Source of the DNA: Streptomyces niger
GTDB lineage: Bacteria > Actinomycetota > Actinomycetes > Streptomycetales > Streptomycetaceae
Direction of reading: 5' to 3'
DNA length: 64,000 nucleotides
Assembly (NCBI RefSeq): GCF_000718305.1
Contig: NZ_JOFQ01000028.1
Span: 1 to 64,000 of the forward strand
In this document: one piece after another, positions 1 to 64,000 of the stretch
How the letters are laid out: every line of letters starts with the position of its first letter
How positions within the stretch are numbered: the first letter of the stretch is position 1
The notes under the pieces: model-generated
The model's input: the letters and a program-made list of their open reading frames with translations, nothing else
What the model was told of the DNA's origin: nothing
Databases searched by the model: none
Program-made: the position numbers and the translations under genes

Positions 1-100
1 GGCGCCAACACCAAGCCCGCATCAGTCACTACAAACGACGGGGCCACAGTCCCTGAAAACTGCCCAGCAATCAGAACAAACACCGTTGCAGTACTAGGGG

Positions 101-154
101 CTGGGCCACTTCGAGGGACGTTCCTGGCCGGGCTGGCACCATCACATCACCCTG
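101..154 (+). pseudogene. C-terminal scrap of an IS701-like transposase
   Basis: One frame reads LGHFEGRSWPGWHHHITL, which resembles the end of IS701-family transposases in actinomycetes (an R-S-W-x-G-W-H-x-H-x-T-L motif). There is a stop just before it and no open frame around it, so only a scrap is left. Nothing else coding is visible in positions 1-293. Its place beyond the last gene of the tun cluster suggests an old insertion-sequence boundary. The motif is short, so the family call is tentative. Confidence 0.35.
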
Positions 155-293
155 GGGACACCAGCGAACGACGACAAGACCCACTCAGACCTGACGGAGT
201 CCTGCTGGAGCGCGTTGCCGAAGGCCGCGAACAGGAGATCTCCCTGGTATGACCGGGTGTGAGGGCCGAGCGGGTGTAGGCGGAGACGTTCGC

Positions 294-761
294 TCATGGC
301 CTCGCTGAGCGTACTTCCAGCCCGGAGAGCATGGTTGCACCGTCATGGACGCGCATCGGCACTGTGTGCTTGGCGGCGAGCGCGTCCGTCAGACGCGGGC
401 GATACAACGGATGCAGCGCATTCAGGGCGTCGGGCACCTCGGCCCAACGGGCCTCGCTGGCCTCGGCGGTGGGACGCGGAGTGCCTGAAGTCATTGTCGC
501 GATGAACACGGCTGCGAGAATTCCGCGGTTGGGGTGCTGATACAACCCGACGAGGCCGTGGACGTCCACAGCCACGGTCGTCTCTTCCAGGGTCTCGCGC
601 GCGGCAGCCGCGCTGAGGCTCTCTCCGGGCTCGACCAGGCCACCTGGCAGTTCCCATCGTTCCGGGGAACGGCGGAGAGTGATGAGCACGTGTCCCGACT
701 CATTGAAGGCGACGCAGGTCGCGCCCAGCTTGTAGGCCGTGGATGTCATGGGGTGTTCCAA
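294..761 (-). CDS. tunN: TunN-like Nudix hydrolase
   Basis: A 155-residue Nudix hydrolase with a canonical box (G-x5-E-x7-R-E-x2-E-E, GGLVEPGES...RETLEET) at about residues 40-62. Tunicamycin TunN is proposed to hydrolyse a uridine nucleotide to UMP, which a phosphatase then turns into the uridine used for the undecose core. It is last in the cluster, 44 bases after tunM. The frame opens with TTG at 761, about nine bases after GAGGAAG; an in-frame ATG at 749 with a weaker site is the alternative. Nudix substrates cannot be read from the box, so the role rests on gene order. Confidence 0.85.
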   Translation of the reverse strand: MEHPMTSTAYKLGATCVAFNESGHVLITLRRSPERWELPGGLVEPGESLSAAAARETLEETTVAVDVHGLVGLYQHPNRGILAAVFIATMTSGTPRPTAEASEARWAEVPDALNALHPLYRPRLTDALAAKHTVPMRVHDGATMLSGLEVRSARP

Positions 762-805
762 TTGCGGTGGCTTCCTCTGCAGTGTTTACGGTGTATGTGG
801 TCCAC

Positions 806-1462
806 TCACTGCGGCTGTACCGGGGAGGTGTTGCGGTAGATCAAAAGGTATCGCCAGAACAGGAGGCGGCGGACGGTGCTGCCCGGCAGGAAGGACGCCG
901 CGCTCTCCTTGATCTCCGGCAAGGTCATCGAGGGGGCGGAGGTCGGGGCTTCCGGCAGGGCTTCGGCCTGTCGGGCGCGGGCCATCCGATTTCCAGTGGT
1001 CTTTCCCTTGAGTGCGCTCGCTGCTTGGAACACCGCATTGACCGGGACCGCGAGAAGACTCACCAGCCAGTCCATGACAGTTCGCTCCCGGTAGCATCCG
1101 AGGATCACCAGAACCCCGTTCGGCCGCAGAGCGGCTCGCAGGGCGCTGACGGTGCGGAAGGGGACGTGGTGAATGCTGGCGAGGCATGAGATGTAGTCGT
1201 ACGTGTTCCGCGGCGGCTGCGTACGGGTGATGTCCCTGTGCGCAAAGCGCAGGCGGCCGGTTTCCGGCGTCTCTTCATAACGTCGGCGGGCGGCGGTAAT
1301 GACCTCGGCCTCGGCGTCGATGGCGTCGACATCGATGCCGCGCGCGGCGAGAGCGTAGGCAAATCGACCGCTTCCGCAGCCCACATCCAACGCCTTACCG
1401 CAGTTCTCAGGGAGTTCGCCGAGTAAGAGAGGGTGATAGTGGTCGTTGTGATTGAAGGCCAT
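806..1462 (-). CDS. tunM: TunM-like SAM-dependent methyltransferase
   Basis: A 218-residue class I methyltransferase. Motif I, ALDVGCGSGRF, lies at about residues 24-34, an acidic strand-2 end (DVDAID) follows, and a post-motif YISCLASIHH segment matches motif IV. Tunicamycin itself has no methyl group that clearly needs this enzyme; TunM is thought to help assemble the core, and its exact reaction is not evident here. I start at the ATG at 1462 because the frame upstream is not protein-like and would run into tunL, whose stop is at 1470. Codon 13 is TTA (positions 1424-1426), so translation may depend on the bldA tRNA. Confidence 0.88.
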   Translation of the reverse strand: MAFNHNDHYHPLLLGELPENCGKALDVGCGSGRFAYALAARGIDVDAIDAEAEVITAARRRYEETPETGRLRFAHRDITRTQPPRNTYDYISCLASIHHVPFRTVSALRAALRPNGVLVILGCYRERTVMDWLVSLLAVPVNAVFQAASALKGKTTGNRMARARQAEALPEAPTSAPSMTLPEIKESAASFLPGSTVRRLLFWRYLLIYRNTSPVQPQ

Positions 1463-1469
1463 GGTCGCA

Positions 1470-2168
1470 TCATGGCACGGAAGGACCACGGGCCCGGGCG
1501 GACCCCTCGTTGCCGAGAGGTGGCAGCCAAGGGCGCGGTGTTCTTCGGCGGGTGAGAAGCAGTGCGGCCAGGGCCAGCCAGCCCCCCGAGAAGAGCTGGC
1601 CGGCCAGCACATCGACGGCGTGATGCACTCCCAGCAGCACACGGCTCCACGAGACCAGTTCGGCCAAGGACATGGCGAGCAGTAGGATCGCCGTGGAGTG
1701 CCGGTGACCGACGAATGCCGTCACGCTCACCGCGGCAAGCAGGAAACCCGTGGTGACTCCCACGGCATGTCCGCTGGGGAAGCTGAATCCGCTTGCGTCG
1801 ACGGAAGCGCACGCGAACTGCGGCCGTTCACGCGCCACCCAGTCCTTGATCAGAGTGCAGCTCACCGTTGCGGCATACGGGATGGCGACAAAGACGACTG
1901 CGGGCACGAAGTGACGACGGACGGCTGCCAGCAAGGCAGATCCGACGGCCAGCAGGGTCACAGGCCACGGATCTCCCCAACTGGTCACCAACCTGACCAG
2001 CAGCGAGACTGCCGATTCACTCCCCGCCCATCGGCAGAGGCTTTCGCTCACCCCGGAGTCGAGCCGAAACACCAATGCGGTGAGCAAGAGACCGAAATGC
2101 AGGGCTGACCACCAGCACAACAGCCGGGCTGTCGGCGGTGGCGCTGCCCCGCCGGCGGGGCGGGTCAT
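1470..2168 (-). CDS. tunL: TunL-like PAP2 phosphatase, membrane
   Basis: A membrane phosphatase of about 232 residues in the PAP2 (type 2 phosphatidic acid phosphatase) family. The three catalytic motifs are visible: K-x6-R-P (KDWVARERP), PSGH, and SR-x5-H-x3-D (SRVLLGVHHAVD). Several hydrophobic segments surround them. TunL is proposed to act on a lipid pyrophosphate such as undecaprenyl pyrophosphate, either for self-protection or for lipid recycling, since tunicamycin blocks polyprenyl-phosphate HexNAc-1-phosphate transferases. The start at 2168 overlaps the tunK stop as ATGA, which indicates translational coupling; an in-frame upstream start at 2183 is less likely. Confidence 0.88.
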   Translation of the reverse strand: MTRPAGGAAPPPTARLLCWWSALHFGLLLTALVFRLDSGVSESLCRWAGSESAVSLLVRLVTSWGDPWPVTLLAVGSALLAAVRRHFVPAVVFVAIPYAATVSCTLIKDWVARERPQFACASVDASGFSFPSGHAVGVTTGFLLAAVSVTAFVGHRHSTAILLLAMSLAELVSWSRVLLGVHHAVDVLAGQLFSGGWLALAALLLTRRRTPRPWLPPLGNEGSARARGPSVP

Positions 2169-2410
2169 CGCGTGGCCGCGCACTCTCTGACGGCTTCCAT
2201 AAGCTGTCGCGGCGAGCTTATCGACCGGAGGGTGGCGTCCTCGATCTCGCAGTCGAAGCTGTCTTCTATCCGGCTGATGATTTCGACCTGGTTGAGAGAG
2301 TCGAGGTCGAAGTCGCTGAACTTGTCATCGAGCCGGTCCCCCGTGATGCCTGTGCCGGTGATCTCTTCCATCAGGGGGCTGAGGGCGTCGATGAACTCTT
2401 GCTCGGTCAT
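2165..2410 (-). CDS. tunK: TunK acyl carrier protein
   Basis: An 81-residue acyl carrier protein. The phosphopantetheine attachment serine is in DLDSLNQVE, at about residue 38 and preceded by an acidic stretch typical of the family. It presumably delivers the long, often branched acyl chain that TunC transfers to the amine exposed by TunE. It sits between the exporter permease and the PAP2 phosphatase, with an ATGA overlap to the latter. Confidence 0.9.
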   Translation of the reverse strand: MTEQEFIDALSPLMEEITGTGITGDRLDDKFSDFDLDSLNQVEIISRIEDSFDCEIEDATLRSISSPRQLMEAVRECAATR

Positions 2411-2441
2411 GTCTGAATTCCCTTCTTGTCGGCGGTTCGGG

Positions 2442-3230
2442 TCAGGAACGTTTGGCGGTGCTTCTTTGCGGTCGGGCGCGCCAGTGCATGCGTGTGCTGG
2501 TCAGGGCCCACAGAGCGAGGGAGAAGGTGGCCAGTATCGCCATGTCGGCGAGTGCGGCGCCGCCGGTCCGTCCGGTCAGGGACGCACGCAGAGCGGACGA
2601 CGCGTAGGTGGCGGGGTTGAAATGGCCTATCCACACGAGGGCTTCGGGCAGCAGTGCCGGCGGTACCGCCACCGGACCCAAAGCCATCATGAGCAGCGTG
2701 GTGGCCAGGCTGAGCGATGACGCCTGCTCGATGGACGGTGATCGGCTCCCGATGAGTGCGCCGAGTCCGGCCGAGGGCAGGAGGGCCAGGAAGAGGCAGA
2801 GCGGCAGGAGCGGTGAGGGGTGGAGCGGGATGTCGAGCAGGACCGACCCGATGACGGCAGTCACGGTGACGGCAGGGAGGGACAGCAGGGAGAACGCCGC
2901 CAGGGTCGCGAGTATGAGAGCTTCGCGTCGTATGGGCATGGCCGCGTAGTACTCGAATGCGCCGGTGTTGCGCATGAAGGAGAAGTTGCTGGCAATCTTG
3001 TTCTGCGTTTCGAACAGGATGGCCATGGTGACGCTGCCGGTAACCACGTATTCGCTGGCTTCAGAGCCGGAACTGCGGGCGAACAGCCCGAGTGCGGCGA
3101 GGCTGACCACCGGGGCGAGGACCCCGGTCAGTACCATCTGTGGCCACGACCACCGCCAGTTTGTGAGCTGGATTCTGAAAAGGTCCCAGACCTGTCGGCC
3201 GAAGTGGGGCCTTCGTAATTCGTCACGCAT
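2442..3230 (-). CDS. tunJ: TunJ-like ABC-2 exporter permease
   Basis: A 262-residue ABC-2 type membrane protein with about six hydrophobic segments and a soluble N-terminus (RDELRRPHFGRQVWDLF) that probably contacts the ATPase. It starts inside the end of tunI with an eight-base overlap, so the two are coupled. TunI and TunJ are the proposed exporter of the antibiotic and likely contribute to self-resistance. Confidence 0.87.
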   Translation of the reverse strand: MRDELRRPHFGRQVWDLFRIQLTNWRWSWPQMVLTGVLAPVVSLAALGLFARSSGSEASEYVVTGSVTMAILFETQNKIASNFSFMRNTGAFEYYAAMPIRREALILATLAAFSLLSLPAVTVTAVIGSVLLDIPLHPSPLLPLCLFLALLPSAGLGALIGSRSPSIEQASSLSLATTLLMMALGPVAVPPALLPEALVWIGHFNPATYASSALRASLTGRTGGAALADMAILATFSLALWALTSTRMHWRARPQRSTAKRS

Positions 3231-4134
3231 AGTTGATGTACACGTCCTCCAGCGTCGCGGTGTTCATCGTGAATTCCGGAAAACAGGTCAGGTCCATTTC
3301 CTGGGCGAGCTTGGACACATCTGCCGAGGAGAGGAAGGCGACGACCTTTCCTCGGTGGCACGAATGTACGCGGACGTAGTCGGGCAGGACGGGCGCTTCT
3401 GTACCCGGATGAGTGAATGACAGCCGCACTTGGGAATCCAGTGGGGCCTTGAGTTCCGCGGGGGCTCCGAGAGCGACCAGCGCGCCGTCGCGCAGTATGC
3501 CGACGCGCTCGATCACCTGTTCCGCCTCGACGGCATTGTGCGTGATGAGGACGATGGTACGGCCCTCGCGCTGGTTCAGCTGCCGAAGCAGGGTCCATAC
3601 CTGCCGACGACGCGACGGGTCCAGTTCATTGGTGGGTTCGTCCAGGACGAGGACGGGCGGCGAACCGGTCAGAGTGACCGCGAGCTGCAGCAGCCTGCGC
3701 TCGCCGCCGGAAAGTTGCCGGGCCACTTTGGTGGCCAAGTGATCCAGCCCGAGCAGCTGAAGACATTCGTCCCGCTGGTGTCTTGCGGCTCGCGTGGACA
3801 ATCCTCGTAGATGAGCGCTGAAATAGACGGCCTCCCGCACGGTCAGGCTGTTGAGGGCGAAGGCGTTCTGCGGCATGTATCCCACGGTGTGTGTGGTGAA
3901 ACGCGGATTCGTAAGGATATCCTTGCCGAAAAGCCGCACGCGGCCGTGGTCGGGCCGGATGAGCCCGAGCATCTGCTTGATCAGGGTGGTCTTTCCGGCG
4001 CCATTGCTGCCGAGCAGGCCGAAAAACTCGCCCTCACGGATATGGAAGGAGATGTCCGTGTTCGCAGAGGATGAGGTCTCCTTGTATTTCTTGCTGAGGC
4101 CTTCCACCTCGTAGACGTACGGCCGGTCGGGCAT
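3223..4134 (-). CDS. tunI: TunI-like ABC transporter ATPase
   Basis: A 303-residue ATP-binding subunit. Walker A (LLGSNGAGKTTL), signature (LSGGERRL), Walker B (VLVLDEPTNELD) and the switch histidine (LITHNAVEAEQ) are in order. A C-terminal extension of roughly 90 residues resembles drug-exporter DrrA-type ATPases. The ATG at 4134 is preceded by AGGGGAG and leaves two bases to the tunH stop; an in-frame start ten codons upstream lies inside tunH and is less likely. It pairs with the adjacent permease. Confidence 0.9.
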   Translation of the reverse strand: MPDRPYVYEVEGLSKKYKETSSSANTDISFHIREGEFFGLLGSNGAGKTTLIKQMLGLIRPDHGRVRLFGKDILTNPRFTTHTVGYMPQNAFALNSLTVREAVYFSAHLRGLSTRAARHQRDECLQLLGLDHLATKVARQLSGGERRLLQLAVTLTGSPPVLVLDEPTNELDPSRRRQVWTLLRQLNQREGRTIVLITHNAVEAEQVIERVGILRDGALVALGAPAELKAPLDSQVRLSFTHPGTEAPVLPDYVRVHSCHRGKVVAFLSSADVSKLAQEMDLTCFPEFTMNTATLEDVYINYA

Positions 4135-4136
4135 AC

Positions 4137-5696
4137 TCACTCCCCTTGTGCTGTGCGGCGCCATATGTGCTGGACTAACGAGGCGGCACCGGTGATGTCC
4201 TTGGGAGGCTCGTGCAGCGCCGGGGTGCGGCCGAAGTGGCGTAGGAAACCGCTCATGCTGGAGCAGGCGGGTACGTAACCGTGCGACGCGGACGCCACCT
4301 GCTGCCGGGCCGGCTGCTGGTCGCCGTACTGGAATTCGATGTGCGGGCCACAGGCGATGGCGAGGCGTCCCACTCGCGGACTGTGCGGAGGGAGCCCCAT
4401 CCTTTCCAGCGCGGCCGGCTCCAGTACCGAGACTGTCGAGTCGAGAGCGCTCAGACGATCGGTGAGCAACCGTCTCTCGGCCGGCCGCAAGGGGGAGTCC
4501 GCGTAAAGGTACGCGCAGTTGCTGTCACCCTGGAAGACCATACGGTCGAGAAGCCCCGCGTCTGCCAGCGCCCGGTTCGGACTCAGGTGGGTCTCCACGA
4601 AATCGATGCCGTGGTCGGAGAAGAAGAGGAACTCCGTGTCCAGTCCGACGGTGTGGGCGAGCCGGGCGACGCATGCGTCGATCCGGGCGTAGACGTCAAG
4701 AATCTGCTGCCATGCGAGGACCCGTTCAGCGGGGGTGCCACGGGTCGCATACCAGTAGAGGAACTCCTGCGCGTGGTCGGCCTGATTGAAACGCACGAGC
4801 AATACGTCGGGGTCGTACTCGTCCAGCACCGCGAGGGCGGTTCGCTCCACCCACTCGGCTCTCGGGGACTCGTGAAAGGTGTGCTGGGGGTTGGCGGTGT
4901 ATTCGACGGACAGTGATGCCGGACCACTGCCGAACGGAATCACCGAAGGGCTCAGGCCACCGAAACCCATGGTGATCACCGCGGTCCCGAACCGCAGTGT
5001 CACTGCGCCGGGGGCTTTTCGCTCCGCGGTCACCGCGACGGAAATTCGACCGATCGGAGTGTCCAGGTCCAGACGCGTCGGAGCTTCCAGGGCAAGGGGG
5101 ACAGGCGGCCCCCCGTCGGCAACTACCGATATGCCCTTGCCTTCTCGGGCTACCGTGACGCGCAGCTGCAATTCATGCCCCAAGTAGGAGAGCGTCACCG
5201 GGCCGCTCCCGGCTACCGGCCCGTCAGCGGTCACCGACACGGTGGCCTCGTGCGAGGGGGCATACAGACAGTAACAACTGGGTATGTCGTGCGCTGGTTG
5301 CGGGACACGGGAGAACGTCTGCGGGAAATGCACGGCGGCAACTGAGACGCCCTGCTCGGCGAACCAGTCAAGAAGGCTCGGTGCGGTCAGCGAAGCACGT
5401 TCATAGGGATGGAAGGCCGAGAGGGGATCGTCGGCACGGCGTCGGATCTCCGCCACGCTCTGTGTTTCCCAGAACCGGTTGCCCACGATCCCGTGCGCCA
5501 CGGGGTAGCCACCGGTGAGGAAGGAGGCGTGCGAGGGTGCGGTCGAGGAAGGGTAGATGCTCGGCAGTTCGTGCACCGGCGAGCCGGTCAGGCCCGGCAT
5601 CGTGCGCGCCAGGTTGAAGAAGTCGTGGTGACGGACGACGGTGGGCAGCCCACCGTCGATACAGAAGATCACCATACGCCTGCGTGCACTCGTCAT
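4137..5696 (-). CDS. tunH: TunH-like type I phosphodiesterase / nucleotide pyrophosphatase
   Basis: A 519-residue member of the alkaline phosphatase superfamily, phosphodiesterase branch. The N-terminal metal ligand (FCIDGG), the region of the catalytic threonine (PSSTAPSHASF), a second metal site (FFSDHGID) and a late SHGY histidine are visible. TunH is proposed to remove the nucleoside diphosphate from the UDP-activated tunicamine-uracil intermediate. A middle segment of about 120 residues rich in beta strands (about residues 150-270) appears inserted in the fold. The start overlaps the tunG stop by four bases (ATGA). Confidence 0.87.
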   Translation of the reverse strand: MTSARRRMVIFCIDGGLPTVVRHHDFFNLARTMPGLTGSPVHELPSIYPSSTAPSHASFLTGGYPVAHGIVGNRFWETQSVAEIRRRADDPLSAFHPYERASLTAPSLLDWFAEQGVSVAAVHFPQTFSRVPQPAHDIPSCYCLYAPSHEATVSVTADGPVAGSGPVTLSYLGHELQLRVTVAREGKGISVVADGGPPVPLALEAPTRLDLDTPIGRISVAVTAERKAPGAVTLRFGTAVITMGFGGLSPSVIPFGSGPASLSVEYTANPQHTFHESPRAEWVERTALAVLDEYDPDVLLVRFNQADHAQEFLYWYATRGTPAERVLAWQQILDVYARIDACVARLAHTVGLDTEFLFFSDHGIDFVETHLSPNRALADAGLLDRMVFQGDSNCAYLYADSPLRPAERRLLTDRLSALDSTVSVLEPAALERMGLPPHSPRVGRLAIACGPHIEFQYGDQQPARQQVASASHGYVPACSSMSGFLRHFGRTPALHEPPKDITGAASLVQHIWRRTAQGE

Positions 5697-6328
5697 GTCT
5701 GGGCCCCGTCAATCCGTGCCACGCCGCCGGAGGCAGCAGAGGAGGAGGGAGCGGACGGGGCAGGCGTCAAGTTGTGCCGGTGCAGCAACCATGTGCCGGC
5801 CGGGCATCCGGGGCGGTACTGCCAGTGGGTGATTCCCACATGCTCCACTTGCAACTCCATTCTCTTTCCCCCGCCGCCGATCAATTCGTGCATGGCGTCG
5901 AAGAATCCGCTGTGGGTGACCAGCACAATGCGACGCTCCGCCGCCGGCTCACGGCACAGATCGCTCAGGCACCGGGCCACTCTGCCCAGGAACTCGTCCC
6001 AGGATTCGACTCCGCGTGGATGCCGGCTGTTCCGGCGTTCTCTGGGTGGCGGCAGCCCGCGGTCGCCGGACTCGCTGACGATTTCGTTGAGTCGCGGATC
6101 CTCCTGGACGGGGAGACCGAGTGCCCCCGCCAGGACATCGGCGCACTGGCGGGCCCGGGTAAGCGAACTCGTGCGCAGTTCGGTGATGCGCCGGCTTGCG
6201 AACCACCGGGCCGCGTCCGCCGCCTGCCGCCGTCCGACAGAGGTGAGCAACCGCATGTCGCCGTCACAGCGGGGCCCGACGGAGTTCCGTGGAGTGTCCT
6301 CGGCATGACGCATGAGAAAGATATGCAT
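5693..6328 (-). CDS. tunG: TunG-like histidine phosphatase
   Basis: A 211-residue phosphatase of the phosphoglycerate-mutase branch. The phosphohistidine motif is LMRHAED at the N-terminus, with an SSLTRARQCAD helix and a second histidine in LVTHSGFFD. Its assigned role in the tunicamycin pathway is dephosphorylation of UMP to uridine after the TunN step. The ATG at 6328 has GGGGTGAG just upstream and is one base from the tunF stop; longer in-frame openings lie inside tunF and are rejected. Confidence 0.87.
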   Translation of the reverse strand: MHIFLMRHAEDTPRNSVGPRCDGDMRLLTSVGRRQAADAARWFASRRITELRTSSLTRARQCADVLAGALGLPVQEDPRLNEIVSESGDRGLPPPRERRNSRHPRGVESWDEFLGRVARCLSDLCREPAAERRIVLVTHSGFFDAMHELIGGGGKRMELQVEHVGITHWQYRPGCPAGTWLLHRHNLTPAPSAPSSSAASGGVARIDGAQT

Positions 6329-6329
6329 C

Positions 6330-7313
6330 TCACCCCAAGGACGCCGGTACGTCGCTGTGCCAGGCCCAGGAGGTACGCACGATGTCGTCGAGACCGTACT
6401 CGGTCTGCCAGCCGAACCTGCGGTGCGCCAGTCCGGGATCGGCCCACGATACGGCCGGATCTCCCGGCCTACGAGCGGCAGGGATCGCCTCGACGTCGTG
6501 CCCCGACACCTTGCGCAGCGCATCGAGGAGTTCCGCGACGCTGGTGGGTTGCCCGCCGCCGAGATTCACTGGTCCGGACCACTCGTCACGGTCGAGGCGG
6601 TGCAGTACTTGGACGTGCGCGCGTGCGAGGTCCTCGACGTGGACATAGTCGCGCAGCGCTGTGCCGTCCTCCGTCGGGTAGTCATCTCCGAAGATGCGGA
6701 TAGCGGGGGCGAGGCCGAGCACCGAGCGAATCGCCACTGGGAGGATCTGACGCGTGGTGCGGTCGGTGTATTCCCCGAGAGAGGAGTCCACTGCCGCGCC
6801 CGCGGCGTTGAAGTAGCGGAGGTTGGCGTAGCGCATTCCGGTCGCCCGGCCGTATGCGGCGATCATCCGCTCACACAGGTATTTGGTCTCCCCATAAGGG
6901 CTCTCCGGACGTATCGGCGACTCCTCGTCCACCGGACAGATCTGCGGTGTGCCGTACACGGCGCAGGACGAGGAGAAGATGAACCTTTCCACGTCGGCTT
7001 CGGCGGCGGCGGCCACAACGTTCTGGGTGCCGGTGACATTGACCCGGAAGTAGGTGTCGATCTCGCTCAGCGACGCCTCCGAGGACTTCAGCGCCGCAAA
7101 GTGGAGAACGGCCTGCGGCCGGAACGACCGGCACACCGAGCGCAGTCCGTGCGAGTCGAGGATGTCGAGGACTTCCAGCGGGCACTCTCCGACGGCCTCG
7201 CGTCGGCCGCTGCTGAGATTGTCGATGACGACGACCTCATGTCCTGCTCCGAGGAGTTGACGCACGGTGAAGGAACCGACGTACCCCGCTCCCCCGGTCA
7301 CGAGAACTCTCAT
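6330..7313 (-). CDS. tunF: TunF-like UDP-hexose 4-epimerase
   Basis: A 327-residue GalE-type short-chain dehydrogenase/reductase. It has the NAD motif TGGAGYVGS, the SSCAVYG serine region and a catalytic YGETK (YxxxK). In the tunicamycin pathway TunF epimerises C4 of the TunA product, giving the galacto-configured exo-glycal nucleotide that is joined to the uridine aldehyde. Stop and start overlap with tunE as ATGA. The sequence is close to primary-metabolism GalE, so the specific substrate is inferred from context. Confidence 0.9.
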   Translation of the reverse strand: MRVLVTGGAGYVGSFTVRQLLGAGHEVVVIDNLSSGRREAVGECPLEVLDILDSHGLRSVCRSFRPQAVLHFAALKSSEASLSEIDTYFRVNVTGTQNVVAAAAEADVERFIFSSSCAVYGTPQICPVDEESPIRPESPYGETKYLCERMIAAYGRATGMRYANLRYFNAAGAAVDSSLGEYTDRTTRQILPVAIRSVLGLAPAIRIFGDDYPTEDGTALRDYVHVEDLARAHVQVLHRLDRDEWSGPVNLGGGQPTSVAELLDALRKVSGHDVEAIPAARRPGDPAVSWADPGLAHRRFGWQTEYGLDDIVRTSWAWHSDVPASLG

Positions 7314-8017
7314 GCGGCATGTCCTTTCCGGATTTCCCCGATTGGTGAGGAAGTCCTCAGCTCTCTGCCGAGGACGAACGCCTCAGCGGCGTGAACGCCG
7401 GCTTGAACGCCCCGGAAGGCCGCCTGCGCGCGGATGGCAGTCGCGGAGCGCGGGTGCGGTGGCTCGTGCACCTCGTACTCGTATGCCTCCAGGGCCCGGC
7501 ACTTGGCATCCACGTGTCCCTGCACGTCGTAGAAGACCTGAGGGTGGAACGGTGCCACGAGACCGGTCTGCTGCTCAGTGGAGGACAGCACCTCGAAGTG
7601 GAGCACCTGGCGCACGGAGCCGCTGCCGAGCATGCGTGTCCCATAGTTCACCGCGTGTGCCACGAGTCGATGATCCACATGAATGTCGCCGGGGTGGTGT
7701 GTGAAGACGAGCTCCGGTTCGTGCTCGCGCAACTGCCGGTGCACCGTATCCACGATCCGGCGCTGTGGAACCTCGCACAGCAGGCGGTCGTCCGAGGCGA
7801 ACTCCCCGAAGGAAACACCGGAAACCCCCAGTTCTTCGGCGGCCGCCTCACACCTGGCCCGGGCTTCTTTCAGCGTCACTCCCGAGTGCCGGAGGGACAC
7901 ACCCTCCGCCAGGACGTGAATGTGCACATCCACGCCCTGCGCGCTGAGCAACGACACGGTGGCACCCGCACCGAGCGTCTCGTCGTCCGGATGGGCGGCA
8001 ATGACAAGTGCCTTCAT
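7310..8017 (-). CDS. tunE: TunE-like PIG-L/LmbE N-deacetylase
   Basis: A 235-residue zinc deacetylase of the PIG-L/LmbE family. The metal-binding AHPDDE motif is at residues 8-13 and the second site is HPGDIHVDH. It removes an N-acetyl group from the glycosylated core so that TunC can attach the fatty acyl chain. ATGA overlaps connect it to tunD on one side and tunF on the other. Confidence 0.92.
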   Translation of the reverse strand: MKALVIAAHPDDETLGAGATVSLLSAQGVDVHIHVLAEGVSLRHSGVTLKEARARCEAAAEELGVSGVSFGEFASDDRLLCEVPQRRIVDTVHRQLREHEPELVFTHHPGDIHVDHRLVAHAVNYGTRMLGSGSVRQVLHFEVLSSTEQQTGLVAPFHPQVFYDVQGHVDAKCRALEAYEYEVHEPPHPRSATAIRAQAAFRGVQAGVHAAEAFVLGRELRTSSPIGEIRKGHAA

Positions 8018-9414
8018 GCAAGCACCGCCGGGCCTGAAGTGTCTTCGGACAGTGTGGAGGGGCGTACCAGAGCGCCCATGGCATACAGGTCGGTCATCAG
8101 CCGGCGCGGCACCCGGTTCTCCGCGTCCAGCAGCAATAACGGATCACGTGCCGTAACGGCCGCCCGCACCACGGTGAAGGCCTCGGCGTCGAGCTCCATG
8201 AGCTGCGAGGTGCGCGGAACGAAGACGAAACCACCGGCTGCCTCCGCACGCAACCGCACGTTCTGCCACGCGAGTTCGGACAGTACGGGCCCCAGCGGGA
8301 GCCGGGCCAAGGCGAGCAGGTCGAACCGGTGCACCAGGTATTCCACGCGCTGTGCGACGCGATGCCCGGCCAGGATGGACTCGCGAGCCGCATTCCCCAT
8401 GGCGGCGGCTGCAGCGGGCTCGGCCACCAGCTGCTCCATCGCCTCCCGTAGATCGACTTCGTCGACCACGAGCAGCCCGTGCCGCTCGTCCTCGACGAAC
8501 TCGGGGATGCCGCCTTGCGCGCTGGCCAAGACCGGGAGGCCGGCCGCCATGGCTTCCTTGAGGGCAAGCGGCCCGGTCTCCGGCACCGTGGTGGTGAGAA
8601 CGGCGGCGTCGCACGCGACGATCAGTTCGGCGACGTCTGCCCGGTGGCCGGGGAAAGAGATCAGATGCCCCACCCCCTGTTCTTCCGCATGCGCGCGCAG
8701 TTCTTCGGCCATCGGGCCGTGCCCGGCCACGACGACCCTCACCGAGGCCCTCCTGGACGCGTCCATCGCACCGACAGCGTCGATGACCTGGCCCACGTCC
8801 CCGTCCCAGGTCAGCCGGCCGAGCGCCAGGAAGGCGAAGCAGTTGTCGCTCAGTCCCAGGGCGGCACGCGCAACCTTGCGATCGGCAGTGCCGAGCGCAT
8901 GCAGGAAGTCGTCACCGACAGCGTTGGTCACCAATTCCACCTGGTCGTCCGCCAGGAGGCCGGCCGCTATGAGGGGAGCGAACTGACGCTCACGCTGCTC
9001 GTCCGACATGGCGAAGACGAGGTGCACATCCGCCATGAGGTCGCGTACTTCGTCGGCCGTGCCCAGGGGATGAACCGAAGGGGAAAACAGTGCAAATGCC
9101 TGCTTACCCTTGATCCGGGCCAATGCCTGGCGTACCACCTGAGCGTCCGAACGGCCGGTGGTGCAGACCACATGGGCATCGCCTGCTTCGAGCACGTGCA
9201 CCGCGGCTGTCACGGCCTGTTGCGGCTGATCCGCACAGGGCGGCAGACCGACGACGGGCAGACCCGCCTGGCGGCACGCCTCCAGCATGGCGCCGCCCTC
9301 TTCGGCCAGGACGGTTACAGCATGTCCGGACACTGCCAGCCCGCCCGCCACATCCAGCAGGTAGCGCTGCTCACCTCCCCAGGCCTGACCAGAGACTGTA
9401 AGGATGATGTCCAT
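8014..9414 (-). CDS. tunD: TunD-like GT4 glycosyltransferase with PqqD-like tail
   Basis: A 466-residue family-4 retaining glycosyltransferase. The N-terminal Rossmann half starts MDIILTVSGQAWGGEQ, and the nucleotide-binding half has PETGPLALKEAMAAGLPV, the E-x7-E motif of GT4 enzymes. TunD forms the unusual 1,11 trehalose-type bond, using UDP-GlcNAc as donor in known producers. The last 90 residues are outside the GT fold: GGFVFVPRTS, ELDAEAFTVV and a final L-x3-GAL helix follow the order of a small PqqD-like domain. The start at 9414 shares a base with the tunC stop (TAATG). Codon 426 is TTA (8137-8139). Confidence 0.9.
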   Translation of the reverse strand: MDIILTVSGQAWGGEQRYLLDVAGGLAVSGHAVTVLAEEGGAMLEACRQAGLPVVGLPPCADQPQQAVTAAVHVLEAGDAHVVCTTGRSDAQVVRQALARIKGKQAFALFSPSVHPLGTADEVRDLMADVHLVFAMSDEQRERQFAPLIAAGLLADDQVELVTNAVGDDFLHALGTADRKVARAALGLSDNCFAFLALGRLTWDGDVGQVIDAVGAMDASRRASVRVVVAGHGPMAEELRAHAEEQGVGHLISFPGHRADVAELIVACDAAVLTTTVPETGPLALKEAMAAGLPVLASAQGGIPEFVEDERHGLLVVDEVDLREAMEQLVAEPAAAAAMGNAARESILAGHRVAQRVEYLVHRFDLLALARLPLGPVLSELAWQNVRLRAEAAGGFVFVPRTSQLMELDAEAFTVVRAAVTARDPLLLLDAENRVPRRLMTDLYAMGALVRPSTLSEDTSGPAVLA

Positions 9415-10388
9415 TAATTGCGCACCCCCTTGCCGAAGATGCCGGGGCAGGAGCCCGGGATGGTCCACAGAGAGCCCATCAAACGCAGCGCTTGCCGCCG
9501 ATGACTCACCCCGCCGAGCACGGCGTAGGGCATACCGCTGTCCCGGGCCTCACTCAGACACTGCTCTATGAGCGTGCTCGCCACCGCCAGCGCGTGCCCG
9601 CGCACAGAGGGAGCCAGCGCGATCGAGGACAGCATCCCCAGGCGCGCGGTGTCGTAGGAGATGAAGCCGAGCAGCCGGTCCTTCGCGGGAAGGTCCCTGT
9701 CCTGGTCGACGATGATGACGGAGGAGATCGGATCGCGGGAGAACGACCGGTGGACCTCGCTCGCCCAGCCGCCGCCGAACGTCTCGCGGATCCAGTCCGT
9801 CAGCAGGAGCTGCTCGCTGGTCTCCGGCCTACGGACGCATAGGCTACGGCCGTCGACGCCCAGTGCCGCCGCGTTGCCGGCTGGCGTCCATGTCCGCAGA
9901 TCGACAAAGAGGTCGGCCCACTCCAAGCTCTTGTCGTCGCGGTCCGCGGCACTCAGCGATGTGTTTCCGGTGGGCACCCACCAGACGGCGTTCTCGACGG
10001 CCGCCGGCAGCTGGTCCGCGAACTCTTGGACGTCCAACAGGCCATAGGCGTACCCCAGCCACCGGAGGCGTTCGAGGGCCAGCTGCATCAACGTCCAGTG
10101 GGCCTGGGGCCGGCGGCCTGCATCGACGTCGGGCGCGACCTCGCAGGGCCCGACCGTGCCGGCCCCCCAGGAATTGATGGCGCACCTGCCGAACACGGCG
10201 CCCCCTTGCCGCAGTTCGACCCAGGACTTGCCTTTCGGCACAGCCGATGGCTCGTGGACCACCCGCAGTGGTGCAGAGCTCCACACGGATGCATCCTGTC
10301 CGTCAGGGGGAACTGCGACCGCCGGGGAGGCAGCCTGAAACTCGAAGGGCGGCAGATCGTACAGGCGGACGAGCGCTTCTCCGGGCAT
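9414..10388 (-). CDS. tunC: TunC-like N-acyltransferase
   Basis: A 324-residue protein whose C-terminal half looks like a GNAT acyltransferase: a beta strand (SSVIIVDQDRDL...GFISYDTARLGMLSSIAL) followed by a VRGHALAVASTLIEQCL helix in the acyl-CoA or pantetheine loop position. TunC attaches the fatty acyl chain to the deacetylated core, taking it from TunK or from CoA. It starts two bases after the tunB stop. The N-terminal half I can place only by gene order. Confidence 0.85.
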   Translation of the reverse strand: MPGEALVRLYDLPPFEFQAASPAVAVPPDGQDASVWSSAPLRVVHEPSAVPKGKSWVELRQGGAVFGRCAINSWGAGTVGPCEVAPDVDAGRRPQAHWTLMQLALERLRWLGYAYGLLDVQEFADQLPAAVENAVWWVPTGNTSLSAADRDDKSLEWADLFVDLRTWTPAGNAAALGVDGRSLCVRRPETSEQLLLTDWIRETFGGGWASEVHRSFSRDPISSVIIVDQDRDLPAKDRLLGFISYDTARLGMLSSIALAPSVRGHALAVASTLIEQCLSEARDSGMPYAVLGGVSHRRQALRLMGSLWTIPGSCPGIFGKGVRN

Positions 10389-10390
10389 CC

Positions 10391-11407
10391 CTACCTCACC
10401 TCGAAGCCTTCGAATATCTGCCGGTCGAGGAGCGAGGTCAGAGGAGGGGCCGACTGCTCGCCGGCAGCGGCGAAGTCCCAGAAGATCTCACGCAGCCGCG
10501 CCTCCGTGAACTCCTCTTGCTCCTGCGCGAGCTGGTCCTGACCCGCCAGCCAGATCTTCTGTACGGGAGCGTCCTTGGTGTTGCCCAGCGGCGCCGCGCT
10601 GTAGAGCCGGCTCATCGTGACATCACCGGTGGCAGAGATCGCAATGCTGCTGTCGCGCACCAAGTAGGGGAACATAACGACGTCTTGGTAGGGACGCAGC
10701 TGCTCGCCGGGTACGAGGTAAGGAGCGTTCAGGTTCAGGTCGAAGTCGGTCGCGGGAACGGTCTTCTTGAACTGAGCCACCTTTTCATGGATGGCCATGG
10801 TCTCCGCCTCGGTGAGCAGCAGCAGATTGCGCCCGCCGCGACCGTGCGCCCGGACCAGGATGAGATCCTGGCGACGGAATCCTTGGGCACGCAGGTACTG
10901 CGCCAGGTCGAAGACATTGTGCTGGTTGGTCTTCATGACCGTGGTGAGCACTTTGAAACTCTGCACCCGGTCACGCAGGTAGATGGAATTCTCGACGACC
11001 GTGTCGAAGACGTCCTTGAGTCGCACGGCGGCAAACGTTTCGCGCGTCCCGTCCATGCTGACGCGAACCGAGGAGATTCCACTGTCCACGATGCGGTCGA
11101 GCTGCTCACGGGTGTGAGCGGCGGCATTGGTGATCAGTGTGACGGTCGCATGACGTAATTTCGGCACCACATCCAGGAGCTGCCAGAAGCCCTTGCGGAT
11201 GGAGGGTTCCCCGCCGGTCAATGTGATTTCGAATGTTCCCATGCGGTCCAGGTCGAGCATGATCTCTTGCAGCTGCTCGATCGACAGCATCTTTCGCCGG
11301 ATGTGGGCAGGCACCTCGCCGGTGTTGGTCCGGCAATGGATGCAGCGCAGATCGCAGGCGTAGGTGACGTCGAGACTCGCGCGCACAGGAGCGGTGTATC
11401 CGGCCAT
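10391..11407 (-). CDS. tunB: TunB radical SAM C-C coupling enzyme
   Basis: A 338-residue radical SAM enzyme with a CxxxCxxC cluster motif (C18, C22, C25; ACDLRCIHC) and a GGEP SAM-binding strand. TunB is the signature enzyme of the family and is proposed to join the exo-glycal sugar to uridine-5'-aldehyde. The C-terminal part (MSRLYSAAPLGNTKDAPVQKIW) aligns with the frame of a SPASM region but has no cysteines, and the three motif cysteines are the only ones in the protein. It therefore likely holds one iron-sulfur cluster. The start at 11407 overlaps the tunA stop as TAATG. Confidence 0.93.
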   Translation of the reverse strand: MAGYTAPVRASLDVTYACDLRCIHCRTNTGEVPAHIRRKMLSIEQLQEIMLDLDRMGTFEITLTGGEPSIRKGFWQLLDVVPKLRHATVTLITNAAAHTREQLDRIVDSGISSVRVSMDGTRETFAAVRLKDVFDTVVENSIYLRDRVQSFKVLTTVMKTNQHNVFDLAQYLRAQGFRRQDLILVRAHGRGGRNLLLLTEAETMAIHEKVAQFKKTVPATDFDLNLNAPYLVPGEQLRPYQDVVMFPYLVRDSSIAISATGDVTMSRLYSAAPLGNTKDAPVQKIWLAGQDQLAQEQEEFTEARLREIFWDFAAAGEQSAPPLTSLLDRQIFEGFEVR

Positions 11408-12369
11408 TAGTTCGTTTCCTCCAACAGAACGCGTCGACGTGTATCGTCCATGTCGCGTGATTCCCACCAGGAGAGCGTTTCGTGTACCCCCGTGGCCATG
11501 TCCACGGAGATGTGAGAGGGGGCAAGAAGGCGGTCCTGCAACGTCGTACCGGCCCGGAACTCCGAGATTTCGTTGACTCTTCCGGGCTTGCGCACCGTCT
11601 CCGCCGTCGGGGAGATGTCCCGCAAGAACCCCACGACCTCGCTCACCGAATATGAGTGACCAGACCCCAGATTGATCACGGGAGCGATGTCACCGTGCGC
11701 GAGCATCTCCAGTTTGCGGACCACGTCCGAGATATACGTGAAGTCGCGTCGCTGCTGCCCGTCCCCCTCGATGGGCAGTTCGTTTCTGAGGAGGAGATTC
11801 GCGCACAGCCGTGGCACCAGGGCGTCGGGACGCTCACCCGGCCCGTACACATTGAAGAACCTCACCACCCCGACCTCGGGGAAGCCGCCGGCCCTCTGGT
11901 GCGCTTGTGCCAGCATCTCCAGCGCGACCTTGCTGGAGGCGTAGGGCGAACGGGGAGACAACGGGGCGTCTTCAGGAGTAGGCAGTGTCTCGGCCTGGCC
12001 GTAGACCTCGCAAGTGCTACCCACAATGACTCTCTCCACCCCGACGCCGGCGCACAGGTCCAGCAGATGTCTGCCGGAGTCCACGTTGTCCAGATAGTCG
12101 AGAGGCTGTCTGAAGGAACGGGGGACGCTTTTGTGCGATGCCAAGTGGTAGACCAGACGCACACCTTCCACGTCCTGCTCCGTCATGTCCAGCACCGGTT
12201 TCTCAAGGAACTTTCCTGTGCCTTCCGGGCTGATCAACGGTTCGGCGCGGAGGTCGTCGACAACGACGACATCGGCCTGCTCGGCGACTAGGTGGCGTGC
12301 GAGGTGGCCGCCGATGAAGCCGGCGCCGCCAGTGATGAGCACGCGGTCACCTGATAAGTGATCCGACAT
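11407..12369 (-). CDS. tunA: TunA UDP-GlcNAc 5,6-dehydratase
   Basis: A 320-residue short-chain dehydrogenase/reductase that makes the 5,6-ene of UDP-6-deoxy-GlcNAc, the first committed step. TGGAGFIGG binds NAD, the catalytic pair is in YASSK, and the stretches LVYHLASHKSVPRSF, STCEVYGQA and FFNVYGPGERPDALVPRL are as I recall them in the Streptomyces chartreusis enzyme. The ATG at 12369 follows GGGAG by seven bases. The 95-base gap upstream is the largest within the tun genes, so a promoter for tunA-N is likely there. Together with TunB and TunD it makes the cluster assignment firm. Confidence 0.94.
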   Translation of the reverse strand: MSDHLSGDRVLITGGAGFIGGHLARHLVAEQADVVVVDDLRAEPLISPEGTGKFLEKPVLDMTEQDVEGVRLVYHLASHKSVPRSFRQPLDYLDNVDSGRHLLDLCAGVGVERVIVGSTCEVYGQAETLPTPEDAPLSPRSPYASSKVALEMLAQAHQRAGGFPEVGVVRFFNVYGPGERPDALVPRLCANLLLRNELPIEGDGQQRRDFTYISDVVRKLEMLAHGDIAPVINLGSGHSYSVSEVVGFLRDISPTAETVRKPGRVNEISEFRAGTTLQDRLLAPSHISVDMATGVHETLSWWESRDMDDTRRRVLLEETN

Positions 12370-12464
12370 TTAAGAACTCCCAGGTATCAGTTTTGTTTTT
12401 CGGCTCGCCGGGGCAGGTGGTGTGTGTACGAACACAGGTTTCACGGGTAGCGCGCAATCCTGGT

Positions 12465-13190
12465 TCAGCCCTGGACGAGTTCGCTCTCCGGTAGGAAGGT
12501 GTCATGGTTCTCCCGGAACGCGATCCGTGCCTCTTCGAGCTGCTGTGGTGTTCCAATATCACGCCACTCACCCTCGAAGATGTATCCCCCGACAACACCT
12601 CCGGCGGTCCGTAGATTTTCGAGCAGCACAGGCATGTCGCAGGGAGTCTGGCCGGGCAGGCAGTCCAGGACCGTCGGTTCCACCACGTATATTCCGCAAT
12701 TGATCAGATGGTGGATACGGGGCTTCTCCTCGAAGGAGACGACACGGCTGTTGTCGTCGATCCGTACGACCCCATGCGCCAGTTCTGTGTCATGCGGGGT
12801 GATAACGATTGTGCTGTCGGCACCCGACCTGCTGTGGTGGGACATCACATCCGTGAAGTCCAGACTGGTCAGCAGGTCCGCATTCATCACCAGGGTGGCT
12901 TCTTGCAGCGGAGGTAGGAGCTTCAAGGGCCCGGCCGTCCCCATTCGTTGAGATTCCACGATGAAATCGAGTTCGAGGCTTCCCCAATTCACCGCGGCGC
13001 AGCTGGCTTTGATGAGGTCGGCTCGATGGCGCAACGAGAGGGTGACCTCAGAGAAGCCGGCGCTCCGCAACTGCCTGAGAATGATATGGAGTAAAGGAGT
13101 GCCTTCGAACTCCATCAGGGGCTTGGGTGTGATGGCGGTGGCCTGCCCTAATCGACGCCCCTCGCCTCCTGCTATCACTACTGCCTTCAT
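12465..13190 (-). CDS. Sugar-1-phosphate nucleotidyltransferase
   Basis: A 241-residue enzyme of the RmlA/ManC-like nucleotidyltransferase fold. The N-terminal signature is VIAGGEGRRLG, followed by the TPKPLMEFEGTPL loop, a metal-binding MNADL and a GEWRDIGTP near the end. It would activate a hexose-1-phosphate or hexosamine-1-phosphate as NDP sugar. It has no CBS or hexapeptide domain. Such a gene is not part of the tunA-N set. It lies between tunA and a 4,6-dehydratase on the same strand, so I infer that it supplies that enzyme. A GTG four codons upstream (13202) is an alternative start. Confidence 0.85.
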   Translation of the reverse strand: MKAVVIAGGEGRRLGQATAITPKPLMEFEGTPLLHIILRQLRSAGFSEVTLSLRHRADLIKASCAAVNWGSLELDFIVESQRMGTAGPLKLLPPLQEATLVMNADLLTSLDFTDVMSHHSRSGADSTIVITPHDTELAHGVVRIDDNSRVVSFEEKPRIHHLINCGIYVVEPTVLDCLPGQTPCDMPVLLENLRTAGGVVGGYIFEGEWRDIGTPQQLEEARIAFRENHDTFLPESELVQG

Positions 13191-13340
13191 ACGGTATCCC
13201 ACACTTTCGCGTTCATTCTGCGGGCGAGCCGAACCGTCGGCGTGGACGGACCATTCCGTAAATGCAATTCGGCAGGGCTGCTCACCGATCGCTGCGTACC
13301 TACCGGGGCCGTGGTGGCGATCCCGCGGTTATCCGTCAGA

Positions 13341-14339
13341 TCACACCTGATAGCGGTCCGTGGCGAAGAGATGCAGGTTCTCGGCGACCCATTCCGACGT
13401 ATTCTTGAGCCCGTCCTCCAGGGGTACGGCGGGTCGCCAGGAAGTCCACTGGCGTGCGCGGGAGTTGTCCGACTGGAGGCACTCCACTTCGCTGCCCTGG
13501 GGGCGCAGCCGGCTGGGATCCACCACAACCCGCGCGTCTCGGCCGGACACGGAGATCAACGTCTCGGCGAGCTCTCCGATGGCGATCGAGCGGCCGGTCC
13601 CGAGGTTGACCGCCTCACCTACGGCCCGGTCGCACTCGGCCATCGCCAGAAAACCAGCTGCGGTGTCCGTGACATAGGTGAAGTCGCGGGTCGGAAAGAG
13701 CGAGCCGAGCTTGATCTCCTTCGCTCCCGAGTGGAGCTGGGCCAGGATCGTGGGTATGACCGCCCGCGCGGACTGCCTGGGGCCATAGGTATTGAAGGGG
13801 CGTACGACCGTTACCGGCAGCTCAAAGGCGTGCCAGTGGGACAGCGCCACCATGTCCGCACCGATTTTCGACGCGGCGTACGGCGATTGGGGCTGGAGCG
13901 GATGCTCTTCGGTTATCGGGACCACGAGCGCGGTCCCGTAGACCTCGCTGGTGGAGGTGTGGACGAGACGACGAACGGAATGACGGCGACAGGCCTCCGC
14001 CACGTTCTCCGTGCCGCCGATGTTCGTCTGCACGTATGCACCGGGCGATTCGTAGCTGTAGGGAATGCCGATCAGCGCAGCCAGGTGGAACACGGTGTCG
14101 CAGCCTGCAACGGCGTCCATGACGCGGCCTGCGTCGCGCACATCGCCGGCAATGAACTCAACAGGGCTCGACGGGTGCAGGAAACGTGCGAGATAACCTT
14201 TCTCGGCGTATGGTTTGTAGTGCGCAAAAGCGCGTACGCGGGCGCCGCGCTCGACAAGCAGGTCGACGAGTGTGGATCCGATGAAACCTTCGGCGCCGGT
14301 TACTAAAACGGTGCGGTTGTTCCAGTCGAAGCTGTACAA
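13341..14339 (-). CDS. NDP-hexose(amine) 4,6-dehydratase, LegB-like
   Basis: A 332-residue SDR enzyme. TGAEGFIGS binds NAD, TSTSEVYGTA carries the catalytic serine/threonine region and YAASK the tyrosine and lysine. The block RPFNTYGPRQSARAVIPTIL and PTRDFTYVTDT is typical of 4,6-dehydratases of the LegB type, which act on GDP- or UDP-GlcNAc; RmlB-like activity on dTDP-glucose is the alternative. The product would be a 4-keto-6-deoxy sugar. The start is TTG at 14339, five bases after GGGGAG. No 4-ketoreductase gene is visible beside it, so reduction must come from elsewhere if the end sugar is a 6-deoxy-hexosamine. Confidence 0.85.
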   Translation of the reverse strand: MYSFDWNNRTVLVTGAEGFIGSTLVDLLVERGARVRAFAHYKPYAEKGYLARFLHPSSPVEFIAGDVRDAGRVMDAVAGCDTVFHLAALIGIPYSYESPGAYVQTNIGGTENVAEACRRHSVRRLVHTSTSEVYGTALVVPITEEHPLQPQSPYAASKIGADMVALSHWHAFELPVTVVRPFNTYGPRQSARAVIPTILAQLHSGAKEIKLGSLFPTRDFTYVTDTAAGFLAMAECDRAVGEAVNLGTGRSIAIGELAETLISVSGRDARVVVDPSRLRPQGSEVECLQSDNSRARQWTSWRPAVPLEDGLKNTSEWVAENLHLFATDRYQV

Positions 14340-14509
14340 GTCTACTCCCCGTGCGACGGTCGGTCAGAGATCGCACTGTCAACGGACGGAAGGGGATGCC
14401 CAATTATTTCCGGCTCAGCGGCGAAGCCGGGTACTGTGGCCACTCTCAGGCTCGCCGCGTCGGCCCTCGTTCTGCTGATGGGAAAGGCGCTGCAGCCGTC
14501 CACAATGGC

Positions 14510-15874
14510 TCATTGTGCTCTTGTCGGCGGCGTGGGGCGCATCAGCGCACCCATCTCGTGGAGCATTTCGACGGTGGCAGTGACATCGGTCTTCGGAAGG
14601 CCGAGCAGGCGCTTGGGAGTACGCGAAAGAAAGGAGTCCCGCACGATGCGATAGATCTCTGGCGACAGTTCAGAGATGGCCGAGGTCCGCGGGACGAATA
14701 CGAATCCGCCGTTTTCCTCGTCGCGGACACGGGCGTCGTCCCAAACGAGCTCATCCAGTGGCACGGTCAGCGGCATTTTCCTAATGGCCTGGCGGTCCAG
14801 GCAGTGGGCGAGGTGCCGGATGCGCTGTTCAAAGAGGTGCCCGCCGATGATTGTTTCCTGCGCGCGCCGGCCCATCTTTTTGGCCCGCTCCCGGTCGGCC
14901 GTGAGAGCTAGCATCGCCTCCACGAGTTCGGCGTCGTCGGACACCAACAGGCCATTGTCGCCATCCGTCACGAATTCCGGTATACCACCGGTCCGTGACG
15001 CGATGACCGGCTTGGCGACCGCCATGGCTTCCTTCAGGGCCAGGGGCTGCGGCTCCGGCACCACGGTCGAGAGTACGGCAACGTCCGTGGCCGCCAGGGC
15101 TGGAGAGACGTCAGGGAGATGGCCGGTGAACAGGGTTCGACCGGACAGGTCCAATTCCCGCACCAGCTGCTCCAATTTCTCGCGTTCCGGTCCGTCGCCG
15201 GTCAGGAGGAGTACAGCATCGTCCACGGCTTTACTCACTTGGACCATCGCACGTATGACCCGGTCGATGCCCTTCTCCCAGGACAGCCGGGAGGAAACGG
15301 TGAAGACGAAGGCGTCGACGGGGATGCCGAGTTCGGACCGCGCGACCTCCGGATCCACGGTGATGACGTGTTGGATGAACTTCCGGTCCACGCCACTGGT
15401 TACTATCACCATGTTCTTGTGCAACTCTTTGTGGTTGAACAGGCGGTTCGCCTGCTCAACAGAGGTTGCAATGACGAGGTCGGCTCGTTCCGCGAATTCC
15501 TTGGCGTCGCCGCTCTTTTCGAGCGGGAACGCCGAGAGGCGGTAGAAAACGGTCATCGGAGACCTGTGGCAGTCCTGCATGGCCACGTTCATCACGGCCG
15601 CATCATGACGGCCGGTCGCGCATACGATATGCGGGCCGTCCTGCGCATTCACTTCTTTTGCGATGGCGGCAGCCGCCGCCGCGCGATCCTCCGCGAAGGG
15701 AGCCACGGTCAGCGGCACGAATCCGAATTGCGCCAGTCTGGATTCGACCAATCCTCCGTCCTCCACGACCGGACACACCGAATGGCCGGAATCCCGCAGA
15801 CCAAGCAGCGTATCGAGCATGAACTGATGTTTCCCGCCCCACACACGGTCGGATATGGTGACAAGAATCCGCAC
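14510..15874 (-). CDS. Second TunD-like GT4 glycosyltransferase with PqqD-like tail
   Basis: A 454-residue paralogue of tunD. The N-terminus (VRILVTISDRVWGGKHQF), the donor-side motif PEPQPLALKEAMAVAKPV and the tail GGFVFVPRTS with a final MLHEMGALMRP all match TunD. It is first in the same-strand series and 170 bases ahead of the dehydratase. I infer that it uses the sugar nucleotide made by the two neighbouring genes to glycosylate the tunicamycin core or a related acceptor. The start is GTG at 15874 with AAGGGGG ten bases upstream; the longer open frame upstream has no protein-like character. Confidence 0.87.
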   Translation of the reverse strand: MRILVTISDRVWGGKHQFMLDTLLGLRDSGHSVCPVVEDGGLVESRLAQFGFVPLTVAPFAEDRAAAAAAIAKEVNAQDGPHIVCATGRHDAAVMNVAMQDCHRSPMTVFYRLSAFPLEKSGDAKEFAERADLVIATSVEQANRLFNHKELHKNMVIVTSGVDRKFIQHVITVDPEVARSELGIPVDAFVFTVSSRLSWEKGIDRVIRAMVQVSKAVDDAVLLLTGDGPEREKLEQLVRELDLSGRTLFTGHLPDVSPALAATDVAVLSTVVPEPQPLALKEAMAVAKPVIASRTGGIPEFVTDGDNGLLVSDDAELVEAMLALTADRERAKKMGRRAQETIIGGHLFEQRIRHLAHCLDRQAIRKMPLTVPLDELVWDDARVRDEENGGFVFVPRTSAISELSPEIYRIVRDSFLSRTPKRLLGLPKTDVTATVEMLHEMGALMRPTPPTRAQ

Positions 15875-16470
15875 GAAAGAATGCCCCCTTTTTTCTGTGC
15901 TGACTTGGCAGGTCATCGCCAACGTCAACGTCCCCAACTCTGAATTCGCCGTAGTTTGGTCGGGCGATGCTCCGGGCGAGCGTTGATGCTGACCTCGCCG
16001 AAGGCGTTGGCCCTTCGGCTGGTTGAACACGCTTGCGCGGAAGCTTCCAGACAGTTGTTCAGCCCATACGCACTCCGAGGTGGAGCTATGTAAAGGTGCT
16101 TTCGTCTTGAAAGACACTACAAGAACTGGATCAAGTAGATGCAGTGTGATCAGCTTCACGTTTGAAGCCTGATGATCGATGTAATGCCATGTTTCGCCTG
16201 GCCGGAGAGGCAGTACAAGATCCCCCTTTTCGATTGTCTACGAAAAGTCTTATAGAGCGTGACGGAAACCGTTCGACTACCCCGTCGGATCAGGCCATAA
16301 CCGGGCAGGCCTCTGGCATGTGCCCTGTGGTGAAGTCCAAATGCGGGCGGTGGCTTGGGTTGGTTCTGATTGCGGGGCAACTCGGCCGCTGTCGACGGCT
16401 ACGAGAACTGCAGGACCACTCTTGGCGCACGCCCGCACCTCGGGCCTCACTGAGCGATTGGTCCGCCGAT
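15875..16470. other. Gene-free leader region of the cluster
   Basis: No convincing gene on either strand. Base composition is less G+C-rich than in Block 3, and short A/T-rich stretches lie just upstream of the GTG at 15874. The region may hold the promoter of the three sugar genes. Two short open frames pointing away from the cluster have no recognisable motif and I do not call them. Confidence 0.4.
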
Positions 16471-16479
16471 TCGTTGGTT

Positions 16480-16607
16480 CCGCCAAGCCAGGTTCCGCGC
16501 CGGTCGGAAGTGTCTTCGCCGTTGAGCCGGCGGGCCGTCAGGTCGGTCATCGCGAGTCGGATCATGGCCTCGGAGTGATGGGGGTGGGGGAGACGTTCAT
16601 CGGGCTG
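16480..16607 (-). pseudogene. IS5-like transposase C-terminal remnant
   Basis: The minus strand reads DERLPHPHHSEAMIRLAMTD followed by LTARRLNGE. This matches the end of IS5/IS427-group transposases of Streptomyces, where an ARDYERxPxxSEAMIxxAM block precedes a short basic tail. No transposase core is found upstream in the same frame. The stretch 16608-17150 holds no gene I can support. It is further insertion-sequence debris at the right side of the tun cluster. Confidence 0.5.
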
Positions 16608-17271
16608 TGGGTCGCCCTCGACCTCGCGCGATCGGCCAAGGCCGCACCCGAACGCGTCGTCTCCCACGTCCTCGACTGGGAACAGCTCCCTGACGCCCTA
16701 CCAGAAAAGCACCTTAAGCCCGTCTTCGTGCGCTCCACCGGCTGAGCACGCCTGCACGGTGGCGAATTCGAGCTCTCCCTGCTCCTCCACGGTGCGGAAC
16801 ACCTCGTACGGAACGGTATTGAGGGAGACGACCATCACGCGTCCGACCGCTCCCATTGCCTCGCCGTGAGCATGGCCGCCTGCACGAGCAACGGCATCAT
16901 CGGTCGGTCGTCGCCGGCATCTGCCGACAAGGGCAAGCCGCTGTTGGGCAGCTCGTCGGATTCGGCGCGGGACCACTTGTCGGTCATCACTGGCGGGTGC
17001 GCCAGAGACCGAGGCCGGCAACCGGAGGAGGGGGCGTCGCTGCCCTGTGCGGCGGTAGGTAAGCTTCCCGTATCTCCCTGGAGGAGGCGGTGCGGCACTG
17101 CGGTGTCCCGCCGGTTCAGCCCTCAGGCCGCTGGCTTTATCCAGCAGTAGTGGCTCTGGTCCACTTCGTGTGGTCGCGTACGCAACGTGACCGTCGATCT
17201 TCTGGTGACGGTGGCTGAGATAGCCCGAAAATCGCCCGGCCGGTGGGCGGTATGGCCGACAGTGCTGCGCC

Positions 17272-18303
17272 GTGAACGAGGTACGGCCGCAACTCGAAGA
17301 GTTGCTGTTCTCCTCGCTGGAGAACGCATTGGTGGAGTCGGTCGAGGTGACCGACCTGGTCGTCCGAGTCGAGGCTCTGAGCACTGCCCGGCAGGTGACC
17401 TGCCCGGACTGCGGATGCCTGGCGGGGCGAATACACGGCTCTTATCTGCGGTCTCCGCATGACCTGCCGACGACGGGCAAGTCCGTCGTGGTGGCATTGA
17501 GGGTGCGCCGGTTCGTCTGCACGGAGGACTCCTGTCCGTGCAAGACCTTCGCCGAGCAGGCGCCGGGGCTCACCCGCCGATTCGGCCGGCGGACGGAACG
17601 GCTGCGGTCGACGCTCGTCTCGGTTGGTCTCGCGCTTGCTGGCAGGGCCGGTGCCCGTATGACGTACGCCTTCGGAGCGCCGGTCAGTCGCAACACTCTG
17701 TTGAGGCTGATCGCCTCGCTCCCCGATCCGCCCACCGTCACGCCCCGCGTGGTCGGCGTGGACGAATACGCCCAGTGCAGGGGCCGGATCTACGGAACTG
17801 TGCTCGTCGACGTCGAGACATGTCGCCCGATCGACCTCTTGTCCGACCGGGAGGCGGACACGCTCGCGGCCTGACTCGCTGAACGGCCCTGCATTGAGAT
17901 CGTCTGCCGTGACGGCGCCTTCTTCGCTGAAGGAGCCACCCGCGGCGCCCCGCAGGCCCTTCAAGTTGCCGACCGGTGGCACTTTTGGCACAACCTGGGT
18001 GGGCCTCCGAGAAGTGCGTCTACCGGCACCGCGGCTGCCTGCGCCAGACTCCGGCACCGCCCGACGAATCGCCGGAGGAAGAGGAGGTGGCCGTGGTGTC
18101 GCCCTGGCCGACGGGCCACCGGTTCGCCGAACGCACCCGCGCCAAGCACGCCACCATCCACACGATCCTGGCCGCCGGACACAGCAAGCGGTCTGTCGCC
18201 CGACAACTCGGCATGACGCTCAACACGATCCTGCGCTTCTCCCGCGCCAGCACACCGGAGGAGACGTTCACCACCGCCCCGGCGCCGCCACCGACTCCCG
18301 CGT
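17272..18303 (+). pseudogene. Broken ISL3-family transposase
   Basis: The frame opens with GTG ([13 protein letters not shown]) and has the ISL3 N-terminal zinc-finger pattern (CPDCGC, then CTEDSCPC), a helix-turn-helix region and the start of the DDE domain ([12 protein letters not shown]). It stops at TGA 17872-17874, where homologues have a tryptophan; reading through, the frame continues IEIVCRDGA and QVADRWHFWHNL. A frameshift near 18000 moves the rest (SEKCVYRHRGCLRQT...) to another frame, and the C-terminal part is missing. A possible left end, GGCTCTGGTCCACTTCG, lies at about 17152. The element is not functional. Confidence 0.8.
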
Positions 18304-18561
18304 TGGGTTCAGCACGCTGTAGTCCTGGCCTTCGATCGGCTCCACGGTGGGATAGCTGGCCGTGAACGGTACGACGCGGCCTTGCTGAACGGGGCCGCCG
18401 ACGGAGGGCAGCCGGTCCGGGATGACGATCTCGCAGGCGTACCACCATGTGCCCTCGCCGTCCTGCTCACGGCCGCGAACCGTCGCCAGGATCTCCTGCC
18501 CGTCCGGCAGGTGCACCCGGGCGTACGGGCCGCGCGGTGTGCCGTCGTCCTCGTCGCCCAT
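18268..18561 (-). pseudogene. Truncated small protein, paralogue of the gene at 37296
   Basis: The 97-residue product begins MGDEDDGTPRGPYARVHLP and follows the 156-residue protein at 37296 almost residue by residue as far as YSVLNP. It then runs into the ISL3 remnant and ends after 12 unrelated residues. It has lost the C-terminal HxxxxxC...CxxC segment. The junction is near 18303, so the insertion or a later deletion cut the gene there. Confidence 0.7.
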
Positions 18562-18683
18562 GCCTGGATCGTAGTGCGAGGTTCCTTGTTCCGAGGCTGT
18601 TGTCCGTGGTGGTTCACAAGGTAGCGGCCGTCCGCCCGCGGAAACCTGACATGCTTGGAGCACACAGCGAAGGAGCAGAGCGC

Positions 18684-19217
18684 ATGCAGTGGCAGGTCCA
18701 TGGTGAGCGGCAGATTTACACGAACCCGTGGGTGAATCTGTGCCTTCTTGATGTTCAGCAGCCAGATGGTCGGCGCTGGGAGTATCACGTGGTGCGCCTG
18801 CGTCACCTCGCCGTCGCGGCGATCGTCGATGAGCAAAAGCGTGTGCTCATGATGTGGCGCCACCGTTTCATCACGGACACCTGGGGATGGGAGCTCCCGA
18901 TGGGGCTCATAGAGGAAGGTGAGACCCCGGAGCAGGCTGCGGTCCGCGAAGCCGAGGAAGAAACTGGGTGGCGGGTCGAGGAGGTGAAGCCGCTCATCTA
19001 CGCTCAGCCGGCGAACGGCATCACCGACTCCGAGCACCATGTCTTTCGGGCGCGAGCTGCTGAGTATGTCGGTCCGCCCACTGAGCTGAACGAGTCGGAC
19101 AGAATCGAGTGGATCCCGATCTCGAATCTCAAGGCGATGATCGATCGACGGGAGATTGTCAGTAGCGGCTCACTGATCGGCGTGCTCTACCTCCTGCTGG
19201 ACGAGACCCTGGCCTGA
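18684..19217 (+). CDS. Nudix hydrolase, ADP-ribose pyrophosphatase type
   Basis: A 177-residue protein with a Nudix box beginning GLIEEGETPEQAA, ending R-E-A-E-E-E-T-G and preceded by GWELPMG, as in ADP-ribose or nucleoside-diphosphate-sugar pyrophosphatases. The ATG at 18684 has AGGAG at 18671-18675. It converges with the regulator at 19220, with two bases between the stops. The substrate cannot be told from sequence. Confidence 0.88.
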   Translation: MQWQVHGERQIYTNPWVNLCLLDVQQPDGRRWEYHVVRLRHLAVAAIVDEQKRVLMMWRHRFITDTWGWELPMGLIEEGETPEQAAVREAEEETGWRVEEVKPLIYAQPANGITDSEHHVFRARAAEYVGPPTELNESDRIEWIPISNLKAMIDRREIVSSGSLIGVLYLLLDETLA

Positions 19218-19219
19218 GC

Positions 19220-20551
19220 TCAGCTTCGTTGCTGTCGTAGATGTGCTTCCAGGGCAATCACCGCGGTCTCGCGTGCATAGGGCCGCAGACGTGCCTGGAA
19301 GTCTTGTACGTGTGCGTTGATCCGTGGTGAGTCGACCGCGCTGGCCATGTCCAGGGCGGTCGACGCTGTGCGGCAGGCCGCCTCCACCGCGCCTTGACGC
19401 AGCTGGGTGTTAGCCAGCCATAGTGCGTGAAACGCCCGACCTCGCCGTTGTTCATGGTGTTCGCGACGCAGCCCTTCGGTGATGAGGGGCTCAGCTTTGC
19501 GGGCCTCCTCGAGCTGTTTGCGGGTCTCCCCAAGCTGGGCGAACGCGATGCCGGCGTCCACGATCAGTTTCGTCTCGTCGAAATACTGGACCCATCGGGG
19601 CGCTGGCCCCTCATCTCTCGCGCTGGCGAACAGTTCGTGGGCCTTCTCCACGGAGCGGTGGCAGGAGCCACCGTCTCCCAGCATGGCCTGAGCGAATGCC
19701 TCGCGCATGTGGAGCATCGACATGATGAGTGAAGAGGTCTCTGTGCCACGTGCCGCGTCCTGAGCAGCTTGAGCGAGAGCGGCCGCTTCCCTGGCGCCTG
19801 CCTCGCCTTCGTATGTCGCCTGGAGGCTCATACAGGACGGGACGTTGGCAACGAACTGACGGTCCCCGGCTTCGCGGGCGATGCTGAGGGCTTCGGTGAA
19901 GTATCCCCGTGCGGTGCTGTACTGACGGGCGTCGAAGTAAGCCCACCCGGCCAATCGCGCGAGTTCTGCGGCGATGTCTCGCAATTCGGCGACGAGGGGG
20001 GATGGACCGCCGCGGCGCAGAAGGTTCTGTACGTGTCGTAGTTGCCCCACGACGGCGGGCCTCAGATTCGCCCCGCCGTGTTTGTCATCGTGCCGCCATT
20101 GATCTTCGATGAGCGAACGCAGGGCTGAGACAGTGGATTGGCTGACCTGAACGTCACCAGTCAGCACCATGACGTCGTCCAAGTCGACGGCCTTGACCGC
20201 GTGACGGTTGTCGATGGTGGCGACTGGCCGCGGTTCGGGGGCTGGAGCTGCTGGCGCGGCCAGTTCCCAGCTGCGAGAGGCGAGCCCGAGCATGGCACCG
20301 GGGATATGCAGGCCATCAGCGATGCGTTCGATCACGCCGATGTGCACGATCTTGCGCTTGCCGGCCATGACCTCACCGACGCGGCTCGGTGTCAGACCAC
20401 ACAGCGAGGCGATGCGCGAGGGGTAGATGCCTGCTCCCCGCCGTACCAAGTGGAAGATCGCCCCGAAGTCCCGGACGCGGCAGGCTTCTACCATCTCCGG
20501 CTTTCGCAGGAGCGCGACAGGGAGCTCGCCCGGTTCATTGGTTCTCGTCAC
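19220..20551 (-). CDS. XRE-type regulator with TPR-like C-terminus
   Basis: A 443-residue regulator. Residues 25-85 form a helix-turn-helix (YPSRIASLCGLTPSRVGEVMAGKRK), and the remainder is alpha-helical with repeated 35-40 residue units rich in A, L and Y/F (for example ARLAGWAYFDARQYSTARGY), as in TPR-containing Streptomyces regulators. GTG start. It is divergent from the ATPase gene at 20706, separated by about 150 bases that contain the palindrome-like TTACCCAAGTTGGGTAA at 20587-20603, a candidate operator. The target is unknown. Confidence 0.8.
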   Translation of the reverse strand: MTRTNEPGELPVALLRKPEMVEACRVRDFGAIFHLVRRGAGIYPSRIASLCGLTPSRVGEVMAGKRKIVHIGVIERIADGLHIPGAMLGLASRSWELAAPAAPAPEPRPVATIDNRHAVKAVDLDDVMVLTGDVQVSQSTVSALRSLIEDQWRHDDKHGGANLRPAVVGQLRHVQNLLRRGGPSPLVAELRDIAAELARLAGWAYFDARQYSTARGYFTEALSIAREAGDRQFVANVPSCMSLQATYEGEAGAREAAALAQAAQDAARGTETSSLIMSMLHMREAFAQAMLGDGGSCHRSVEKAHELFASARDEGPAPRWVQYFDETKLIVDAGIAFAQLGETRKQLEEARKAEPLITEGLRREHHEQRRGRAFHALWLANTQLRQGAVEAACRTASTALDMASAVDSPRINAHVQDFQARLRPYARETAVIALEAHLRQQRS

Positions 20552-20586
20552 GACCTGACATCACCTTCTCCGACTGACCGGTCAGA

Positions 20587-20603
20587 TTACCCAAGTTGGG
20601 TAA
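20587..20603. promoter_or_regulatory. Palindrome between divergent genes
   Basis: The sequence TTACCCAAGTTGGGTAA is a perfect inverted repeat of eight bases on each side of a central G. It lies 36 bases before the GTG of the XRE-TPR regulator (20551) and upstream of the divergent ATPase gene. Position and symmetry fit an operator for that regulator, but binding is inferred. Confidence 0.55.
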
Positions 20604-20705
20604 TCACACTGACCTGTTCCGCTGATCTGTAACTGAACATCCTTGAGAACACAGCGAAGCCGCTGTTGCAGAAACCGAGTTGTCAACTGTGACAGGTGTC
20701 GGATC

Positions 20706-21209
20706 ATGACGTTGCCAATCAGCTCGCCAGGCCAGGTGGTAGGCGACCCTGACATCGCGCGCAACGTCCGACGTTCGACCGGTGGAGGGTCCGTGAGCGT
20801 CGGCGAGGAAGCGAACGCGCGTTGCTTCAGGCAGAAACTGAGCGCCCGCCCCGAGGCGTTGGGGGGCGTACGGCGCATCGTTCGGGCTCATCTGCGCCAC
20901 TGGGGCTATACCCCGTCTGTGGAGGCGGCGGTGCTCTGTGCACATGAGCTGCTGGCCAACGTAGCCAAGCACACCGGCTCGCCCCTCTGCGTCTTGACCC
21001 TTCAAGGTGACGCCTCGCGCATCCGCATCACCGTCACCGATTCCAGCCATGAGCTGCCCAAGCTCGGTGCTCCCGACTGGGGGGCCGAGACCGGGCGCGG
21101 CATGGTGTTTCTGGAGTCGATGTCCGACCGATGGGGTGCTCAGCTTCACGATGAGGGCAAGGACGTGTGGTGCGAGCTGTGGGCGACGCCGCAGTGGGAG
21201 ACGGCGTGA
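20706..21209 (+). CDS. HATPase_c-type ATP-binding regulator (anti-sigma-like)
   Basis: A GHKL ATP-binding protein of the RsbW-like group common in Streptomyces. N-box ELLANVAKHT, an aspartate-bearing strand (VTDSSHELP) and a glycine-rich GRGMVFL lid are visible; the N-terminal LSARPEALGGVRRIVRAHL is the usual first helix. I chose the ATG at 20706. A GTG at 20793 with GGAGGG three bases away is a good alternative and would give a 138-residue protein closer to family length. The downstream gene starts within its stop codon (GTGA). Confidence 0.78.
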   Translation: MTLPISSPGQVVGDPDIARNVRRSTGGGSVSVGEEANARCFRQKLSARPEALGGVRRIVRAHLRHWGYTPSVEAAVLCAHELLANVAKHTGSPLCVLTLQGDASRIRITVTDSSHELPKLGAPDWGAETGRGMVFLESMSDRWGAQLHDEGKDVWCELWATPQWETA

Positions 21210-21661
21210 CGGCACCACGACCCATTCTCCCCCGGCGCGAGGGTCGGAAGCTCGATGTCGAGCCCGCCCGAGAGGCGCCCGTCGCCACGCTGCGTACCTG
21301 CATCAGCATCATGCACAGCTGGTTCATCCGAGACGAAGAGATCGATGACGTACTGGACAGAGTGATGGGCCAGGAGTCTGCACTTCTGACTCCGGAGGAG
21401 CTGGACGAGCTGCTGCCTCGCATCAGCAGTCACCTTCGTCAGCTCATTCGCATCGCCACCATGCGAGTCAGCGGTGACTGGAGCCCGGAGCTGTCCGAGG
21501 TCGTCATCCGTTCTCAGCGGCTCGATGCCACACCTGTGCCCGACGACTTCCCTTCCGCTCGGGGCTACGCCCGACGCCTGGCCTTCCTGGTCGGGGACGT
21601 ACTGGAGGTCCTGGCTGTCGAGCAGGAGGCTGCGCAGGCGGAAGGGCGGTGGTCCGCGTGA
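21206..21661 (+). CDS. Small helical protein, DUF6415-like
   Basis: A 151-residue protein starting with GTG in a GTGA overlap with the ATPase. The pattern LTPEELDELLPRISSHLRQLI followed by a second helix pair (SARGYARRLAFLVGDVLEVL) resembles DUF6415 proteins of Streptomyces. No catalytic motif is seen. Function is unknown. It is coupled on both sides in a four-gene set. Confidence 0.65.
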   Translation: MTAPRPILPRREGRKLDVEPAREAPVATLRTCISIMHSWFIRDEEIDDVLDRVMGQESALLTPEELDELLPRISSHLRQLIRIATMRVSGDWSPELSEVVIRSQRLDATPVPDDFPSARGYARRLAFLVGDVLEVLAVEQEAAQAEGRWSA

Positions 21662-22017
21662 CCTTGCCAAGCGCCTACTGGTGCCACGTGGACTACACCA
21701 ACCCTGAAGGAGTGCGCCTCAAGCCCCGCAGCGAGACGACGCCCGACCCCGGCCGCGCGGTCACCTGGCTAAGGGAGACCGCACGCGACATCGCGTTCAC
21801 CCTCGACCACGAGACCTTCGGCACGGTGTGGGCCTGGCTCGGCGATCACCGAGGAGCCGGTGACGTACTGACCGCTTTGCGCTGCGGCCAGCCGTACAGC
21901 TTCCGATTCGGCAGAGGTGAGCGTGAGTGGACGCTGCTTGCGCGTCCTGTCTCCGTGCTGCCCTTGGCAGAGGAGGAGAAGCCAGCCTCGGCCGGAGCCT
22001 GCAGGGCTAGCCCCTGA
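21658..22017 (+). CDS. Hypothetical protein
   Basis: A 119-residue protein beginning VTLPSAYWCHVDYTNPEGVRL, again with a GTGA overlap with the gene before it. The sequence is mixed alpha/beta with no recognised motif and no membrane segment. I do not know its family. Real coding is supported by the chain of overlaps and by normal Streptomyces codon use. Confidence 0.6.
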   Translation: MTLPSAYWCHVDYTNPEGVRLKPRSETTPDPGRAVTWLRETARDIAFTLDHETFGTVWAWLGDHRGAGDVLTALRCGQPYSFRFGRGEREWTLLARPVSVLPLAEEEKPASAGACRASP

Positions 22018-22067
22018 TGGAAGTAGCCGTCCAGACCTCTGCCCACGCCGTAGCTCCGGAGAAGAAC

Positions 22068-22661
22068 ATGAGTGAGACGACGACCGCCATTGAGACGACG
22101 CCCGCCCCGAGCCAGCTCACGAAGGCCCCGGGGCCGGTGGAGGCGATGTACGAACTCCGCACCGTCCTGCACCAAGCCGGCATCTACGTGCGAACTACCG
22201 TCGCGGGTGACGCGTGCACAGTCGGCTCCCACGATGCGGTCGCCCTGGCACAGCTTGTACGTGATGCGATGCAGGAGACCTACCAGGCCCGAGACGACTT
22301 AGCCACCTGCTTGCGCGCACACGGGCTCGACATGTCCGAGCCCGTTGTCATCGAAGGAATGGTGGACCTCGGCGACGTCTCGATTCCAGTCGGCGCGCAG
22401 CTCGCCGTACTGCTCGGCGCACCTCCGGAGAAGGCCGTCGCCGAATGCGACGAGGTGGACGCCGTGCTGCTGTGGGCCCACGGCGAACGGATCAGCGAGC
22501 TGCTCTGCGAGGCGCTCCGCGACTCGACTGGAGCCAAGCTGGTCGACCACACATTCCATCCGGACTGCATGAGGTGTAGCGAAGAGGCGGCCATCACCGT
22601 GGGACGCATCGACGTCCAAGCGGCACAGCAAATGGTCAAGGCTCTGCAGTTCGGCCCATGA
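22068..22661 (+). CDS. Hypothetical protein
   Basis: A 197-residue, acidic, largely helical protein (MSETTTAIETTPAPSQLTK...). I chose ATG 22068 because GGAGAAG lies five bases upstream. An ATG at 22017, which overlaps the previous stop as TGATG, would add 17 residues. A short HPDCMRC motif near residue 170 is the only feature. It ends the four-gene set; positions 22662-22925 after it hold nothing I recognise. Confidence 0.6.
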   Translation: MSETTTAIETTPAPSQLTKAPGPVEAMYELRTVLHQAGIYVRTTVAGDACTVGSHDAVALAQLVRDAMQETYQARDDLATCLRAHGLDMSEPVVIEGMVDLGDVSIPVGAQLAVLLGAPPEKAVAECDEVDAVLLWAHGERISELLCEALRDSTGAKLVDHTFHPDCMRCSEEAAITVGRIDVQAAQQMVKALQFGP

Positions 22662-22925
22662 ACCGGTCGCTGGTGCGGACCGGACCCCGACGCACCGGCG
22701 ACCCTTCCAAGTGGGTCCTCTCTGTCCTGGCGCGGCCACTCCCTTGTCGGCCCCGGAAATCCCCGTGGAGAGGATGTGACGCCACTCCCGACTCCTGACA
22801 GGGAACAGGCGCCCCGGCTGCCGCCCGCCTACTGCGGCGACGGCGAGCGGCAGCCGGCCACGAAGACCCTTCCCCTTACGAGTCCGCCGCACGGCACTCG
22901 CCCCAAACCACTTATCGGAGACCCC

Positions 22926-23015
22926 ATGTGCTCACACACCCCGCCGTGCCCAGCCGCTGACGCACCCGACGCGGATGCTGCACACGCAGTCTCGTCCTGC
23001 GTCGAACAGGGGTGG
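22926..23015 (+). pseudogene. N-terminal half of a DUF5999 gene
   Basis: The frame MCSHTPPCPAADAPDADAAH up to VEQGW is the first 30 residues of a DUF5999-type protein (family pattern MCxHxPxCPxADAxDxxAAxxVxxxxEQGWSLLCNGVxxFEDTGELLPDG). After the tryptophan codon (23013-23015) the reading frame continues into unrelated sequence. The missing half begins at 27617 and completes the pattern exactly, so the 4.6 kb between is an insertion. Confidence 0.8.
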
Positions 23016-23023
23016 TGTGTTAA

Positions 23024-23052
23024 TTGCACCTTCTTGAGGTCGTTGGGCACTG
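23024..23052 (+). repeat. Left end repeat of the element
   Basis: TTGCACCTTCTTGAGGTCG (with TTGGGCAC after it) sits eight bases inside the left junction. The reverse complement of 27580-27610 at the right end reads CTGCACTTCACTCGATCGAA, then GGTCGCTGGGGAC. They share TGCAC(C)TTC and GGTCGNTGGG in the same order. They are imperfect terminal inverted repeats and likely recombinase binding sites. Confidence 0.5.
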
Positions 23053-23080
23053 CGATGTCCGACTGCCCAAGGAGTTCTGT

Positions 23081-24283
23081 GTGACGTGGCACCTGCGCAA
23101 CCAGCTGATGGAGGGGCGAGCTGTCCTGCCCCGCGTCGGCTCGGTCGTTCAGCTGGAGACCCAGCACCCGGCGTACGCCGTACTCGACCCCGCTGGAAGC
23201 CCGGTCGACTCGGTGACGCCCTACCTGCGAGACCTCGCTCTGAACGACAACAGCCCAGCAACCAGCCGCAGTTACGCCAATGACCTGCTGCGGTGGTTCC
23301 GGTTCCTGTGGCTTTTGAACGTGACCTGGGACAAGGCGACGGAAGGGGAGGTAGCAGTGATAGTGGGATGGCTTCGTACGGCACCGAATCTGCAGCGCCG
23401 CCGCACCCGGCCGGACGCGCCGCAGCCCGGCTCGGTCAACCCGCGCACCGGCAAGCGGTACCTCAAGGCCGGCTACGCCCCGGCGACGATCAACCACGCG
23501 CTGACCGTGGTGGCCAGCTTCTACGACTTCCACCGCGACCTGGGCCGCGGCCCGCTGGTGAATCCGGTTCCGGTCTCGGAGGCACGCCGCCGGGCGCTCG
23601 CTCACCGCAGTCCGGCGGAGACCGTGCCGGCCTTCCGCCGCTCCCGTCTGCGCCAGCGCGTCCCGGCCACCGAGCCCCGGGCCATCCCGGACGCGATGTG
23701 GGACGAGTTCTTCGCCGCCATGAACCACGACCGGGACCGCGCCGCGGTGCTGCTCTACGTCTCCAGCGGCGCCCGCGCCTCCGAGCTGCTCGGCGTCACC
23801 CCGGCTGACGTCGACTGGCCGGCACAGATCGTCTACGTCGTCTCCAAGGGCACCAAGCTGCGCGAACCGATCCCGGCGAGCCCGCAGGCCCTGGTGGTGC
23901 TGGCCGCATACCTCGACGCGATGGGCATGCCCGCCCCGCACGAGCCGGTCTTCCGCACCCGCCGAGGCCCGGACAAGCCGCTCACCTACTGGGCGATGCG
24001 GCGCGTCATCCAGCGGGCCAACGACCGGCTGGGCACGAACTGGAGCCTTCACGACCTACGGCACACGGCAGCCGAGCGGATGGCCAACGACCCCAACCTG
24101 ACCCTGGTCGAGGTCCGCGCCATCCTCCGGCACGCCGACCTGGCCACCACCGGCCGCTACCTGCACGCCCGTGTCGAGGATCTCTTCGACGCCCTGCAGG
24201 CCCACTACCACCGGCCCCGCGTCCAGCCCAGCATCGCGCCGGGCTACGACCCGGACGACTTCAAGGCGGTGTTCGGTGGCTGA
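23081..24283 (+). CDS. Tyrosine recombinase A
   Basis: A 400-residue site-specific recombinase. An N-terminal core-binding domain (about residues 40-160, SYANDLLRWFRFLW) precedes the catalytic domain: arginine in SSGARASELLGV, HDLRHTAAERM (HxxR), RHADLATTGRYLHA with the late histidine and the nucleophile tyrosine. GTG 23081 with AGGAG six bases upstream is chosen over a TTG opening at 23024. It overlaps the next recombinase by eight bases, so both are probably made together. Confidence 0.9.
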   Translation: MTWHLRNQLMEGRAVLPRVGSVVQLETQHPAYAVLDPAGSPVDSVTPYLRDLALNDNSPATSRSYANDLLRWFRFLWLLNVTWDKATEGEVAVIVGWLRTAPNLQRRRTRPDAPQPGSVNPRTGKRYLKAGYAPATINHALTVVASFYDFHRDLGRGPLVNPVPVSEARRRALAHRSPAETVPAFRRSRLRQRVPATEPRAIPDAMWDEFFAAMNHDRDRAAVLLYVSSGARASELLGVTPADVDWPAQIVYVVSKGTKLREPIPASPQALVVLAAYLDAMGMPAPHEPVFRTRRGPDKPLTYWAMRRVIQRANDRLGTNWSLHDLRHTAAERMANDPNLTLVEVRAILRHADLATTGRYLHARVEDLFDALQAHYHRPRVQPSIAPGYDPDDFKAVFGG

Positions 24284-26519
24284 CATCCAGACCTTCACCG
24301 CCCGCAACCGACGCACCGACTACAACGGCGACGAGCCGTTCGTCCCCGCTCCCGTCACACGCTTCGCCGGCGCGGAGCTGAAGGCGGCACCGGCACCGCT
24401 GCCCAGCACACCACCAGGCCCCTTCGGTGATCTGTCCCGGGCCCCGGCCTCCGAGATCCTGCGCATCGTCGAACGTGCCACCAAGGGCCAGCCGAACCCG
24501 GGTCGCCGGCGGAAGGCCGTCCAGCGCACCTTCTCCCTCCTGGAGGAGATGCCCGGTGATACGTGGCAGGAGAGATGGCTGGCCAGCGGTTTCGACGACG
24601 AAGGCGCAGAGTCGGTACGCGTCCTGGCGCGCGAGGGCGACCGCGTTGACAGCGCAGATCTGATCGCCGGGATCAAGCTGGCGTTCTGCCTGCGGGTCAT
24701 CCGGCCGTCGATCTCCGGCTTCCGCGCGAACAAGTTCCTGGACTACCCGCAGAGATTCCGCGAACTCCAGTCCGATGCGCTGCTGGAGAAGTTCTTCGCC
24801 GCGGCCGACGCCTTCGACGTCCACCACATGCACCGCCTCCGGGCGAAGTTCGACCTGACAGCCGCCCTGACCACGGGTGGCATCGCGCTGGAGGACCTGA
24901 CGCCATCGGCGCTACTGCACTACGGCATGGAGTCCAAGCGGCTCGGAGTGACCCACGGCAGCAAGGCAGGGGCGACCCGGTTCGCGGGCCTGAGCACCTG
25001 GCAGGTGCTGCACCAGATGGGCCACTTCCCGCCCGGCACCCCGCCGACCCTGCGGGCCTACGTCTATCGCGGCCAACTCACCATCACACAGCTCGTCGAC
25101 CGCTACCCCATCCAGCACCAGGGCGTCCGCCAGCTGCTGATCGACTACCTGACCCGACGCCGGGCCGGCACCGACTACACCACCATCACGGCCCTGGCCC
25201 GCCAGCTCGCGAACACGTTCTGGGCCAAGATCGAGAAGATCAACCCGGGACAGCAGGACCTGGCGCTGAGCCCCGAGGTCTATGACCAGTGGCGCGAGGC
25301 CATCAAACGGTGGGACCGCGACGAGCGCCGCACCCGCGCCGACGACTCCGGCATCCTCCTGGCCGTCCGCGCCCTCTACCTCGACCTGCACAGCTGGGCA
25401 ATCGACGAGCCCGAGCAGTGGGCCCAGTGGGTCGTGCCCTGCCCGATCCGGCCGAAGGAACTCAAGGGGTTCGCCAAGCGCAAGCGGGAGATCCACCAGC
25501 GGATGTCCGACCGCATCCGGGTCCGCCAGCCGCTACTGCCCACCCTGGTCGCGCACGTCGAAGGCCGCCACGAGCACTTAACGGGCCTGCTCAAGAAGGC
25601 CCGCGCGGTCGAGCTCGGAGAGATCTTCGAGCACGACGGACACTCCTATCGGCGCACGGACAGCGACCGCGATCGCACCTGGGCCAAGAGCCAGGACGAA
25701 CCACCGGTCCGCGTCACCGACGAGGACGGACAGGTCCTCAACGTCACGCTCACCGAGGACACCGCGTTCTGGGAATGGGCCGGCCTGGAGATCCTGAGAC
25801 ACAGCGGCATCCGCGTCGAGGAGCTCTGCGAGCTCACCCACCTGAGCATCCGCCAGTATCGGCGCCCGAACAACGAGGTCATCGCCCTGCTCGTCATCGC
25901 CCCATCCAAGAGCGAGCGCGAGCGCGTCATCCCGATGTCCGCGGACTTGTTCCACGCGGTCGCCCAGATCATCCGCCGCCTCACCCCCGACGGCCAGCCG
26001 GTCCGCCTGCTCAACCGCTACGACCCGCACGAGAAGACCTGGTCAGAGCCCATGCCGTTCCTCATGCAACGGCAGAACGGCACACAGCGATCAGTGATCT
26101 CCCCGACCACGTTCATCCACATGTTCGCCCGCAGCTGCGAGGAACTCGCCGAGACCCACCGAGCCTTCGCCGACATAACCTTCACGCCGCACGACTTCCG
26201 ACGGCTTTTCGCCACCGAGATCGTCAACGGCGGCCTGCCCATCCACATCGGCGCCGCCCTGCTCGGCCACCTGAACCTCCAGACACTCCAGGGCTACGTC
26301 GCGGTCTTCGCCGAGGACATCGTCGCCAACTACCAGCGGTTCCTGAACCACCGCCGATCGCTCCGACCGGAGATCGAATACCCCGAGGTCACGCCCGAGG
26401 AGTGGGCCGACTTCGAGGAGCACTTCGACAAGCGCAAGGTCGAACTCGGCAACTGCGCCCGCCCCTACGGCACCCCCTGCAACCACGAACACGCCTGCAT
26501 CCGCTGCCCGATGCTCTAG
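24276..26519 (+). CDS. Tyrosine recombinase B, cut short by a TAG
   Basis: A 747-residue recombinase with a long N-terminal part and a C-terminal catalytic domain: arginine in RHSGIRVEELCEL, HDFRRLFATEI (HxxR), LLGHLNLQTLQGYVAVF with histidine and tyrosine. GTG start inside the end of recombinase A. After the nucleophile comes a cysteine-rich motif (CNHEHACIRCPML) and then TAG at 26517-26519; the same frame continues for 72 codons. All catalytic residues are upstream of the stop, so partial activity is possible. Codon 435 is TTA (25578-25580). Confidence 0.85.
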   Translation: MADIQTFTARNRRTDYNGDEPFVPAPVTRFAGAELKAAPAPLPSTPPGPFGDLSRAPASEILRIVERATKGQPNPGRRRKAVQRTFSLLEEMPGDTWQERWLASGFDDEGAESVRVLAREGDRVDSADLIAGIKLAFCLRVIRPSISGFRANKFLDYPQRFRELQSDALLEKFFAAADAFDVHHMHRLRAKFDLTAALTTGGIALEDLTPSALLHYGMESKRLGVTHGSKAGATRFAGLSTWQVLHQMGHFPPGTPPTLRAYVYRGQLTITQLVDRYPIQHQGVRQLLIDYLTRRRAGTDYTTITALARQLANTFWAKIEKINPGQQDLALSPEVYDQWREAIKRWDRDERRTRADDSGILLAVRALYLDLHSWAIDEPEQWAQWVVPCPIRPKELKGFAKRKREIHQRMSDRIRVRQPLLPTLVAHVEGRHEHLTGLLKKARAVELGEIFEHDGHSYRRTDSDRDRTWAKSQDEPPVRVTDEDGQVLNVTLTEDTAFWEWAGLEILRHSGIRVEELCELTHLSIRQYRRPNNEVIALLVIAPSKSERERVIPMSADLFHAVAQIIRRLTPDGQPVRLLNRYDPHEKTWSEPMPFLMQRQNGTQRSVISPTTFIHMFARSCEELAETHRAFADITFTPHDFRRLFATEIVNGGLPIHIGAALLGHLNLQTLQGYVAVFAEDIVANYQRFLNHRRSLRPEIEYPEVTPEEWADFEEHFDKRKVELGNCARPYGTPCNHEHACIRCPML

Positions 26520-26735
26520 GTCAACCCCAAGATGCTGCCCCGCCTCGCGGAGATCGAGAAGGACCTTCTCCTGCGGCGCAAGCGAGCCCAGGAAGAGCAC
26601 TGGCTCGGCGAGGTCGAAGGCATCGACTCGACCCTGACCTTCCTCCGCGCCAAACAGGCCGAAGCCGCCCGCCTCACCAGGAGACCCACCACCGACCTTG
26701 GCATCCCACGCCCCCGTCCCGAGGAGACCCAGTGA
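26520..26735 (+). pseudogene. C-terminal tail of recombinase B after the nonsense codon
   Basis: Directly after TAG the same frame reads VNPKMLPRLAEIEKDLLLRR and continues to GIPRPRPEETQ, then TGA. The helical tail (DLLLRRKRAQEEHWLGEVEG) is what homologous recombinases carry after the CIRCPML motif. A single change of CAG to TAG would explain the break. An internal ATG at 26532 could restart translation, but no ribosome site is evident. Confidence 0.75.
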
Positions 26736-26750
26736 TCCACAACGAAGGTC

Positions 26751-26774
26751 GATCGAGCGAGCACAGAGAAGGGA
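26751..26774 (+). repeat. Internal copy of the right-end sequence
   Basis: GATCGAGCGAGCACAGAGAA followed by GGG resembles the right end of the element at 27594-27616 (GATCGAGTGAAGTGCAGAGA, then AGG): the first seven bases and the CAGAGAAGG block are identical, with a one-base gap between. The copies are in direct orientation and flank the nucleotidyltransferase gene. Confidence 0.45.
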
Positions 26775-26782
26775 AAGGCAGG

Positions 26783-27508
26783 TCAGGCACGCCAGCGAAG
26801 TGCGTATCCCTCCCTCAGCGGTCCGCCGAGCAGGTCGAGTACCCCCTCAACCGCAGTCGCCAGTGGAGCGGGAACGGCCTGTTCCGCCAAGGCTTGATGG
26901 CCGTCCAGCAGCGCCTTTCCCCGGATCGGGTCGGCGCTCAGCAGCCTGCGAGGCAACCACTTGCCGATGCCCGTCCAGGCGCCGTGGTGGGCGGTGAGCA
27001 GATGTGCCGCCTCGCGCAGGGTGAAGTCGGCGAGGGAGAGCTGTTCATGCCGGTTCGCGGGCGGAGTGTCGACCAGGTCGTCCATGAAGCAGGTCAGGCC
27101 GTAGCGACCTCGTTCCCATTCCGCCGGCGTGAGCGGCGGCGGCCCGGCCGCGAGTGCCGCTCGGGCCTGTTCGCGCACACGGGAGAGATCGCCGTGCGGG
27201 TCCATCAACGGCAGGCCCTGGTCATAGATGAACAGGACCGTGCCGCGGCGGCGGGCTCTGTCCCACTCGAAGAATTCTGGTATGTCGGCAACGGTGTTCA
27301 GGAACAGCTCAGCCAGGCGGCCCTCGTGGCGTACTACCTCACGGCGGCTGATATCCGAGTCCGGCAAGAGGACGGCCACATCCAAGTCGCTGGTCTCAGT
27401 GGCACGGCCCTGGGCAACCGATCCCCCCAGAACGGCCCCCAGCGCATCCGGGAAACGAGTCGCGACCAAACGCAGAGCCTGAGCAGCCAGAGTTCCTTGA
27501 TCATCCAT
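26783..27508 (-). CDS. Nucleotidyltransferase, aminoglycoside-adenylyltransferase-like fold
   Basis: A 241-residue protein with the Pol-beta-type motif GGSVAQGRATETSDLDVAVL (GS-x10-DxD). The remainder is helical, with an HHGAWTGIGKWLPRRL segment recalling the C-terminal domain of spectinomycin/streptomycin adenylyltransferases or KNTase-like enzymes. It could modify a small molecule, possibly an antibiotic, but no substrate is indicated. It is the only cargo of the recombinase element and lies opposite to the recombinases, between two copies of the element's right-end sequence. Confidence 0.8.
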   Translation of the reverse strand: MDDQGTLAAQALRLVATRFPDALGAVLGGSVAQGRATETSDLDVAVLLPDSDISRREVVRHEGRLAELFLNTVADIPEFFEWDRARRRGTVLFIYDQGLPLMDPHGDLSRVREQARAALAAGPPPLTPAEWERGRYGLTCFMDDLVDTPPANRHEQLSLADFTLREAAHLLTAHHGAWTGIGKWLPRRLLSADPIRGKALLDGHQALAEQAVPAPLATAVEGVLDLLGGPLREGYALRWRA

Positions 27509-27579
27509 GGGCGTTCATCGTGCCACCCGCGAGAAACGCATGCCAGGGGCCAAGCCGGACGCTCTCCCGTCGTTCAGGT

Positions 27580-27616
27580 CCCCAGCGACCTTCGATCGAG
27601 TGAAGTGCAGAGAAGG
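27580..27616 (+). repeat. Right end repeat of the element
   Basis: The sequence from GTCCCCAGCGACC through GATCGAGTGAAGTGCAGAGA and AGG directly abuts the restored DUF5999 codon at 27617. As reverse complement it matches the left end in order and spacing. The match is imperfect. Confidence 0.45.
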
Positions 27617-27733
27617 AGCCTGCTGTGCAATGGCGTATTGCTGTTCGAGGACACCGGGGAGTTGCTGCCGGACGGGCAGGTCATCGGCCCGCACCGGCCT
27701 CTCGGCACCACGCAGATGGTGCCGGCCGCATGA
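27617..27733 (+). pseudogene. C-terminal half of the split DUF5999 gene
   Basis: SLLCNGVLLFEDTGELLPDG followed by QVIGPHRPLGTTQMVPAA is the conserved second half of DUF5999 proteins. There is no start codon or ribosome site of its own. Joined to the first half it gives a 68-residue protein. Its stop overlaps the start of the next gene (ATGA), which shows that the gene was once first in a small coupled set. Confidence 0.8.
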
Positions 27734-27939
27734 CCAGCGTCGCCCCCGCTCTCGTCGTCTGCGCGCTGGCGCTGGAACTGGCCGTGGCGCTGACGGCGAT
27801 GGCCGCCGCCCGCCGCTGGCCGCCCACGTCGCCGGACACCTCCGACCAGAGGCAGCCTGGGCAGGCGCTTCGCGCCGCCGACAGCGCACTGTTCCTCGCT
27901 GCCGTCCGCGGCTCCGAGGAGGAGTACGCCCGGGAGTGA
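27730..27939 (+). CDS. Small membrane protein
   Basis: A 69-residue product, MTSVAPALVVCALALELAVA..., with one N-terminal membrane helix (about residues 4-26) and a charged tail. Start and stop overlap both neighbours (ATGA before, GTGA after), so it belonged to the same unit as the DUF5999 gene. After the insertion its translation is no longer coupled to an upstream gene. Family unknown. Confidence 0.6.
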   Translation: MTSVAPALVVCALALELAVALTAMAAARRWPPTSPDTSDQRQPGQALRAADSALFLAAVRGSEEEYARE

Positions 27940-28151
27940 GCCGCGAGACGTTGTACTCCTGGATCAAGGTGGCCTGCGCCCTGTACGGCGTGTTGTTCGC
28001 CTGCTCCTTCATCAAGGAGCGACGGAGCAAGGGAGAGAAGAAGGCCGCCCGGCCGTCGCATGAGCTGCCGTTGGTCTTGCACTGGCTCAAGTGCTGCGCC
28101 GGCCACCCCATCATCTGCCTCGCTCTGATCTCTCTGGGCGGCTGTTACTGA
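27936..28151 (+). CDS. Small membrane protein with two hydrophobic segments
   Basis: A 71-residue product starting with GTG inside the previous stop. Two hydrophobic stretches (VACALYGVLFACSFI and HPIICLALISLGG) flank a basic loop (KERRSKGEKKAARP). Family and function are not recognised. It is the last of the three-gene set that begins with the split DUF5999 gene. Confidence 0.55.
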   Translation: MSRETLYSWIKVACALYGVLFACSFIKERRSKGEKKAARPSHELPLVLHWLKCCAGHPIICLALISLGGCY

Positions 28152-28371
28152 GACTCCGTCCTCGGGCTGCTGTGGCGGCATTGAAGCCCGAGGGCGGTCC
28201 AACCTCCTGGCGTGGGGCGACTGCCCTATCCACGTGCCGATGGAGACACGCGCTGGGAGACCCGCTCGGCCCTCACCGGCCGGGTGCGCGACCCGATGCC
28301 GGACCTGAGACAGGGCTCGGTACCGGGAGAACTGGGCGCGGGAGGGCCGTCGACCACCACCCCACCCAGTG

Positions 28372-28395
28372 CCCGTTGCCGCGCGCGGCAACGGG
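28372..28395. repeat. Perfect 24-base palindrome
   Basis: Twelve bases, CCCGTTGCCGCG, are followed at once by their reverse complement. It lies four bases before a second, larger hairpin and about 95 bases before the kinase gene at 28490. It has no loop, so as DNA it could bind a dimeric regulator and as RNA it would fold less well than its neighbour. Confidence 0.6.
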
Positions 28396-28399
28396 CCCA

Positions 28400-28456
28400 C
28401 CCCGGCGCGACGGCGCCCGCGGTTCCTCCCTTGACGGGGGCGCCGTCGCGCCGGGG
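28400..28456 (+). terminator. Long hairpin, 19-base stem
   Basis: CCCCGGCGCGACGGCGCCC (28400-28418) pairs perfectly with 28438-28456 around a 19-base loop. There is no T-run, but U-less hairpins of this strength are common terminators in Streptomyces. It would end transcription from the three small genes, or act on the leader of the kinase gene whose ATG is 34 bases further on. Positions 28152-28489 hold no gene. Confidence 0.6.
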
Positions 28457-28489
28457 CCTGTCAGCCAACTGAGACCCACGAGGTAACGG

Positions 28490-29383
28490 ATGCCCAGCAC
28501 CATGACCGAGACCGATACGACGTTCGCCCACTACCCGGCGGAGGCGAGGGCAGCGGCGATCTACCACTGCGGGGTGCCCGCGGACTGGGCGCCGATCAGC
28601 GACAGGGGTGGGGTGTCGGTGTGGCGCGTCAACGGGATCGCTGGGCCGGTGGCCTTAAAGGTCGCGGAACGTCGCGCTGCGCCGGCTGGCGTCGTAGCGC
28701 GAGAGGCGGCCGTACTCCAGCGCCTCCAGGACCCGGGCTACCTGCTGGACGTCGGCGCCGGGGACGGCGCTCCCTGGGTGCTGACCCGCTGGTGGGAGGG
28801 GCACTCGACCTGGGAGGCGCTGGAACCCGTGCGTGCGGGAGGCGGCAGCCGGCCGCTGGCGCGAGTGCGACTGGTGGAGGCGTGCCTCGCGCTCTCCGAC
28901 CTGCACAAGCGGGGGTGGGTGCACGGGGACGTCCAGCCGCACCACATCATCTACACCCGGGTTCACGGCACTCGGCTCATCGACTTCTCCTGGGCGTGCA
29001 CCTCCGGCCTGGAAGCCCCGGATACCTACTTGGGTGGCATAACGCACCTCACCAGCCCCGAGCTGGCCGGCGAGGTCGAGCGGGAGGAACGTACGTCACC
29101 GGCGGCCCCTTCCCCGGCCGACGACGTGTACGCCCTGGCGGCCTCCTTCTGGTGGGCGCTGACGGGGGACTGGCCGTTGGACTACCACCGCGCCGGACAC
29201 GACGAGGACAAGCTGAGTCCCTCTGACGTGTGCCGCATCATCGCCAGTCAGGGCCTGAATCTGAAAGAGGACCGCGTCTGGCCGGAGCTCCAGGAACTGC
29301 TGGGTGAGGTCTTGATGCTCTCCGCTGACAAACGGCCGGACGCCTGGACTCTGGCGATCGAGATACGCCAGCTCCCGGTCTGA
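28490..29383 (+). CDS. Protein-kinase-like protein with altered catalytic motifs
   Basis: A 297-residue Hanks-type kinase fold. An ATP-site lysine is in ALKVAE (residue 57), the catalytic loop reads HGDVQPHH (145-152), so the usual asparagine is histidine, and the DFG motif is DFS (165-167). SPE replaces APE. It may phosphorylate a small molecule, or be weakly active. It resembles the second kinase at 33734. Codon 56 is TTA (28655-28657). It starts a run of same-strand genes. Aminoglycoside phosphotransferase-like folds share these motifs, so the substrate class is open. Confidence 0.75.
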   Translation: MPSTMTETDTTFAHYPAEARAAAIYHCGVPADWAPISDRGGVSVWRVNGIAGPVALKVAERRAAPAGVVAREAAVLQRLQDPGYLLDVGAGDGAPWVLTRWWEGHSTWEALEPVRAGGGSRPLARVRLVEACLALSDLHKRGWVHGDVQPHHIIYTRVHGTRLIDFSWACTSGLEAPDTYLGGITHLTSPELAGEVEREERTSPAAPSPADDVYALAASFWWALTGDWPLDYHRAGHDEDKLSPSDVCRIIASQGLNLKEDRVWPELQELLGEVLMLSADKRPDAWTLAIEIRQLPV

Positions 29384-29452
29384 CCCGAGACGAGCACGAC
29401 GAGACCAGACGACCCAACCACTGACCGCGAGGTCCCGAGCACAAGGAAGAGC

Positions 29453-29722
29453 ATGACGACGCCCACGCCGGGCTGCTTCCAGTCACCGGAAGACGTGAAG
29501 AGTCACGAGGTGGTCTACGACCTAGGCAACCAACAGCCGGCCGAAGTGGAGGGCGTTGAGGGCCCGGTCGTCTTCTTGCGGCACCCCCTCGGCTTCCGCT
29601 GGGTCCGCTGGCCCGCGTTCTACGCGCAGCTCCGGCCGGCCACCGAGGAGGAGAAGGCTCTCCTGAAGGAGGCCGTCAGCGTCAGCGGCCGCCGCCCGGA
29701 AAGCCCCCCGAGCAACTCCTAG
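29453..29722 (+). CDS. Small hypothetical protein
   Basis: An 89-residue protein starting MTTPTPGCFQSPEDVKSHEV, seven bases after AAGGAAG. It has a compact beta-rich middle (VVYDLGNQQPAEVEG, VVFLRHPLGFRWVRWPAFY) and a charged helical end. No family is recognised. The strong ribosome site and position between kinase and radical SAM gene support it as real. Confidence 0.6.
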   Translation: MTTPTPGCFQSPEDVKSHEVVYDLGNQQPAEVEGVEGPVVFLRHPLGFRWVRWPAFYAQLRPATEEEKALLKEAVSVSGRRPESPPSNS

Positions 29723-29751
29723 CCCGACGAACCAGACACGGAAGGAACGGC

Positions 29752-30000
29752 GTGGAAGAGCGCTGGGAGCTGGGCACGTGCTGGCTCTGCGGGCGCATCG
29801 AGGTGCATGTCGCGTATCTCGGGCCGGTGCAGGAAGACGGCCTACACGCCCCGATGCACGGGTGTGAACCGTGCGTTGACCGCCTTCGGCGCATGCTGCG
29901 CGCCTACTACACGCGCCGAGACATCCCACACCAGACGCCCGCACGGGTCGTACGGAGCAGCACCGTGCGGCCAGGGCGGGGCGACACCGGCGTCCGCTGA
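29752..30000 (+). CDS. Small zinc-ribbon-like protein
   Basis: An 82-residue protein with GTG start and GGAAGG upstream. Two CxxC pairs (CWLC near residue 10 and CEPC near residue 41) could bind one zinc ion. The C-terminal half is basic. Partners are unknown; it lies before the radical SAM operon. Confidence 0.6.
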   Translation: MEERWELGTCWLCGRIEVHVAYLGPVQEDGLHAPMHGCEPCVDRLRRMLRAYYTRRDIPHQTPARVVRSSTVRPGRGDTGVR

Positions 30001-30113
30001 CTCTTCGGAGAGCGGCCGCATACCGAAGTCCACATCCGATTCGACCCCGATCCGATGTTCCAGAGCACTGCCGACGTGTCGTCCGCTCAGCCGCCATTAC
30101 TCGGAGGTCCCAC

Positions 30114-31139
30114 ATGCAGATCCCGCCCACCCCGGCCGCTGCACCCGCCATCGACTACACCGCTCTGAGGAACTTCGCCGCGCTGCGCGGCCAGCTCCGC
30201 GTGTCCCTCACCCCGAAGTGCAACACCGCCTGCTGGTTCTGCCACAACGAGGGGGACGTACCTCCGCCCCTGACCCGCACCGACCGCAGCCAGAAGCCCC
30301 GCGCGGCTCAGTTCGACGCCGACGACTTCCTGCGCACCGTTCAGGCCCTGATGGAAGCCGGCCTCAAGCGCGTGTACTTCACCGGCGGGGAACCCCTGGC
30401 CTCTCGCCACGCCCGCCCCGTCCTCACGCAGCTCCCCGCGCCCGGCCCGGACGCCTCCTACACCCTCATCACCAACGGCACCCTCGTGCGCAGAAACCAG
30501 GAGTGGCTGGCCGGCGCGCCGCTGGACAAGGTCAAGGTCTCCCTGCACTACTTCTCGGACGAGTCCTACCAGGCCATCGCCGCCACCCGTCTCGGCATCA
30601 ACTCCGTCCTGGACGGCCTCGAGGCCGCCCGGGAGATGTTCGAGCGCGTCGAGCTGAACACGCTGATGCAGCAGGAGAACGCCCACGAGATCGAGCGCAT
30701 CATCGACTACGCGCTGACGCGGCGCCTGCCCTTGCAGCTTATCGAGCTGGTCGATACCGACTTCAACGCCGACCGCGCCGGCTCCGCCGTCTCCGCCGAC
30801 GGTGCCATCCGCTACCTGCGCACCCTCACCAGCGACGAGGACATCGAGGTTGCCGGCGTCGGTCAGGGCCGCCGGGTCTTCCGCATCGACGGCGTCGAGA
30901 TCGACGTCATCCACCGCGACCTGGGCCGCCACCACGTCGGCCAGTGCGGCACCTGTCCCGTGCGGCCGCAGTGCGTCGAGGGGTTCTGGTCACTGCGCGT
31001 CGATCACGCCGGTGGCCTCCAGCCCTGCCTGCTGCGCGACGACCTGCGGATGGACCTGATCCCCCACCTCGATGACCCGCAGGCACTGACCGCGGCCGTC
31101 GCCCACCACATCAGCTCCTTCACGGAGGGAACCCTGTGA
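30114..31139 (+). CDS. MoaA-like radical SAM protein
   Basis: A 341-residue radical SAM enzyme. The cluster motif is C36-x3-C40-x2-C43 (CNTACWFC), followed by a GGEP strand (YFTGGEPLA). Four C-terminal cysteines (C278, C281, C287, C305; CGTCPVRPQC and GLQPC) likely hold a second iron-sulfur cluster, as in MoaA. The LRVSLTPKCNTAC start and the LRVDHAGGLQPCL end also follow MoaA. It is not next to other molybdopterin genes, so a different substrate, nucleotide or peptide, is likely. It is translationally coupled to the next three genes. Confidence 0.88.
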   Translation: MQIPPTPAAAPAIDYTALRNFAALRGQLRVSLTPKCNTACWFCHNEGDVPPPLTRTDRSQKPRAAQFDADDFLRTVQALMEAGLKRVYFTGGEPLASRHARPVLTQLPAPGPDASYTLITNGTLVRRNQEWLAGAPLDKVKVSLHYFSDESYQAIAATRLGINSVLDGLEAAREMFERVELNTLMQQENAHEIERIIDYALTRRLPLQLIELVDTDFNADRAGSAVSADGAIRYLRTLTSDEDIEVAGVGQGRRVFRIDGVEIDVIHRDLGRHHVGQCGTCPVRPQCVEGFWSLRVDHAGGLQPCLLRDDLRMDLIPHLDDPQALTAAVAHHISSFTEGTL

Positions 31140-31783
31140 CCGCGCTTCCCATCGCCTACCAGCCGCGCTCCTACGGCGGCGCCGAGCAGCCCTTCATCGT
31201 CCTCGAAGGCGTCTCCGGCATCGGCAAGTCCACCCTCGCCCGGCTACTCACCCAACAGTTCCAGGGCACCGCCCTGCACACACTGCCCCGGCCGCACAAC
31301 GACTGGTCGAAGCTGGTCAACAGCCGTCTGGCCCCGCTGCCGCAGCTCGCCTTCTACCTGTCCGGGCTGCTGCACTCGTCGGACAGCGTGCGCATGGCCC
31401 GGCAGGTCACCCCGGTCATCGCCGACCGCTACCAGTCTTCCGTCATCGCCTGCCACGCCGCGGTGCACGGCATCGCCGTCGAGCACGTACGCCAGCTCAC
31501 GGCGCCGTTCCTTCCCTACCTAGTGCAGCCCACCGCCACCTTCTACCTGCACTGCTCCGAGGAAACGCTGCTCGCCCGCCTGAGAACCAAGAGCGACATC
31601 AAGCAGGACGACAAGGACCTGATCGAGGTCCCCGGACGCCTCAAGCAACTGTGGTTCAACTTCGAGACGGTGGCCGCGGACGACCCGACGGCAGTGTGGA
31701 TCAGCACCGACGGTAAGACGCCCGACCAACTCGTGCACGAGATCATGCAGACCCTCCGCGCCGGAGGGAGGGCCTGTGCTTAA
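31136..31783 (+). CDS. Thymidylate-kinase-like P-loop protein
   Basis: A 215-residue protein with a P-loop (EGVSGIGKST, residues 24-33) and the dTMP-kinase layout: DRY after strand 3 (VIADRYQSSV), a LID region with paired arginines (LLARLRTKSDIKQDD) and a tail helix. It would phosphorylate a nucleoside monophosphate or a similar small phosphate. GTG start overlapping the radical SAM stop (GTGA). It is clearly shorter in the NMP-binding region than housekeeping Tmk, so specificity may differ. Confidence 0.8.
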   Translation: MTALPIAYQPRSYGGAEQPFIVLEGVSGIGKSTLARLLTQQFQGTALHTLPRPHNDWSKLVNSRLAPLPQLAFYLSGLLHSSDSVRMARQVTPVIADRYQSSVIACHAAVHGIAVEHVRQLTAPFLPYLVQPTATFYLHCSEETLLARLRTKSDIKQDDKDLIEVPGRLKQLWFNFETVAADDPTAVWISTDGKTPDQLVHEIMQTLRAGGRACA

Positions 31784-32276
31784 CCCCATCGACACCGATG
31801 CCGTCATCCGCGACGGCCACGCCAGCGGCCGCGTGCCGGACGAGATCCACGCCGGGGTGGCCTGGTGGGTCGGCGCCTGCTTCGTCGTCGTCAGCAAGGC
31901 CCGTCACATCGCGGTCGCCTACGACCACCACCCCCTCTCCGCCGAGTTCCTGGACCGGTTCTGCCGCGGCGCCACCAACGCCCAGCACTACGCCTGCCGC
32001 GTGTCCACGCTTGAACCCTCAAACGAGCCCGACCTGCGGTATGCCATGGCCGACCTGGGCGACGTCCCCGGGGTGCTGATCACCACCACCGGCGACGCCG
32101 GGCAGGAGACCGTGACCATCACGCTGTACGGCCGCGACGGCTGGCCGCTCACCGACGACAACGGCCTGAGAAAGATCCGCACGATGATCGACACGGACCG
32201 GGTGCCGATCCCCGTCAACGACGGCGCGCGAGGCCGCATCGAGCCCTACCCTGCCCCGACGGGAGCCACCCAGTGA
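31776..32276 (+). CDS. Phosphohexomutase-like domain without catalytic serine
   Basis: A 166-residue protein that lines up with domain 1 of phosphomannomutase/phosphoglucomutase: DGHASGRVPDEIHAGVAWWV, HIAVAYDHHPLSAEFLDRFC, LRYAMADLGDVPGVLITTTG and a final DDNGLRKIR. The place of the phosphoserine loop (TASHNP) reads TTTGDAG, so the catalytic serine is gone. Domains 2-4 are absent. It may bind a sugar phosphate or serve as a partner subunit. GTG start with GGAGGGAGG upstream and an eight-base overlap with the gene before. The family call is by pattern and is moderately sure. Confidence 0.6.
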   Translation: MLNPIDTDAVIRDGHASGRVPDEIHAGVAWWVGACFVVVSKARHIAVAYDHHPLSAEFLDRFCRGATNAQHYACRVSTLEPSNEPDLRYAMADLGDVPGVLITTTGDAGQETVTITLYGRDGWPLTDDNGLRKIRTMIDTDRVPIPVNDGARGRIEPYPAPTGATQ

Positions 32277-33067
32277 TCAACGCCGCCGAGATTATTCACG
32301 CGCGCTCCAGCATCCTGTTCGTCACGCTGGACTCGCTGCGCTACGACGTCGCCGAGACCGCCCTCACCGCCGGCCGGACCCCGCGCCTGGCGGGCATGCT
32401 GCCCGGCGGGCAGTGGGAGCGCCGCTGGACGCCGGGCACCTTCACCCTGCCCGCGCACAAGGCGTTCTTCCACGGGTTCCTGCCCAAGCTGCCGCAGCCT
32501 CAGCAGCCGCCCCGGCTATGGGAGTGCCGGCCCCCGGCCTTCAAGACCGTGCGTCCCGAGACGTTCGTCTTCGACGCGCCCAACCTCCTGGCCGGGCTCG
32601 GCCAGCACGGCTACCGGACCGTGTGCATCGGCGGCGTCACCTACTTCTCCCGTGAGACGCCGATGGGCGCCGTGCTGCCCCAGATGTTCGACGAGGACCA
32701 CTGGCGGCCCGAATTCTGCTCCCCGGAGATCGACTCCACGCGGCACCAGGTGGACCAGGCCCTGGAAGTCGCCGACCGGCACGCGGACCGCCCGCTGTAC
32801 CTGTTCGTGAACGTCTCGGCCACCCATGTCCCGCACGGGCACTATGTCGGCGACAGCACCGACAGCGCGGCGTCCCAGGCGGCAGCCCTGGCCTACGCCG
32901 ACGAACACCTCGGGCGCCTGGTCGACGGGCTCACCGCGGATCGCCGCTGGCTGATCATCATGTGCGCGGATCACGGTGACGCGTATGGCGATGACGGTTT
33001 CCACGGCCGCGGCATCGCCCATCCCTCTGTCTTGAACGTGCCGTTCGGGGCGTGGGTGCAGGGATGA
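32273..33067 (+). CDS. Sulfatase/phosphatase-fold hydrolase, STM4013-like
   Basis: A 264-residue enzyme of the alkaline phosphatase superfamily. The metal ligands and nucleophile region appear as FVTLDSLRYD, TPGTFTLPAHKAFFHGFLP, and ADHGDAYGDDGFHG with a following H. The layout and phrases such as FVFDAPNLL and TVCIGGVTYFS resemble the STM4013/SEN3800 hydrolases, which elsewhere occur beside radical SAM genes (STM4011/STM4012). GTG start in a four-base overlap with the previous gene. It completes a coupled four-gene block. Confidence 0.78.
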   Translation: MINAAEIIHARSSILFVTLDSLRYDVAETALTAGRTPRLAGMLPGGQWERRWTPGTFTLPAHKAFFHGFLPKLPQPQQPPRLWECRPPAFKTVRPETFVFDAPNLLAGLGQHGYRTVCIGGVTYFSRETPMGAVLPQMFDEDHWRPEFCSPEIDSTRHQVDQALEVADRHADRPLYLFVNVSATHVPHGHYVGDSTDSAASQAAALAYADEHLGRLVDGLTADRRWLIIMCADHGDAYGDDGFHGRGIAHPSVLNVPFGAWVQG

Positions 33068-33085
33068 CGGCTACGCTCAGCGGTC

Positions 33086-33529
33086 ATGACCGATGGACCG
33101 ATGCCCGATGCCGCCGTGATCGTCGCCCGCGCCGAAGGCGACCTCGTTGCCCTGCTGACCTCCGACTTCCCGAAGCACGGTGGCGAGTACGTCTTCCTGC
33201 CCGGCGGACGCCTGGAGGGGGGCGAGACCCCCGAGGAGGCGGCCCGGCGCGAGCTGCGGGAGGAGGCCGGTGTCACCGCTGAGTCCTGGCGCTCGCTGGG
33301 TTCCTTCGCGATCACCCTCGGTGAAACGGCTCGCGTCCACCTCTACGAGGCCCGCGACCTGACGTTGGGGCCGCAGGAGCTGACGCCCAGCGAGCAGGAC
33401 TACAAGTTGTTGTGGTGGCCGATGGCCGACGCGATCCAGGCCGCGGAGGAGGGGCGCTTCCTCCTCCCGGCCGGCCCGCTGGCCCTGCTGCTGGCCGCAC
33501 GGTGCGAGGCGCCGGTCGCTTCCCAGTGA
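33086..33529 (+). CDS. Nudix hydrolase
   Basis: A 147-residue protein with a complete Nudix box: GGRLEGGETPEEAARREL then REEAGV. It follows the hydrolase by 18 bases and ends just before a strong hairpin, so it is probably the last gene of the radical SAM unit. Substrate unknown; a nucleotide-linked or alarmone-like compound would fit its neighbours. Confidence 0.85.
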   Translation: MTDGPMPDAAVIVARAEGDLVALLTSDFPKHGGEYVFLPGGRLEGGETPEEAARRELREEAGVTAESWRSLGSFAITLGETARVHLYEARDLTLGPQELTPSEQDYKLLWWPMADAIQAAEEGRFLLPAGPLALLLAARCEAPVASQ

Positions 33530-33533
33530 CGAC

Positions 33534-33565
33534 GATGCCCCGGAGCAATTGTGGTCCGGGGCATC
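33534..33565 (+). terminator. Terminator hairpin after the Nudix gene
   Basis: GATGCCCCGGA (33534-33544) pairs perfectly with TCCGGGGCATC (33555-33565) around a ten-base loop, four bases after the Nudix stop codon, and is followed by TCGTT. It marks the end of the 30.1-33.5 kb unit. Confidence 0.7.
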
Positions 33566-33737
33566 TCGTTACGAGCCAGGCAGGAACGAGGAGGACGACG
33601 GCACCCCGCACGGCCCGCGTACGTGGTTGTACGCGTGCGAGATTGTCGCCCCGGACCGGCTGCCCGCCGCCGGTGGCCCCGTGCACTCCTGGCCCGCCGT
33701 GTGGGCCTGGGCCGATCAGAAACGAGGCACCGCATGA
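33549..33737 (+). pseudogene. Internally deleted copy of the gene at 37296
   Basis: A short frame reads EDDGTPHGPRTWLYACEIVA then PDRLPAAGGPVHSW. The intact paralogue at 37296 has about 30 further residues between DDGTPHGP and WYACEI and continues for another 100 after GGPV. The DNA also matches (GACGGCACCCCGCACGGCCC in both). Its stop overlaps the next kinase start (ATGA), so the fragment could still lead translation into the kinase. Confidence 0.65.
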
Positions 33738-34633
33738 CCCACGCCAGCCCGCCCGACGCCCTTGCCGCCTACCGCGGCCGGCCCGTCATCGCAAAGCTCC
33801 TCTCCGACCGGCGCGGCTCCCGCGCCTGGGAGATCACCGGAGACGACGGCCTGCACCTGGCGTTGAAAGCGAACGCGCCCGACAGCGACCACAGTACGGA
33901 CCGTGACAAGGCGCCCGAGATGATCCGGGAAGCTGCCGTCTTGGCCGAGTTGGAACGCCTCGGCGCCGTCCCCTCCGGCTACCTCCAGGGCTCCGGCTCG
34001 TGGGCTGACGGCCAGTGGCTCGCCGTCGAATGGGTTCCCGGGCGCGCGCTGTGGAACGCCTGGGCGCTCGCCCGCGGCCCCGAGGGGGACCGGCGTTCCG
34101 TCCGGCCGTGGATGCTCACTACCGCCCGCACCCTGGCCGCACGGCTGGCCGTGCTGCACGCCCACGGCTGGACGCACGCGGACGTGCAGCCCACCAACGT
34201 CCTCGTGGACTCCCGCCAGGGCGCCGCGCACCTGATCGACTACGCGCTGGCCTGCGGCCCGCAAGGAGCCACCGGCCGCCGTCCGTACCGCGGAGCGCTC
34301 ACCCACACCACCGCACCCGAGATAGCCGCCGCGATCCTCAACACGCCCGCGGACACCCACATCCAGGCCGCACCGCCAGCCGACATCTGGTCCCTCGGCG
34401 CCACCCTGTACTGGTGCTGGACCGGGCAGCGGCCCGTCTCCTATGCCGATGACCTGGACCGGTTCGAAAAGCTGCGGCTCATAGCCACCGGCCCGGCCGC
34501 CCCCGTCACCGACGTACGGCCGTGGTTCTTCCCGGCTCTGGAAGACCTCATCACTGCCTGCATGGCCCCTGCCCCTACCGACCGGCCGACGGCGGCCGAA
34601 CTCGCCCACCATCTTGAGGAAACGGCCCCATGA
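33734..34633 (+). CDS. Protein-kinase-like protein with intact HxDxxxxN
   Basis: A 299-residue kinase fold. Lysine in LALKAN (residue 45), catalytic loop HADVQPTN (150-157) and an APE motif (196-198) are normal; the DFG motif is DYA (171-173). PPADIWSLGATLYWCWTG is the subdomain IX helix. It is better conserved than its paralogue at 28490. The two may form a pair, one active and one regulatory, or act on related small molecules. No transmembrane or PASTA segment is present. Confidence 0.78.
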   Translation: MTHASPPDALAAYRGRPVIAKLLSDRRGSRAWEITGDDGLHLALKANAPDSDHSTDRDKAPEMIREAAVLAELERLGAVPSGYLQGSGSWADGQWLAVEWVPGRALWNAWALARGPEGDRRSVRPWMLTTARTLAARLAVLHAHGWTHADVQPTNVLVDSRQGAAHLIDYALACGPQGATGRRPYRGALTHTTAPEIAAAILNTPADTHIQAAPPADIWSLGATLYWCWTGQRPVSYADDLDRFEKLRLIATGPAAPVTDVRPWFFPALEDLITACMAPAPTDRPTAAELAHHLEETAP

Positions 34634-34779
34634 CTGCGCCCCGCCGAGCCACCCCGCCGGCGCCGTCATCGATGTACGCGGCGATGGACAGAGCGAGTGC
34701 CGACCGACGGACATGTCCGTCACAGCGTGTACGCGCAGGCAGGCAAGGCCGTCTGGCCGTATCCCACTGCAGTGGGTAG
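34630..34779 (+). CDS. Possible 49-residue ORF coupled to the kinase
   Basis: ATG at 34630 overlaps the kinase stop as ATGA, and the frame runs MTAPRRATPPAPSSMYAAMD... to TAG at 34777-34779. The sequence is basic and of low complexity, and no family is recognised. The overlap is the only support; it may be a degraded gene or chance. Confidence 0.25.
   Translation: MTAPRRATPPAPSSMYAAMDRASADRRTCPSQRVRAGRQGRLAVSHCSG
34763..34776. promoter_or_regulatory. Palindrome upstream of the precursor-like gene
   Basis: CCCACTGCAGTGGG is a perfect 14-base palindrome, 53 bases before the ATG of the small peptide at 34830. Position fits an operator. No promoter boxes can be assigned with confidence. Confidence 0.4.
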
Positions 34780-34829
34780 CTTCACGACCACAGCTCCAGC
34801 CGTGCTCCCCCTCACGGAAGGAAGTGACC

Positions 34830-35003
34830 ATGCCGGTCAACGACTTAGTGCCCCCGCCTCCGCGCCGCAGCCGGCGGGCGTACGAGCGGTTGTTCGCAAC
34901 GAAGGCCGTACGCCGCGTCCAGGCACCTGCCGAGACGCACGAGTACAAAAAAGAACAGGGCAGTAGCGACGGCTCCCACACCTACGACACGACGGCCATC
35001 TGA
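34830..35003 (+). CDS. 57-residue precursor-like peptide
   Basis: MPVNDLVPPPPRRSRRAYER starts the peptide and GSSDGSHTYDTTAI ends it. GGAAGGA lies seven bases before ATG. The N-terminal two thirds is basic and could be a leader; the end is polar, uncharged apart from aspartates, and rich in S, T, D and Y, with no cysteine. A hairpin follows the stop and then an asparagine-synthetase-like ligase. This is the usual arrangement for a ribosomally made, modified peptide. It does not show a lasso leader (no T two residues before a core glycine). Codon 6 is TTA (34845-34847). Confidence 0.65.
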   Translation: MPVNDLVPPPPRRSRRAYERLFATKAVRRVQAPAETHEYKKEQGSSDGSHTYDTTAI

Positions 35004-35020
35004 CGCCCTGTAGTGGACGG

Positions 35021-35050
35021 GTGGGGCGGCCAGGCGCGCGGCCGCCCCAC
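35021..35050 (+). terminator. Hairpin between precursor-like gene and ligase
   Basis: GTGGGGCGGCC (35021-35031) pairs with GGCCGCCCCAC (35040-35050) around eight bases. It lies 17 bases after the peptide stop and 18 before the ligase start. Such a hairpin can stop part of the transcription so that precursor mRNA exceeds enzyme mRNA, or protect the 3' end of the short message. Confidence 0.65.
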
Positions 35051-35068
35051 GCTGCTCTGGAGGTGAAT

Positions 35069-36640
35069 GTGCTCACCCTGCACGTGGCCCCGTACCTTGA
35101 CAGCTCCTGGCAGTGGCACGACGACCGGTACCGCACCGCCGACCGGCGCAGCGAGATCGTGCCACTGCGGCACCCGATGGTCGAGCACCTGGCCGTGAGC
35201 GATGGCCGGCGCACCCTGCTCGTTGTCCGCGAACGCGTCGCCGACCGGCCCGCCTGCGACACCGCAGTACGGCACGTCTCCGAGGCCGCATACGACCAGG
35301 GCCGCGCGTTGCTCGACCAGTGGCCCACCGACTACGTGGCGGTCGAGACCGTCCCGGACAACCCGGTGCGGGTCACCGCAGGCCCGTGCCGCACAACGCC
35401 GCTGTACCTCGCCCACGACGACATCCACCTTCACGGCTCGTGGGACATGGCCGACCTGCGCGCCCACGCCCATGGCATCAACACCCTGGAGGCCGCGCGT
35501 CTGCTGCTGTACCGCCCGCGCTACAGCCACGACACCTTCTTCACCGGCATCCACCGGCTCACCGAACGATTCACCGCGTTCTACGGAGGCCACCTGCACC
35601 TGCATTACCCAGAGCCGTCCCTGCACGCCGGGCCGCGGGAGCTCGTCCCGGACGCCGACGTGCCAGGCGCGTTCGTGCAGGCCCTCGACGACGCGCTGGA
35701 CGTGCGGCCGCTCGACGCCGAGCGGAGCGTCTTCCACCTCACCGGAGGCTTCGACTCCGGTACCGTCGCCACCCGGGCTGCGCAGCGCTACCCGGGTGTC
35801 TTAGGCACCGCGGCGCTCCTGATCGACGGCCCGGGGCGGGAGCAGCAGATCCGGCGCCGCAAGGAGATGCGCAACGCCGTGCCCTTCGGCCCCTGGGATG
35901 CCGTGGCCGACGCCGCGGTCGACCTGCCGCTGCACCCGGAGTGCGCCCGGGTGCGCGGCGAGGCGATCAGCCCGTACGAGGAGCCCCTTCACTACCCGTT
36001 CGTCCGCATGACCGCACAGATTGCTGGCCACGGCGCGCACACCGTGGTGACCGGCCTGGGCGGGGACGAGATGGTCGCCCTCTCCCAGCAGGAGTATCTC
36101 CACCGTGCCGCGGGGCGGATGGAGGACGCGGCCGGGCTGCCCTGGATCGGCCGCCGGGTGGGTGAGGTAGCGGAGTTCGGCGACGTGGGGATCGCGCCGC
36201 CGGCCGCGGTGAACAGTATGACGTTGTTGTCGCTGGAGATCTCCGCGCCGGTGCTGCTGCGCGCCGGCATCTGGCCGCTGCACCCCTTCGCCGACCCGGA
36301 GGTGGTCGCACTTGGCGAGGCCCTGCCGATGGACTGGCGCGAGCTCAAGCAGCTGCAGCGCCGGCGGCTCGCCGACCTGGGTCTGAGCCGCGACGTGGTC
36401 TGGCCCGCCGAGCGCGAGTCCTTCGCTGAGGTCGTGCAAAACGGGCTGCTCACCTATGGCCGGCCGCTGCTGCGCCGGATGCTGGCCAGTGGCTCGCCCC
36501 TGTTCGACGCGGGGCTGATCGATCCGGACGGCCTGGCCCGTGGCCTGCAGCGGCTGGACCGCGGCCCGTACGAGGAGCGGCGGGACTCCCAGCTGATCGA
36601 GGTCATCCACCTGCACCAGGCGGCCGTCGCCTACCTGTGA
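35069..36640 (+). CDS. Asparagine-synthetase-like amide ligase
   Basis: A 523-residue protein. An N-terminal domain recalls the glutaminase half of AsnB but has no N-terminal catalytic cysteine, and the C-terminal half is the ATP-dependent synthetase: LTGGFDSGTVA (PP-loop, about residues 225-235) and GLGGDEM (about 328). Such proteins include lasso cyclases and beta-lactam synthetases, which activate a carboxylate by adenylation. GTG start with GGAGG five bases upstream. Codon 245 is TTA (35801-35803). With the small peptide before it, a macrolactam, ligation or amidation of that peptide is a reasonable guess. Confidence 0.82.
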   Translation: MLTLHVAPYLDSSWQWHDDRYRTADRRSEIVPLRHPMVEHLAVSDGRRTLLVVRERVADRPACDTAVRHVSEAAYDQGRALLDQWPTDYVAVETVPDNPVRVTAGPCRTTPLYLAHDDIHLHGSWDMADLRAHAHGINTLEAARLLLYRPRYSHDTFFTGIHRLTERFTAFYGGHLHLHYPEPSLHAGPRELVPDADVPGAFVQALDDALDVRPLDAERSVFHLTGGFDSGTVATRAAQRYPGVLGTAALLIDGPGREQQIRRRKEMRNAVPFGPWDAVADAAVDLPLHPECARVRGEAISPYEEPLHYPFVRMTAQIAGHGAHTVVTGLGGDEMVALSQQEYLHRAAGRMEDAAGLPWIGRRVGEVAEFGDVGIAPPAAVNSMTLLSLEISAPVLLRAGIWPLHPFADPEVVALGEALPMDWRELKQLQRRRLADLGLSRDVVWPAERESFAEVVQNGLLTYGRPLLRRMLASGSPLFDAGLIDPDGLARGLQRLDRGPYEERRDSQLIEVIHLHQAAVAYL

Positions 36641-36661
36641 CGGACGAGCGCGCGGCCGCCC

Positions 36662-37201
36662 CTACCCCAGCGGTGGCCGCAGCCCGGCGAAGCGCTCCTC
36701 CAGGTCTGGGATGTGCTCGGCGCGGCGGCCCAGCAGGTACATCGGCCCGTGGCTCTTCTGCATCGTGTGCAGCAGCGTGAACCCCTGCTGCTGGTAGTAG
36801 GCCACCAGGCCGGGGAAGCGGCAGCCGCGCCGTACCCACACCTTGTCCTCCCGTGCGGCCCGGTCCACCGCCCACAGCGCCAGCAGCGCGCCTGGCTTCG
36901 CCTCGCGCAGCGCCGGGTCAGTGATGGTGGTGTAGAGGTACAGGGCCGGCTCCGCCAGTTCCTCGGCGGTCCACGCCATCGGCGGGGTGGTGTCCGTCAC
37001 CGTCGTGCACCCGACCGGCCGGCCGTCAGCCTCCAGCAGCCACATCGACCCGTCGGCGTTGCTGGTCAGGTCTGCGACCTTGTCGGCGCTCTGGCGCCAG
37101 CTCGGCATGCCGCGGTCCTCCAGCCACTGCGACCGGGCCAGAACGATGTCGATCACGTCCTGCCGGTCCTGCGGGCGGGCGCTGCGCATCGTGAATTTCA
37201 C
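36662..37201 (-). CDS. GNAT-family N-acetyltransferase
   Basis: A 179-residue GNAT fold: N-terminal VKFTMRSARPQDRQDVIDIV, an acceptor region, and the late WVRRGCRFPGLVAYYQQQGFTLLHTM which is the family's C-terminal strand and helix. The acetyl-CoA loop is weak. GTG start at 37201 with GGAGGAG upstream. It converges with the ligase gene, 21 bases between stops. It might acetylate the product of the neighbouring pathway, but opposite orientation makes that uncertain. Confidence 0.75.
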   Translation of the reverse strand: MKFTMRSARPQDRQDVIDIVLARSQWLEDRGMPSWRQSADKVADLTSNADGSMWLLEADGRPVGCTTVTDTTPPMAWTAEELAEPALYLYTTITDPALREAKPGALLALWAVDRAAREDKVWVRRGCRFPGLVAYYQQQGFTLLHTMQKSHGPMYLLGRRAEHIPDLEERFAGLRPPLG

Positions 37202-37295
37202 CGTGGTCTCCTCCGTATCGTCCGGACACTCACCCTGGCATCCCACACCATGCGGCGGGCGGTTTCGGAGCACTCCGGCGTTTTACGATCGGGGG

Positions 37296-37766
37296 ATGAA
37301 TGCCGAGGATGACGGCACCCCGCACGGCCCGTACGCCCGGGTCCACCTGCCGGACGGGCAGGAGATCGTGGCCACGGTCCGTGGCCGCGAGCAGGACGGT
37401 GAGGGCAAGTGGTGGTACGCCTGCGAGATCATCGTCCCGGACCAGTTGCCCGCCGCCGGTGGCCCCGTCCAACAGGGGCGCGTTGTCCCATTCACGGCCG
37501 CCTATCCCACCGTGGAGCCGATTCCCGGCCAGGACTACAGCGTGCTGGACCCGGCCCAGCAGCCGACGGAGCCGCTTCGCTGGCGCGTCAGCATGGACCG
37601 CGACGGCCTGCGACGGGTGCACCGGCCGGACTGCGCCAAGGCGGGGGAGTCCCGCACCCGAGTCTCGGACCAGGACGCGCTGGAGCTGCTGGCCGACACC
37701 GAGCATGCCCAGCCCTGCCCCGTGTGCAGACCGGAGGACGTCTTGCGGCCCCTCCTGGGCGGGTGA
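37296..37766 (+). CDS. Small zinc-binding-like protein, DUF6233-like C-terminus
   Basis: A 156-residue protein. The N-terminal part (DDGTPHGPYARVHLPDGQEI, WWYACEIIVP) is a small beta domain. The C-terminal part has HRPDCAKAG then CPVCRP, an H-x4-C...CxxC set that recalls DUF6233 proteins of Streptomyces. It is the intact member of a family with two damaged copies in this window (18268 and 33549). Function unknown. Confidence 0.7.
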   Translation: MNAEDDGTPHGPYARVHLPDGQEIVATVRGREQDGEGKWWYACEIIVPDQLPAAGGPVQQGRVVPFTAAYPTVEPIPGQDYSVLDPAQQPTEPLRWRVSMDRDGLRRVHRPDCAKAGESRTRVSDQDALELLADTEHAQPCPVCRPEDVLRPLLGG

Positions 37767-37823
37767 CGGGAATATGCGGGTGGGAAAGCGGTTCTTCCTC
37801 GGTGGATCGAGAGGAACCTGAAC

Positions 37824-38009
37824 ATGCCCACCCCCACCCCGGCCTCCGCCGCCCGTGCCTTGGGCTGTGCCCTTAACCAGATCGGCTGGTGCATCCGCTG
37901 CCGCACGCCGTGCCAGCGGTACGGCGGAGGCGGCAATCCGCTCTGCAAGGACTGCCAGCGGGAGAAGACCGTGGTAAACGGCCGGAAGAAGTCGTCGGCC
38001 GTCTCCTGA
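37824..38009 (+). CDS. Small CxxC-CxxC protein
   Basis: A 61-residue protein with GAGGA eight bases before ATG. CIRC-x3-C and CKDC form a possible zinc knuckle; the C-terminus is basic (REKTVVNGRKKSS). Family unknown. It ends before a terminator-like hairpin. Confidence 0.6.
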   Translation: MPTPTPASAARALGCALNQIGWCIRCRTPCQRYGGGGNPLCKDCQREKTVVNGRKKSSAVS

Positions 38010-38107
38010 CCGGGCAGTGTTGCGCACGCTCTGGCCGAGTGTCACTGTGCAGAAGTGTTCCTTCTGGTGCGTGTCAGCGGTTCGCTGATCACATGACTGC
38101 AGGACGC

Positions 38108-38140
38108 CGGTCTCCCCACCCAGACCCCGCGGGGAGACCG
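38108..38140. terminator. Bidirectional hairpin
   Basis: CGGTCTCCCC (38108-38117) pairs with GGGGAGACCG (38131-38140), loop 13 bases. It lies between the small plus-strand gene ending at 38009 and the minus-strand remnant ending at 38155 and could serve both. Confidence 0.55.
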
Positions 38141-38154
38141 CCGCACACCACTCC

Positions 38155-38467
38155 TTACAACGCCTGCTCGCCGTGGACCGGCACCTTGCTGAACGGGTCC
38201 CGCTTGGCGTCCCGGGCGGGGCGGACGTAGTCGCGGCGGGGGATGGGCGAGTCCTTTCGCCACCGGCCGGCGTCCGCGATCTCCTCGTCGGTGGCGTCGG
38301 CCAGGCCCAGATCGGTGGCGCCGCCGGGGCCGGCCATCGGTGACCAGCCCGGCCGCCTTGAACCAGAGCTGCACGCGTTCGTTGACCGTGTGGCTGCGCA
38401 GATTCGCGCCGCGCTTCGTCGCCTTCTTCGCCCGCGTCTTCGAGGACGCGACGGTGCCATTCTTCAA
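38155..38467 (-). pseudogene. Frameshifted hypothetical gene
   Basis: One minus frame reads MKNGTVASSKTRAKKATKRG and NERVQLWFKAAGLVTDG, then another frame takes over with GGATDLGLADATDEEIADAG, RWRKDSPIPRRDYVRPARDA and KVPVHGEQAL. The two make one sensible basic protein only if a frame change near 38335 is assumed. Upstream there may be more (AGPVFRHLL in the first frame). Function unknown; probably a remnant of an integrated element. Confidence 0.5.
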
Positions 38468-38987
38468 CAGGTGGCGGAAGACGGGGCCAGCGTCATCGGT
38501 TCGAACGGTGCATCTCAGCGTGGGCGGAGCCGACGATCTGTCCGTAGCGCCGCATCAGCTGCGTCTCGGGGTATCTCCGCGCGGGCGGAGGTTAGCCGGT
38601 GACTCGCACAATGGCGCCTGCGTCACCATCGTCCCTGAGTGCGAGCGGAGGCGAGCAGTAGACATCGTGGGATTGGGCGATTGAGTGCAACCTTTGGTGC
38701 CGGCGGTCTCCGCAGCGACTCCCCCATGCCTAAACAGTGCCCACCAGGAACACGGCTACGGGATAACCGCCAGAGGGCTGGCCGTACAGCAGCGCTGTCG
38801 ACGGAAGTCGTCCAAGCCGCGCGGTGGGCTCTGACGAAAGCGGCTTGGTGCCCCACGATTTCTCGGGTGCCTTCATGGCTGCCCATGGGTGCCTCAGCAG
38901 GCGCCGTCCAGCATATTGCGGTCCGCGTCAACCGTATCCTCGTCGACAATTAAGTCGTCGCCGACTGGACGTCTCGCAAGCGGTGAC

Positions 38988-39167
38988 TCAAGCGGCTTCT
39001 CGGCAATTGCTTGTGATCCAAGCGCGGACCTCCGCAGGGGAAAATCGCAGCTGTTGTCCTATGCGGAAGCTAGGGATGCTCTCCTTGAGGTGGTTGTCGT
39101 ATACCCAGGAAGCCGGCTTCCCGAGGAAGGCGGCCAGGGTCGGGACGTCCCAGAGCGGTTCATTCAT
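38988..39167 (-). CDS. Excisionase-like DNA-binding protein
   Basis: A 59-residue protein, MNEPLWDVPTLAAFLGKPAS then WVYDNH, IPSFRIGQQLRFSPAEVRAW. This is the winged-helix layout of MerR-like excisionases: VxxLAxxLGxxxxWVY, then IPxxRIGxxLRFxPxEVxxW. Such proteins direct excision by a tyrosine integrase. No integrase lies next to it, so it is an orphan left from a lost element, or it may serve the recombinases at 23-26.7 kb. The ribosome site is weak. Confidence 0.72.
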   Translation of the reverse strand: MNEPLWDVPTLAAFLGKPASWVYDNHLKESIPSFRIGQQLRFSPAEVRAWITSNCREAA

Positions 39168-39785
39168 GGTGTCTCGCTTGAGTGGGCTCGGTGATGGCTG
39201 GTCGTAATTTAGGGACCGATTACGGCCGCACCAAATGGGCGGAGTGAAGGTGAAGAAGCTGCTCTCGGCTCAGCGTTACTGTGTACGCACTGTGAGGGAC
39301 AGACAGGGCAACGGTGGCGGTCTTCACTCCGACCACAGGGGTGCGCTGTTGAACGCTGCGGCGGTTCTCCAGAGCTACCGACGTCAGCACCGATCCAGCG
39401 CGACGGCCACGAATGGACCGGAACGGGAGGCAGCGGATGCCAGCACCAATTCAGCACGAGGCGGCTTGGGGCTCTCCATGGAAGGAGAGCCCCAAGCCGT
39501 TGACCTGCGTGTTTGTGAAGGGTTGGGGCTTCTGTTAAGAGGCCCGCCGTCCAAATCTTTCCGTTTCCCGGTGTCCGGACCGGCTGGTTCCGGGAACGCG
39601 CACCTTCCCCGGGCGGCCGATTTCACACGTCACGCGCCGGGGTCGAACGCCTCGGTGGGCAGCCGGCGGCCCGCCCAGTGGCAGTACGCCGGCGCGTCGG
39701 CGTGGCTGCTGACCGGCCCGGCACGCCGGCGGCCCGCCCCCGCACCACCGTGCGGGAACGGGCCGCCCCGTCTCGGGCCGTGCCG
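39168..39785. other. Region without clear genes
   Basis: No open frame here has protein-like composition or a good start. The only notable structure is the strong hairpin at 39463-39498. It forms the border between the accessory region and the chromosome-like part beginning with CsbD. Confidence 0.4.
39463..39498. terminator. Perfect 15-base stem hairpin
   Basis: GGCTTGGGGCTCTCC (39463-39477) pairs without mismatch with 39484-39498 across a six-base loop. No gene ends close by, so it may be the terminator of a lost gene at the island edge or an end structure of an element. Confidence 0.5.
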
Positions 39786-39989
39786 TCAGGTCTCGTCGGT
39801 CCGGTCGCGGTCCGTCAGGGAATCCTTGATCCCCTTGGCCTGGCCCTTGGTCTCGTCCACGGCGTCCTTGGCCTTGCCCTTGGTCTGGTCGGCGCGGCCC
39901 TCGCCCTTCATCCGGCGGTCGCCGGTGGCCTTGCCGGCCATCTCCTTGGCCTTGCCCTTGAGCTTGTCCATCGCGCCCTTGTCAGCCAT
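39786..39989 (-). CDS. CsbD-family stress protein
   Basis: A 67-residue, highly charged protein with the CsbD signature: MDKLKGKAKEMAGKATGDRR and KGEGRADQTKGKAKDAVDE, two related KGxAKE units. AAGGAG lies eight bases before ATG 39989. CsbD proteins are induced by general stress; the biochemical role is unknown. The divergent gene downstream encodes a SpoIIE-type phosphatase, which would suit a stress-response context. Confidence 0.9.
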   Translation of the reverse strand: MADKGAMDKLKGKAKEMAGKATGDRRMKGEGRADQTKGKAKDAVDETKGQAKGIKDSLTDRDRTDET

Positions 39990-40236
39990 GCCGGCACTCC
40001 TTCGTCTCGTTCGGCGGGACGGCAACCACGCTGCCCCACCCGTTGCCGGCCCGCACCCCGGGAAGGGCCGGGCCGGTACGGTCACCGGGCCACTGGACCG
40101 CGTCCTGCGCCGGGCGGTGACCGCCCGCTGTCCGAGGTACCCCGCACAGCCGTTTCATGCACGGCTGCCGGCCGCGTCCGCACCGGCGAGCCGGGCGCGC
40201 GGCTCTGCGGCGGGAGGGAGGCGGCAGTGTTAAAAA

Positions 40237-43005
40237 GTGGATATGGCGGGACTTCGTCGGATGGGGCAGCAGTCATGGGCGTGGCCGCGCTCCCTGCTGA
40301 ACCCGCGCAGCCTCGCCGGTCAGGTCTTCATCCTCCAGGTCGTGATCGTGGTCCTCCTGGTGGTGGCCGCGGTGACCGCCCTGGCTCTCCAGGCCAAGCG
40401 GGACAGCAAGCAGGCGGCCGAGCGGCGGTCGCTGTCCGTGGCCGAGACCTTCGCGTCCTCGCCCGCCGTGGCCCGGGCGATGAAGAGCCGCGACCCGACG
40501 GCCGTGCTGCAGCCGCAGGCGGAAGCGGTGCGCAAGCAGGCCAAGGTGGACTACGTCGTCGTCTTCGACCTGGCCGGCATCCGCATCACCCACCCCGACC
40601 GCAAGCTGATCGGCAAGCACGTGGTCGGGGCCTTCGGCGCGGCCCTCGACGACGCCCGCCACGGCCGCTCGTTCACCGAGGTCATCGACGGCCCGCTCGG
40701 GCCCGCCGTGGACAGCACGGCGCCCATCAACCGCCCCGACGGCTCCCTCGTCGGCGGGGTCTCGGCCGGCATCACCCTGGAGCACGCGGAGAACACCGTG
40801 GAGCGCCAGATGCCGGTGCTGCTCGGCGCCGCCGGACTGGGCCTGGTACTGGCCGCCGGTAGCACGGGCCTGGTGACGCGGCGGCTCCGCCGCCAGACGC
40901 ACGGCCTGGGCCAGGCCGAGATGACCCGGATGTACGAACACCACGACGCGGTCCTGCACGCCGTGCGCGAAGGCGTGGTCATCCTCGGTTCCGAAGGCCG
41001 GCTGCAGCTGGTCAACGACGAGGCGCGGCGGCTGCTGGAGCTGCCCCACGACGTCGAGGGCCGGGCCGTCGACGAGGTCGGGCTGCCGGACCGGCTGGTG
41101 GAGCTGATGCGGTCCGGACGGTCGGCCACCGACGAGGTGCACCACGTGGGCAACCGTCTGCTCGCCGTCAACGTACGGTCCACCGAACGCGCCGGCGGGC
41201 CGTGCGGCAGCGTCGCCACCCTGCGCGACACCACCGAACTCGCCTCCCTCAGCGGCCGTGCCGAGATCGCCGGGGAGCGGCTGAAGCTGCTGTACGAGTC
41301 GGGCGTGCGGATCGGTACGACGCTGGACGTGGTGCGTACGGCGGAGGAGCTGGCGGAGGTGGCGGCGCCGCGGTTCGCCGACATCGTCACCGTCGACCTG
41401 CTGGAGGCGGTGGTGGCGGGCGACGAGCCCTCGGTGCACGCCGGGTGGCGGATGCGGCGGACGGCGGTCAAGGGCGGACCGGGCGAGCCCGGCATCTATC
41501 CCATCGGCGAGCTGATCCACTTCGTGTCGACCACCCCGCAGGCGATGGCGCTGGAGAGGGGCGGGGCGGCGCTCGTGGCGGACCTGACCCGGACGGTCGA
41601 CTGGTCCGACCAGGACCGGGCCCGGGGCGCCGCGCTGCTGGAGGCCGGCGTGCGCTCGTTGGTGACGGTTCCGCTGCGGGCCCGCGGCGTGGTCCTGGGC
41701 ATGGTCAACTTCTGGCGGTCGGCGGACTCGCCGCCGTTCGAGGAGGAGGACCTGTCCTTCGCCGAGGAGGTCACGGCCCGCGCCGCCGTCTGCATCGACA
41801 ACGCCCGCCGCTACGCCCGCGAGCACGCCATGGCCGTGACCCTCCAGCGCAGCCTGCTGCCCCGCGGCCTCCCGGAACAGGACGCGCTGGACGTGGCCTG
41901 GCGATACCTGCCGGCCCAGGCCGGGGTGGGCGGCGACTGGTTCGACGTCATCCCGCTGCCGGGCGCCCGGGTGGCGCTGGTGGTCGGGGACGTGGTGGGG
42001 CACGGCCTGCACGCCGCAGCGACCATGGGGCGGCTGCGGACCGCGGTGCACAACTTCTCCTCGCTGGACCTGCCGGTGGACGAGCTGCTGGGTCACCTGG
42101 ACGAGCTGGTCACCCGCATCGACAGCGAGGAGGACACCGGCCAGGAGCGCCGCGGCTGGGAGGGCGTCACCGGCGCGACCTGCCTGTACGCGATCTACGA
42201 CTCGGTCAGCGGGCTGTGCACGATGGCCAGGGCGGGGCACCCGGGCCCCGCGCTGGTGGGCCCCGACGGCACGGTCGGCTACCCGGAGGTGCCGCCCTCC
42301 CCGCCCCTCGGCCTGGGCGGCCACCCCTTCGAGACCACCGAGCTGCGCCTGACCGAGGGCACGGACCTGGTGCTGTTCACCGACGGCCTGGTCGAGGACC
42401 GCGGCCGGGACATCGACACCGGCTTCCGCATGCTGGGCACGGCGCTGGCGGGGGCCGCGGGGCGCGGTCCGGACGAGATGTGCCGGGCGGCCGTCGAGGC
42501 CATGGTGCCCGAGCGCCCCTCCGACGACATCGCGCTGCTGATCGCCCGCACCTGCCTGCTCGATCCGTCGCGGGTCGCGGACTGGGCGGTGGCGCAGGAC
42601 CCGGCGGAGGTGGGCCGGCTGCGCGCGGAGTGCGGCGCGAAGCTGCGCGAGTGGGGGCTGGCGGACATCGGGTTCAGCACCGAACTGATCCTCAGCGAGC
42701 TGATCACCAATGCGATCCGGTACGGTGCGTCGCCGATCCGCCTCCGGCTGCTCCGCGACCGCAGCCTGATCTGCGAGGTGGCGGACGGCAGCAGCACCGC
42801 GCCGCACCTGCGCCGGGCGACGAGCATGGACGAGGGAGGCCGCGGGCTGTTCCTGGTGGCGCACCTCGCGCAGCGGTGGGGCACCCGGTACGTCCCCGGC
42901 GGCAAGGTCATCTGGACCGAGCAGCCCCTCAACGACGCGGGCGCGGCACCGGTCGAGACGCCGGCCGACGTCCTCCTGGACCAGTTCGACGACAGCGGGT
43001 TCTGA
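40237..43005 (+). CDS. Membrane sensor SpoIIE-type PP2C phosphatase with kinase-like ATPase domain
   Basis: A 922-residue signalling protein. Two membrane helices (about 30-50 and 193-213) enclose an extracellular sensor domain; a PAS domain (AVREGVVILGSEGRLQLVND), a GAF domain (about 360-520), a SpoIIE PP2C domain (GGDWFDVIPLPG, VVGDVVGHGLHAAATM, LVLFTDGLVE, DDIALLIAR) and a C-terminal HATPase (ELITNAIRYG, GGRGLFLV) follow. It probably controls an anti-sigma factor antagonist in a partner-switch system. The start is GTG 40237 or ATG 40243; neither has a good ribosome site. Confidence 0.92.
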   Translation: MDMAGLRRMGQQSWAWPRSLLNPRSLAGQVFILQVVIVVLLVVAAVTALALQAKRDSKQAAERRSLSVAETFASSPAVARAMKSRDPTAVLQPQAEAVRKQAKVDYVVVFDLAGIRITHPDRKLIGKHVVGAFGAALDDARHGRSFTEVIDGPLGPAVDSTAPINRPDGSLVGGVSAGITLEHAENTVERQMPVLLGAAGLGLVLAAGSTGLVTRRLRRQTHGLGQAEMTRMYEHHDAVLHAVREGVVILGSEGRLQLVNDEARRLLELPHDVEGRAVDEVGLPDRLVELMRSGRSATDEVHHVGNRLLAVNVRSTERAGGPCGSVATLRDTTELASLSGRAEIAGERLKLLYESGVRIGTTLDVVRTAEELAEVAAPRFADIVTVDLLEAVVAGDEPSVHAGWRMRRTAVKGGPGEPGIYPIGELIHFVSTTPQAMALERGGAALVADLTRTVDWSDQDRARGAALLEAGVRSLVTVPLRARGVVLGMVNFWRSADSPPFEEEDLSFAEEVTARAAVCIDNARRYAREHAMAVTLQRSLLPRGLPEQDALDVAWRYLPAQAGVGGDWFDVIPLPGARVALVVGDVVGHGLHAAATMGRLRTAVHNFSSLDLPVDELLGHLDELVTRIDSEEDTGQERRGWEGVTGATCLYAIYDSVSGLCTMARAGHPGPALVGPDGTVGYPEVPPSPPLGLGGHPFETTELRLTEGTDLVLFTDGLVEDRGRDIDTGFRMLGTALAGAAGRGPDEMCRAAVEAMVPERPSDDIALLIARTCLLDPSRVADWAVAQDPAEVGRLRAECGAKLREWGLADIGFSTELILSELITNAIRYGASPIRLRLLRDRSLICEVADGSSTAPHLRRATSMDEGGRGLFLVAHLAQRWGTRYVPGGKVIWTEQPLNDAGAAPVETPADVLLDQFDDSGF

Positions 43006-43048
43006 ACCGACGACGGCGACTTCCGGCCCCTGCCCGGATCCCAAGTGT

Positions 43049-43945
43049 TCAGAGGTGCAGCCGGTCGCCGCCCGCCAGGATCGCGGCGGCCAGCGCCTCG
43101 GCCGGGCGGCTCGCCGGCCCGTCCGGGCGGCCGTGCACCAGGACGAAGTCGACGCCGCCGAGGTCGGGCAGGCCCGCCCGGGACCCCACGCGGACCAGGC
43201 CGGGCGGGATCATGCCGAGCGAGTGCGCCATCACCCCGAGCCCGGCGCGGGTCGCCGCGATGAGCCCGTTCAGGCTGCCGCTCGTACAGGCGATGCGCCA
43301 CTCGCGGCCCTGCTCCTCCAGCGCCTGGAGCGCGCGGCCGCGGGTCAGCGCCGGCTGCGGGAAGAGCACCAGCGGCACCGGCCGCTGCGGATCCAGCCGC
43401 AGCCGTTCGCTGCCGATCCACACCAGCTTGTCCCCCCAGATCAGCCGCCCCCGCGGGTCCTCCGGGCGCCGCTTGGCGAGCACCAGGTCCAGCCGGCCGG
43501 CCGCCAGCCGCTCGTGCAGCGTCCCCGACAGCTCGACCGTCAGCTCCAGGTCCACCTCCGGATGGTCCCGGCGGAACCCCTCCAGCACCTCCGGCAGCCG
43601 GGTCAGCACGAAGTCCTCGGACGCGCCGAACCGCAGCCGGCCGCGCAGCCGCGTCCCGGCGAAGAAGTCCGCTGCCCGCTCGTTGGCCTCCAGGATGGTG
43701 CGCGCGAAGCCGAGCATCGCCTCGCCGTCCTCCGTCAGGTCCACCCCGTGGGTGTCCCGCGCGAACAGCCGGCGCCCGGACGCCGCCTCCAGCTTCCGCA
43801 CGTGCTGGCTGACGGTCGACTGCTGCACACCGAGGCGCTGCGCGGCCTGCGTGAAGCTCAGGGTCTGCGCCACGGCGAGGAAGGTCCGCAGCTGTACGGG
43901 ATCGAACACGCTCCGAGCGTACCCCCGCCCATCACGTTCCGACAT
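43049..43945 (-). CDS. LysR-family regulator
   Basis: A 298-residue regulator with an N-terminal winged helix (FLAVAQTLSFTQAAQRLGVQ, STVSQHVRKLEAASGRRLF) and a substrate-binding-type effector domain. It is divergent from the SBF transporter at 44075, 129 bases between starts, so it likely controls that gene. A start at VFDPVQL is also possible. Confidence 0.92.
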   Translation of the reverse strand: MSERDGRGYARSVFDPVQLRTFLAVAQTLSFTQAAQRLGVQQSTVSQHVRKLEAASGRRLFARDTHGVDLTEDGEAMLGFARTILEANERAADFFAGTRLRGRLRFGASEDFVLTRLPEVLEGFRRDHPEVDLELTVELSGTLHERLAAGRLDLVLAKRRPEDPRGRLIWGDKLVWIGSERLRLDPQRPVPLVLFPQPALTRGRALQALEEQGREWRIACTSGSLNGLIAATRAGLGVMAHSLGMIPPGLVRVGSRAGLPDLGGVDFVLVHGRPDGPASRPAEALAAAILAGGDRLHL

Positions 43946-44074
43946 AGCAGTGACTACGGTAAGAGGGCTTCCCGATTGCCGCGATCAGGCGCACTCTGGA
44001 GAGGGCACCGTCCATGCCCCGGGGCGCGACACCGCAGCACGCCCCGGCCCGAGCCGCCGACCGATAGAGAGACC

Positions 44075-45169
44075 ATGCGCCGCCCTCAGTTGAAGATCCC
44101 CTCCTGGCTCCCCGTGGACGGATACATCCTCGCGCTCATCGGCACGGTCGTGCTGGCGGCGCTGCTGCCCGCCAGAGGCGTCGTGGCCACCGGCGCCGAG
44201 GGCGTCTCGACCGGCGCCGTGGCGCTGCTGTTCTTCCTGTACGGCGCCCGGCTGTCCACGAGTGAGGCGATGGACGGACTGCGCCACTGGCGCCTGCACC
44301 TCACCGTCCTGGCGTTCACCTTCGCCGTCTTCCCGCTGCTCGGCCTCGCGGCCCGCGGCCTGGTGCCGTACCTGCTGACGCCGCAGCTCTACACCGGGCT
44401 GCTCTTCCTGTGCCTGGTGCCCTCGACGATCCAGTCCTCGATCGCCTTCACCTCCATCGCGCGCGGCAACGTCGCGGCGGCGATCTGCGCGGGCTCCTTC
44501 TCCAGCCTGGTCGGCATCGTGATCACGCCGCTGCTCGCGGCGGCGCTGCTCGGCGGGGACGGCGGCGGCTTCTCCGCCGACTCGCTGCTCTCGATCGTCT
44601 TCCAGCTGCTGGTGCCGTTCCTCGCCGGCCAGCTGCTGCGCCGCTGGATCTCCGGCTTCCTGACGCGGCACAAGAAGGTGCTCGGCTACGTCGACCGCGG
44701 CTCGATCCTGCTGGTCGTCTACACCGCGTTCAGCACCGGCATGGTCCAGGGCATCTGGAGCAAGGTCTCTTTCTGGCGGCTGGCGGAGCTGGTGGCCGTC
44801 GAGGCCGTCCTGCTCGCCGTGATGCTGACGCTCACCACGTACGGCTCGCGGAAGCTGGGCTTCCCGCGCGCCGACCGCATCGCGATCACCTTCGCGGGCT
44901 CCAAGAAGAGCCTGGCGGCCGGGCTGCCCATGGCCAGCGTGCTCTTCGGCGCGCAGGCCAGCCTCGCGGTGCTGCCGCTGATGCTCTTCCACCAGATGCA
45001 GCTGATGGTGTGCGCGGTGATCGCCAAGCGGTACGCGCGGCAGGCGGAGGCCGCGGAAGCGGCGGGGGAGACAGGGGAGATGGGGGAGCCGGGGGAAGCA
45101 GCGCCGGCCGGGCAGACGGAATCCGCCGGTGCCGTGTCGGCCGCCGAGCCGGTGGGGGCCCGCCGCTAG
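44075..45169 (+). CDS. Bile acid:sodium symporter (SBF)-family transporter
   Basis: A 364-residue membrane protein with about ten hydrophobic segments. Features of the SBF-like/YfeH branch: LLFFLYGARLS, CLVPSTIQSSIAFTSIARGN and FAGSKKSLAAGLPMASVLF. The last 40 residues are a cytosolic tail rich in A, E and G. Substrate unknown. Regulation by the divergent LysR protein is likely. Confidence 0.88.
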   Translation: MRRPQLKIPSWLPVDGYILALIGTVVLAALLPARGVVATGAEGVSTGAVALLFFLYGARLSTSEAMDGLRHWRLHLTVLAFTFAVFPLLGLAARGLVPYLLTPQLYTGLLFLCLVPSTIQSSIAFTSIARGNVAAAICAGSFSSLVGIVITPLLAAALLGGDGGGFSADSLLSIVFQLLVPFLAGQLLRRWISGFLTRHKKVLGYVDRGSILLVVYTAFSTGMVQGIWSKVSFWRLAELVAVEAVLLAVMLTLTTYGSRKLGFPRADRIAITFAGSKKSLAAGLPMASVLFGAQASLAVLPLMLFHQMQLMVCAVIAKRYARQAEAAEAAGETGEMGEPGEAAPAGQTESAGAVSAAEPVGARR

Positions 45170-45178
45170 GGTGCCTGC

Positions 45179-45748
45179 ATGACGGGCCAACACGTCCTCA
45201 CCTGGGACGTCACCGCGAGCAAAGGCATCGAGACCGCGTGGGTCGACCTCGGCGAGCGGACGCTGTCCGCGCACGGCCGGGCGGTGGGCACCGTACCGGA
45301 GGCCTACTGGATCACGTACGAGCTGGCGACCGGCGAGGACTACGTGACGCGGCGGCTGCGGGTGCGCGCCGAGAGCGCGGCCGGCAGCCGCGAGCTGGAC
45401 CTGCGGCGGGACGACGAGGGCCGGTGGACCGCGGGCGGTGAACCGCTCGCGGGCCTGGAGGAGGCGCTCGACTGCGACCTCGGGCTGTGCCCGCTCACCA
45501 ACACCATGCCGCTGCTGCGCCACGGGCTGCACCGCGCGCCGGGGACGCACGACTTCGTGATGGCGTGGGTGTCGGTGCCGGAGCTGGCCGTCCAGCCGTC
45601 CCGGCAGCGGTACGAGCATCTCGCACGGACGGAGGAAGGCGCCCTGGTGCGCTACTCCTCGGGCACCTTCCAGCGCGACCTGGAGTGTGACGGGGACGGC
45701 CTGATCATCGGCTATCCGGATCTGGCGCAGCGCACCCAGACCCGCTGA
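45179..45748 (+). CDS. Putative glycolipid-binding protein
   Basis: A 189-residue protein that fits the PF06475-type glycolipid-binding family: an N-terminal W-x6-G-x-E pattern (LTWDVTASKGIETAWVDL), repeated beta strands (YWITYELATGEDYVTRRLRV) and the DCDLGLCPLTNTMPLLRH block. It follows the transporter by nine bases and may be cotranscribed. Confidence 0.82.
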   Translation: MTGQHVLTWDVTASKGIETAWVDLGERTLSAHGRAVGTVPEAYWITYELATGEDYVTRRLRVRAESAAGSRELDLRRDDEGRWTAGGEPLAGLEEALDCDLGLCPLTNTMPLLRHGLHRAPGTHDFVMAWVSVPELAVQPSRQRYEHLARTEEGALVRYSSGTFQRDLECDGDGLIIGYPDLAQRTQTR

Positions 45749-45783
45749 CCGGCCGTCCCCTCCGCACCTCTCCTCGGCGTCCG

Positions 45784-47712
45784 TCAGTCCCCGCGCACCC
45801 GGTCCAGCGGCAGCCGGAGCACGACCGGCGCCGCGGCCGGCATGTTGTGCTCGCGGACCAGGGCCAGTTCACCGTCGCCGAGGGCCCGTCCGTAGACGCG
45901 TACCTCGTCCAGCGCGCCGGTGAAGAACGACCGGGAGTCCGGCTTCTGGCCGAGGTGCACCCCGAAGGTGTCGTTCCGGCTGACCGACCCCGGGACGTCG
46001 GCCACCGAGGTGGTCCGCGCCCCGTCCACCGTGAGCGTCAGCCGGCCGTCCGACCGGCGCAGTGCCAGGTGGTGCCACCGGCCGTCGTTGGCCGCGCCGG
46101 CCGCGGTGACCTGCACGGACTTCGCGGGCCCGGCGCCGGTCAGCGCCGTGAGGTCCGCCGTCAGCCGGTCCTTGGCAGGATCGGCGCGCAACGCCACCTG
46201 TGGCGCCTTGCTGCCCACACCCCCCATCCACAGCAGCGGCTGCTCACCGCTCCTCGCCTCGTACCGGAACCAGAGGCTGCAGGTGAAGTCGCGGTCGCCG
46301 AGCGGCAGCGAGGAGCGGAACGGCAGCCGCACGGCGTCGTCCTCGCCGTCGAACGCGACTGCTTGCCCGAAGCGTCCGTCGGTGGTCCGGGCGCCGCCCA
46401 GGACCGCCGCGGGGCGGGTACCGAACCCGCGGTCCGGGGTCGTCGGGTCCGGACCGCGGCGCGGCCCGAGCCAGTCCTCGGTGAACCGCGCGAAGCGGAT
46501 CTCGTCCCGCGCGTCCACCGCGCCGCCCTCGTAGAGCAGCCCGACCTCGCCGGGGGCGATGTTCGCCATGTCGGAGTAGCCGGACCAGTCCGTGGTGATC
46601 CGCGCGCCCCGGTCCACGCCCTCCCATGTGCGGCCCTCGTCGTACGAGGAACGGATGGTCATGGTGCGGCGCCGGTCGGGGTCCGCGGGCGCGGCGAACA
46701 GCAGCCGGCCCGGGCCGTCCGGTGACCGCGACGTCAGCCGCACCATCGAGCCCTGGACCATGGGGGAGTACAGATCGGGAATGGCTTCGAACGGCCGGGC
46801 GAAGGACTTGCCGCCGTCCCGGCTGACGGCCGCGGTGCGGTGGCCCAGGTCCGTGCCGTCCTGCTCCCTCCCGTTGACGTAGACGGTGCCGTCAGCGCGC
46901 TCCACGAGCGTCATCTCGGACGGCTTCTGACGGAATGTTCCGTCCGGTGCGGTGCGCCAGGTGTCGAGCGCGCCGGTGCGCCAGCTCCGCCCGCCGTCGT
47001 CGCTGTACATGAGGGCCGCGTGGTTGGCCGTTATGCGGCCGCCCCCGTAGCTCTCGGCGTTGACGGTGTAGACGAGCCGGCCCGCGTGCCGCCCGTGGGT
47101 CAGCTGGATGCCGTGCACGGGCCCGGTCGCGTACCAGGAGTTCCACGACGGCGGCCGGAGCACGGGCGTCATGTCCTTCGGCGTCGACCAGGTGCGGCCG
47201 TCGTCGTCGCTGAGCTGCATGTGCGGTCTGCGGTCGCAGGGCACGTCGCAGTTGCCGGCGTCGGTGCGGCCCTTGTTGTAGGTCTCGGCGAGGACGACGC
47301 GCCCGGTGCGGTGGTCCACCACCGGTGCCGGGTTGCCGTGCGTGTCGCCGCCGCCCTCGTTGACGACCTGGAGCGGGCCCCAGGTGCGGCCGCCGTCGGT
47401 GGACCGTTTCATCACCAGGTCTATGTCCCCGGCGTCCCCGCAGTTGTTCACCCGGCCTTCGGCGAAGGCGAGGAGCGTGCCGCGCGGGGTCGTCACGATC
47501 GCGGGGATACGGAAGCAGGAGTACCCCTTCTCTTGCGAGGCCTTGAACAGCACCTGCTGGCTGAGGCCGCCGGGGGCGGCTTCGGTGGGGGGTTGGGCGT
47601 GCGCGGGGATCGGGGGGAGGAAGGCGATCGCCGCCGTGGCCAGCGTGGCCCACCGGCGGCGTCGCCCGGGTCTCGGGCCGGGACTGTTGTGTGCGCTCGG
47701 CTCTGACGTCAT
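45784..47712 (-). CDS. Secreted exo-alpha-sialidase with C-terminal LamG-like domain
   Basis: A 642-residue GH33-type enzyme. The N-terminus carries RRRR and a hydrophobic stretch ending AHAQ, a signal peptide. The arginine of FRIPAIV belongs to the catalytic triad, and five Asp-boxes appear (STDGGRTW, SDDDGRTW, SDDGGRSW, SRDGGKSF, SYDEGRTW). From about residue 430 a concanavalin-like LamG domain (FTCSLWFRYEARSGEQPLLW, WHHLALRRSDGRLTLTVDG) probably binds glycans. ATG 47712; the longer frame upstream is not protein-like. Confidence 0.93.
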   Translation of the reverse strand: MTSEPSAHNSPGPRPGRRRRWATLATAAIAFLPPIPAHAQPPTEAAPGGLSQQVLFKASQEKGYSCFRIPAIVTTPRGTLLAFAEGRVNNCGDAGDIDLVMKRSTDGGRTWGPLQVVNEGGGDTHGNPAPVVDHRTGRVVLAETYNKGRTDAGNCDVPCDRRPHMQLSDDDGRTWSTPKDMTPVLRPPSWNSWYATGPVHGIQLTHGRHAGRLVYTVNAESYGGGRITANHAALMYSDDGGRSWRTGALDTWRTAPDGTFRQKPSEMTLVERADGTVYVNGREQDGTDLGHRTAAVSRDGGKSFARPFEAIPDLYSPMVQGSMVRLTSRSPDGPGRLLFAAPADPDRRRTMTIRSSYDEGRTWEGVDRGARITTDWSGYSDMANIAPGEVGLLYEGGAVDARDEIRFARFTEDWLGPRRGPDPTTPDRGFGTRPAAVLGGARTTDGRFGQAVAFDGEDDAVRLPFRSSLPLGDRDFTCSLWFRYEARSGEQPLLWMGGVGSKAPQVALRADPAKDRLTADLTALTGAGPAKSVQVTAAGAANDGRWHHLALRRSDGRLTLTVDGARTTSVADVPGSVSRNDTFGVHLGQKPDSRSFFTGALDEVRVYGRALGDGELALVREHNMPAAAPVVLRLPLDRVRGD

Positions 47713-47993
47713 GGTCCGACCTGCCCTTCGAGAGATCGGCGAGGCATCGGCGTCTACCGCGCGGTGGGTCCCGGGGTGTCCCCGGTGGCCCGCCGGACGG
47801 GTCATCTGGACATCCCACCTATGGACATCCCACGTCCCATGTTCGTGCGGAGGAAGGTACTTGTCCCGCAGGCGCCCCGGCAAGGAGTGTGCGTCACTCG
47901 GATTGGCCGAGGAGGGCCGCCGTGTTCCGGACGGCGGTACCCGTGCGTCGGGTGGGGCGCCAGTGCATCGGCACGAGCGCTCCCGGCGTGGCG

Positions 47994-48944
47994 TCAGGGG
48001 ATCAGTACGACCTTGCCGAGGTTGCCGCGTGCCTCGATGACGGCGTGTGCGCGGGCCGCCTCCGCCAGCGGGAACGTGGCGTGCACCGCCGGGCGCAGCC
48101 GGCCGCTCCGCGCCAGCTCCCACAGCTCTTCGCCGTGGCGCGCGTACACCTCCGGGTGGCGGGCGGCGAAATGGCGCATCGTCATACCGGTGAGCGTCTT
48201 CGCGCCGGCCAGCAGCTCGTACGCCGGTACGGTGCCGCCGCCGGAGTTGAAGAAGACCAGCTGTCCGCCGGGCGCGCATGCGGCGAGTGCGCGCGGCAGC
48301 AGCTCGCCGCCGACGCCGTCGAGGACGACCTCGGCGGGCTCGCCCCAGGACGCGTCCTCGTACGACACGACCTCGTCGGCGCCCAACCCGCGCAGGAACT
48401 CCGCCTTGGCCGCGCCGGCCGCCGGGCCCACCGCGGCGATCACCCGGCGCGCGCCCCGCACCCGCGCCAGCTGCACGGCCAGGTGGCCGGTCGCGCTGGC
48501 CGCCCCGGTCACCAGGACGGACGCGTCCGCCACGGACCGGGCGGTGTGCAGCGCGGCCAGCGCCACATGGCCGCCGCGCACCAGCGCCACCGCGTCCACC
48601 GCGCTCGCCCCGTCCGGTATCCGGCTCGTCAGGGCGGCCGGCACGGTGACCAGTTCGGCGTACGAGCCGGTGAACGGCAGGCCGGTCACCCGGTCCCCCA
48701 CCGCGTACGCCGGGACGTCGGGGCCGACCCCGGCGACCACCCCCGCGACCTCGCCGCCGAGCACGCCGGGCAGCGGCGGGCCGCCGCCGTTGCCGTCGCC
48801 GCGCACCGCGCGCACGGACGGCAGTGTCACGCCGATCGCCTCGGTGCGCACCAGCAGTTCGCCGGGGCCCGGCTCGGGCGCCTCGGCCTCCTCCATCCGC
48901 AGTACCTCGGGGCCGCCGTACTCATGGAACCGGATGCGCCGCAC
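47994..48944 (-). CDS. Zinc-type quinone oxidoreductase (MDR family)
   Basis: A 316-residue medium-chain reductase, quinone oxidoreductase branch. N-terminal GroES-like part (EYGGPEVLRMEEAEAPEPGP) and a Rossmann part with VLVTGAASATGHLAVQLARV. No structural zinc cysteines are seen. GTG 48944 has GGGAGG five bases upstream, better than the GTG at 48959. It is divergent from the MarR gene, and two operator-like repeats lie between. Confidence 0.9.
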   Translation of the reverse strand: MRRIRFHEYGGPEVLRMEEAEAPEPGPGELLVRTEAIGVTLPSVRAVRGDGNGGGPPLPGVLGGEVAGVVAGVGPDVPAYAVGDRVTGLPFTGSYAELVTVPAALTSRIPDGASAVDAVALVRGGHVALAALHTARSVADASVLVTGAASATGHLAVQLARVRGARRVIAAVGPAAGAAKAEFLRGLGADEVVSYEDASWGEPAEVVLDGVGGELLPRALAACAPGGQLVFFNSGGGTVPAYELLAGAKTLTGMTMRHFAARHPEVYARHGEELWELARSGRLRPAVHATFPLAEAARAHAVIEARGNLGKVVLIP

Positions 48945-48971
48945 GCATGCCTCCCGCACTCCGCAGAAACA

Positions 48972-49014
48972 TTGGGACCCCCAACGATAGACCAGGGAAC
49001 GTTGGACCGCCCAA
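48972..49014. promoter_or_regulatory. Two MarR-type operator palindromes
   Basis: TTGGGACCCCCAA (48972-48984) and TTGGACCGCCCAA (49002-49014) share a TTGG-N5-CCAA form and are 30 bases apart, three helical turns. They lie between the divergent oxidoreductase and MarR genes, close to both starts. Autoregulation and joint repression by the MarR protein are inferred. Confidence 0.7.
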
Positions 49015-49045
49015 CATTTTTGCTATCGCTCGATAGGCTGACGGC

Positions 49046-49504
49046 ATGGCCGAAACCCCCTACGTACCCGCACGCATCCGCGCCCTTCCCAGCTGGCTCC
49101 TGGGCCGCGCCGCCGCCCGCGGTCACCGGCTCGTCGCCGAGGCGCTCGCCGGCGAAGGCATGCGGATGATGCACCACGCCGTGCTGTCGGCCGTTGCCGA
49201 GCTGGGCCCGGTCTCCCAGGCGGACCTGGGCCGCAGCCTGAGCATCGACCCCAAGGACATGGTCACGATCGTCAACGACCTGGTCGCCGAGGAACTGGTG
49301 ACCCGCGCACCCGACCCGCGCGACCGCCGCAAGAACGCGGTCACCATCTCACCGGCCGGCACCCGCACGCTGCGCCGCACGCAGAAGCTCGGCGACGCGG
49401 CCAACGCGGAGCTGACCGCGGCGCTCACCCCCGCCGAACGCGACCAGCTCATCGACCTCCTCACCCGCATCGCCACCCCGGGCCTGGACGACCGCTGCTC
49501 CTGA
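49046..49504 (+). CDS. MarR-family regulator
   Basis: A 152-residue winged-helix regulator: LGPVSQADLGRSLSIDPKDM is the recognition helix region, EELVTRAPDPRDRRKNAVTI the wing with the DxRDRR motif. It is divergent from the quinone oxidoreductase gene and probably represses it in response to an electrophile or drug. Confidence 0.92.
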   Translation: MAETPYVPARIRALPSWLLGRAAARGHRLVAEALAGEGMRMMHHAVLSAVAELGPVSQADLGRSLSIDPKDMVTIVNDLVAEELVTRAPDPRDRRKNAVTISPAGTRTLRRTQKLGDAANAELTAALTPAERDQLIDLLTRIATPGLDDRCS

Positions 49505-49604
49505 CCGAGGGCGGACGGGGACGGTCGAGGGGCGAGACCGTTGACGATGGGTCAGGGGAGGGGGCCGGCGGCGGGGCGCCGGGGAGAAGGCTCCCGACGG
49601 TGCG

Positions 49605-50453
49605 TCAGCCGAGGCCGTCCAGCGCGATCCGCTGCTCGCCCGCGTAGATGTTCATCGACTTGCCGCGCAGGAAGCCGACCAGGGTGAGGCCGGTTTCCGC
49701 GGCGAGGTCGACGGCGAGCGAGGAGGGCGCGGAGACCGCGGCGAGTACGGGAATGCCCGCCATCACGGCCTTCTGGGCGAGTTCGAAGGAGGCGCGGCCG
49801 GAGACCATCAGGACGGTGTCGGACAGCGGCAGCCGGCCCTGCTGCACCGCGCGGCCGATGATCTTGTCGACCGCGTTGTGCCGGCCCACGTCCTCCCGCA
49901 GGTCCAGCAGCTCCCCGTCGGCCGTGAAGAGGCCCGCCGCGTGCAGCCCGCCGGTACGGTCGAACACCCGCTGGGCGGCGCGCAGCCGGTCGGGCAGGGC
50001 GGCGAGCGTCTCCGGCGTGAGGGTCATCCCGTCGTCGGCCCGCAGCGCGAACCGCGCCGTGGTCCGAACGGCGTCCAGACTGGCCTTGCCGCACAGCCCG
50101 CAGGAGGACGTGGTGTAGACGTTGCGTTCCAGGGTGATGTCGGGGAGCGCGACGCCGGGCGCGAGCTGCACGTCGACCACGTTGTAGGTGTTGCTGCCGT
50201 CCTCGGTCGCGCCCGCGCAGTACACGATGTTCGCCAGCTCGTCCGCGCTGCTCAGCACGCCCTCGCTGACCAGGAAGCCGGCCGCGAGCGCGAAGTCGTC
50301 GCCCGGCGTACGCATCGTGATGGCGAGCGGCTTGCCGCCGAGCCGGATCTCCAGCGGCTCCTCGGCGACCAGGGTGTCCGGGCGGGTGCTCACGGCTCCG
50401 TCGCGGATACGGATGACGCGCCGTCGCTCGGTGACCCTGCCCATACTGATCAT
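49605..50453 (-). CDS. fdhD: FdhD sulfur carrier for formate dehydrogenase
   Basis: A 282-residue sulfurtransferase needed to load sulfur on the molybdenum cofactor of formate dehydrogenase. The catalytic cysteines are in SSCGLCGKAS, and the conserved DVGRHNAVDKIIG and SGRASFELAQKAVMAGIP blocks are present. ATG at 50453 or 50444. The formate dehydrogenase gene is not in this window. Confidence 0.95.
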   Translation of the reverse strand: MISMGRVTERRRVIRIRDGAVSTRPDTLVAEEPLEIRLGGKPLAITMRTPGDDFALAAGFLVSEGVLSSADELANIVYCAGATEDGSNTYNVVDVQLAPGVALPDITLERNVYTTSSCGLCGKASLDAVRTTARFALRADDGMTLTPETLAALPDRLRAAQRVFDRTGGLHAAGLFTADGELLDLREDVGRHNAVDKIIGRAVQQGRLPLSDTVLMVSGRASFELAQKAVMAGIPVLAAVSAPSSLAVDLAAETGLTLVGFLRGKSMNIYAGEQRIALDGLG

Positions 50454-50582
50454 CCCGGTTCTGTGCGTGGTGGCGGCCGGCGGGCCGGCCCTTGCTCTCC
50501 TTCATTGTCCTGTACGCGGCACGAATGGCCGAGACCCACCCACGTCCCGGTTGCCGTCCGCCCGCGGTCGCCGCACATGCCG

Positions 50583-50615
50583 GCGGCCCGGCCGGAGGCG
50601 ATCCGGCCGGGCCGC
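50583..50615 (-). terminator. Hairpin terminator after the SRPBCC gene
   Basis: GCGGCCCGGCCGGA (50583-50596) pairs with 50602-50615 around five bases. It lies 55 bases beyond the stop of the minus-strand SRPBCC gene. Confidence 0.65.
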
Positions 50616-50669
50616 GGGCCCGTGGCTGTGCGGCGGCGGTGTCCGGGTCGGACCTCGCCGCGGTGGGCG

Positions 50670-51119
50670 TCAGACCTCGCCGCGCCAGGCGCCGGTCTCC
50701 GTACCGCGGGACTCGATGAACTTCTTGAAGTTCTTCAGGTCCGTCGTGGCCTTGCTGCGGACGAAGCCGAGCTTGTCACCGACCGTGTCGGCGATGCCCT
50801 CGGGGTCGTGCTCCAGCTGCAGCATGATCTTGGTGTGCTGGTCGTCGATGCGGTGGAAGGTCACCACGCCGGCCTGGCGGGCCTCTCCCTCCACCGTGGT
50901 CCAGGCCACCCGCTCGTCGGGGATCTGCTCGGTGATCTGCGCGTCGAACTCGCGCTTCACTCCGCCGATCTTGGTGACCCAGTGGGTCAGCGTCGGCGTC
51001 TTCTGCTCGATGCGTTCGACCCCGTCCATGAAGCGGGGGAATTCCTCGAACTGTGTCCACTGGTTGTAGGCCTTCGTCACCGGGACGGCAACCTCGACCG
51101 ACTCTTCGATCTTCGACAT
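50670..51119 (-). CDS. SRPBCC-family (polyketide cyclase/dehydrase-like) protein
   Basis: A 149-residue START-like protein: VEVAVPVTKAYNQWTQFEEF, FPRFMDGVERIEQ and the long C-terminal helix TVGDKLGFVRSKATTDLKNF. In actinomycetes such stand-alone proteins are mostly of unknown role and often stress-induced. ATG 51119 has GAGGAGGAG upstream. Confidence 0.88.
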   Translation of the reverse strand: MSKIEESVEVAVPVTKAYNQWTQFEEFPRFMDGVERIEQKTPTLTHWVTKIGGVKREFDAQITEQIPDERVAWTTVEGEARQAGVVTFHRIDDQHTKIMLQLEHDPEGIADTVGDKLGFVRSKATTDLKNFKKFIESRGTETGAWRGEV

Positions 51120-51325
51120 GGTCCGGGCTCCTCCTCTCTGGGAACGTCCAGGGCCCACCGCGTACCCGTCGCGGAGAGGTCGACACAGTCGATCCGGGGG
51201 CCCGGCCGAGGAATCCGGGTGACGCAGATCACCGATGTGTACGGTGGCAGGTGCGTTGCGCTCAGTAGACTGTAGACGATAACCAATCCCGGAGTGCTGG
51301 ATCCGAGTCGTAGAGGGGGACCGCG

Positions 51326-52006
51326 ATGCTGTCCGCTGGACTGCCGCAGGGGACCGTGCCGAAGCTCGAACGCCCCGGCCCGCTGCGTGAACGGGTCTAC
51401 GAGGCGCTGCTGGAACTGATCACCACCCGCGCGTTGCAACCCGGTCAGCACCTGGTCGAGAGCGAGCTCGCCGGCCATCTGGGCGTCTCCCGGCAGCCGG
51501 TGCGCGAGGCGCTGCAGCGGCTGAACACCGACGGCTGGGTCGATCTGCGCCCCGCCCAGGGTGCCTTCGTACACGAGCCGACCGAGGAGGAGGCCGACCA
51601 ACTGCTCAGCGTGCGGACCCTGTTGGAGGCCGAGGCGGCCCGGCTGGCCGCCGCGAACGCCACGGCGGCCGGCGTCGAGGAGCTGTCGGCGCTGTGCGAC
51701 CGGGGCGAGCAGGCGGTCCGCGAGGACGCCGTGGACCTCGCCGTCGCGACCAACGCCGAGTTCCACGCCAAGGTGATGGAGCTGGCGGGCAACACCGTGC
51801 TGGCCGGGCTGGCCGAGCAGGTCGGCCGGCGGGTGCGCTGGTACTACACGCCGGTCGCCCGGCAGCGCGGCAAGCGGTCCTGGGTCGAGCACCGCGAGTT
51901 GATCGACGCGATCTCCCGGCAGGACGGGCAGCGCGCCACGGAGATCATGCGCGCCCACACCGAGCACACCCGCCGTTCGTACCACGAGCGCGAGGGCGCC
52001 AAGTAG
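51326..52006 (+). CDS. GntR-family (FadR subfamily) regulator
   Basis: A 226-residue regulator with an N-terminal winged helix (VESELAGHLGVSRQPVREAL) and an FCD effector domain; metal-site residues of FCD proteins appear as NAEFHAKVMELAG and EHRELIDAI. A direct repeat TAGAC-TG-TAGAC at 51266-51277, before its start, could be its own operator. It precedes the sugar operon but has its own gap of about 190 bases from it. Confidence 0.9.
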   Translation: MLSAGLPQGTVPKLERPGPLRERVYEALLELITTRALQPGQHLVESELAGHLGVSRQPVREALQRLNTDGWVDLRPAQGAFVHEPTEEEADQLLSVRTLLEAEAARLAAANATAAGVEELSALCDRGEQAVREDAVDLAVATNAEFHAKVMELAGNTVLAGLAEQVGRRVRWYYTPVARQRGKRSWVEHRELIDAISRQDGQRATEIMRAHTEHTRRSYHEREGAK

Positions 52007-52062
52007 GGCCGCGAGCGCCGGAGACGGCGCGCGCCACCCGTTGCCCCGGAGGTGGCCCCACT

Positions 52063-52085
52063 CTTTGTCCTGAGACAGGAGAAAG
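52063..52085. promoter_or_regulatory. Candidate operator of the ROK operon
   Basis: CTTTGTCCTG, three bases, then CAGGAGAAAG: an inverted repeat with one mismatch in ten. It lies 116 bases before the ROK gene. The same left arm and a similar right arm occur at 59762-59784 before the sugar dehydrogenase gene. Confidence 0.6.
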
Positions 52086-52200
52086 TCACTGCGGATTCCG
52101 TCCGTAGTACTTCCTCCTGCGGACAAGCGCTGCTACGTTCCCCTCGAAAGCCCGGCGAGACGGCGTGCACGTACCCGTCCGATCCCGCCGGTGACGAGCG

Positions 52201-53427
52201 ATGTCGGTCTATGCCGAGGACGGCTGGAGGGGCGGCGTGAGGCGCATGACGGCCAGGCCCGCGAACGCGCATCAGGCGCGACTCCTTCACCTGCTGCGCG
52301 ACCAGGGCCCCAACTCCCGTGCACAGCTGGGCGATCAGGTCGACCTGTCCCGCTCCAAGCTGGCGGTCGAGGTCGACCGCCTGCTGGAGACCGGCCTCGT
52401 CGTCGCCGACGGGCTGGCCGCCTCCCGGGGCGGCCGCCGCTCCCACAACATCCGGCTCGCCCCCACCCTGCGCTTCCTCGGCGTGGACATCGGCGCGACC
52501 TCGGTCGACGTGGCGGTCACCAACGCCGAACTGGAGGTGCTCGGCCACCTCACCCAGCCGATGGACGTCCGCGAGGGGCCGGTCGCCGTCTTCGAACAAG
52601 TCCTCGCGCTGGCCGCCAAGTTGAAGGACAGCGGACTCGCCGAGGGGTTCGACGGCGCGGGCATCGGCGTGCCGGGCCCGGTCCGCTTCCCCGAGGGCGT
52701 GCCCGTCGCGCCGCCGATCATGCCGGGCTGGGACGGCTTCCCCGTACGGGAAGCCCTCAGCCAGGAACTGGGCTGCCCGGTCATGGTCGACAACGACGTG
52801 AACCTGATGGCGCTCGGCGAGCAGCACGCGGGGGTGGCCCGCACCTCGCAGGACTTCCTCTGCGTCAAGATCGGTACCGGTATCGGCTGCGGCATCGTCG
52901 TCGGCGGCGCGGTCTACCGCGGTACGACCGGCAGCGCCGGCGACATCGGCCACATCCAGGTCGAGCCGGACGGCCGCCGCTGCGCCTGCGGCAACGCCGG
53001 CTGCCTGGAAGCGTACTTCGGCGGTGCCGCGCTCGCCCGCGACGCGGAGGACGCGGCGCGCGAGGGCCGTTCGACCGCGCTCGCCGACCGGCTCGCGGCC
53101 GCCGGCACGCTCGCCGCGTCCGACGTCTCGGTCGCCGCCTCCGCGGGCGACGCCACCGCACTGGAACTCATCAAGGCCGGCGGCACCCGCACCGGACAGG
53201 TCATCGCCGGGCTCGTCAGCTTCTTCAACCCCGGCCTGGTGGTGATCGGCGGCGGGGTGACCGGCCTCGGCCACACGCTGCTGGCCGCCATCCGCACGCA
53301 GGTCTACCACCAGTCGCTGCCGCTGGCGACCGGCAACCTCCCCATCGTGCTCGGCGAGTTGGGCCCGCTGGCCGGGGTGACCGGCGCGGCCCGGCTGATC
53401 AGCGACCACCTGTTCTCGCCAGCCTGA
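52201..53427 (+). CDS. ROK-family transcriptional regulator
   Basis: A 408-residue protein with an N-terminal winged helix (LLHLLRDQGPNSRAQLGDQV) and the ROK sugar-kinase-like domain (GVDIGATSVDVAV, then GTGIGCGIVVGG and the CACGNAGCLEAYFGG zinc motif). It is first in the sugar operon, and its ligand is probably the imported sugar or a phosphate of it. ATG 52201 is one start; ATG 52246, after GTGAGG, is as likely and would remove 15 residues. Confidence 0.92.
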   Translation: MSVYAEDGWRGGVRRMTARPANAHQARLLHLLRDQGPNSRAQLGDQVDLSRSKLAVEVDRLLETGLVVADGLAASRGGRRSHNIRLAPTLRFLGVDIGATSVDVAVTNAELEVLGHLTQPMDVREGPVAVFEQVLALAAKLKDSGLAEGFDGAGIGVPGPVRFPEGVPVAPPIMPGWDGFPVREALSQELGCPVMVDNDVNLMALGEQHAGVARTSQDFLCVKIGTGIGCGIVVGGAVYRGTTGSAGDIGHIQVEPDGRRCACGNAGCLEAYFGGAALARDAEDAAREGRSTALADRLAAAGTLAASDVSVAASAGDATALELIKAGGTRTGQVIAGLVSFFNPGLVVIGGGVTGLGHTLLAAIRTQVYHQSLPLATGNLPIVLGELGPLAGVTGAARLISDHLFSPA

Positions 53428-53485
53428 GCCGGCCCCGGCTTCCGGGCCGGGTGACGATGCGTCACCCACGCCCGGCGTTCGACCC

Positions 53486-53581
53486 GCACCACCGCACCAC
53501 CTCGTTCCGCCCGCGTCACCCGCACGTCCGCAGCACCGCTCCGCCCGCGCGATCCGCACGTCCGCAGCACCGCTCCGCCCG
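53486..53581 (+). repeat. Tandem repeat of about 34 bases
   Basis: A 28-base unit beginning CCGCACGTCCGCAGCACCGC occurs identically at 53520-53547 and 53554-53581; a degenerate copy precedes it at about 53484. The repeat lies in the 336-base gap between the ROK and ATPase genes, which otherwise holds no gene. The unit is G+C-rich and could change by replication slippage. It may affect transcript stability. Confidence 0.6.
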
Positions 53582-53763
53582 TGTGACCGGTACGCCGGCA
53601 CCGCCTGCCCGCCCCGTACGCACCACGATCCGCCGTACCCGTACGAGCCGCACCGCAGCACCGCCGCCCCACGCGCCCCGTCGCGATGCCGCATGCCCAC
53701 GTGCGCTCCGCCCGTCCAGTACCGCCCTGCCCGCTCGCCGGCGTACCGCCGAGGAGGCCCGCC

Positions 53764-55386
53764 ATGGCACCAGCGCACCGCCCCGCACCGCCGCCGTCCG
53801 CGGCGCACGAAGCCACCGGACCGCTGCTCACCATGACCGGCATCACCAAGTCCTTCCCCGGCGTCCGCGCGCTGGACGGGGTGGACCTGGACGTGACGGC
53901 GGGGGAGGTGCACTGCCTGCTCGGCCAGAACGGTGCAGGCAAGTCCACCCTGATCAAGGTGCTGGCCGGCGCCCACCAGCCGGACGGCGGCGAGATCCGC
54001 TGGCGCGGCGAGACGGTCTCCCTGAAGTCGCCGATCGCCGCCATGCGACTCGGCATCGCCACCATCTACCAGGAACTGGACCTGGTGGAACACATGTCGG
54101 TGGCCGAGAACGTCTTCCTCGGCCACGAACGCGCCACCGCCGGCTTCGTCCACACCGCGGAGGCCCGCGAGGCGACCGCCGCACTGCTCGCCCGGCTCGG
54201 CCACCCCGAGATCGACCCCGGCACCCTGGTCGGCCGCCTCTCCGCCGCGGGGCAGCAGATCGCCTCCATGGCCCGCGCCCTCTCCCACGACGTACGGCTG
54301 ATCGTCATGGACGAACCGTCCGCCGCGCTCGACCCCGACGAGGTCGACAACCTCTTCCGCATCGTCGCCTCCCTCACCGCCTCCGGCGTCGCCGTCGTCC
54401 ACATCTCCCACCGCCTGGAGGAGATCCGCCGGATCGGCGACCGGGTGACCGTACTGAAGGACGGCCGCACCGCCGCCCGCGGCCTGGACGCGCACACCAC
54501 CCCCACCCGCGACATCGTCGCCCTGATGACCGGCCGCGACGTCGAGTACGTCTTCCCCGAACGCCGCGCCGCCACCGACCGCCCGGCCCCCGTCCTCAGC
54601 GTCGAAGGGCTGGCGCGCGACGGCGAGTTCGCGCCTGTCGACTTCGACCTGCACCCCGGCGAGATCCTCGGCCTCGCCGGGCTCGTCGGCTCCGGACGCT
54701 CGGAGATCCTGGAGACCGTCTTCGGCGCCCGGCGCCCCACCGCCGGCCGGGTGCTCGTCGACGGCCGGCCACTGCGCCCCGGCAGCGTCACCGCCGCCGT
54801 ACGCGCCGGACTCGGCCTCGCCCCCGAAGAGCGCAAGTCCCAGGCGCTGCTGCTCCTGGAGTCCGTCAGCCGCAACGTCTCCCTCTCCTCGCTGCCCCGC
54901 TTCGCGCGGGCCGGCTGGCTGAACCGGCACGCCGAACGGGCCGGCGCCCACGCCGCCACCCGCGACCTCTCGCTGCGCCCCGACGACCCCGACCGCCCCG
55001 TCCGCACCCTCTCCGGCGGCAACCAGCAGAAGGCCGTACTGGCCCGCTGGCTGCTCCGCGGCTGCCGCGTCCTGCTGCTGGACGAGCCGACCCGCGGCGT
55101 GGACGTCGGCGCGCGTGCCGAGCTGTACGCGCTGATCCGCCGGCTCGCGGACGACGGCCTGGCCGTCCTGCTGGTCTCCAGCGAGGTGCCCGAAGTGCTC
55201 GGGCTGGCCGACCGGGTGCTCGTCCTGCGCGAGGGCCGGGTCGTGCACGAGGGAGACGCGGCGGCCCTGGACGAGCACCGGGTCCTGGGCCTGGTCATGA
55301 GCGACGGACCGGGGCCCGTACCGGCCCCGGCAGGCACCGCACCCGAGGAGACGTCGGCCCCGACCCCGCGAGGAGACCGCCCGTGA
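53764..55386 (+). CDS. Sugar ABC importer ATPase (RbsA/MglA type)
   Basis: A 540-residue protein with two ATPase domains. Domain 1: CLLGQNGAGKSTLIKVLAGA, LSAAGQQIASMARAL, VMDEPSAALD. Domain 2 has a shorter A motif (GLVGSGRSEILE), LSGGNQQKAVLARWL and LLLDEPTRGVDVG, as usual in this class. GAGGAGG lies before ATG 53764; upstream in-frame starts are unlikely. It energises uptake of a monosaccharide through the permease encoded next. Confidence 0.93.
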   Translation: MAPAHRPAPPPSAAHEATGPLLTMTGITKSFPGVRALDGVDLDVTAGEVHCLLGQNGAGKSTLIKVLAGAHQPDGGEIRWRGETVSLKSPIAAMRLGIATIYQELDLVEHMSVAENVFLGHERATAGFVHTAEAREATAALLARLGHPEIDPGTLVGRLSAAGQQIASMARALSHDVRLIVMDEPSAALDPDEVDNLFRIVASLTASGVAVVHISHRLEEIRRIGDRVTVLKDGRTAARGLDAHTTPTRDIVALMTGRDVEYVFPERRAATDRPAPVLSVEGLARDGEFAPVDFDLHPGEILGLAGLVGSGRSEILETVFGARRPTAGRVLVDGRPLRPGSVTAAVRAGLGLAPEERKSQALLLLESVSRNVSLSSLPRFARAGWLNRHAERAGAHAATRDLSLRPDDPDRPVRTLSGGNQQKAVLARWLLRGCRVLLLDEPTRGVDVGARAELYALIRRLADDGLAVLLVSSEVPEVLGLADRVLVLREGRVVHEGDAAALDEHRVLGLVMSDGPGPVPAPAGTAPEETSAPTPRGDRP

Positions 55387-56414
55387 ACACCTCCGAAGGA
55401 CACACCCTCCCGGCCGAGGCGGGCTCCGCGCCGCCGGGCCCCGCCGGGCCGGTCGCCAAGGACGCCGGGCGCGCCGGCGCCCGACGCCGCCCCGACGTGC
55501 ACAACCTCTCGCTGCTCGGCGTGCTCGCCGCACTCGTCCTGGTCGGCGTACTCACCAAGCCCGAGCAGTTCCTGAGCGTGCAGAACCTGCAACTCGTGCT
55601 CACCCAGGCGTCCGTCATCGGCATCGTCACCGTCGGCGTCACCTTCGTCATCATCGGCGGCGGCATCGACCTGTCGGTCGGCGCGATGGTGGCGCTGGCC
55701 ACCGTCTGGGCGACGACGCTGGCCACCCAGCAGTTCGGGCTCGGCGGCATCCTGCTGTGCGCGCTGTGCGTGGGCCTGGGGTGCGGGCTGGTCAACGGGC
55801 TGCTGGTGTCGTTCGGCGGCCTGGTGCCGTTCATCGCGACCCTCGCCATGCTCGCCTCGGCCCGCGGCCTCGCCCTCCAGATCAGCGAGGGCCGCACCCA
55901 GGTGGTGTCCGTCGAGCCGGTGCTCGCGCTGGGCCGCCGGGACGCCTACCTGCTCGGCATCCCGCCCATCGTGCTGGTCTTCGCCGTCGTCACCGTCGTC
56001 GGCTGGCTGGTGCTGAACCGTACGACCTTCGGCCGGCGCACCGTCGCGGTCGGCGGCAACCCCGAGGCGGCCCGGCTGGCCGGCATCGACGTACGCCGCC
56101 AGCGGCTGCTGCTCTACCTGCTGTCCGGGCTGTGCTGCGGCATCGCGGCCTTCCTCCTGATCGTGCTCACCGGCTCCGGACAGAACACCAACGGAAACCT
56201 CTACGAGCTGGACGCCATCGCCGCGGCCATCATCGGCGGCACCCTGCTCAGCGGCGGCCGCGGCACCATCACCGGCTCCGTCCTCGGCGTCCTCGTCTTC
56301 ACCCTCATCACCAACCTCTTCGCCCTGAACAACCTGGAGACCGCCGTCCAGCAGATCGCCAAGGGCGCCATCATCGTCGCCGCCGTACTGGTACAGAAGG
56401 GCCGTACGTCATGA
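55383..56414 (+). CDS. Sugar ABC importer permease (RbsC type)
   Basis: A 343-residue membrane protein with eight or more helices. The RbsC-like blocks IIGGGIDLSVGAMVALA and AAAIIGGTLLSGGRGTITGS are present, with GGNPEAARLAGIDV. GTG start in a GTGA overlap with the ATPase stop. Confidence 0.93.
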   Translation: MNTSEGHTLPAEAGSAPPGPAGPVAKDAGRAGARRRPDVHNLSLLGVLAALVLVGVLTKPEQFLSVQNLQLVLTQASVIGIVTVGVTFVIIGGGIDLSVGAMVALATVWATTLATQQFGLGGILLCALCVGLGCGLVNGLLVSFGGLVPFIATLAMLASARGLALQISEGRTQVVSVEPVLALGRRDAYLLGIPPIVLVFAVVTVVGWLVLNRTTFGRRTVAVGGNPEAARLAGIDVRRQRLLLYLLSGLCCGIAAFLLIVLTGSGQNTNGNLYELDAIAAAIIGGTLLSGGRGTITGSVLGVLVFTLITNLFALNNLETAVQQIAKGAIIVAAVLVQKGRTS

Positions 56415-57472
56415 CCGAGCGCATCCCACAGACTCCGTCGACCAGCCGCAGAAACCTGCTCTTCGGCGCCGCGACCGTCTCCGCCGGCGCCTTCCTCACC
56501 GCCTGCACCAGCAACGAGAACAACGCCTCGGCCGGCACCGGCAAGCAGCAGGCGGGCGGGGTCGACGACAAGCCCGGCAAGAAGGTCACCATCGGCTTCG
56601 CCGGGCCGCAGGCCGACCACGGCTGGCTGAACGCCATCAACCAGAACGCCAAGGAGCGCGCGAAGCAGTACGAGGACGTCACCCTGGAGATCACCGAGGG
56701 CTCCAACGACACGGCCCAGCAGATCGGGCAGATCGAAACCCTGATCAACAAGAAGGTCGACGTCCTGGTCATCCTCCCCGCCGACGGCAAGGCGCTCACC
56801 CAGGTCGGCCTGAAGGCCATGCGCGCCGGCATCCCCGTCGTCAACCTCGACCGGGTCTTCGCCTCCCAGCAGGCCTACCGCTGCTGGGTCGGCGGCGACA
56901 ACTACGGCATGGGCCTCAACGCCGGGCACTACATCGGCGAACAGCTCAAGGACAAGAAGAACGCCAAGGTCGTCGAGCTCGCCGGGATCGACAACCTGGA
57001 ACTGACCCGGCAGCGCACCCAGGGCTTCGACGACGCCCTGAAGAACTACCCCAACATCAAGAAGGTGGGGCGGCAGGCCGCCGAGTTCACCGTCGAGTCC
57101 GGCCAGGCCAAGATGGCCGGGCTGCTCCAGGCCCACCCCGACTTCGACGCCCTGTGGAACCACGACGACGACCAGGGCGTGGGCGCCGAGCGCGCCATCG
57201 AACAGGCGGGCCGGGACGGCTTCCTGATGGTCGGCGGCGCCGGCTCCCGCAAGGTCATGGACACCATCAAGGCCGGCAACTCCGTCCTGAAGGCCACCGT
57301 GCTCTACCCGCCGACCATGTCGGCGTCCGCCATCGACCTGGCCCGCGCACTCGGCCAGGGCAAGGGCGTCAGCGGCATGGCCGAGCTGGAGATCCCCGCC
57401 TCGATCACCCTGTACTCCGCGGTCGTCACCAAGGACAACGTCGACGACTACCTCCCGACCGGCTTCAACTGA
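56411..57472 (+). CDS. Sugar-binding lipoprotein of the ABC importer
   Basis: A 353-residue periplasmic-binding-type protein. A twin-arginine-like start (TSRRNLLFGAATVSAGAFLT) ends in lipobox LTAC, so it is probably a Tat-exported lipoprotein. The binding fold (GFAGPQADHGWLNAINQNAK, NLDRVF, NHDDDQGVGAERAIEQAG) is RbsB-like. ATGA overlap with the permease. Confidence 0.93.
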   Translation: MTERIPQTPSTSRRNLLFGAATVSAGAFLTACTSNENNASAGTGKQQAGGVDDKPGKKVTIGFAGPQADHGWLNAINQNAKERAKQYEDVTLEITEGSNDTAQQIGQIETLINKKVDVLVILPADGKALTQVGLKAMRAGIPVVNLDRVFASQQAYRCWVGGDNYGMGLNAGHYIGEQLKDKKNAKVVELAGIDNLELTRQRTQGFDDALKNYPNIKKVGRQAAEFTVESGQAKMAGLLQAHPDFDALWNHDDDQGVGAERAIEQAGRDGFLMVGGAGSRKVMDTIKAGNSVLKATVLYPPTMSASAIDLARALGQGKGVSGMAELEIPASITLYSAVVTKDNVDDYLPTGFN

Positions 57473-57554
57473 GGCGCGACGTGTCCCCGGCGGCCACGCG
57501 CCGCCGGCCGCGCCCGCCTTCCCCCACACCTGACCTCCACCGATGAGGTGATGT

Positions 57555-58727
57555 ATGGACGACAACGCGCAGGACCCCACCCCCGACGGCCGCCCCGCAC
57601 TGGGTATCGGCATGGTCGGCTACGCCTTCATGGGCGCCGCCCACTCCCAGGGCTGGCGCACCGCGGCCCGGGTCTTCGACCTGCCGCTGCGCCCGGCCAT
57701 GAACGCCGTCTGCGGCCGGGACGCCGACGGTGTGCGCGCCGCCGCCGACCGGCTCGGCTGGGCCGCGGCGGAGACCGACTGGCGGGCCCTGATAGCCCGC
57801 GACGACGTCGACGTGGTCGACATCTGCACGCCCGGCGACAGCCACGCCGAGATCGCCATCGCGGCCCTCGAAGCCGGCAAGCACGTGCTGTGCGAGAAGC
57901 CGCTGGCCAACACGGTCGCGGAGGCGGAGGCCATGGTGGCGGCGGCCGAGGCGGCCCGGACCCGGGGCCGGATCGCCATGACCGGCTTCAACTACCGGCG
58001 CACGCCCGCGATGGCACTCGCCCGGCGGTTCGTCGAAGAGGGCCGGCTCGGCCGGCTGCGTCACCTGCGCGCCACCTACCTCCAGGACTGGCTGGTCGAC
58101 GCGGAGGCGCCGATGACCTGGCGGCTGCGCAAGGAGAGCGCCGGCTCCGGCGCCCTGGGCGACCTCGGCGCGCACATCGTCGACCTCGCGCAGTACCTGG
58201 CGGGGGAGGCGCTGACCGGGGTCTCGGCCGTCACCGAGACGTTCGTACGGCAGCGCCCGCTGCCCTCGGGCGGCACGGACGAGGTGACGGTGGACGACGC
58301 GGCGCTGTTCACCGGCCGGTTCGCCTCCGGCGCGCTGGCGTCCTTCGAGGCCAGCCGGGTCGCCGCGGGCCGCAAGAACGCCCTCCGCATCGAGCTCAAC
58401 GGCGACCGCGGCTCGCTCTCCTTCGACCTGGAACGCCTCAACGAACTGTCCTTCCACGACCACACCGAACCATCCGTCGCGGCCGGCTTCCGCCGCATCC
58501 TGGTCACCGAGCCGGACCACCCGTACCTGGAGGGGTGGTGGCCGCCGGGCCACGGCCTCGGCTATGAGCACACCTTCGTGCACCAGGCCCGCGACCTGGT
58601 GCACGCCATCGCCGCCGGCACCGACCCGACGCCGTCCTTCGCCGAGGGGCTGCGCGTGCAGCGCGTGCTGGCCGCGGTGGAGGAGAGCGCCGCGAAGAAC
58701 TGCGTCTACACCCCCGTATCGGCCTGA
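57555..58727 (+). CDS. Gfo/Idh/MocA-family sugar oxidoreductase
   Basis: A 390-residue NAD(P)-dependent dehydrogenase. [16 protein letters not shown] is the nucleotide-binding start and [19 protein letters not shown] the EKP motif; [15 protein letters not shown] carries the typical D...H pair. It would oxidise a hydroxyl of the imported sugar, for example at C3 or inositol-type carbons. It follows the binding protein by 82 bases. Confidence 0.92.
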
Positions 58728-58741
58728 GGAGGTCCCGTACC

Positions 58742-59749
58742 GTGCCACGCCAGTTCACTCTCTTCACCGGCCAATGGGCCGACCTTCCCCTGGAGGAGGT
58801 CTGCCGGCTGGCCCGCGACTTCGGCTACGACGGGCTCGAACTCGCCTGCTGGGGCGACCACTTCGAGGTCGACCGGGCCCTGTCCGAGCCCGGCTACCTC
58901 GACGGCAGGCGGCAGCTGCTCGACAAGTACGGACTGAAGTGCTGGGCCGTCTCCAACCACCTCGTCGGTCAGGCGGTCTGTGACGCGATCATCGACGAGC
59001 GGCACGAGGCGATCCTGCCCGCCCGCATCTGGGGCGACGGCGAGGCCGAGGGCGTACGGCAGCGGGCGGCGGCCGAGATGAAGGACACCGCGCGGGCCGC
59101 GGCCGCCTTCGGCGTCCGCACCGTCGTCGGCTTCACCGGCTCGGCCGTCTGGCACCTGGTCGCGATGTTCCCGCCGGTCGTGCCCGGCATGATCGAGCGC
59201 GGCTACGAGGACTTCGCCGAGCGCTGGAACCCGATCCTGGACGTCTTCGACGCCGAGGGCGTCCGCTTCGCCCACGAGGTCCACCCGAGCGAGATCGCTT
59301 ACGACTACTGGACCACCCACCAGGCCCTCGAAGCCGTCGGCCACCGGCCCGCCTTCGGCCTCAACTTCGACCCGTCGCACTTCGTGTGGCAGGACCTGGA
59401 CCCGGTCGGCTTCCTCTGGGACTTCCGCGACCGGATCTACCACGTGGACTGCAAGGAGGCCAGGAAGCGTCTGGACGGCCGCAACGGCCGGCTCGGCTCC
59501 CACCTGCCCTGGGGCGACCCGCGCCGCGGTTGGGACTTCGTCTCGGCGGGCCACGGCGACGTCCCCTGGGAGGACTGCTTCCGGATGCTCCGCTCGATCG
59601 GGTACGAGGGGCCGGTCTCGGTGGAGTGGGAGGACGCCGGCATGGACCGCCTGCAGGGCGCTCCGGAGGCGCTGGCCCGCCTCAAGACGTACGACTTCGA
59701 GCCGCCCACGGCATCGTTCGACGCGGCGTTCGGCCGCTCGGATGCCTGA
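58742..59749 (+). CDS. Sugar phosphate isomerase/epimerase (TIM barrel, AP-endonuclease-2 fold)
   Basis: A 335-residue xylose-isomerase-like protein. [14 protein letters not shown] is the first strand region, and metal ligands are likely among [29 protein letters not shown] and [11 protein letters not shown]. With the oxidoreductase upstream it forms the common pair that isomerises keto-sugars. GTG start, GGAGG nine bases upstream. Confidence 0.92.
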
Positions 59750-59761
59750 CGGGCCGCCCGT

Positions 59762-59784
59762 CTTTGTCCTGCTGAGGGCAGAAG
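59762..59784. promoter_or_regulatory. Second copy of the ROK-type operator
   Basis: CTTTGTCCTG at 59762-59771 is identical to the left arm at 52063; the right arm GGGCAGAAG (59776-59784) is weaker. It lies 155 bases before the sugar dehydrogenase gene and just after the isomerase stop, so the secreted enzymes probably have their own promoter under the same regulator. Confidence 0.5.
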
Positions 59785-59938
59785 TCGTCTTCCCTCATGT
59801 CAAAGGTCTATCCACAGCGGGCCAAGGCAGCTATTTTCGCCCCTGGTGTCACGTACACGTACATGACGGCTCGCACAGCGCACTGAACTCCCCAGCACCG
59901 CCCACCGCACGGCAATCGACCCGCCCGGGAGGCACCGC

Positions 59939-62392
59939 GTGCACAGAAGACGTCGCAGAATCCGCTCCACCCTCGCCCTGTTCGCCGGCGGTCTGCTCGC
60001 GGCCGGCTCGCTCTCGCTCGGCAGCACCCCCTCGGTCGCCGCCCCGGCCGCCGCCCCGGCACCCACCGCGGAGGACTTCCAGCAGGTCACCCTCGCCAAG
60101 GGCGCGGCGGAGGTGGGCGAGCCCATGTCGCTCGCCGTCCTCCCCGACCGCTCCGTCCTGCACACCTCCCGCGACGGCACGCTCCGGCTGACCGACGCCA
60201 CCGGCGACACCAAGGTCGCCGGCAAGCTCCCCGTCTACACCCACGACGAAGAGGGCCTCCAGGGCGTCGGCGTCGACCCCGGCTTCAAGGACAACCGCTT
60301 CATCTACCTCTATTACGCGCCCCCGCTGGACACCCCGGCGGGCGATGCGCCGGACAACGGCACCGCCGCCGACTTCGCCAAGTTCGACGGCGTGAACCGG
60401 CTCTCCCGCTTCGTCCTGAAGGACGACGGCACGCTGGACACCGCCAGCGAGAAGAAGATCCTGGAGGTCGCCACCTCCCGCGGCACCTGCTGCCACGTCG
60501 GCGGTGACATCGACTTCGACGCGCAGGGCAACCTCTACCTCTCCACCGGCGACGACTCCAACCCGTTCGCCTCCGACGGCTACACGCCCATCGACGAGCG
60601 CGCCGACCGCAACCCCGCGTACGACGCCCAGCGCAGCGCCGGCAACACCAACGACCTGCGCGGCAAGATCCTGCGCGTCAAGGTCAACGAGGACGGCTCG
60701 TACGACATCCCCGAGGGCAACCTCTTCGCGCCCGGCACCGAGAAGACCCGGCCAGAGATCTACGCGATGGGCTTCCGCAACCCCTTCCGGATGAGCGTCG
60801 ACAAGCCCACCGGCATCGTCTACGTCGGTGACTACGGCCCCGACGCGGGCGCCGCGAGCCCCACCCGCGGCCCGGCCGGACAGGTGGAGTTCGCCCGCGT
60901 CACCAAGGCCGGCAACTTCGGCTGGCCGTACTGCACCGGGAACAACGACGCCTACGTCGACTACGACTTCGCCACCGGCACGTCCGGCGAGTCCTTCGAC
61001 TGCGCCGCCCCCAAGAACACATCCGTGCACAACACAGGGCTGACCGACCTGCCCCCGGCCCAGCCCGCCTGGATCCCGTACGACAACGACTCCGTACCGG
61101 AGTTCGGCAGTGGCTCGGAGTCCCCGATGGGCGGCCCGGTCTACCGCTACGACGCGAACTCCGATTCCAAGGTGAAGTTCCCCGAGTCCTACGACGGTGA
61201 CTTCTTCGCCGGTGAGTTCGGCCGCCAGTGGATCAAGCGGATCGAGCAGGACGCGGACGGCAAGGTCCAGTCGATCAACCCGGTCCCCTGGAGCGGCACC
61301 CAGATCATGGACATGTCCTTCGGCCCGGACGGCGCGCTGTACGTGCTGGACTACGGGCTGAGCTGGTTCGGCGGCGACGAGCATTCCGCGCTGTACCGCA
61401 TCGAGAATGCCACCGACGGCCACTCGCCGGTCGCCGAGGCGAAGGTCGACCGCACCTCGGGCCAGGCACCCCTGAAGGCGAAGTTCAGCGCGACCGCCAC
61501 CGACCAGGACGGTGACGCGCTCACCTACGCCTGGGACTTCGGCGACGGCACTAAGTCCACCGCGCAGAACCCCACCCATACGTACAAGAAGAACGGCACC
61601 TACACGGCGACCGTCACCGCCAAGGACCCCTCGGGCCGCACCGGCTCGGCCAGCGTCCACCTCACCGTCGGCAACACCGCGCCGTCCGTGACGCTCCAAC
61701 TCCCCGGTGACGGGCAGTTGTTCACCTTCGGCGACAAGGTGCCCTTCAAGGTGAAGGTCGCCGACCCCGAGGACGGGAAGATCGACTGCTCCAAGGTCAC
61801 CGTCACGCACATCCTCGGCCACGACAACCACGGCCACGCCGTGACCTCGGCCAACGGCTGCGAGGGCACCATCCAGACGCTGGCCGACGGCGAGCACGAC
61901 CCCAACGCCAACATCTTCGGGGTCTTCGACGCCGAGTACACCGACAAGGGCGCGAACGGCCAGCCCGCGCTGACCACCCACGACCAGAACGTCACCCAGC
62001 CCAAGCACCGCCAGGCCGAGCACTTCAGCACCTCCAAGGGCGTCAAGGCGGTCGACCACACGCCGGCGCACGGCGGCAAGACCGTCGGCGACATCCACAA
62101 CGGCGACTGGATCGGCTTCACCCCGTACCGCGTCTCCAACGCCACGAAGCTGACCGCCCGGGTCGCCTCGGCCGGCGCCGGCGGCACGCTGGAGATCCGC
62201 ACCGGCAAGCCCGACGGCAAGCTGCTCGGTACGGCCAAGGTGCCGGTCACCGGCGGCTGGGAGACGTACACGGACGTCAGCACCGCCCTCACCAAGCCGC
62301 CCGCCGGAACGACGACGCTGTACCTCGTCTTCAAGGGCAGCAGCACGGGAGCGCTGTACGACGTGGACGACTTCGAGATCACGACGAAGTAG
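59939..62392 (+). CDS. Secreted PQQ-type sugar dehydrogenase with PKD and CBM6-like domains
   Basis: An 817-residue protein. A signal peptide (RRRRRIRSTLALFAGGLLAA ... SVAAPA) leads into a six-bladed sugar-dehydrogenase domain (about 45-470; LAVLPDRSVLHTSRDGTLRL, EGLQGVGVDPGF, GFRNPFRMSVDKPTGIVYVG). A PKD domain follows (TYAWDFGDGTKSTAQNPTHT, 480-575), then a linker and a C-terminal CBM6-like domain. GTG start after GGAGG. It may oxidise a sugar outside the cell, or be a structural relative without PQQ. Confidence 0.9.
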   Translation: MHRRRRRIRSTLALFAGGLLAAGSLSLGSTPSVAAPAAAPAPTAEDFQQVTLAKGAAEVGEPMSLAVLPDRSVLHTSRDGTLRLTDATGDTKVAGKLPVYTHDEEGLQGVGVDPGFKDNRFIYLYYAPPLDTPAGDAPDNGTAADFAKFDGVNRLSRFVLKDDGTLDTASEKKILEVATSRGTCCHVGGDIDFDAQGNLYLSTGDDSNPFASDGYTPIDERADRNPAYDAQRSAGNTNDLRGKILRVKVNEDGSYDIPEGNLFAPGTEKTRPEIYAMGFRNPFRMSVDKPTGIVYVGDYGPDAGAASPTRGPAGQVEFARVTKAGNFGWPYCTGNNDAYVDYDFATGTSGESFDCAAPKNTSVHNTGLTDLPPAQPAWIPYDNDSVPEFGSGSESPMGGPVYRYDANSDSKVKFPESYDGDFFAGEFGRQWIKRIEQDADGKVQSINPVPWSGTQIMDMSFGPDGALYVLDYGLSWFGGDEHSALYRIENATDGHSPVAEAKVDRTSGQAPLKAKFSATATDQDGDALTYAWDFGDGTKSTAQNPTHTYKKNGTYTATVTAKDPSGRTGSASVHLTVGNTAPSVTLQLPGDGQLFTFGDKVPFKVKVADPEDGKIDCSKVTVTHILGHDNHGHAVTSANGCEGTIQTLADGEHDPNANIFGVFDAEYTDKGANGQPALTTHDQNVTQPKHRQAEHFSTSKGVKAVDHTPAHGGKTVGDIHNGDWIGFTPYRVSNATKLTARVASAGAGGTLEIRTGKPDGKLLGTAKVPVTGGWETYTDVSTALTKPPAGTTTLYLVFKGSSTGALYDVDDFEITTK

Positions 62393-62402
62393 CGCACCAA
62401 TG

Positions 62403-62450
62403 GTGTGGGGCGGACGGGCGGACCGTACGGCCCGCCCGTCCGCCCCACAC
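62403..62450 (+). terminator. Perfect 19-base stem terminator
   Basis: GTGTGGGGCGGACGGGCGG (62403-62421) pairs with 62432-62450 around a ten-base loop, 11 bases after the stop of the dehydrogenase gene. It ends that transcript and separates it from the next gene. Confidence 0.8.
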
Positions 62451-62554
62451 CCGCCGATCACCCGTGCCGCAGGCTCCAGGCCCGCACACCCCTGCACAGA
62501 GGCCCCTTGCCCAGCCACCCCCCCCCCGCCGCCGCTGGAGGAAGGACTCCGCAC

Positions 62555-63946
62555 ATGCACCCGCACCAGCCCAGAGCGAGACGCCAGGCCGTACAGCGGC
62601 TCGGCATCACCGCCGCCGCGGCCGCCACCCTGCTCGCCACCATGGCCCTGCCCGGCGCCGCCGCCTCCCCGGACGGTGGCAGCGCGGCCGACACCGCCCG
62701 AGTCCTGGTCTTCTCCAAGACCGCCGGCTTCCGCCACGACTCGATCCCCGAGGGCATCGCCGCGGTCAAGGACCTCGGCGCCCGGCACGGCTTCGCCGTC
62801 GACGCCACCGAGGACGCCGCCGCCTTCACCACCGCCAACCTCGCCCGCTACGACGCCGTCGTCTTCCTCTCCACCACCGGCGACGTCCTCGACGCCACCC
62901 AGCAGTCGGCCTTCGAGAAGTACATCGCCGCCGGCGGTGGTTATGTCGGCGTGCACGCCGCCGCCGACACCGAGTACGACTGGCCCTTCTACGGCGGCCT
63001 GGCCGGCGCCTACTTCCAGTCGCACCCGGCCATCCAGCCCGCGACCCTGCGCATCGAGGACCGCGCCCACCCCGCCACCGCCCACCTGCCGGCGGCCTGG
63101 GAACGCACCGACGAGTGGTACAACTACCGCACCAACCCGCGCGACCACGCCCACGTCCTCGCCACCCTCGACGAATCGACGTACACCGGCGGCACGATGG
63201 GCGCGGACCACCCGTTCGCCTGGTGCCAGGAGTACCGCGGCGGCCGCGCCTTCTACACCGGCGCGGGCCACACCAAGGAGTCCTACGCCGACTCCGCCTT
63301 CCGCACCCACCTCCTCGGCGGCATCCGCTACGCCGCGGGCCTCGCCCAGGCCGACTGCCGCCCGGAGAAGGGCTACACCCCCCTGTTCGACGGCACCCGG
63401 ACGAGCCTTGAGGGCTGGAAGCAGGCGGGCCCCGGCTCCTTCACCCTGAACGAGGACGACGGGACGCTCACCTCCGACGGCGGCATGGGCATGCTCTGGT
63501 ACGCCGCGAAGGAGCAGCACGCCTACTCCCTGAAGCTGGACTGGAAGATGGCCGGCGAGTCCGGCGACGACAACTCCGGCGTCTACGTGGGCTTCCCCGC
63601 CTCCGACGACCCCTGGTCCGCCGTGAACAACGGCTACGAGATCCAGATCGACGCCACGGACACCCCCGACCACACCACCGGCTCCGTCTACGGCTTCAAG
63701 GCCGCGGACATCAAGGCCAGGGACGCCGCCCTGAACCCGCCGGGGGAGTGGAACACCTACGAGATCCGCGTCCAGGGCGAACGCCTGAAGGTGTTCCTCA
63801 ACGGCCGCAAGATCAACGACTTCACCAACCACGACCCGGCCCGCTCCCTCCGCCAGGGCTACGTCGGCATCCAGAACCACGGCCCCGACGACAAGGTCTC
63901 CTTCCGCCAGATCCGCATCAAGGCGCTGGGGGAGAAGGGGGCGTAG
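62555..63946 (+). CDS. Secreted ThuA-domain plus DUF1080 protein
   Basis: A 463-residue protein with a signal peptide (QRLGITAAAAATLLATMALP). Residues 45-270 are a ThuA-like domain (VLVFSKTAGFRHDSIPEGIA, GGGYVGVHAAADTEYDWPFY, WCQEYRGGRAFYTGAGH), and 275-463 a DUF1080 domain (LFDGTRTSLEGWKQAGPGSF, NSGVYVGFPA, GYEIQIDATD, GEWNTYEIRV). DUF1080 enzymes cleave 3-keto-glycosides, which fits an oxidised-sugar pathway with the preceding genes. GGAGGAAGGA lies before ATG. The last 54 bases of the window hold no gene. Confidence 0.9.
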   Translation: MHPHQPRARRQAVQRLGITAAAAATLLATMALPGAAASPDGGSAADTARVLVFSKTAGFRHDSIPEGIAAVKDLGARHGFAVDATEDAAAFTTANLARYDAVVFLSTTGDVLDATQQSAFEKYIAAGGGYVGVHAAADTEYDWPFYGGLAGAYFQSHPAIQPATLRIEDRAHPATAHLPAAWERTDEWYNYRTNPRDHAHVLATLDESTYTGGTMGADHPFAWCQEYRGGRAFYTGAGHTKESYADSAFRTHLLGGIRYAAGLAQADCRPEKGYTPLFDGTRTSLEGWKQAGPGSFTLNEDDGTLTSDGGMGMLWYAAKEQHAYSLKLDWKMAGESGDDNSGVYVGFPASDDPWSAVNNGYEIQIDATDTPDHTTGSVYGFKAADIKARDAALNPPGEWNTYEIRVQGERLKVFLNGRKINDFTNHDPARSLRQGYVGIQNHGPDDKVSFRQIRIKALGEKGA

Positions 63947-64000
63947 GGCGGGGGTGGTGACTGACAGGGCCTCGGACGGGGCTGCTCCGCGCATGAGATG

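What the first reader, a model, noticed from the sequence alone, without database searches (positions are those of the whole stretch)
12465..15874. Tunicamycin cluster with an added 6-deoxy-sugar and glycosyltransferase module
Seen: tunA-N complete on the minus strand, preceded by a sugar nucleotidyltransferase, a LegB-like 4,6-dehydratase and a second tunD-like glycosyltransferase. Known: tunicamycins carry GlcNAc on the 1,11 bond, and quinovosamycins from Streptomyces niger carry N-acetylquinovosamine (6-deoxy-GlcNAc) there instead. Inferred: the extra trio makes an NDP-4-keto-6-deoxy-hexosamine and transfers the finished sugar, so this strain could make a quinovosamycin-type or new tunicamycin analogue, possibly beside ordinary tunicamycin via TunD. 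A 4-ketoreductase is missing here and must be found elsewhere.
Basis: partly seen in the sequence, partly recalled or inferred. Interest (0 to 1): 0.85.

Follow-up and report, generated by a model that had tools for sequence, protein, structure and literature searches.

The report
Tunicamycin cluster with sugar-swap module
A Streptomyces tunicamycin gene cluster carries an extra sugar-making and sugar-attaching set, while its normal sugar-attaching enzyme has lost a key amino acid, so it probably makes a tunicamycin with a different (6-deoxy) sugar, and the genes show which enzyme positions may cause the switch.

Summary
In detail: tunA-N lie complete on the minus strand, headed by a second TunD-type GT4 glycosyltransferase (GT2), a LegB-like dehydratase and a sugar-1-phosphate nucleotidyltransferase. 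GT2 and nucleotidyltransferase relatives share a contig with TunB in two other Streptomyces; 0 of 7 other tun loci examined have the set. (1) The resident TunD has lost the GT4 lysine that holds the donor diphosphate: G, against K in all 40 other aligned proteins. It also lost other conserved residues, so it is probably dead and GT2 replaces it rather than working beside it. (2) In the three module-linked GT2s only, the His that in the solved GT4 PglH bonds the donor 6-OH is Leu, and the loop that sets C4 selectivity reads EPQ instead of ETG. That is what a switch from GlcNAc to a 6-deoxy donor would need. Best reading: a head-group-swap cluster whose product carries a 6-deoxy-hexosamine, quinovosamycin-like or still 4-keto. 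No ketoreductase was found. The dehydratase was probably recruited from a chromosomal MurG-like/dehydratase pair. Product, nucleotide and C4 state are untested. New variant of a known kind.

The parts
14510..15874 (-). GT2: second TunD-type GT4 glycosyltransferase, 454 aa; R196/K201 and E274-x7-E282 kept; His replaced by L113; ETG replaced by E274-P-Q
   Evidence: AlphaFold model pLDDT 95.2
13341..14339 (-). LegB-like extended-SDR 4,6-dehydratase, 332 aa, motifs STSE and YxxxK
   Evidence: 80% identical to a paralog in the same genome
12465..13202 (-). sugar-1-phosphate nucleotidyltransferase, 245 aa (NTP unknown)
11407..12369 (-). tunA (epimerase/dehydratase family)
10391..11407 (-). tunB (radical SAM), 338 aa
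9414..10388 (-). tunC (acyltransferase)
8014..9414 (-). tunD, 466 aa, open frame but K205G, E204D, R111S, H112P, S164N and others: probable dead glycosyltransferase
   Evidence: model pLDDT 92.1
8773..8826 (-). tunD segment with the lost Lys (RLTWDGD in place of RLSWEKG)
   Evidence: neither other frame restores the motif
15524..15544 (-). GT2 segment YRLSAFP (His to Leu at the donor O6 contact position)
15029..15055 (-). GT2 segment EPQPLALKE (EX7E motif, loop by donor C4)
7310..8017 (-). tunE (PIG-L type deacetylase)
6330..7313 (-). tunF (GalE-type epimerase)
5693..6328 (-). tunG (histidine phosphatase); start chosen by eye at MHIFLMRHAE
4137..5696 (-). tunH (phosphodiesterase/pyrophosphatase)
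3223..4164 (-). tunI (ABC transporter ATPase)
2442..3230 (-). tunJ (ABC-2 permease)
2165..2410 (-). tunK (acyl carrier protein)
1470..2183 (-). tunL (PAP2 phosphatase)
806..1474 (-). tunM (methyltransferase)
294..761 (-). tunN (NUDIX hydrolase)

Best explanation
A head-group-swap tunicamycin-type cluster. The nucleotidyltransferase activates a hexosamine-1-phosphate and the LegB-like dehydratase turns the NDP-hexosamine into NDP-4-keto-6-deoxy-hexosamine (inferred from family and motifs). GT2, a TunD-family GT4 enzyme from another branch of the family, transfers the 6-deoxy sugar (4-keto, or first reduced by an unlinked enzyme) to the 11' position of tunicaminyl-uracil in place of GlcNAc. Its donor pocket has lost the His that contacts O6 (now Leu) and has a changed C4-side loop (ETG to EPQ) (shown in sequence; effect inferred). 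The resident TunD kept its frame but lost the diphosphate-binding Lys and is probably inactive, so the new sugar would be the only head group. The product would be a quinovosamycin-type compound or a new close analogue.
For: GT2 is a TunD relative: 40-43% identical to ordinary TunDs, in a 100/99 clade with the GTs of NPDC054834 and NPDC091377. In both strains TunB, GT2 and nucleotidyltransferase carry the same strain name and contig length. Of 41 TunD-like proteins, the His column reads H in 36, L in 3 (exactly the three module-linked GT2s), P in 1 (window TunD), gap in 1; the Lys column reads K in 40 and G only in the window TunD; E+1/E+2 reads ETG in 37 and EPQ in 4 (the three plus one metagenome fragment). 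In the GT4 enzyme PglH the 6'-OH of GalNAc is bonded by H118, R191A and K196A had no detectable activity, and the carbonyl at E267+2 sets GalNAc/GlcNAc (C4) choice (PMC5792488 passages). PimA R196/K202 and MshA R231/K236 hold the pyrophosphate (PMC9883506 passages). The Lys maps to MshA K236; the His maps to MshA H133 in 3 of 4 MAFFT strategies on whole proteins and 4 of 4 on the N domain alone. Window TunD differs at 40 of 184 columns invariant in 7 other loci, against 97 of 1373 for ten other tun genes pooled (Fisher 5e-9), and has a branch of 0.72 against 0.20 for its nearest row (fork support 89/84). tunD is essential for tunicamycin in S. chartreusis (PMC6105854).
Against: No ketoreductase lies in the set; the genome's best PF04321 (RmlD) score is 66.8 bits, on TunF itself. 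The dehydratase is under the LegB cut-off and its nearest relatives found here pair with a MurG-like GT. Dehydratase presence in the two other strains is untested. That these strains lack an ordinary TunD is only suggested, a capped list of 90%-identity clusters. The His mapping rests on sequence alignment: one whole-protein strategy failed to place it, an earlier run with junk frames put it three columns off, and hhalign left the N domain unaligned or poorly aligned. PglH H118A still kept about a tenth of its rate, so the His is not strictly needed. Window TunD's frame is intact; in the wider alignment its 8 of 52 lost columns is only a little above 6 of 50 in two distant rows, and tunL and tunM singly do not differ from it (p 0.27, 0.18; tunC 0.02). 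No chemistry.
Confidence: 0.6

Rival explanations
1. Both transferases work: TunD still makes GlcNAc-tunicamycin and GT2 makes a second, 6-deoxy series.
For: TunD frame intact, 466 aa, confident model; EX7E motif kept.
Against: TunD lacks the Lys kept by the 40 other rows, the His, and other conserved residues; the K196A mutant of PglH had no detectable activity.
Confidence: 0.15
2. GT2 adds a second sugar onto the GlcNAc head group or elsewhere, giving a longer glycoside.
For: An additional GT with its own sugar supply often means an added sugar; acceptor not tested (no call bears on it directly; GT2 itself).
Against: GT2 groups with the TunD family, whose known member acts on tunicaminyl-uracil (recalled); a dead TunD would leave no GlcNAc to extend.
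Confidence: 0.1
3. The three genes are neighbours from an unrelated envelope-sugar pathway and have nothing to do with tunicamycin.
For: Nearest dehydratase relatives found sit beside a MurG-like GT (8 of 8 loci); gaps of 170, 138 and 95 bases contrast with the tightly packed tun genes; nucleotidyltransferase relatives occur in other sugar modules (2 of 2 loci read).
Against: GT2 is TunD-type and, with the nucleotidyltransferase, shares contigs with TunB in two other strains; same strand, directly before tunA.
Confidence: 0.07
4. The dehydratase does not start from an NDP-hexosamine but takes the 5,6-ene made by TunA, as Bacillus Pal takes the product of Pen (recalled), giving a 4-keto-6-deoxy sugar with changed C5.
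For: Best PDB match by sequence is Pal, 6bwl, 147.9 bits; TunA makes the 5,6-ene (recalled).
Against: The match to the LegB model (422 bits) is strong; the nucleotidyltransferase would then be idle.
Confidence: 0.05

Closest known systems
tunicamycin cluster tunA-N of Streptomyces chartreusis (PMC6105854)
   Same: All 14 genes present; order as in seven other loci
   Different: Three extra genes before tunA; TunD lacks a conserved catalytic residue
quinovosamycins of Streptomyces niger (Price 2016; title seen in reference lists; strain and content recalled)
   Same: Predicted 6-deoxy-GlcNAc-type head group
   Different: No gene cluster for them was found in the library searched; product of this strain unknown; the C4 state may differ
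LegB-type NAD-dependent 4,6-dehydratase (TIGR04180)
   Same: 422 bits over nearly the full model; STSE and YxxxK motifs
   Different: Under the 475-bit cut-off; nearest relatives found pair with a MurG-like GT
TunD / GT4 retaining transferases (MshA, BshA, HepE, PglH)
   Different: GT2: His to Leu and ETG to EPQ; window TunD: Lys to Gly

Membership tests
tunicamycin-type (tunicaminyluracil) cluster | TunB-type radical SAM with tunA, C, D, E, H (essential set in S. chartreusis) present as genes | tested here: met
   essential set from PMC6105854 abstract
tunicamycin-type (tunicaminyluracil) cluster | functional TunD transferring GlcNAc | tested here: inconclusive
   sequence speaks against it: Lys to Gly in window TunD, K in the 40 other rows; activity not testable here
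quinovosamycin producer | QuiNAc in place of GlcNAc on the 1'',11' bond | not testable with these tools
   needs mass spectrometry/NMR; no reference gene cluster found
LegB equivalog (TIGR04180) | score at or above 475 bits | tested here: not met
   422.1 bits
NAD-dependent 4,6-dehydratase of the extended SDR family | Rossmann GxxGxxG, T-[DS]-E and YxxxK motifs (recalled) | tested here: met
   TGAEGFIG, STSE, YAASK in the translation; PF16363 221 bits; activity not tested
TunD-type GT4 (GT2) | RxxxxK diphosphate pair and EX7E | tested here: met
   R196, K201, E274, E282
TunD-type GT4 (GT2) | N-domain His contacting donor O6 | tested here: not met
   Leu 113 in GT2; His in 36 of 41 rows
GDP-, UDP- or dTDP-specific nucleotidyltransferase | nucleotide specificity | tested here: inconclusive
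   best NCBIfam model ManC-type 114 bits against a 440 cut-off; MurU, GlmU and HddC models also match below their cut-offs

The most novel reading that the evidence does not exclude
A distinct tunicamycin sub-class in which GT2 transfers an NDP-4-keto-6-deoxy-hexosamine directly (no ketoreductase needed), so the head group keeps a 4-ketone or is reduced only after transfer. The C6 (His to Leu) and C4 (ETG to EPQ) sides of the donor pocket changed together, and the old TunD survives in the same operon as a pseudo-enzyme, an evolutionary intermediate caught between the TunD-only clusters and strains that appear to hold GT2 alone.
Probability: 0.22. Interest if true: 0.75.

Novelty: new variant of a known kind. 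Interest (0 to 1): 0.62.

Why it matters
The papers listed by my searches (passages) gave no gene explanation for the exchange of GlcNAc in tunicamycin-type compounds. This cluster offers a compact, testable one: a sugar-supply pair, a replacement transferase, a worn-out original, and two named donor-pocket positions that change together with the module. It would let TunD-family donor choice be predicted from sequence and point to strains making tunicamycin analogues.

Tried and rejected
Looked for the trio in 7 tun loci: none in about 9 kb before tunA; the nearest thing is one SDR gene in L009, 33% identical to the dehydratase, about 2.8 kb before tunA. The draws overlap, so their counts must not be added up, and some calls scored only the top 4 to 7 candidates of a genome. 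Plasmid collection: no GT2 match at 1e-30. Searched the genome for a RmlD-type ketoreductase: 21 PF04321 hits, best 66.8 bits, none convincing; other reductase families were not searched. Considered a local double frameshift as the cause of TunD's changed motifs: the other frames do not restore them. Considered that TunD's C-terminal strand-strand-strand-helix-helix-helix domain is PqqD/RRE-like (recalled): no support from Pfam or PDB profiles; the structure comparison did not test that part. Promoter and terminator scan of the trio: at or below chance. A MAFFT run with junk frames included was discarded and redone clean. My tunG query was out of frame, so its tunG rows do not count; redone.
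Full report
Observation. The window is the first 64,000 bases of a 77,277-base contig of an 8.49-Mb genome. On the minus strand lie GT2 (14510-15874), a LegB-like dehydratase (13341-14339), a sugar nucleotidyltransferase (12465-13202) and then tunA to tunN down to base 294. The three extra genes are separated by 170, 138 and 95 bases, while the tun genes mostly overlap or touch (the 633 printed there for F to H is the stretch that holds tunG). Nothing beyond tunN can be seen because the contig ends.

Distribution. A pattern-based TunB profile scan of the genome collection (84,980 species) gave 8 loci. I examined 7 (six Streptomyces, one Actinosynnema pretiosum; the eighth, R. iranicus, was left out): 0 of 7 carry the set in the roughly 9 kb before tunA. 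The two TunBs are 92.0% identical to each other and 88.2 and 86.4% to the window's. One search lists no second TunD-like protein with those contig lengths, but it is a capped list of 90% clusters, so a hidden one is possible, above all for NPDC054834. S. clavuligerus, a known tunicamycin producer (PMC8069389 passages), has TunB P0009 and TunD P0100 but no nucleotidyltransferase in the list at 1e-45. Two other nucleotidyltransferase relatives sit in non-tun sugar modules with a nucleotide-sugar-dehydrogenase-like protein, an SDR and a GT4 (2 of 2 loci read; some named by eye from sequence).

Origin of the dehydratase. The same genome has an 80% identical copy on another contig. Of 37 genomes searched, 8 (the own one included) have such a protein at 1e-100. 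I read the neighbourhood of the own copy and of the 7 others: in 8 of 8 it lies next to a MurG-like transferase (the 7 are 67-80% identical to the own one), and I noticed no reductase adjacent in the gene starts listed. So the tun-linked enzyme looks recruited from a MurG-like/dehydratase pair. Its STSE and YxxxK motifs fit a dehydratase (motif roles recalled).

TunD is worn out. Across 41 TunD-like proteins the diphosphate-site Lys is K in 40 and G in the window's TunD only. By hhalign this residue equals MshA K236 (MshA numbering counted from the 3c4q alignment). In PimA and MshA this Lys and an Arg hold the pyrophosphate (PMC9883506 passages), and in PglH R191A and K196A gave no detectable activity (PMC5792488 passages). 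The window's TunD also changes R111, H112, A114, F115, T136, S164, E204 and L364. Against 7 other loci it differs at 40 of 184 invariant columns; ten other tun genes pooled differ at 97 of 1373 (Fisher 5e-9). Taken singly, tunC (p 0.02), tunL (0.27) and tunM (0.18) are the least different; the other seven have p of 0.0015 or less. Overall divergence of TunD is not unusual for this cluster (ratio 2.26, others 1.47-2.33); it is the conserved positions that were lost. In a wider set of 24 rows it lost 8 of 52 columns; two distant rows lost 6 of 50, so that count alone would not decide. In a tree it stays inside the ordinary TunD clade (100/100) with a branch of 0.72 against 0.20 for the nearest row (fork 89/84). 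The frame is open and the changes are not a local frameshift. In S. chartreusis tunD is essential, so another enzyme must do its work if the cluster is active.

GT2 is the likely replacement. It keeps R196, K201 and E274-x7-E282 and belongs to the TunD family but to another branch: a 100/99 clade with the two other module-linked GTs, within a 96/94 group that holds GTs of S. viridifaciens, S. europaeiscabiei and others. In exactly those three the His of the RHSAFP motif is Leu; 36 of the 41 rows have His, the window's TunD has Pro, one row has a gap. This His aligns with MshA H133 in 3 of 4 MAFFT strategies on whole proteins and 4 of 4 on the N domain alone; the fourth whole-protein run and hhalign did not place it, and an earlier run with junk frames was three columns off. 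MshA His133 and PimA His118 are called equivalent and conserved (PMC9883506; PMC4506291 passages). In PglH the His H118 bonds the 6'-OH of the donor sugar, and H118A is about ten times slower; that it is the same His is my inference. The same three GTs, plus one metagenome fragment, have EPQ where 37 of 41 have ETG. In PglH the carbonyl two residues after the first Glu of this motif decides between GalNAc and GlcNAc, that is, C4. So the donor pocket is altered on its C6 side and its C4 side in step with the gain of a 6-deoxy-sugar supply. The GT4s of the two other nucleotidyltransferase modules also lack the His (TPASA). This is an anecdote, not a test.

Mechanism. Shown: gene content, co-occurrence of GT2 and nucleotidyltransferase with TunB, motif states, phylogeny. 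Inferred: nucleotidyltransferase and dehydratase make NDP-4-keto-6-deoxy-hexosamine; GT2 transfers it, or its reduced form, to tunicaminyl-uracil; TunD is inactive. Unknown: the nucleotide (family scores do not decide), the C4 state, and any ketoreductase (best PF04321 score 66.8 bits, on TunF).

What is known. Quinovosamycins are tunicamycins with N-acetylquinovosamine (title in reference lists; details recalled). Searches for quinovosamycin, for N-acetylquinovosamine with tunicamycin, and for tunicamycin with Streptomyces niger and gene cluster gave no listing that points to their genes; the only two papers with the word quinovosamycin hold it in a reference. I did not see the original paper. 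The S. chartreusis and Rathayibacter cluster papers, as far as read (part 1 of 5; one section with its gene table), list no such trio.

Verdict. A real, unusual tunicamycin-type cluster: a new variant of a known kind, with a specific and testable account of how the head sugar is exchanged.

Noticed in passing
G000:C5:249309-250292 and L052-L058: A conserved two-gene pair, MurG-like transferase plus LegB-like dehydratase, with no reductase noticed beside it (8 of 8 loci); its product is unknown to me.
   Followed up: partly
window:8014-8295 and 14510-14770 (minus): TunD-family proteins end in a ~75-residue strand-strand-strand-helix-helix-helix domain without a Pfam match for GT2; the order of elements recalls PqqD/RRE domains (recalled), which would be odd beside the radical SAM TunB.
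   Followed up: partly
window:30114-33529 (plus): A compact set of radical SAM protein, thymidylate-kinase-like kinase, protein with only phosphoglucomutase domain I, sulfatase-like and NUDIX proteins: looks like a second small biosynthetic island.
   Followed up: no
window:17272-17874 (plus): ISL3-type transposase zinc-ribbon protein about 1.4 kb upstream of GT2, a possible trace of how the module arrived.
   Followed up: no
P0044, P0114, P0115: TunB-like and TunD-like proteins are listed for Corynebacterium striatum, a genus not in the cluster table.
   Followed up: no
P0081: S. europaeiscabiei has a TunD-like GT of the GT2 side of the tree, but no TunB with its contig length appears in the list: a TunD-type enzyme possibly used outside a tun cluster.
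   Followed up: no
L042:8788-9927, L043:8284-9405: GT4s near nucleotide-sugar-dehydrogenase-like genes also lack the O6-contact His (TPASA), as expected if their donors lack a 6-OH.
   Followed up: partly
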